DNA from: a virus
Direction: 5' to 3' (one strand)
DNA: 20,771 bases
Virus record (IMG/VR): IMGVR_UViG_3300035698_000234
Coordinates: 1 to 20,771 of that record
Positions 1-20,771 of the stretch are shown here, piece by piece. Each line of letters starts with the position of its first letter. The first letter of the stretch is position 1. The notes under the pieces were generated by a model, which was not told where the DNA came from, ran no database searches, and saw only the letters and a program-made list of their open reading frames with translations. A program made the translations under genes and the position numbers.

Positions 1-1082
1 ACTCCGAGAGCGATACCGCCGTTGGCGCGAGAAAGAGTTACATCATACGTAGTTCCCTCACCTATCATCCACGCGCCAAGAGTAGACGAACCTCCAAAGT
101 TACCTTCGCCTGCCGAGGGCACCCCTGCGTTCCCAGAAAGCGTCATGTTTGCGGCAGTGACTCTACCTGAAACAGTTAGGGTTCCTGCGGGTATGATCAC
201 ATTCTGTGTGCCTACTGTTACAGCGATACCTACCTGTCCAGAGCTGTTACCCAAGAAGGAATCATACGTAGATCCCTTCCCGTAGAAGCCGCCACCGTTG
301 GTGGATGACGCGCTTACCCCCGCTTGACGGTTGCCATCCAGCGTAGGACCTGTATTCTTGACCCATAAACCGGAGCTGGGTTCTAGGATAATTATTCCTC
401 CCGCTGACAAAGTGAGGGTTCCCGCCCCATCTATCTCAGCTAGTGCCGTACCGACATAGTTATCCACCTTCAAGGCGTAGTTGTTGGAGTTAGAGCCTCC
501 AACAACGTTCAGTCCGTACCCTGAACCGGCAGTGTTGCTGATGACGGCTGCTGCTGTTGCGACAGTAGAGGTAGTTACAGCCGTGATTCCTGCACCAAGC
601 GTGCCAGTGGTCACGAGGTTATCATCCCCAAAACTTATCTCGCCAGAGGTGTCCGTTATAGAACCAGAGGCGAGGACGAGGGTACCAAAGGTGATAGTCC
701 CTGAAGCTGATATGGTGGTGAACACACCTGTCCCTGGAGTGACGTTACCTATGGCAGTCGCGTTCAGTGCAGGGGTCTCAATCCCAGCATCGTTGAACTC
801 AGCCACGAGTATTCCCGAAATCGTGGCGCTGATGTCTACACCATTCCTAAAGAATCCTGAGCTAGTATCAGAGCCAAAGTATAGTCCAGGAGCTGCTAGG
901 ACTCCTTCAATTACACCCAGTTGGGCAGTCATCTGCCCTTTACCAGTACGGGAGAGTGAATCAGTGAGCTCGGTGGCTACGTCGTTGAACGTAGTGTTGG
1001 CCCACGTGATGGCGATAGTTGTTCCCGTTACTACTGGGTTTCCAACGGGAAGTGTGTAAGTGCCTGTCGCATTTCTAGCCAT
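1..1082 (-). CDS. Tail fibre protein, N-terminal part (cut by window edge)
   Basis: The frame opens with ATG at 1082, 1 nt past the stop of the upstream gene, and stays open for 360 codons to the left edge, so the C-terminus is missing. The product begins MARNATGTYTLPVGNPVVTG and continues with TWANTTFNDVATELTDSL and SRTGKGQMTA. This opening is typical of podoviral tail-fibre/appendage proteins, whose N-terminus docks to the tail and whose C-terminus binds the host. From about residue 68 (LYFGSDTSSGFFRNG) the chain is rich in Gly, Thr, Ser and Asn with short beta-type repeats, as expected for a trimeric fibre shaft. A weak AGG lies about 11 nt upstream of the start. It is the last visible gene of the late operon. 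The receptor-binding tip and any chaperone domain lie outside the window. The family-level call comes from recalled N-terminal similarity, not from a search. Confidence 0.75.
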   Translation of the reverse strand, partial: MARNATGTYTLPVGNPVVTGTTIAITWANTTFNDVATELTDSLSRTGKGQMTAQLGVIEGVLAAPGLYFGSDTSSGFFRNGVDISATISGILVAEFNDAGIETPALNATAIGNVTPGTGVFTTISASGTITFGTLVLASGSITDTSGEISFGDDNLVTTGTLGAGITAVTTSTVATAAAVISNTAGSGYGLNVVGGSNSNNYALKVDNYVGTALAEIDGAGTLTLSAGGIIILEPSSGLWVKNTGPTLDGNRQAGVSASSTNGGGFYGKGSTYDSFLGNSSGQVGIAVTVGTQNVIIPAGTLTVSGRVTAANMTLSGNAGVPSAGEGNFGGSSTLGAWMIGEGTTYDVTLSRANGGIALG

Positions 1083-1083
1083 G

Positions 1084-2676
1084 TTATTCTACCTGTCCTG
1101 ATGCTGAACGTCTCAATGCTCCTGCCGTAGCCCCGATGATCGGGTTCTTCTTAAGGAGTTCCTTTGTGCCTTTTTGCATGAAGTTGTCACCCATTAGGAG
1201 GTTCTGCATAGGCTTGGTCGCTGCTACTGGAGCGGCAAGCATCGCCCCTCCTCCTGTAGCTGCTGCTGTCGCCATAGCTGCGAGCTTACTCCACAGTCCA
1301 GGTTCACTGATGTCTTGGTGCACACCTGCTGCCCTGTCAGTGTACTTCTGCAAGGCTGAGGGCGTTCCCGCCTTCTTGCCCTCGCGCTGGACTATCTTTT
1401 GGAGGCTACCCATACTGAACTCACCTCCTACTGCACCTTGCGCGGCTTCTTCTAACTGTTTAAATTCCATCCATTTGCTGTTAAGTGTACCATACTCCTC
1501 CAGCTTTGCCATGTTCTTAGGGGAGGGGCCTTTCACACCCTTCATAAGACGCACCTTAACCAGCTCGTCTATGGCGTCAGCAGCAGCGAGCATATCCTTG
1601 GATACCTGCCTACCTGCGACGTTGATATGCTTGGCTGCTTCATCCTGTAGCAGCTTCTTAGCCTCCATGAGGTCTGTACCTGTCAGCCTCGTGAGGTCTC
1701 CAAACTTCTTGCGCACAATGTCGCTAGCTTCCTTGGACACAGGTGGAAGCTCCTTTGCTAGGAAGCTCATCTCTTTACCCTTGACGTCAGTGAATACGCG
1801 CTTGTACCCTTCGTCAAACGTCTTAGCCACGGTGCTCACGAAGTCCTGTGTAGCCCCTTGAGGCGCGAGGTTTGGTACAGCTCCGTCGGGGGTGCCTTGC
1901 TTAATTGCATGAGATCGCAGTGCGCGGGTGGCGTCATCTACTTGACCTTTGAGCGTGCCTGTAGTCAACGGCAGTGCGGGGAGAAGATTGTTGTACGCCC
2001 ACTTCGCCATCCCAGATGCCCCGTCATCGGCTGCTGCCATACCGATAGGCATGAACTCCTGTCCTGTCTCCTTCATGAGGGCCTGTGCTTCGGGGGACTT
2101 CTTAACGATGCCTCCACCAACACGACCCATGACCTTACCTAGACCACCTAGACCTCCGCTGATTGCACTACCCGCCAGAGCACCTATATCTTTGTTCCCA
2201 GGATCGGCCATAAGAGCGCCCGTAGCAGCCCCCTCACCCACTAGACCGGCTGCACCAATGGCTTTGGCTACCTTACCCCCTTGTGCAGCTCCACGGGCAA
2301 TTCGAGCAGCCTGAGCACCCTTCGCAACGCCACCAATGGCACCCAATGGCGCAAGCGCGGCTGTCTCACCTAAGAGGCTTCCAGCCATCCCTGCTCCTGT
2401 GTTTAACAGAGCTTCATCACTGGCTTTGGCTGACGCTAGTTCATCATCGCTAACTGCCCCGACAAGGTTACCAGCGTGACGACCTACATTAGTCAGCCCT
2501 TGCCCGAATCCAGCAGCCAGCTTACTCGGGGTGTTCATCCCACGAGTAGGGTCAGGCCCAGCGCGAGGCTTTAAGTCCTCTGCAAAGATGCTGTCCACCT
2601 GTGCAGTCTGCTTTACTCGCTTGGCTTTCCAAGCCTGTAGCTCCTGAAGCCTAGCGGCCTGCTGCTGACTGAGCAT
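1084..2676 (-). CDS. Putative internal virion / DNA-ejection protein (530 aa)
   Basis: The start is taken as ATG 2676 (MLSQQQAARLQELQAWKAKR) because GGAGG lies 6 nt upstream. An in-frame ATG 14 codons earlier (2718) has no such site. The gene overlaps the preceding gene by 26 nt. The protein has a basic, helical N-terminus (about 1-25). A long Ala/Gly-rich part with glycine-zipper-like runs (about 80-200, e.g. GALAGSAISGGLGGLGKVMG) resembles segments that cross membranes in ejected phage proteins. A charged helical second half (about 250-450) follows, with another Ala-rich patch near 470-500. Its place just before the fibre and after other Gln/Ala-rich proteins matches the internal-core/ejection genes of short-tailed phages. 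I see no lytic transglycosylase motif. The ejection role is inferred from composition and position; a structural or tape-measure-like role is possible. Confidence 0.55.
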   Translation of the reverse strand: MLSQQQAARLQELQAWKAKRVKQTAQVDSIFAEDLKPRAGPDPTRGMNTPSKLAAGFGQGLTNVGRHAGNLVGAVSDDELASAKASDEALLNTGAGMAGSLLGETAALAPLGAIGGVAKGAQAARIARGAAQGGKVAKAIGAAGLVGEGAATGALMADPGNKDIGALAGSAISGGLGGLGKVMGRVGGGIVKKSPEAQALMKETGQEFMPIGMAAADDGASGMAKWAYNNLLPALPLTTGTLKGQVDDATRALRSHAIKQGTPDGAVPNLAPQGATQDFVSTVAKTFDEGYKRVFTDVKGKEMSFLAKELPPVSKEASDIVRKKFGDLTRLTGTDLMEAKKLLQDEAAKHINVAGRQVSKDMLAAADAIDELVKVRLMKGVKGPSPKNMAKLEEYGTLNSKWMEFKQLEEAAQGAVGGEFSMGSLQKIVQREGKKAGTPSALQKYTDRAAGVHQDISEPGLWSKLAAMATAAATGGGAMLAAPVAATKPMQNLLMGDNFMQKGTKELLKKNPIIGATAGALRRSASGQVE

Positions 2677-3604
2677 ACTCTGCCTCCAATTGATCCAGCA
2701 TAGCCTGCTGTGGGTCAAGGTTAGGGTCTTGAGGAGGGCCGTTCAAAGGACCCTGTTCCATAGATTCAAGGTCACCAAAGTACACGTCAATAACCTCTTG
2801 ATCATACCCTTGTAAGCTCATGGACTGTGTGAGCCTGCTGATGGCTAGGTTCTTCAGCCTAGCTATCTCTGCCATGTTAAGCTGAATCTGCTCGTCAGTC
2901 ATGTTCTCGTGTATGTTAGCCTTCGCCCACGCGGTCTGCTCGTTGGAGGTAAGTGTAGCCCCGAACAAGCTGTTTCGTTCCCCGAGGGTGTACGCCCTAT
3001 CCCACTCAGCCCACCACTTCTGGCGAGCCTTGGCGTCATCAGTGGCAAAGAAAGGTGCCTCCGAAGCAACGTAGTTAGCTAAAGTACCTGATTTCGGAAT
3101 ACTACCTCCAGTGGGGGAAGCGTAGGTAGGGCTGTAGGCTGCGAGCGCACTGTTCATCGAAGTAGCCTTACTTGACTCCTCACGCATGAGGGTCTCCATC
3201 TTGTAGGTAATCTTCTTAGGTGCGTTCATCTTAGCCGCTAGAGCCTGACCAGTCAAAGCATTCTTTTGACCAGTCAGCTTCTCCATCACTCGCTGGTGAC
3301 GGTTGCGCTCCTCTTGTGCCTGCTTCTGGGCTTCGTCCCGCTGATCGTTAGCTCTACGAGTCTCTGCAAGCTGGGAGGTCCTCTGCTGGTCACGCATGTT
3401 TTCCTGCCGTGAGTCCTGCATGGTGGTGATGTCCTCTGCCACCTCCCTCCCCATAGACTTACCCAAGGGGGAGAGAACTCTATCCCCTGTGAGCATCCCG
3501 ACCTTACCCATGTACCTCTTCTGCTCTAAGGCTGCGGCAGTTTGCTGGAGTGCCCGAGGGTCTTCAGGGCCTCTACCTAGTAGCTGCTCTTCGATTGACT
3601 GCAT
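2651..3604 (-). CDS. Putative internal virion protein with coiled coil (317 aa)
   Basis: The ATG at 3604 overlaps the upstream stop (TAATG junction), so translation is probably coupled. Residues about 60-125 are rich in Gln, Arg and Glu and look like a charged coiled coil. The segment around 195-255 (KWWAEWDRAYTLGERNSLFG followed by ATLTSNEQTAWAKA) resembles a helical module I recall from other phage virion proteins near the ejection genes. The C-terminus is acidic and Pro/Gln-rich. There is no signal peptide, membrane span or enzyme motif. It lies between a small Pro/Gln-rich protein and the glycine-zipper protein, which suggests it belongs to the internal core or ejectosome. That role is inference; the reading frame itself is secure from its length and junctions. 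Confidence 0.55.
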   Translation of the reverse strand: MQSIEEQLLGRGPEDPRALQQTAAALEQKRYMGKVGMLTGDRVLSPLGKSMGREVAEDITTMQDSRQENMRDQQRTSQLAETRRANDQRDEAQKQAQEERNRHQRVMEKLTGQKNALTGQALAAKMNAPKKITYKMETLMREESSKATSMNSALAAYSPTYASPTGGSIPKSGTLANYVASEAPFFATDDAKARQKWWAEWDRAYTLGERNSLFGATLTSNEQTAWAKANIHENMTDEQIQLNMAEIARLKNLAISRLTQSMSLQGYDQEVIDVYFGDLESMEQGPLNGPPQDPNLDPQQAMLDQLEAEYAQSAAGR

Positions 3605-4098
3605 TAGTATCCCCTTCTCTTACGTAGTTCCTCAGCGTATCTTGCCTGCGCGTCACCAAGCATAGGGCCTTGACCTTGTGGGGGCTGCATCCCTTGTGGA
3701 GGGCCTCCACCCATCATAGGTCTCTGCGGAGGTGCGACAGGTGTAGCTTGAGTGGGTGGAATCATTGCCTGCGGCTGTGCAGGGGGAAGACCCCCTTGTT
3801 GAGGCTGCTGTAGAGCGTTGGCGAACGTAGTCCTTGCTCTGGTCTGGTCACCTTGAAGACCCTCACGTGCTGCCTTAATCTTCTTCTGCTCCTTAGCACC
3901 CTTGAACTGGCGCACTAGCGCACCTACACCCGACAAGGCACTACCAGACACAAAGCCAGCGCCAGAGCTAATGCCTTGGCCAGCTTGGGAATCGCGAAGC
4001 TTGGTGGCTCGTATCATATCCTCGTCAAGGTCCAGCATCTTGTCGTCAATGACACCTAGCTCGATGAGTTGCTTGAGTTCTTCTTTACTAAATGCCAT
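3604..4098 (-). CDS. Small Pro/Gln-rich probable virion protein (164 aa)
   Basis: ATG 4098 is preceded by a good GGAGATC Shine-Dalgarno, and the stop overlaps the next start (TAATG). Residues 1-40 are a charged helical segment (MAFSKEELKQLIELGVIDDK). Residues about 43-63 are a Gly/Ser-rich hydrophobic stretch that could insert weakly into a membrane. Residues about 95-145 are low-complexity Pro, Gln and Met-Gly repeats, and the tail is basic (YAEELRKRRGY). I do not recognise a family. Similar short Pro/Gln-rich proteins occur among the structural genes of podoviruses, and the neighbours on both sides look like internal virion proteins, so a minor virion or ejection component is the simplest guess. 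Confidence 0.5.
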   Translation of the reverse strand: MAFSKEELKQLIELGVIDDKMLDLDEDMIRATKLRDSQAGQGISSGAGFVSGSALSGVGALVRQFKGAKEQKKIKAAREGLQGDQTRARTTFANALQQPQQGGLPPAQPQAMIPPTQATPVAPPQRPMMGGGPPQGMQPPQGQGPMLGDAQARYAEELRKRRGY

Positions 4099-4107
4099 GC
4101 TGATCTC

Positions 4108-7100
4108 CTAGAAAAATGCTCCGGCCAACCCTACTGCTCCGTTGAGGAAGGCTTGGTCACCCTGTTGGTTCAAGCTAAACTGGTCTAGCTGACTCTGGTA
4201 CTGTGATTGCGCCGCGCCCAGTAGTTGAGGCGTCTCGCTCCTGTTAGCTGTATTGAACGATGGTCCCTGCTGCATCCCCACCTGTTGTCCAGTGAGTGCT
4301 GCGTTCATTTCGTTCAAGCCCTGAGTCCTTCTGTTCTGCTCCTCAGAGATAGCCTGCTGACGTATCTGGTTCTGCATACTGGTCGCTTGCATACCCTGAC
4401 TGAACTGCTGTCCACCAACTGCGAGCTGCTCATTGACCTGCTGCTGACGCTGCTGGTTGTTGAACCCTGCCGTAGCCATGTTCTGGCTAAATTGCTGCGC
4501 CCCTTGAGCCATGTTCTGGTTGAACTGCTGACCCTGACCTGACAACTGAGCTTGGTAACCCGCCATATCCTGACCAAACGCCTGACCTTGCTCGGACTGT
4601 CCTTGCTGACGTAGGTCTAAGCCTTGGCCGAATCGCTGCCCTTGCTCTGCCTGCCCCTGCTGTCGGGTGGTCATGTTCTGGCCAAACTGCTGACCTTGCT
4701 CGGATTGACTCTGCTGACGCCCTGCAATGCCTTGATCAAACGACTGCCCACGTCCACGCATCATGTTGTCAAACTGCTGCTGACGAGTACCTGCCATGCC
4801 AGCCGCGATAGCCTGCTGCTGATCGAAGCCTTGCGCCTGTTCCCCGAAGGACTGTGCACGTTGCTGATCGTTGAGTTGGGCTTGCTGCATGTTCTGTCCA
4901 AACTGCTGGGCTTGCTCGCCCGTAGCTTGAGCACGCTGCTGATCTTGCATCTGTGCACGCTGGATATTACGAGCGAACGCATTCTGCTGGCTACCTTCCT
5001 GCTGCTGGAAGTTCTGGTTATTAGCGGCGAGGTTCTGTCCAAACTGCTGGTCGTTAGCTGACTGCCGCTGCCCGAAGTTCTGCGCGTTGGCTGTCGCATT
5101 CTGCCCAAACTCTTGCGCTGTCTGCTGGGACCGCTGTCCAAAGTTCTGCGCGGAAGCCGTAGCCCTCTGGTCGAACTGCTGCCCACCGGAAGCTAGGTTC
5201 TGTCCAAATGCTTGCCCCTGCTCGGCAAGACGGTTACCCCGTATGTTCTCAGCGAAGCCTTGCTGATCAAGCGACTGGCCGAACTGCTGCTGTTGCTCCG
5301 CTGCCTGTTGAGCACGCTGACTGTTCGCGAGCTGGGCGTTGGTAGTTTCCTGCCCGAAGGTCTGCGCCTGCTCTCCAAATTGCTGAGCACGCTGAGCGTC
5401 TTGGTTCTGGCTATTGGCCATGTTCTGCCCAAACGCCTGCCCCTGAAGGTCTGCACCTAAGCGAGCCTGTGCATCAACGTTCTGGCTGTTCCGCATGTTC
5501 TGGTCAAACGTCTGCCCTTGTAGGTCAGCACCTAGCCGAGCCTGTGCGTCAACGTTCTGGCTATTAGCCATGTTCTGCCCGAACGCCTGCGCTTGCTCGC
5601 TTTGCTGTTGAGCTCTCTGCTGGTCAGCGTTCTGGCTGTTAGCCATGTTCTGCCCAAATGCTTGACTCTGCTCAGCCACGTCCTGAGCCCTCTGGGAGTC
5701 CCCAAGGTTTTGGTTAGTAATGTTCTGGCCAAATGTCTGCGCCTGCTCACCGGCCTCCTGTGCACGCTGAGCTGCGTTTATAACGTTAGCCCCAGAATTC
5801 TCCCCAAACAATTGCCCACGAAGCTGGTTCGCGAACTGCCCACTGGCTAGTGATTCACCAAACTTGGCTCCACCCATCTGCATCTGCTGGTCAAGACCTT
5901 GTGCGGATGCTTGGTTGGCAAAGTTGCCTTGAGTCAGCTGCTCTCCCGTACCTTGCTGTCTAGCAGCTAGCTGCTGGTCAAAGGATCGCTGCCCCTCAGA
6001 GCCTGCCGTCATCAAGGCTTGGTTCTGTGAGTCTAGGTAAGCGTCGTTCTTGTTCTGGTCAAAGTCACGCATCTGGCGATCGTACTGTACGTCACCCTCT
6101 CGTAGACCTTGGTTGTAGAGCTGGGTGCGTAGAGCATCCTGCCCTTCTGCAAAGCGAGGATCCATGCGGGACTCGAAGCGGTCGTTGATAGACCCCTCTA
6201 CTCGGTCACGCAAGGCCATAGGATTTTCAAGGTCGTCAATGCCACTGAAGTCTAGCCCGTTCTGTATGAGCTCTTCTTCGTACTGCTGTGACTGAGGGCC
6301 TGCACCAGAGGCGGGAAGACCTGTACGCGGGTCTGTACCGAACTGTGAGAGTGAGTCGCTGTTAAGGGGAGTGACAGCCCCACGTCCACCACGACCTCCT
6401 GGACTAAGTGACGCACCACCACCTGAACCTTGAGGAGCCTGCGCAGTGAATGACTGACCACCACCCTGACCTTGAGGGGCTTGTGAGTCGAATGACTGGC
6501 CACCACCTTGACCCAAGCTGACACCCTGATCTAGTGATTGCCCACCCCCTTGTCCCTGACGCTGTACGTTACCGTAGTCAGGAAGCTGGCCACTAACGCC
6601 GAACTCTGCGTAGTAGTTGGGATCACCCATGTCTAGCCCATCGGCACTTCCTGCAACTCCAGGATCGTACACGTCGCCATGAACAGGTGCATTGGGTGCG
6701 ATGTAGTTAGCCTGACCCGTTTGTCCTCTACCTAGCTCTCTAGGATTGAGAGGTCCTGTGGGCCGAGTGTTAGTAGGTTGAGTGTCAGTTGCTGGAGGCG
6801 CGTTGGGAACTTGACTACGGTCAGGTCTGTAATAGTCAGCACTTACGTTAGAGCTACCAGCCTCCCGTTCAAAGCCTCCCCAGTTTCCGTTGTTGTAGTC
6901 AGGGTTCGTAGACACGTCGCCGTAAGGATTCCCAGGAGCGATACCACCATTGTTGATGCTACCCCCGTTAGAGCTCGGACCACCAAAGGACTGCTGAGTC
7001 TGAGGTTGTCCTATTCTAACCGAGGGACGGTCTTGGCTATGGGGCTGATCGCTAGTGGCGCGGCCCTGCGTGAATCCAGAGTTAACTCGTCGTATGACGT

Positions 7101-7644
7101 CAGCTAAAGTCTCGTTAGACCTAGAGGTCTCCTGTATGGCGTCTCCATGTGTGGTCACGTGGTCGTTGTTAAGCTGCTGAGTGGCTCCCTGCTGATACTG
7201 AGGTACGCCAGCTTGCTGACTGAACTCAGGGTTGTTTAGGGTCTGGAAATTATTAAGGTTCTGCCCAGCGTACGTGGAAGGTTCAGGGGTTGATCCTGGA
7301 GTAGGCATCTGGTCCCAAGGCATTGGCTGGGAGAGTGCTTCAGCCGAACTACCTATGAGGCCCTCAGCCATAGCTGACCGACCACCTTGTACAGCTATCT
7401 GGCTGTCTAGAGCTGCTTGCAACGCTGGGTCTACTTCGTAGTTCTGCGTCCACTTGTTTAGGTTCTGCCCAGTAGTCGGGTCATACTCTTTTTGAGCGTC
7501 CCAAGTAGTGCTTCCCCACGGAGTTATCTGGTCCGGACGGTTAGCCCAAGTCTGCTGCTCGGTGATGTCTCTACTTGCTTCCCCTTGGGCGATCGCTGCC
7601 GCCGCGTAGTTAGGTGGAGCTGGAGCTGCGCTTTTCTTTCCCAT
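4108..7644 (-). CDS. Giant Gln-rich repeat virion protein (1178 aa)
   Basis: The start is taken as ATG 7644 (MGKKSAAPAPPNYAAAAIAQ) because this opening is typical of a podoviral structural protein. An upstream in-frame ATG at 7707 only translates the end of the preceding gene. The Shine-Dalgarno is weak (TGGA), so coupling to the overlapping GNAT-like gene is likely. Architecture: conserved N-terminus with TWANRPDQITPWGSTTW (about 35-51); a disordered Gly/Asn/Pro region (about 150-360); four Gly-Gln repeats of the GQGGGQSF type (about 363-412); a mixed region (about 430-600); then about 470 residues of F-G-Q-N-M repeats (613-1081) with strikingly regular Phe spacing; and a C-terminus ending NGAVGLAGAFF. 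No enzyme motif is visible. Position among ejection-type genes suggests an internal virion protein, a tail-extension or a channel-forming protein. The exact role is unknown. Confidence 0.6.
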   Translation of the reverse strand: MGKKSAAPAPPNYAAAAIAQGEASRDITEQQTWANRPDQITPWGSTTWDAQKEYDPTTGQNLNKWTQNYEVDPALQAALDSQIAVQGGRSAMAEGLIGSSAEALSQPMPWDQMPTPGSTPEPSTYAGQNLNNFQTLNNPEFSQQAGVPQYQQGATQQLNNDHVTTHGDAIQETSRSNETLADVIRRVNSGFTQGRATSDQPHSQDRPSVRIGQPQTQQSFGGPSSNGGSINNGGIAPGNPYGDVSTNPDYNNGNWGGFEREAGSSNVSADYYRPDRSQVPNAPPATDTQPTNTRPTGPLNPRELGRGQTGQANYIAPNAPVHGDVYDPGVAGSADGLDMGDPNYYAEFGVSGQLPDYGNVQRQGQGGGQSLDQGVSLGQGGGQSFDSQAPQGQGGGQSFTAQAPQGSGGGASLSPGGRGGRGAVTPLNSDSLSQFGTDPRTGLPASGAGPQSQQYEEELIQNGLDFSGIDDLENPMALRDRVEGSINDRFESRMDPRFAEGQDALRTQLYNQGLREGDVQYDRQMRDFDQNKNDAYLDSQNQALMTAGSEGQRSFDQQLAARQQGTGEQLTQGNFANQASAQGLDQQMQMGGAKFGESLASGQFANQLRGQLFGENSGANVINAAQRAQEAGEQAQTFGQNITNQNLGDSQRAQDVAEQSQAFGQNMANSQNADQQRAQQQSEQAQAFGQNMANSQNVDAQARLGADLQGQTFDQNMRNSQNVDAQARLGADLQGQAFGQNMANSQNQDAQRAQQFGEQAQTFGQETTNAQLANSQRAQQAAEQQQQFGQSLDQQGFAENIRGNRLAEQGQAFGQNLASGGQQFDQRATASAQNFGQRSQQTAQEFGQNATANAQNFGQRQSANDQQFGQNLAANNQNFQQQEGSQQNAFARNIQRAQMQDQQRAQATGEQAQQFGQNMQQAQLNDQQRAQSFGEQAQGFDQQQAIAAGMAGTRQQQFDNMMRGRGQSFDQGIAGRQQSQSEQGQQFGQNMTTRQQGQAEQGQRFGQGLDLRQQGQSEQGQAFGQDMAGYQAQLSGQGQQFNQNMAQGAQQFSQNMATAGFNNQQRQQQVNEQLAVGGQQFSQGMQATSMQNQIRQQAISEEQNRRTQGLNEMNAALTGQQVGMQQGPSFNTANRSETPQLLGAAQSQYQSQLDQFSLNQQGDQAFLNGAVGLAGAFF
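4402..5816 (-). repeat. Diverged in-frame tandem repeats encoding the Phe ladder
   Basis: This part of the Gln-rich gene consists of diverged in-frame repeats of 75, 33 and 54 bp (25, 11 and 18 codons). Each begins with a codon set for F-G-Q-N or a variant. The clearest DNA copies are the 75-bp units around 5400-5640, which share stretches built on AACGTTCTGGCT and ATGTTCTGCCC as read on the plus strand. Counting codons from ATG 7644 puts the first Phe of the ladder at residue 613 and the last at 1081. The units have drifted at synonymous and some amino-acid positions while the Phe register is kept. Confidence 0.8.
6409..6555 (-). repeat. Gly-Gln-rich repeat block (four units)
   Basis: Residues about 363-412 of the 1178-residue protein contain four related units of the form Q-G-x-G-G-G-Q/A-S-F/L, separated by DQGVSL, DSQAPQ or TAQAPQ. 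The plus-strand sequence shows the matching repeated CCACCACC-TGACCTTGAG words. The block is probably a flexible linker between the N-terminal part and the long helical repeat region. Confidence 0.7.
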
Positions 7645-8059
7645 GATCAATCCATTTACAATTGTCGCGATGCAGCACAGTGACGATATAGTCAATGCCA
7701 ACATCATACGCGTCTGTCATCACCATGACTTCCTCAAAACCAACGTGCTTGTTGAACTTCAACGAAGCCTCGTTGTTGCTAGGAGTCAACCCATAAATCA
7801 TCAACTTACCTGCGGTGTTGAACACATAGTCGAACACCTTCTCTATAAACTTTTCCTTAATCACCCACTTGTTAACGATGGTGACGTGTATCTGTACGCT
7901 GGTGGCAGTCCAGTTATCAAAGACTGCTGCGGCCAGTAGATCACCCGTATCCGCGTCCACCGCTACTATACCAGTTGTGTCCTGAACTAGCAAGGCGTGA
8001 ACATGCTCACTCACCGCTGGCCAATCCATAGGGTCCATAGCTCGTATGACTACGTTCAC
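7610..8059 (-). CDS. GNAT-like acetyltransferase-fold protein (149 aa)
   Basis: GTG start in a GTGA overlap with the upstream stop, with GGGGGC just upstream. The C-terminal half reads as a GNAT fold: a strand IHVTIVN (about 56-62), then helix VIKEKFIEKVFDYVF (about 65-79), a strand KLMIYGLTPSNN (about 85-96), then ASLKFNKHVGFEEV (about 98-111). The N-x-A-S-x-x-x-x-K-x-x-GF pattern is the classic end of GNAT motif B. The acetyl-CoA pyrophosphate loop (R/Q-x-x-G-x-G/A) is not visible between strand and helix, so catalysis is doubtful. GNAT-like genes of this kind occur inside the structural cluster of several podoviruses, with unknown substrate. The 3' end overlaps the giant Gln-rich gene by 35 nt. 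The fold call is fairly secure; activity is unknown. Confidence 0.65.
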   Translation of the reverse strand: MNVVIRAMDPMDWPAVSEHVHALLVQDTTGIVAVDADTGDLLAAAVFDNWTATSVQIHVTIVNKWVIKEKFIEKVFDYVFNTAGKLMIYGLTPSNNEASLKFNKHVGFEEVMVMTDAYDVGIDYIVTVLHRDNCKWIDHGKEKRSSSST

Positions 8060-9648
8060 ATGAAGCCCCCTGACATATAGGTCGTGTTGATGCCCACCAG
8101 AGTAGTCTCAGCTGAGCTAGTCATGTTGAGAGCTACAGCGACATAAGTACCCAGACCAGAAGCTGCTTGAGTAGGCTGTAGCGGGATGCTGGCACCTGAC
8201 CATTCAGAGTCATCCCACACAGCGTTGTCCCAGATGGCTGCGGCCAGTAGGATTTGACTGGGGAATCCCGTAGGTTCATCTACGTTAAAGTCCACAAGAA
8301 TAGACAAGTTGTAGACAGGTACTGATTGAGACTGGAACAAGGGTCTTACCAAACCCATGATTTTCAGGGTAGCTGGGTTACCATCTAAGTTGCTGAACGC
8401 GGTTAGGAGTGAAGACTCTATAGCTGAGCCTACAGTACCATCAAGCAGTGTACCATCCAAGTGATTAGTGAGCGACCATATAACCCCTGTGTCATCCCCT
8501 ATGTAAACGTCACCGTCGTAGCTCACACAACCCGCCTGAAGGGGTACACCCCTCCAAGCAGACCAAGCGCCTGTAGACAGGTTCATCACAAACTGGAGGT
8601 AATCGTAGCCGACCTGCTTAGGGGTCGTGATCACCAGCACGTTCTGGCTGGTGGCTGTGAAGATAGACCACCCATTCTCATTGTGATACAGATCAAGGTA
8701 GGGCTTGAGTGCCGCACTCACCTTGTAGGTAACGTAGAGCTCAGCATTGGATATGTCCAAGCCCTTCAACAGAGCTGCCATACTGATGAGTCCGTACCTA
8801 GACAGTAGCAAGAGGTCACCACCATACTTGACGGCTACGTTTCTTCCGGTGGGGAGGTGGCCAATAAACCACGAGCCTTGGCTTTCAAATACCTGAGCAG
8901 GATCGGTACCTCTGTAGACGAGCATATCCCCAGAGCTACTAATGACAGAGAGATAATCATCACTACCATCACCCCCATCAACAGTCCAATTATACATTCC
9001 TTGAATATAGCCGCCATGTTCAAACCTATTACCAAACTCGAAGCAGACCGCTGCACCTGCGATAGCTCCTACAGGAAGATACCACGCGCACCCAGAGTTC
9101 TTCTCTATGAACCAAAGGCGCTCCTTCCATTCCATTACGAACACTACGTCCGCGACAGTAGGTCCTGTGATCGTAGAGACAGACCAAGTATCCGTGGACT
9201 GTGTATAAAGGTACAGACCGTTCGCACTGTCCGCTAAGAACAGGAACACTCCTGCGGCGGTTTCAAATTGGCAGTACGAGGCCCAGCCCGAGGTTGTGTC
9301 TTGAATGCCAAAGCCCACAGTAGGTGACGTTCCGTCGATGACCCCACCTGCTGTGACGTCGTATATGCCGTTCCTGTCTGTGCAGAACAGTCTGTCGTCA
9401 CTGTGGTCCTGAGCACCTGCTGTGAAAGGTACCATAGTGACGACGCCTGATACGGCGCTTAGACCGTTGGCAAATTCTGTCGTCCCGTTACGTACAGTGA
9501 TCCCGTTACCTGAAGGTACGAGATTGAATGCGTAGAGGCAGTTGTTAGGATCCATATTGGTGAGAGCTTGGCTACCATCAGTCCCTCCCACAGGGGCTGG
9601 GAATGTGAATGTCTGGGCCTGCTGCTCTTGTTGCTGTTGAGGCATCAT
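8056..9648 (-). CDS. Putative tail nozzle / tail stabilisation protein (530 aa)
   Basis: ATG 9648 follows a GGGAGC ribosome site and lies 3 nt after the upstream stop. After a Gln-rich leader (MMPQQQQEQQAQ) the protein is beta-rich, with repeated short patterns: RLFCTDRNGIYDVTAGG (about 86-102), FVMEWKERLWFIEKNSGCAW (about 168-187), LLLLSRYGLISMAALLKG and DGDVYIGDDTGVIWSL. These resemble the beta-propeller/nozzle type proteins of short-tailed phages (P22 gp10 or T7 gp12 class), which extend the portal channel and close the tail. The gene follows a gp4/gp11-type adaptor, the usual order in podoviruses. There is no signal peptide or enzyme motif. The functional call is inferred from position and sequence pattern. 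Confidence 0.6.
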   Translation of the reverse strand: MMPQQQQEQQAQTFTFPAPVGGTDGSQALTNMDPNNCLYAFNLVPSGNGITVRNGTTEFANGLSAVSGVVTMVPFTAGAQDHSDDRLFCTDRNGIYDVTAGGVIDGTSPTVGFGIQDTTSGWASYCQFETAAGVFLFLADSANGLYLYTQSTDTWSVSTITGPTVADVVFVMEWKERLWFIEKNSGCAWYLPVGAIAGAAVCFEFGNRFEHGGYIQGMYNWTVDGGDGSDDYLSVISSSGDMLVYRGTDPAQVFESQGSWFIGHLPTGRNVAVKYGGDLLLLSRYGLISMAALLKGLDISNAELYVTYKVSAALKPYLDLYHNENGWSIFTATSQNVLVITTPKQVGYDYLQFVMNLSTGAWSAWRGVPLQAGCVSYDGDVYIGDDTGVIWSLTNHLDGTLLDGTVGSAIESSLLTAFSNLDGNPATLKIMGLVRPLFQSQSVPVYNLSILVDFNVDEPTGFPSQILLAAAIWDNAVWDDSEWSGASIPLQPTQAASGLGTYVAVALNMTSSAETTLVGINTTYMSGGFM

Positions 9649-9651
9649 GTG

Positions 9652-10410
9652 CTAGCTCCCGAAGCCAGTGTCCGAGAAGTTACGTGCGTCAAGGAAGTGT
9701 ATACCTTGTCGGCCTCTAGACAAGCTAATGATCTGGGCACCTGAGTCGCGGCCTGTGATAAGGTTAAACGTGTTTTCAGCATCCTTCTTAGCTACGCTAG
9801 AGGGGAAGCCCTTCGCATTGAGCCACTCATACTTGAGTCTGCTGATTAATGTGAGGGCGTCTAACATGCAGACGTTAGCCCCTGAGGTCATACGATCGGC
9901 GTAGTCAGTCCCTGACACAACTTCCAGCCATAGGCGGGAAACGTACCTGAACTTAATCACGATACCGTTAGCAGGAGGCTGAGGGTACAGCCAGAGCTGG
10001 TTGTCGTTTATCTGGAAGTTAACGTTGAATGTGTTGTCTGTCTGGTCAATGCCCACGAGATGCGTAAACTGCATATCCGTGAGTGCACCCCCTAGAGGGA
10101 GGTCATTGGTAGTGTCCCAACCAGTGTTATTGATTAGGTACGCAAAGTCGGCGGGGAGGTCGTACTTACCTTCACTCTGTAGCGGAGTAGTCACCGTGTC
10201 GTCAGTGGTGATGGCCCAGTCCTTCTTGGTACGCTGCCAAGCGTTCTCCATCACGAGGTGCTGGCCTGCCAAGTTGAACAGGTAGGTCATCTGTATCCAC
10301 GTAGCTTCAGCGGAGTTAAAGATGTCTGCAGGAGGGGTGAGACCGACAGAGGCAGCACAGGTAGCCATGATGCTCTGGGCAGTTTCGTACCGTGTTACCG
10401 TGTCAGCCAT
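9652..10410 (-). CDS. Putative head-to-tail adaptor / tail tubular protein A-like (252 aa)
   Basis: ATG 10410 has AGGAG 5-6 nt upstream, formed where the previous stop TAG meets GAGATACA. The protein has a helical N-terminus (MADTVTRYETAQSIMATCAA) with LVMENAWQRTKKDWAITTDD around 50-70. A beta section follows (YDLPADFAYLINNTGWD, about 84-100; NDNQLWLYPQPPANGIVIKF RYVS, about 133-155), then a helical C-terminus. The LP-x-DF-x-Y and W-x-YPxP pattern is typical of podoviral adaptor proteins (P22 gp4 / T7 gp11 class) that ring the portal and bind the nozzle. Its place between the decoration-side gene and the putative nozzle agrees. Length is in the usual range for this class. Confidence 0.65.
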   Translation of the reverse strand: MADTVTRYETAQSIMATCAASVGLTPPADIFNSAEATWIQMTYLFNLAGQHLVMENAWQRTKKDWAITTDDTVTTPLQSEGKYDLPADFAYLINNTGWDTTNDLPLGGALTDMQFTHLVGIDQTDNTFNVNFQINDNQLWLYPQPPANGIVIKFRYVSRLWLEVVSGTDYADRMTSGANVCMLDALTLISRLKYEWLNAKGFPSSVAKKDAENTFNLITGRDSGAQIISLSRGRQGIHFLDARNFSDTGFGS

Positions 10411-10418
10411 TGTATCTC

Positions 10419-11030
10419 CTATTTCTTAGATTTACTCATGTTGTCAATCTTAGCAGTTAGCGCGTCATGGTCTTTCTGCATCTGCGCAATCTGTGCCTCT
10501 AAGTCGCTATTCTTTGCGTTGAGCTCTGCGATGGGTTGATCTTGCTTAGACTGCTCTAAAAATACTCGGGCAGAGTCTCTGAGGGCGTTAATTCCCATGA
10601 ACTTGCCTGCGTCAGCATCGTTTATGTTGGCAAGCTGTTCAACAGACCTTACCTTGAAAAACGCTAACTCTTCAACCTGTGCCCGAGTCACCTGCGGCCA
10701 AGCAGACAGTGGGGTTCCTTCTACGGCAGCTTGATCCGTTCGATTCTTGAACGCTTCATAATGCCTAGGAAACCGATCTATGTCCCTAGCAGTAGCTGGT
10801 CTAATAACTACTGAATCTTTATTGGCGGGGACTGCAATCTCTACGAATTCCATCTCTTCGAAGATGGGTCGCCCTTCGAGCTTTGATTTCGCTGTGTTTT
10901 GTTGAGGTTGGAAAAAGAATCTAACGGCTAGGCTTTCATCTCCAGGTTGAGGGCCACTCATATTAGGTCCTCGCTGGGTTAGGAACGCCATATCCGTCAT
11001 GTCGTAATCTGCTTCTGCTATATTGGCCAC
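10419..11030 (-). CDS. Phage structural-cluster protein of unknown function, C-terminal coiled coil (203 aa)
   Basis: The open frame reaches 11165, but the start is taken as GTG 11030 (ANIAEADYDMTDMAF) because GGAGA lies 7 nt upstream and this removes the overlap with the preceding gene. Residues about 20-75 hold a conserved-looking segment (DESLAVRFFFQPQQNTAKSK, then IFEEMEFVEIAVPANKD). Residues about 85-150 are helical, with LAFFKVRSVEQLANINDADA resembling a helix-hairpin-like repeat. The last 35-40 residues are a heptad coiled coil (LNAKNSDLEAQIAQMQKDHD). It sits after an attenuator-like hairpin and before the adaptor gene. I do not recognise a function; a minor virion or tail-assembly protein is the best guess. 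Confidence 0.6.
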   Translation of the reverse strand: MANIAEADYDMTDMAFLTQRGPNMSGPQPGDESLAVRFFFQPQQNTAKSKLEGRPIFEEMEFVEIAVPANKDSVVIRPATARDIDRFPRHYEAFKNRTDQAAVEGTPLSAWPQVTRAQVEELAFFKVRSVEQLANINDADAGKFMGINALRDSARVFLEQSKQDQPIAELNAKNSDLEAQIAQMQKDHDALTAKIDNMSKSKK

Positions 11031-11051
11031 ATTATTCTCCTGATTAAAGTT

Positions 11052-11067
11052 GGGGGCCGAAGCCCCC
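11052..11067 (-). terminator. UUCG-loop hairpin, probable attenuator after the decoration gene
   Basis: On the minus strand the 43-nt gap carries GGGGGC-TTCG-GCCCCC, a perfect 6-bp GC stem closed by the very stable UUCG tetraloop. It starts 6 nt after the stop of the decoration gene. The following bases are AACTTTAATC, with only three consecutive T, so it is likely a partial terminator or 3'-end stabiliser rather than a full stop. It would lower transcription from the coat/decoration pair into the connector genes. It reads similarly on the plus strand, but nothing there is transcribed as far as I can see. Confidence 0.65.
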
Positions 11068-11073
11068 GTTATC

Positions 11074-11571
11074 TTACAAAGTACGACTTGCTGTCGGGAA
11101 GGTGAAGTACGCGTCTGCGTTAGCTTCCGGAGCACCACCTGAGGCTGTGCCCAAGGAGATACCACCCGCTACTTCCAGACCTGAGGTAGTGGCGTCATCC
11201 ACTGCTCCAGGAGTTGCACTGATGGTCAGCTGAGTACCCTTCGCTGTGGATGCCAAGGTACGAATAGTACCTCTACCACAAGTTTGGATCCAACCAAAGC
11301 CGCCACTCTCGATTGCTGCCTGAGCAGCGCCGAGCTTCATACCAAAGCCAGCTCCAGGAGCTGACGATACCGAGTCTGCCATCTCAGCTACGTAGCCTGA
11401 GTCAACAATACAGAGGTAGCCTAGACCAGTGATAGCCTCGCCTGTCTCTACGTACAAGAACTCCTGAGAACCCAAGGTGGGGTGCTCGAACTTCATCACG
11501 GTGCCAAGCTTGAACTCACCACCTTCTGCTGCTGTGCGGACGCCTGCGGCGTCAAAACCGATCATACTCAT
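11074..11571 (-). CDS. Putative capsid decoration / cement protein (165 aa)
   Basis: ATG 11571 is 4 nt past the coat stop. GGAG of the coat's own last codons and AAGG both sit upstream, so translation is probably coupled. The small protein is Gly/Ala/Ser/Thr-rich and beta-rich, with EGGEFKLGTVMKFEHPTLGS (about 16-35), a repeated pattern of short hydrophobic strands, and no charged tail or membrane span. A gene of this size and composition directly after the coat is commonly a decoration or cement protein that clamps coat capsomers in podoviruses of the epsilon15/BPP-1 kind. That identification is by position and composition. Confidence 0.55.
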   Translation of the reverse strand: MSMIGFDAAGVRTAAEGGEFKLGTVMKFEHPTLGSQEFLYVETGEAITGLGYLCIVDSGYVAEMADSVSSAPGAGFGMKLGAAQAAIESGGFGWIQTCGRGTIRTLASTAKGTQLTISATPGAVDDATTSGLEVAGGISLGTASGGAPEANADAYFTFPTASRTL

Positions 11572-11575
11572 AACC

Positions 11576-12538
11576 TTATGCTCCGTTCAAGCGGCCCTGA
11601 AACTTAGACCCACTTGCAGTCATGTTTCCAGCGAAAGCCAAGATTTGTACTTCAGCATCTTGGTTGATCGCATGGCGCTTATTAGGTGATAGTGGAACCA
11701 TATTCCGCTTGGAATGTGGACGATAGTGCAGGTACTTGGTGTTCAAGAAGAACATAGTATCTGCTGGCATGTTGCCGCCGATGCCACCATCCAAGATCAC
11801 ATCGCTGCCCATGTACTTAACAGTAGAGAAGCCAGCTTCCCCTTTGTCAGCCTGAGTGAAACGCTGTTGAGCCTGTAGTGCGTCAAGGTAAAGCGTGAAC
11901 ATGTTGTTGTCAGCGATGATGATGTCTGGGTGGTCAAGACCACGACAGAGCTGAACGTACAAGTCGTTCATCAAGCTGAGCAAGTTCGCAGATGTTGCAG
12001 TGGTACCACTTGCGTAGATAGACTGCCAGAATGCCCAAGTAGCGCGATTGATGCCGCCGTAGGTTCCTGAGGTAGGGGAGGTGGGGACTGCGGCGTTCAA
12101 GCCAGTCAGCTCTTTACCACCGTTACCAGTACCGTCTGAGTAAACAGACTCACTGACAAGGTTAGCCATCGTGGACTCAGCTACGCTGATACGTCCGTCA
12201 AGCAGGTCGATGAGTGCTTCACGACCACTGTTCTGTAGTTGCTCTAAACCAGAGATAACTACGGGGACAGCCGCTTGCTTCCAACTGAACTCTGCTGCAC
12301 TGATTACATCAGCCTGACCCGTAGGCAGGATGTCGTAGCCAGAGTACCAGCCTTTGTTCGTGTTTTCCGCGTAGGAAAGTTCCTGATAAATTACGTTGCC
12401 GCCGGAAGCGGGTTTTGAGTTGCCTCTTTTCTTCAGATAAGCCAATAGCGCGTTGTTATCCGTTACGTTATCCGCAATCTTGCGGGTACGTGACTGAATG
12501 GTTGTCGCTACGATATCTGATGCGTTTGGGAAAGCCAT
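11576..12538 (-). CDS. Major capsid (coat) protein, HK97-fold type (320 aa)
   Basis: The start is ATG 12538 (MAFPNASDIVATTIQSRTRK), 8 nt after TTGGAGAT; the in-frame ATG at 12556 lacks a site. The sequence has the features of podoviral coat proteins of the BPP-1/epsilon15 type: an N-terminal arm (1-50), a beta-hinge/E-loop-like segment (IYQELSYAENTNKGWYSGYD, about 50-70), a long spine helix region around 90-130 (GREALIDLLDGRISVAESTM), and P-domain strands such as HPDIIIADNNMFTLYLDALQ (about 203-222). Near the C-terminus are TMFFLNTKYLHYRPHSKRNM and QILAFAGNMT. Size matches that group (about 320-335 residues). It is preceded by a scaffold gene and followed by a decoration gene. A dedicated promoter motif and a structured leader lie upstream, fitting a protein needed in hundreds of copies. 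Confidence 0.85.
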   Translation of the reverse strand: MAFPNASDIVATTIQSRTRKIADNVTDNNALLAYLKKRGNSKPASGGNVIYQELSYAENTNKGWYSGYDILPTGQADVISAAEFSWKQAAVPVVISGLEQLQNSGREALIDLLDGRISVAESTMANLVSESVYSDGTGNGGKELTGLNAAVPTSPTSGTYGGINRATWAFWQSIYASGTTATSANLLSLMNDLYVQLCRGLDHPDIIIADNNMFTLYLDALQAQQRFTQADKGEAGFSTVKYMGSDVILDGGIGGNMPADTMFFLNTKYLHYRPHSKRNMVPLSPNKRHAINQDAEVQILAFAGNMTASGSKFQGRLNGA

Positions 12539-12547
12539 TGATATCTC

Positions 12548-12621
12548 CAAGTTCAAATTAAGTTAAGTGTTTTCAGTTCCACTGGATGGGTCGCAGCGCG
12601 ACTTCCTTAACTTTGAACTTG
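12548..12621 (-). promoter_or_regulatory. Branched RNA leader abutting the coat ribosome-binding site
   Basis: Two arms (plus-strand 12548-12567 and 12606-12621) pair into a 16-bp stem interrupted by a 4-nt TTAA bulge. Inside the loop, on the minus strand, lie two further hairpins: GTCGC-GCT-GCGAC (12590-12602) and CAGT-GGA-ACTG (12574-12584). Together they form a three-way junction. The base of the main stem ends at the first G of the coat GGAG Shine-Dalgarno, so the fold leaves the ribosome site single-stranded or sits as a switchable block right beside it. Roles to consider are 5' mRNA stabilisation, an RNase III site, or translational control. There is no known family match from memory. 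Confidence 0.6.
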
Positions 12622-12649
12622 AGCTACCTCTGCACACAGGCTGGGAAGT

Positions 12650-12699
12650 GCTAGTTCTTGGTGTTTTCTGATGAAGCGAATTGTACACCAAGAGCTAGC
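12650..12699 (-). repeat. 15-bp inverted repeat between scaffold and coat genes
   Basis: Arms at 12650-12664 and 12685-12699 match at 14 of 15 positions (GCTAGTTCTTGGTGT against the complement of ACACCAAGAGCTAGC), with a 20-nt loop. In a read-through transcript from the scaffold gene this would form a strong hairpin starting 14 nt after the stop. No T-run follows on the minus strand (ACTTCCC), so it is a poor intrinsic terminator. The distal arm overlaps the candidate coat promoter, so transcripts started there would lack one arm and not form the hairpin. Confidence 0.6.
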
Positions 12700-12709
12700 C
12701 GATACGCAA
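12680..12709 (-). promoter_or_regulatory. Candidate promoter for coat and decoration genes
   Basis: On the minus strand TTGCGT (12704-12709) and TACAAT (12680-12685) are 18 nt apart, a fair sigma70-type pair with a start near 12673. The segment 12676-12696 matches the segment upstream of the small terminase gene (19147-19167) at 18 of 21 positions. This repeated match, including CTTGGTGTACA-type spacing to the -10, is stronger evidence than the hexamers alone. The predicted leader to the coat ATG is about 135 nt. Confidence 0.5.
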
Positions 12710-12712
12710 GCG

Positions 12713-13819
12713 TTATGTTTCCAGCTCGTCTATTGCAGACAGTATGTCATTGTGCATCGTGTTACTCTTCCTACCACCACCCCTAGGGCCTCCATCGGAG
12801 TTACTAAGTGAGGAAGCGGCTCTACGCTTCTTAGCCATCTTTATCTTGTTGGCCTTCGCCTGTGCTGCCTTCATCTTCTGCTGGGCTACCTTCCGTAGAT
12901 CAGGGCGTAGGTTAAGGGCCATCTCATAGGCTTGCTCTAGGTTGAGGCTCTGCTGGTTAGCTTGCGCCACATCAAAGAAGTCAGCCATCTGCATCTTAAC
13001 GTCGTCATAGTGCTCGTGCGTACTAGCGAACTCTCCTATCTGCCGGTTGATGTTGGCAGCCTGCTGATTGTTCTGTTGCTGTACTTGGTTATTCTGTTGC
13101 TGAATCCACTGGTTCATTGGGGCCATCTGCTGCTGCACAGCCCGTTGGATTACCTGCGAGTTATCCTGACCCTGTGGGTTGTTGGCGCTTGTTGACAGGA
13201 TGTCATCCAAGTGAGGTATGTCCACCCCGTACTCTTCGATGATCTGAGCTACCATCTGGGCCTTCGCCTGAGGGTCTCCAGTAGAGAGGACTGCGCCAGT
13301 CTGCATAAAGTTCTGGATTGCAGCTAGTGGTGCGACTCCTCTCTGCTGAAGTAGCCCCATGTAAGGTTGCATCGTGTTGAGGTACTGCCCAACGAATTGT
13401 CGATCCTGTGCAGTTTCACGCAGAGTATTGTTAATCTCCTGCTCCCTGCGATATATCTCAGCCTGTGCTGCGGGTGGAACATTAGCCCAAGCCTCCTTTC
13501 CTTCGCCCCTCCAGCTTACAGGAGGTGGGACCTGATTAGTATTGTCCCCGCCCCCACTATCATCAGCACCATCATCACCAGCGTCAAGGTTAGCATCGTC
13601 GTCGGCAGGATCGTAGGCATCGCCATCCGTCTCGCTGCCCTCGTCGGCATCGTCATCGGCAGATTCGTCTGCGTCGGCGTCATCCTCCGCTTCTTCCTCA
13701 AAGCCTTCATCTTCGAGCTCCTCGGCCCCGCCTGCTTCCAGATCACCATCATCTAATTCCTCGTCTATTTCTTCAAAGGATGCTTCTATTGTTTCTCGCA
13801 TTGTCACTTCTTTGGCCAC
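12713..13819 (-). CDS. Capsid scaffold protein (368 aa)
   Basis: GTG start at 13819 with GGGGAAG 5 nt upstream; an ATG six codons later is an alternative. Residues about 10-95 are extraordinarily acidic, almost pure Asp/Glu/Ala/Gly (EELDDGDLEAGGAEELEDEG and on). Then comes SWRGEGKEAWANVPPAAQAE (about 100-120), a signature I recall from podoviral scaffolds, followed by helical Gln/Asn-rich segments (about 130-270). A basic, Lys-rich C-terminal region (about 314-352, KMKAAQAKANKIKMAKKRRA) follows. A basic C-terminal helix that binds coat is known for P22-type scaffolds. It lies immediately upstream of the coat gene, the normal place. It directs procapsid assembly and should be absent or cleaved in virions. 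Confidence 0.75.
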   Translation of the reverse strand: MAKEVTMRETIEASFEEIDEELDDGDLEAGGAEELEDEGFEEEAEDDADADESADDDADEGSETDGDAYDPADDDANLDAGDDGADDSGGGDNTNQVPPPVSWRGEGKEAWANVPPAAQAEIYRREQEINNTLRETAQDRQFVGQYLNTMQPYMGLLQQRGVAPLAAIQNFMQTGAVLSTGDPQAKAQMVAQIIEEYGVDIPHLDDILSTSANNPQGQDNSQVIQRAVQQQMAPMNQWIQQQNNQVQQQNNQQAANINRQIGEFASTHEHYDDVKMQMADFFDVAQANQQSLNLEQAYEMALNLRPDLRKVAQQKMKAAQAKANKIKMAKKRRAASSLSNSDGGPRGGGRKSNTMHNDILSAIDELET

Positions 13820-13829
13820 AAGTCTTCCC

Positions 13830-14201
13830 CTATCGGTCTAGTTCCCTGATATCTCTATTGACATCAGGATGGTCTTTGTATCCGTGCTCTAAACGGTATA
13901 TGCTTTTCTTGATCTCTTCTAGCCGCGCAGGTCTGTCGAAGTTACCCTTAGACATCTCACTGCGCTCGTGGGCCTTCACCTTCCAATGTTCAGTGAAGTC
14001 GGCTGTGTTAGCAAGGTTGTTCTCTTTCATGTGCTTGTGTAGCTGTTGTCTTGATTCAATCATCTCACCTGTTACTGGCGACATGAATGGTTCAATGGTG
14101 TCCTGCATCACCTCGTGAATCGCTTGGCGTGGTTGAGCTATTATCTCAACCATACTGTTTGATCCATCAAGATTCTTTACTTGGCGATACCTTCGCTTCA
14201 T
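13830..14201 (-). CDS. Small conserved phage protein between portal and scaffold (123 aa)
   Basis: ATG 14201 has a strong AAGGAG 8 nt upstream and overlaps the portal end by 35 nt. The protein opens MKRRYRQVKNLDG and contains FMSPVTGEMIESRQQLHKHM (about 39-58) and a basic C-terminal half rich in Arg, Glu and His. The K-R-R-Y start and the P-x-V-T-G-E-M-I-x-S-R-x-x-H-x-x-H segment recur in small proteins next to portal or scaffold genes of many podoviruses, where the function is not known. There is no Cys cluster for zinc. It may help connector or procapsid assembly; this is inference from position only. Confidence 0.6.
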   Translation of the reverse strand: MKRRYRQVKNLDGSNSMVEIIAQPRQAIHEVMQDTIEPFMSPVTGEMIESRQQLHKHMKENNLANTADFTEHWKVKAHERSEMSKGNFDRPARLEEIKKSIYRLEHGYKDHPDVNRDIRELDR

Positions 14202-16314
14202 GGGTCTTCTCCTTTTTGGCCGCTTCTAGTTCTGCTTGGATTTCAGCAAGAGCAGCTTCATGGTTAGCCACGATTTGCTGCATCTCGCCTTGGTTCTCTT
14301 GCTGTATTTGTTGTAGAGCTGCTGTAGCTTCAGTCTGTATTTCCTTGAGCTCCATTTGATGCTTCTGGTCAGCTTCTTGTACATCCAGCTGAGCAAGGTT
14401 CTGCATCTTCTGCATATCAGCAGCAAGTTCAGCACTGATGACTTCCAGCTTGCTAGCCTTCTCAGCCTCAATCTGCTCCATTTTCGCCATGTGCTTCGCT
14501 TGATCAGCCGCTGCATCATCCGCTGCTTTCTTGGCTTCTGGGTCATCCTCTTCCCCACCTTCTTTCTGCTGCTGGTTAAGCTGCTCGATAGCTTTGTCCA
14601 GCACACCTTCAATAGAGCTGCTGCCCTTGAATCCTGCCATACCCCACTTCAGCATCTCTAGCAAAGTAGGTACTGACTCTGGGAACATTTGGGCGAGACC
14701 CGTTGCTGATTGCATGAATAGGGACATTGATTCTATGTACTCTACGCGCTCCTGCTTGAGTGCGGCGTAGTCTACCATCGCTACTGACTCTGGCTTTATC
14801 TGCACCCGCCACGCAAACTCAGCTGGGTCACGAATGAGCTCCAGTGCTTGGGGCAGGAGTTCAGTATCCATGGAGTGCATCATGCCACTCTGTCCAACGA
14901 TGGTTTCGTCGTCAAAGTGTATGGAAATAATCTCTGCCTTTATACGCATTAAATCGCTGGCAAATTTAGCGAACTCGTCTTGCAGTGCTTGAACACGCAC
15001 GCTGCCGAACTTAGCCTCTAGCTGCTTCTCTCCAGCTGACTTAACGCCGCCTGAGCTTGCACCCCGCATAACGTCCGACATACCTATGGTCTGGTTAAGT
15101 AGAGCTATATCTACCGCTCGCTTCTCGGTAAGCTCACTCATCACCTTGGCTATGTGCTCTATGGGGAACCAGCTCACTGACCCCTCCATACCCCCCTTCT
15201 CAGAGAATTCATTCCAGTTAGGTACTGGGATCATTACATTCTCAAGAGCCGAGTTGAGTACGCCTGCTATCTCGTTCTGGTCTTCTGGGTAAAAGCCTAC
15301 CACACGCAGAGAGTCACTAAGGAGCTGGATGCGGGTGGTTAGTTCGTCAATGGAGTTGTACAGGTCTTCTGCAAACTTGAAGTCAGGTACTGGCATGAGG
15401 GCTGTCGTGGTAACGTTGGCCATCATGGGACGAGGACACGGCCAGAAGCCTTGAACCTCTAGCGGGTCATTCTCCACTTGTAGGATTGCAGGATAGCCAT
15501 CGCAGTACCAGTAGACCTTGCGATCTTCCTTAGACCAAATCTCCTCTAGAGTGATGCGCTGCCATGCGTCCTCAGCCTCTTCTTCCTCTTCCTCAACGTC
15601 TGCGTTGTCGCTGGTCTTGTCCTTAGTAGTCGGCAACTTGTTCGCTATCTTCTTACCCCAACGCTCAGTGGCTTCGTCCACGGTTATCTTAACTTCAAAA
15701 GATATCCACCGTAGGTCTGCCCACACTTTGCAGGGGGACCACGTGAGGCTGTCCCAAGGGACGTACTCCGTAGGTGCGGTCTCGCTTAGGAGATTCTCCT
15801 CAGTGAAGGCAGGGGCCACCTCTTCTCCATCATCACCGAATAAAGCTTCAACTTTGGTTTCTTCAATATCATTTTCGTATCTAACTCGAACGGTACCCAT
15901 TCCTGGAATAAGGCGGTCTTGAAGGGCTTGCTGGAGGTCGTCTGCTGTGGTTGTTCCTGGATCTTCAAATTCGACATTTAGCATCCTCTCCATCATCTCA
16001 GCGGCTACACGTGCCGCATCATCGTTGGCGTCGTGGTTGGTGCGGTCTAGGTCTACTCGGGGAGCATTACCAAAGAGTAGGGAGATCAAGGTCTCAACGT
16101 TTGAATGGTACAGGTTAAGAGTCTTGTAGTTGTCGTTCATGCTGTCCTTGTCAGTCTCTGCAAGGAACCTTGCATTGGTCTGCTTACCAGCCTTCACCCA
16201 ACGCTTCTTCGCTTTGTTACCGGCCTCTAACTCAGAGTGCCAGAGATTGTACAGACCCTTCTTAGACTTGGGAAAGTCACTGCGGCTGCTTATCGTTTGG
16301 TTGGTCTCACCCAT
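14167..16314 (-). CDS. Portal protein (715 aa)
   Basis: The start is ATG 16314 (MGETNQTISSRSDFPKSKKG) with GAGGAA 6 nt upstream; the ATG at 16356 would overlap TerL by 50 nt and lacks a site. The chain has portal-like segments: LYHSNVETLISLLFGNAPRV (about 67-86), TEYVPWDSLTWSPCKVWADL in the first half, FKFAEDLYNSIDELTTRIQL around 305-325, and a loop region with IGMSDVMRGASSGG that is typical of podoviral portals. The C-terminal part (about 600-700) is a long Glu/Lys/Gln coiled coil, which may form a barrel extending into the head as in P22-like portals. The dodecameric portal is the packaging gate and binds TerL, encoded immediately upstream. A length over 700 fits barrel-bearing portals. Confidence 0.8.
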   Translation of the reverse strand: MGETNQTISSRSDFPKSKKGLYNLWHSELEAGNKAKKRWVKAGKQTNARFLAETDKDSMNDNYKTLNLYHSNVETLISLLFGNAPRVDLDRTNHDANDDAARVAAEMMERMLNVEFEDPGTTTADDLQQALQDRLIPGMGTVRVRYENDIEETKVEALFGDDGEEVAPAFTEENLLSETAPTEYVPWDSLTWSPCKVWADLRWISFEVKITVDEATERWGKKIANKLPTTKDKTSDNADVEEEEEEAEDAWQRITLEEIWSKEDRKVYWYCDGYPAILQVENDPLEVQGFWPCPRPMMANVTTTALMPVPDFKFAEDLYNSIDELTTRIQLLSDSLRVVGFYPEDQNEIAGVLNSALENVMIPVPNWNEFSEKGGMEGSVSWFPIEHIAKVMSELTEKRAVDIALLNQTIGMSDVMRGASSGGVKSAGEKQLEAKFGSVRVQALQDEFAKFASDLMRIKAEIISIHFDDETIVGQSGMMHSMDTELLPQALELIRDPAEFAWRVQIKPESVAMVDYAALKQERVEYIESMSLFMQSATGLAQMFPESVPTLLEMLKWGMAGFKGSSSIEGVLDKAIEQLNQQQKEGGEEDDPEAKKAADDAAADQAKHMAKMEQIEAEKASKLEVISAELAADMQKMQNLAQLDVQEADQKHQMELKEIQTEATAALQQIQQENQGEMQQIVANHEAALAEIQAELEAAKKEKTHEAKVSPSKES

Positions 16315-17641
16315 AGATTCCTCGTTTACCTGATTTGCCCTTCCGCTCGTTGTCACTGAAGAGGTCGTTTAAGTTGTAGCCCTTGGGAGCAGTGAGCGCC
16401 CGTAGTGTTCTTTCTTGCTGGGACATTGTACGCTCTTTGCCAACTAATGCAACGCTCCTAAATCCATCGGCTGGATGACTCGCCCAATTGTGCATGGGGA
16501 CCTCTGCGAACGATTTTGTAACTTCGTTATATCTTCTCTGGTAAGCACGGAGTCCTTCCACCCCGTCGTCACACTTTTCATCGAAGTAACACGCCTGTAG
16601 GAACATGCGGACTGCATCGATACCCTGCTGCACCTTGAGTCGGGGCACAATGCCGACTTCATTATGTTCGTAGCCTCTAACAAAGAACTGCTCAATAGTT
16701 GATCGACCAGTTTGTAGAGTTCGGGCCTTGGCGTCGTGGGGTAGCCATATCTTCTCGATCTCGTACGGCTTTGCATCCAGCATATCGAAGTAGTACTCTA
16801 GAGCCTCTCCGTTTGCTTCTTCGTAATCAATGATAGCAAACCCATCTCTTCTTGGCTGATAGAACCACCAAGCGGAGCTATCACTATACCCCAAGTCGCA
16901 GGCGGCAAACACGGGATGGTCTGCGTCATAGAGGTTTTTGAGGTGCAGTCGCTCCTCCATGTTTGCAAGGATTCCGGCATAGTATGTCCCCATAACTGCC
17001 GCTTCAAAGCTGCATTCAAACTCTTGTTCAAACTCATTCTCCGTCATTTGCGAGCGCATTTCTCTTAGCTCGTCAATGTCTATGATATTGGTGGTGGAGG
17101 CCTTGAGGGTCGAGTTGTACCAGCCCTTCTCTGTGATTGATCTCTGATAAATTTGATAAAAGTGGTTCCGTCCCTTAGGCGTACCGATAAATACAGCCCA
17201 CCCTTTTCTATCTGCCAGAGTTGGCAGGATAACTTCCCCCCAGAGACTTGGTCGGCAGTCGCCATACTCATCAAGGATAACTCCGTCGAAGTAAAGTCCA
17301 CGAAAGGAATCAGGGTTATCAGCCCCGTACAGTGTAATTTTCGCGCCATTGAATAGCTCCACACTTAGGTCACTTTCACGGACCTTCACAGCCGTGTCTT
17401 GGGTTGCGTCCTTCAGGTAGTCCCAAGCGATGTTCTTTGCTTGGCTGTAGAACGGAGCGATGTAGGCGTAACGTGCGTTCTTCTTACCAGTGTACAGCGC
17501 TCGCTCATGTAAGTCATTGATGCAGGCTACCGTCTTACCACACCGTCTGTGAGCTACAATGCAGCTCCACCTCTCGTTACGAGAGTGGAAGTCTCGGAAG
17601 ACGTCCCGTGGACTATACCGTAGGTCAATGACATTGGACAC
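16307..17641 (-). CDS. terL: Terminase large subunit (444 aa)
   Basis: GTG start at 17641 shares one base with the holin stop (TAGTG). The ATPase domain shows a Walker A AHRRCGKT (30-37), Walker B VILDE (121-125) with the catalytic Glu, and a coupling motif FIGTPKG (151-157). The nuclease domain shows the expected acidic residues: D249 in AACDLGYSD, D303 in WLPHDAKA and D392 in HPADGFRS. All catalytic positions are intact. The enzyme pumps DNA into procapsids through the portal and cuts the concatemer. The length of 444 residues is at the compact end of the family. It is followed directly by the portal gene with an 8-nt overlap. The sequence does not allow a firm choice between headful, cos or direct-repeat packaging. 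Confidence 0.95.
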   Translation of the reverse strand: MSNVIDLRYSPRDVFRDFHSRNERWSCIVAHRRCGKTVACINDLHERALYTGKKNARYAYIAPFYSQAKNIAWDYLKDATQDTAVKVRESDLSVELFNGAKITLYGADNPDSFRGLYFDGVILDEYGDCRPSLWGEVILPTLADRKGWAVFIGTPKGRNHFYQIYQRSITEKGWYNSTLKASTTNIIDIDELREMRSQMTENEFEQEFECSFEAAVMGTYYAGILANMEERLHLKNLYDADHPVFAACDLGYSDSSAWWFYQPRRDGFAIIDYEEANGEALEYYFDMLDAKPYEIEKIWLPHDAKARTLQTGRSTIEQFFVRGYEHNEVGIVPRLKVQQGIDAVRMFLQACYFDEKCDDGVEGLRAYQRRYNEVTKSFAEVPMHNWASHPADGFRSVALVGKERTMSQQERTLRALTAPKGYNLNDLFSDNERKGKSGKRGIYG

Positions 17642-18057
17642 TATATTGCGTCTCTCTGTACGCCTGCTTTCTTCTCATCTGTCCTGTTGCGACTGAGTCC
17701 CAGCATACCTCCTAGGAGGATGAGTAACTCGTAGACGTCCACCTTTGGTATCTCGGGGGGAGTTTCCATGAATACGTGGACTAGGAAGATCAGGAAGGGT
17801 GCTAGGATGAAATGGTACATCACACCGAAGCCACAGGTCCAGCCGACAAAGGGACGCCAGCCTGACACAAAGACAGAGGGGTGCATAGCCTCCTGTAGGT
17901 TGATCTTCATTTGCCCCATCAGCAGTTGCACGTCAGCCCCTAGAGCCTCGCTGTTCGCAGCGGCCTTGAGCTTGGTGGCTAAATCCTTGTCGGGTACGGC
18001 CTTGTCAATGACTTTACCTATAAGGTTCGAAACTGCACTGAGTGGGTCAAATGCCAT
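17641..18057 (-). CDS. Holin, GTA-type three-transmembrane family (138 aa)
   Basis: ATG 18057 lies just after the upstream stop. After a helical amphipathic N-terminus (about 1-55), the segment WRPFVGWTCGFGVMYHFILA (67-86) followed by PFLIFLVHVF and then YELLILLGGMLGLSRNRTDE (109-128) matches the conserved core of the GTA_holin_3TM family (Pfam PF11351, cited from memory), including the G-M-L-G-L-x-x-x-R-T-x-E-K end. Two strongly hydrophobic spans are visible, at about 69-96 and 109-121. It would form lesions in the inner membrane that let the M15 endolysin reach the cell wall. It sits between the spanin-like gene and TerL. Confidence 0.85.
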   Translation of the reverse strand: MAFDPLSAVSNLIGKVIDKAVPDKDLATKLKAAANSEALGADVQLLMGQMKINLQEAMHPSVFVSGWRPFVGWTCGFGVMYHFILAPFLIFLVHVFMETPPEIPKVDVYELLILLGGMLGLSRNRTDEKKAGVQRDAI

Positions 18058-18059
18058 CC

Positions 18060-18359
18060 TTATAGGACCTCTACGTTTAGCTTCGCAGCCATCTTGACTA
18101 CTATCTTGTTAGTCTGATTAACCGACTTAGTCATGTGCATCATGTTGAGTTCGTACTCTCGGTGGAGGAGAGCTTCTTCCTGAGCTTGCGTCTCTAAAGC
18201 CTTCAACCGCTCCATAGATATGTCGGTATGAATCTTGTCTAGCCTCTCAGCTTCTTTACTGGCTATGTCTGTGATGTACAGCCCCGCCGCTCCCATAAGG
18301 ATGACGAAGACTACGGGCATTGCCCAGATTGGGATGTTCAGGGTGTTCGGTGCTGTCAT
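18060..18359 (-). CDS. Membrane-anchored coiled-coil protein, spanin-like (99 aa)
   Basis: The start is taken as ATG 18359 (MTAPNTLNIPIWAMPVVFVI) with GAGAG about 10 nt upstream and 11 nt after the endolysin stop. Longer in-frame ATGs at 18383 and 18419 overlap the endolysin gene. One transmembrane helix (about 10-30) is followed by a charged coiled coil (about 32-95, EAERLDKIHTDISMERLKAL). This topology matches inner-membrane spanins (Rz type), and its place between endolysin and holin supports a lysis role. No outer-membrane partner with a lipobox is visible overlapping it. It could instead be an accessory holin or a holin regulator. Confidence 0.55.
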   Translation of the reverse strand: MTAPNTLNIPIWAMPVVFVILMGAAGLYITDIASKEAERLDKIHTDISMERLKALETQAQEEALLHREYELNMMHMTKSVNQTNKIVVKMAAKLNVEVL

Positions 18360-18370
18360 TGTTAGTGCTC

Positions 18371-18787
18371 TCAGTAAGTCCATAAATGGGGTCTTGGCCG
18401 ATATGGTGTTTTGAAGCAACCGTCTATATGTACGAATCTACTCTCCAAAGGTCCTTTCTGAGATATGCCTATGCCTGTGATGACAGGGTCTTCAATGGCT
18501 ATGCCGACGAGCTTGTATGCTTTCTGGTGGCTGCACAGGACGTCCATGCCTTCTAAGGTGTGAGGTCCTGGAGCTGACTTCCCTTTCTCAATGGGGTGTT
18601 GTTCGCACCTCCATCCGCTGGAGACGTAGAAGGGGAAACCAGCATTAGGTCGAACAACTGAGTCCACGTGCAGGACGAATTCTATGTACGTCTGGGGTAT
18701 GTCTTGTATGGTGTGGGAAGGGTCTCCACACTTGCAGAGAAACTCTGTCCACTCAAAGTGGGTTAAGTCTGGGTATGTTCTGCTCAT
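18371..18787 (-). CDS. Endolysin, M15-type zinc peptidase (138 aa)
   Basis: ATG 18787 overlaps the upstream stop (ATGA). The sequence has the M15 peptidase layout: an N-terminal FEWTEFLCKCG (11-21), a substrate-binding YVSSGWRCEQHPIEKG (54-69), a zinc site formed by H76 and D82 in PHTLEGMDVL, and H120 in RFVHID, then the closing PRPHLWTY. These are the H-x(5)-D ... H-x-D residues of the Peptidase_M15_3 group. It should cleave peptide bonds in the peptidoglycan stem and act with the holin. There is no signal peptide, so export depends on the holin. C18 and C20 near the N-terminus are a usual family feature. All catalytic residues appear intact. Confidence 0.85.
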   Translation of the reverse strand: MSRTYPDLTHFEWTEFLCKCGDPSHTIQDIPQTYIEFVLHVDSVVRPNAGFPFYVSSGWRCEQHPIEKGKSAPGPHTLEGMDVLCSHQKAYKLVGIAIEDPVITGIGISQKGPLESRFVHIDGCFKTPYRPRPHLWTY

Positions 18788-19131
18788 TTGTCTAGGTCCG
18801 TGTGGGGAAGAATGTGGCGTATAACCTTCTCTTCCTTACTCTCGTCTAAGTCTCCACTGGCCGCAGATGGGAGTAACTTGGCAAAGAGCTTGTAAAATTC
18901 AGTCTCGTTAGCATTCGCCCAGAGGGCCAAACGGGGGACACCACCTATAAGTTCAAAGGCGTCTCCAAATGCTGCTGCGACTCTCTTGCGGGATACTTCA
19001 CGAGGTAGGGTAATCGTCTGCCCATTCTTATTGGCTAAGGCTTTGAACTCCTTCTCCATGTTGTCGTCCCAGTGCTTGCCACTGATGAACTCAACAACTG
19101 TATTCTCTAAACTGGTGTCTTCGCCTTTCAT
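18784..19131 (-). CDS. Putative terminase small subunit (115 aa)
   Basis: The start is ATG 19131 (MKGEDTSLENTVVEFISGKH) with GGGAGA 7-8 nt upstream; the open frame reaches 19257 but that stretch is leader and promoter. The protein is helical, with an N-terminal basic segment (TLPREVSRKRVAAAFGDAFE, about 42-61) and a C-terminal FYKLFAKLLPSAASGD (about 79-94), a pattern common in small proteins placed before TerL and often taken as TerS. The helix-turn-helix expected of a DNA-binding TerS is plausible but not clear. It is the first gene of the late operon. A different regulatory role is possible. Confidence 0.5.
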   Translation of the reverse strand: MKGEDTSLENTVVEFISGKHWDDNMEKEFKALANKNGQTITLPREVSRKRVAAAFGDAFELIGGVPRLALWANANETEFYKLFAKLLPSAASGDLDESKEEKVIRHILPHTDLDK

Positions 19132-19150
19132 ACTCGTCTCCCTGCTGCGC

Positions 19151-19179
19151 AGTGTACACCACGAGCTTGTTGAATGCAA
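19151..19179 (-). promoter_or_regulatory. Candidate late-operon promoter
   Basis: On the minus strand TTGCAT (19174-19179) and TACACT (19151-19156) are separated by 17 nt, predicting a start near 19144 and a very short leader ending in GGGAGACGAGT-ATG. The 21-nt segment 19147-19167 matches the candidate coat promoter at 18 positions, with the same TTGC-type -35. It lies between the terminators and the putative TerS gene, as expected for the main late promoter. The hexamers alone are only moderate matches to sigma70, so an activator may be needed. Confidence 0.5.
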
Positions 19180-19300
19180 ATAGGTGTATGAGCGTTTAGT
19201 ATCAACTAGTCTGCTCAAAGGCATTTTGTTCGGGGGGTACCCGCTACGCGCTAACAACCTAACAATGGCGCAAAGGGGTGGGGGTGCCTAACTATTTAAT

Positions 19301-19315
19301 AAGGGTGCGCCCCTT
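19301..19315 (-). terminator. Second terminator-like hairpin after the small gene
   Basis: On the minus strand AAGGGGCGCACCCTT forms a 5-bp stem, followed by ATTAAAT. It is short and the tract is A/T mixed rather than a pure T-run, so it is weaker than the hairpin just upstream at 19350-19374. Together they look like a tandem stop that isolates the late operon from transcription entering from the right. Confidence 0.45.
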
Positions 19316-19349
19316 CGCAGCACTGGTTAGCTGTTAGCTAACAGTTAAA

Positions 19350-19374
19350 ATAAAGGGGCTTGCGCCCCCTTATT
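19350..19374 (-). terminator. Rho-independent terminator after the small gene
   Basis: Ten bases beyond the stop at 19385, the minus strand reads AATAAGGGGGCGCAAGCCCC then TTTATTTT. AAGGGG pairs with CCCCTT around a GCGCAAG loop, with A/T pairs extending the stem, and a T-rich tail follows. This is a good intrinsic terminator for the small gene at 19385-19651 and supports that gene being transcribed leftward as its own unit. Confidence 0.7.
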
Positions 19375-19384
19375 AACTGGTTAG

Positions 19385-19651
19385 TTAAGCAGTTGCTTTA
19401 CTAACATAAGTTACACCGCGCACTGTAACCTTTGCGCCTAACGGCTGTACCCAGCCGCGTTTAACTACGTAGTTAGCCATTGCTGGGTCTAGTGTGTTAG
19501 CCGCTATTGCTTTTAGCGCCGCAAGGGTAATACCCTTACCATTACTACCAATAATGGCGGCATGTATTGGTGCCCATTTAGCCACGTTATGTGCCTTTTG
19601 TGGCGCGTATGGTGCACATAAACCTAACATTACTACTGTTGCATTTGCCAT
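19385..19651 (-). CDS. Small protein of unknown function (88 aa)
   Basis: ATG 19651 has AAGG about 9 nt upstream, preceded by a GGGC-TTAG-GCCC hairpin (19664-19675), and a good terminator follows the stop, so this looks like a single-gene unit. The protein is Ala-rich and basic (MANATVVMLGLCAPYAPQKA). Its central ITLAALKAIAANTLDPAMAN YVVKRGWVQP (about 42-71) could be a winged-helix-like DNA-binding fold; this is only a guess from the helix-helix-strand pattern. It uses many GTTAG/CTAAC-type words shared with the repeat-rich DNA to its right. An opposing frame on the plus strand (19494-19685) has no support. Regulatory or replication-linked roles are possible because of the location. Confidence 0.5.
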   Translation of the reverse strand: MANATVVMLGLCAPYAPQKAHNVAKWAPIHAAIIGSNGKGITLAALKAIAANTLDPAMANYVVKRGWVQPLGAKVTVRGVTYVSKATA

Positions 19652-19947
19652 TTTAACTACCTTGGGCCTAAGCCCGTTTTGGTAAACAACATTGCTTACC
19701 TGCTACCCAGTGTATAGCACTGGCAGCAAATAGCCACTAGAGGCTTATACCGTTTTAGCATAACGTCAAGGCTGCTTATGCCCTAACGGATAACCAGTGC
19801 TGGTGGTGTGTGCGCAGCCCAGTAAGATTGTTGGTTGTGCCCCCCATGTTCTGATTGTTGGCGTCAGACTAACAGTTGTTGATAGCTGCGCCCCTTTCCC
19901 CCATTGGTTATCTGTTGGGGCGTACCGACACTGTTAGATTGTCAGGT

Positions 19948-19971
19948 TCAGAGTCAGAGTCAGAGTCAGAG
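19948..19971. repeat. Hexamer tandem repeat, four TCAGAG units
   Basis: Four perfect head-to-tail copies of TCAGAG are followed by degenerate TTCAGTTCAG and CCGTTCAG. This is simple-sequence DNA that could vary in copy number. No gene overlaps it. Confidence 0.85.
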
Positions 19972-20123
19972 TTCAGTTCAGAATTCCGTTCAGATAAGAC
20001 GAGAATTATGATCGCTCAGGGGGGAAGTCATACTCGCTTCGTACACTCGTGATGTGGGAAGTAAGATTGGAGTGTTGTAATTCGAGAATTCGATGGGGAA
20101 ATAGAATGGCCAGACCTCTGACC

Positions 20124-20239
20124 GGTCAGCGCCCTAGTTAAGGGATGTTAAGGGATTTGGTCAGCGCCCTAGTTAAGGGATTTGGACATCGTTAAGGGAT
20201 TTGGTCAGCGCCCTAGTTAAGGGATGTTAAGGGATTTGG
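20124..20239. repeat. Composite direct-repeat array around GTTAAGGGAT
   Basis: A 22-bp unit beginning GGTCAGCGCCCTAGTTAAGG occurs at 20124, 20159 and 20203, alternating with shorter GTTAAGGGATTTGG units. The core GTTAAGGGAT is present six times in the same orientation. Spacing between the long units is 35 and 44 bp. Same-direction short iterons of this kind are typical of initiator or partition-protein binding sites; no spacers of CRISPR length are present. Confidence 0.85.
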
Positions 20240-20285
20240 TACTATCTTAAACTGTTAGCTGCTACTATCTTAAACTGTTAGCTGC
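20240..20285. repeat. Perfect 23-bp tandem duplication
   Basis: Two identical 23-bp units (20240-20262 and 20263-20285), each TACTATCTTAAACTGTTAGC plus TGC, lie head to tail directly after the GTTAAGGGAT array. The TGTTAGCTG word also appears, changed or inverted, around 19330-19345, next to the terminators. Confidence 0.9.
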
Positions 20286-20342
20286 GCCAGTCTTACATTG
20301 TTACAAGATACCAACGGTTATGGTAAGGGGTAATCTTTTTAA

Positions 20343-20472
20343 TTTGTAACACCTGTAACACCAAAACTCGGTTTTAACCCGTTAGGGTAAAAAAATATTT
20401 TTATACGGGTGGGAAAAATAACAAATAAAAGCAAATTAATTTACTCGGTTTTGGTGTTACAGGTGTTACAAA
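20343..20472. repeat. Perfect 25-bp inverted repeat with A/T-rich core
   Basis: Arms 20343-20367 and 20448-20472 are perfect reverse complements over 25 bp. Each arm carries two direct copies of GTAACACC (or GGTGTTAC on the other arm) spaced 9 bp. The 80-bp centre is very A/T-rich (AAAAAAATATTTTTAT) and holds its own nested repeat, ACCCGT at 20377-20382 with ACGGGT at 20405-20410. Both arms adjoin a CTCGGTTTT word. Iterons flanking an easily melted core are a usual origin design; a repressor-operator region is the alternative. Confidence 0.85.
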
Positions 20473-20498
20473 ACACAATGAAAGCGTTATAAAACAAG

Positions 20499-20521
20499 CA
20501 CTTACGTCCGTGTTGTAAGTG
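20499..20521. repeat. Hairpin between the two large inverted repeats
   Basis: CACTTAC and GTAAGTG form a perfect 7-bp stem around a 9-nt loop. It touches the left arm of the second large inverted repeat. No T-run follows on either strand, so it is not an obvious terminator. Confidence 0.7.
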
Positions 20522-20692
20522 TACGCCTAGCGTAACATCATAAGCAATTCCAAGTGGTGTTACAACTAAAACGAATAACCGTTATAACTAAAAGTTTGGT
20601 TCTAGCAGCTTTGGTTATAACCCTTATAACCAGAGGTGTTTTTGTAACAGCAAACGTAACACCAAACGCTTATGATGTTACACTTGGCGTAC
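20521..20692. repeat. Second large inverted repeat (23 of 25 bp)
   Basis: Arms 20521-20545 and 20668-20692 match as reverse complements at 23 of 25 positions, starting GTACGCC and including GTAACATCATAAGC. The interior has further GGTGTTAC and GTAACACC copies in opposite orientation and several TTATAAC words. It has the same motif vocabulary as the first inverted repeat, so the two probably belong to one control region. Confidence 0.8.
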
Positions 20693-20702
20693 GAGAAAGC
20701 GC

Positions 20703-20755
20703 CTGTACATCCGTACAGTAGTTTACATCCATACCACGCCTGTACATCCGTACAG
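20703..20755. promoter_or_regulatory. Two identical LexA-like palindromes (possible SOS boxes)
   Basis: CTGTACATCCGTACAG occurs at 20703-20718 and again at 20740-20755, 37 bp apart. Each is an imperfect palindrome with CTGT at one end and ACAG at the other, fitting the CTG-N10-CAG gammaproteobacterial LexA box. A third TACATCC lies between them (20724-20730), giving three such words at 18-19 bp steps, so binding of a phage repressor or initiator is an alternative. The regulated gene would lie to the right, outside the window. Confidence 0.45.
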
Positions 20756-20771
20756 TACTTCCACCCCACGC

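Follow-up and report, generated by a model that had tools for sequence, protein, structure and literature searches.

An enlarged phrog_6121 virion protein with a predicted helical, length-variable aromatic ladder in the ejection-protein region of an Mx8-type podophage

The tape measure proteins of siphophages provide the closest precedent for the protein described here. Aromatic repeats of 11 or 11-11-18 residues occur in about 5% of the tape measure sequences examined (PMC3271669), and the tape measure protein of TP901-1 contains 29 repeats of 11 or 18 residues, the deletion of which results in shorter tails (PMC5099701). Tandem 11- and 18-residue aromatic repeats of this kind, found in the tape measure proteins of TP901-1, p2, and staphylococcal and clostridial phages, resemble the present ladder and bear out its initial description as tape-like. 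In podophages, the tubeB gene is followed by ejectosomal genes (PMC10386132). T7 gp14 occupies such a position, after the nozzle and gp13/IVPA genes, as does the protein described here, and ejected gp14 adopts a hairpin of two helices within a channel that is hexameric (PMC11784390).

The window analyzed (the whole stretch of DNA under study) spans a complete IMG/VR record (20,771 bases). Its terminase, portal, major head protein, adaptor, and nozzle genes can be named; no tail tube gene of a long-tailed phage can be named in it. On the minus strand, the adaptor (tail tube A, phrog_6013; 9652..10410) is followed by the nozzle (tail tube B, phrog_5107; 8056..9648) and by an acyltransferase-like gene (phrog_4470; 7610..8059), the 'IVPA' of Mx8/P22-type podophages (PMC10386132). 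The next gene on this strand (4108..7644, with its ATG at 7644) encodes an 1178-residue protein that matches phrog_6121, 'virion structural protein' (E 1.9e-10, residues 451-655), and no other phrog family. All 61 homologues scanned also match phrog_6121. The scans yielded a family set of 108 non-redundant members, of which the window protein is the longest. Short tandem repeats (35, 23, and 37 bp; 20124-20285 and 20700-20771) occupy the right end of the record, where no open reading frame is listed.

The order of nozzle, acyltransferase, and ladder gene is that of Mx8-type podophages. Among the 107 homologue loci, an upstream nozzle gene is present in 102 and an upstream acyltransferase gene of the IVPA type in about 94. 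Mx8 itself has the same gene order and a 333-residue homologue, p54. In PhiGT1, the two genes that follow the family homologue (gene 17; profile comparison with the window family, probability 99.7) are annotated as injection proteins. Downstream in the window, a 317-residue protein (2651..3604, minus strand) is a weak homologue of Mx8 p56, a phrog_917 member described as 'released from the phage upon host infection', and a homologue of the 544-residue protein (1084..2718, minus strand) in contig L006 matches 'internal virion protein with endolysin domain' (T7 gp16-type). Only 4 of 20 records contained a match to the gp16-type family phrog_342, so at that sensitivity a gp16-type partner is not general. 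In L006 (19273-20961) a transglycosylase domain is fused to the gp16-type protein, and the 544-residue homologue in the window has no recognizable one. BLASTP detected no similarity between T7 gp13 and the acyltransferase. The ladder gene is an enlarged phrog_6121 member of Mx8-type podophages located in the ejection-protein region. Two homologues that are 98% identical, one from a contig in an Acidobacteria MAG (L167:6001-7419) and one from an IMG/VR phage (L046:15177-16811), offer a possible hint of a host.

Mx8 p54 and the 342-residue PhiGT1 gene 17 product share with the window protein their gene position, N-terminal domain, hairpin, and C-terminal cap. They differ in having little or no ladder and a C-terminal S74 domain, whereas the window protein lacks S74 and has a ladder of about 470 residues. 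Most relatives carry S74, but like the window protein some (L003, L009, L013, and L052) do not, and S74 is therefore not strictly defining for the family. The domain is variably present at the C-terminus (compare L073 with the window protein, L003, L009, L013, and L052), and members without it have a Gly/Phe-rich tail. Matches to phrog_4287, 'DNA ejection protein', in 25 relatives derived from S74 only and disappeared once that domain was removed; they were discarded.

Since S74 is typical of trimeric fibers, its prevalence is the best argument for a different function, that of a trimeric helical tail fiber or needle assembled with the help of an S74 chaperone, which the window member would have lost or detached. 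A protein with S74 at a similar gene position in phiM5 has been found in particles and named a tailspike; however, it resembles Mx8 p54 in S74 only. A separate fiber-like gene already exists in the window (3-1082) and downstream of the family member in 42 loci, and the gene in question lies between IVPA and the injection proteins annotated in PhiGT1. The arrangement of hydrophobic residues, on two opposite faces at 3.60 residues per turn rather than along one heptad or hendecad seam (see below), also speaks against a fiber, and we consider this function rather unlikely.

AlphaFold models the window protein as an N-terminal domain, a disordered linker, a hairpin, a series of ladder helices with breaks, and a C-terminal helix. 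The conserved alpha-beta-alpha N-terminal domain (residues 1-120; 7285..7644, minus strand, as for all parts of this gene) is modeled with pLDDT of about 80-93 over most of its length and carries the conserved motif ANRPxQxTPWGSxTW. In the L073 model, VIA matches of this domain to the arms of HU/IHF (Z about 3) are too weak for use. The variable low-complexity linker (residues 121-470; 6235..7284) is predicted to be disordered, with pLDDT of 33-43; within it lies a second array, a 42-bp repeat encoding GQGGGQSF-type units (6415-6513). The conserved hairpin (residues 475-599; 5848..6222), with pLDDT of up to 97, is predicted to consist of helices at 475-511 and 519-599 joined by the loop NQGLREGD (511-518). 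The cap RQQAISEEQNRRTQGLNEMNAALTGQQVG..P.F (residues 1095-1130; 4255..4362) consists of near-invariant alignment columns. The hairpin and the cap RQQxIAE...NEMNALLTGQQV, both of them conserved, flank the ladder.

The ladder begins with a block of 25-residue (75-bp) units (residues 612-811; 5212..5811), followed by one of 11-residue (33-bp) units (residues 812-889; 4978..5211), the best-predicted helix of the ladder, and ends with a mixed 25/18/11 block (residues 890-1081; 4402..4977). The initial annotation listed 26 ladder Phe between residues 613 and 1081 (nucleotides 4402-5808), and in the translated open reading frame every position is exact, as is the series of gaps (25 eight times, 11 seven times, 25 twice, 18, 11, 18 four times, 11, and 29). 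Within residues 601-1095, Phe pairs are in excess over shuffled sequences at distances of 25 (11 observed, mean 1.9, z 7.2), 11 (9 observed, mean 1.8, z 5.6), and 18 (7 observed, mean 1.75, z 4.3). As the initial annotation stated, all gaps between the listed Phe but the last equal 11+7k. Four others in the region were missing from that list, and two of them (756 and 933, each 7 residues before a ladder Phe) obey the rule but two (797 and 1061, each at +9 after a ladder Phe) do not. On either side of the ladder, Phe 595, 604, and 613 are spaced 9/9 and Phe 1052, 1061, and 1081 are spaced 9+20, which is the usual spacing of the phrog_6121 family.

The 26 ladder Phe concentrate at a single phase of the helix (R = 0.76 at 3.605 residues per turn and 0.05 at 3.5). 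AlphaFold2 assigns helix and zero strand over residues 475-1178, and no strand after residue 71, so that both period and model agree with the proposed alpha-helix of about 3.6 residues per turn. The ladder is predicted to be helical, at moderate confidence (pLDDT mostly 50-85). The single continuous helix of 70 nm envisaged earlier is not what is modeled, as the ladder is interrupted at five places (near residues 609-620, 727-736, 796-819, 947-978, and 1007-1037). L073, which has a different ladder, yields the same plan together with a confident S74 domain. Searching the PDB by sequence with the window protein gave no match, and by profile matched S74 only; Foldseek against the PDB returned nothing at E 0.001 or better, and the named matches in BFVD were relatives or unnamed phage proteins.

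Comparison with relatives changes the picture of a single Phe face. The 11/18/25 spacing is not kept in homologues, which counts in part against the initial annotation. The commonest gap between their aromatic residues (F/Y) is 9, followed by 18, 11, and 20. Nine residues make two and a half turns, and side chains so spaced alternate between opposite faces of a helix. In a second-harmonic test, 16 of 17 lineages had their hydrophobic residues on two faces separated by about 180 degrees, with a period of 3.60-3.625 residues per turn (3.645 in L163); the corresponding one-face test failed in most lineages. This rules out a one-face coiled coil for the family as a whole. Of the 35 aromatics of the window protein, 30 are found on the same half of the helix. 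The descriptions 'one Phe face' and 'mixed hendecad-heptad' are therefore apt locally, for the window protein, but do not extend to the family. The aromatics of the window protein are shifted mostly to one face, and its 11+7k rule is a local variant.

Synuclein and perilipin have 11-residue repeats that form amphipathic helices lying on membranes. A long helix of this type would be compatible with the mostly one-sided aromatics and otherwise polar surface of the window protein, but relatives are hydrophobic on two opposite faces and the ladder has few basic residues (27 R and no K, against 37 D+E), which makes a membrane-lying helix very improbable.

The ladder segment ranges in homologues from absent to about 480 residues. 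Its length changes mostly in steps of 18, 11, or 29 residues, which comes close to the earlier idea of evolution by units of 33, 54, and 75 bp. In the largest cluster, the distances from hairpin to cap are 101, 119, 137, 155, 209, 245, and 281, all of which equal 101+18k; in other clusters, lengths differ by 11, 18, 29, 36, 44, or 145, and one pair (97 and 101, a difference of 4) breaks the rule. A Rayleigh test for 18-residue steps gives p of about 3e-9 at 95% clustering and p of 0.6 at 60% clustering, where the signal is lost because lineages differ in base length and in units; the claim of steps is accordingly based on differences within clusters. In 14 representatives of the family (60% clustering), autocorrelation computed on full sequence identity detected 32 significant lags spread over ten lineages, the units being 18, 29, 11, or 25 residues and their sums. 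At 3.6 residues per turn these lags have a mean cosine of 0.90 (null standard deviation 0.125). Steps in whole units follow from duplication of an existing unit and so by themselves do not prove selection for helical register, but duplication leaves unexplained why units that are unrelated between lineages should all approximate whole turns.

In another explanation, the ladder is a Gln-rich, low-complexity filler produced by replication slippage and its spacing is structurally meaningless. Gln makes up 29% of the region, a tandem duplication is visible in the DNA at 5404-5590, and AlphaFold2 tends to render Ala/Gln-rich sequence as helix. Against this, the differing units of the various lineages all fit 3.6 residues per turn, and both Phe codons are in use in the ladder (15 TTT and 11 TTC). 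Codon changes between close relatives with ladders of equal length were 16 synonymous and 2 nonsynonymous (L107/L106), 15 and 0 (L109/L120), and 18 and 0 (L022/L156); more distant pairs are less clear. The large excess of synonymous changes in these close pairs means that their ladders are not neutral filler. Strong purifying selection acts on the ladder in close relatives, and the filler explanation, already disfavored, is improbable.

The ladder is alike in design to tape measure repeats but is not a member of that group. No homology between the ladder protein and tape measure proteins was found. Our autocorrelation of the TP901-1 protein gave lags of 11, 22, 29, 33, and 40, with one face near 3.66 residues per turn and no two-face signal, whereas phrog_6121 relatives are mostly two-faced at 3.60-3.625. 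The tape measure gene of a long-tailed phage has tail tube genes on one side and distal tail genes on the other, whereas in the window the adaptor, nozzle, and IVPA genes are upstream. The likeness to T7 gp14 is one of position and perhaps of a hairpin. The window hairpin superimposes on gp14 (9jz0_0) with Z 7.0 and rmsd 5.5 over 96 residues, but unrelated helical hairpins score similarly and no such match was obtained when the L073 model was used. No sequence homology to gp14 was found (hhalign probability 0.2%), gp14 belonging to phrog_805 and the window protein matching phrog_6121 only, and none to T7 gp15.

The explanation that we favor, with somewhat better than even confidence, is that of a virion protein of the ejection type whose helical segment varies in length, is extended in whole turns, and packs in oligomers. 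Its core would be the helical hairpin and, after it, a long helix extended by tandem repeats (11, 18, 25, or 29 residues per unit, each near whole turns at 3.6). The number of units could then change while the conserved cap at the helix end kept its orientation. The two opposite hydrophobic sides seen in most relatives would fit a helix packed between neighbors, whether in a sheet, in a bundle, or in the wall of a tube, the sticky faces holding neighboring helices together. The protein would be packaged in the virion and during infection may help to build or line a trans-envelope channel. Ladder length would then set the reach of the oligomer inside the virion or of the ejected channel. Family membership, gene context, whole-turn repeats, the two-face pattern, and selection on the ladder come directly from the computations, and the helix is predicted; what we infer are the roles, from presence in the virion to ejection, oligomer, channel, and length setting. 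The 'ejected channel' of the initial annotation is plausible, its basis being the gene neighborhood. A bolder and doubtful proposal is that podophages have their own version of the tape measure principle. In it, gain and loss of whole-turn units would adjust the reach of an ejected helical protein, and identical helices with two opposite sticky faces could tile the wall of a tube of adjustable length across the envelope.

The family offers a natural series, from no ladder to about 480 residues, that would allow a comparative test of ladder length against channel reach. The two-face, 3.6-residue pattern is a specific structural prediction, unlike classical coiled coils and tape measure proteins.
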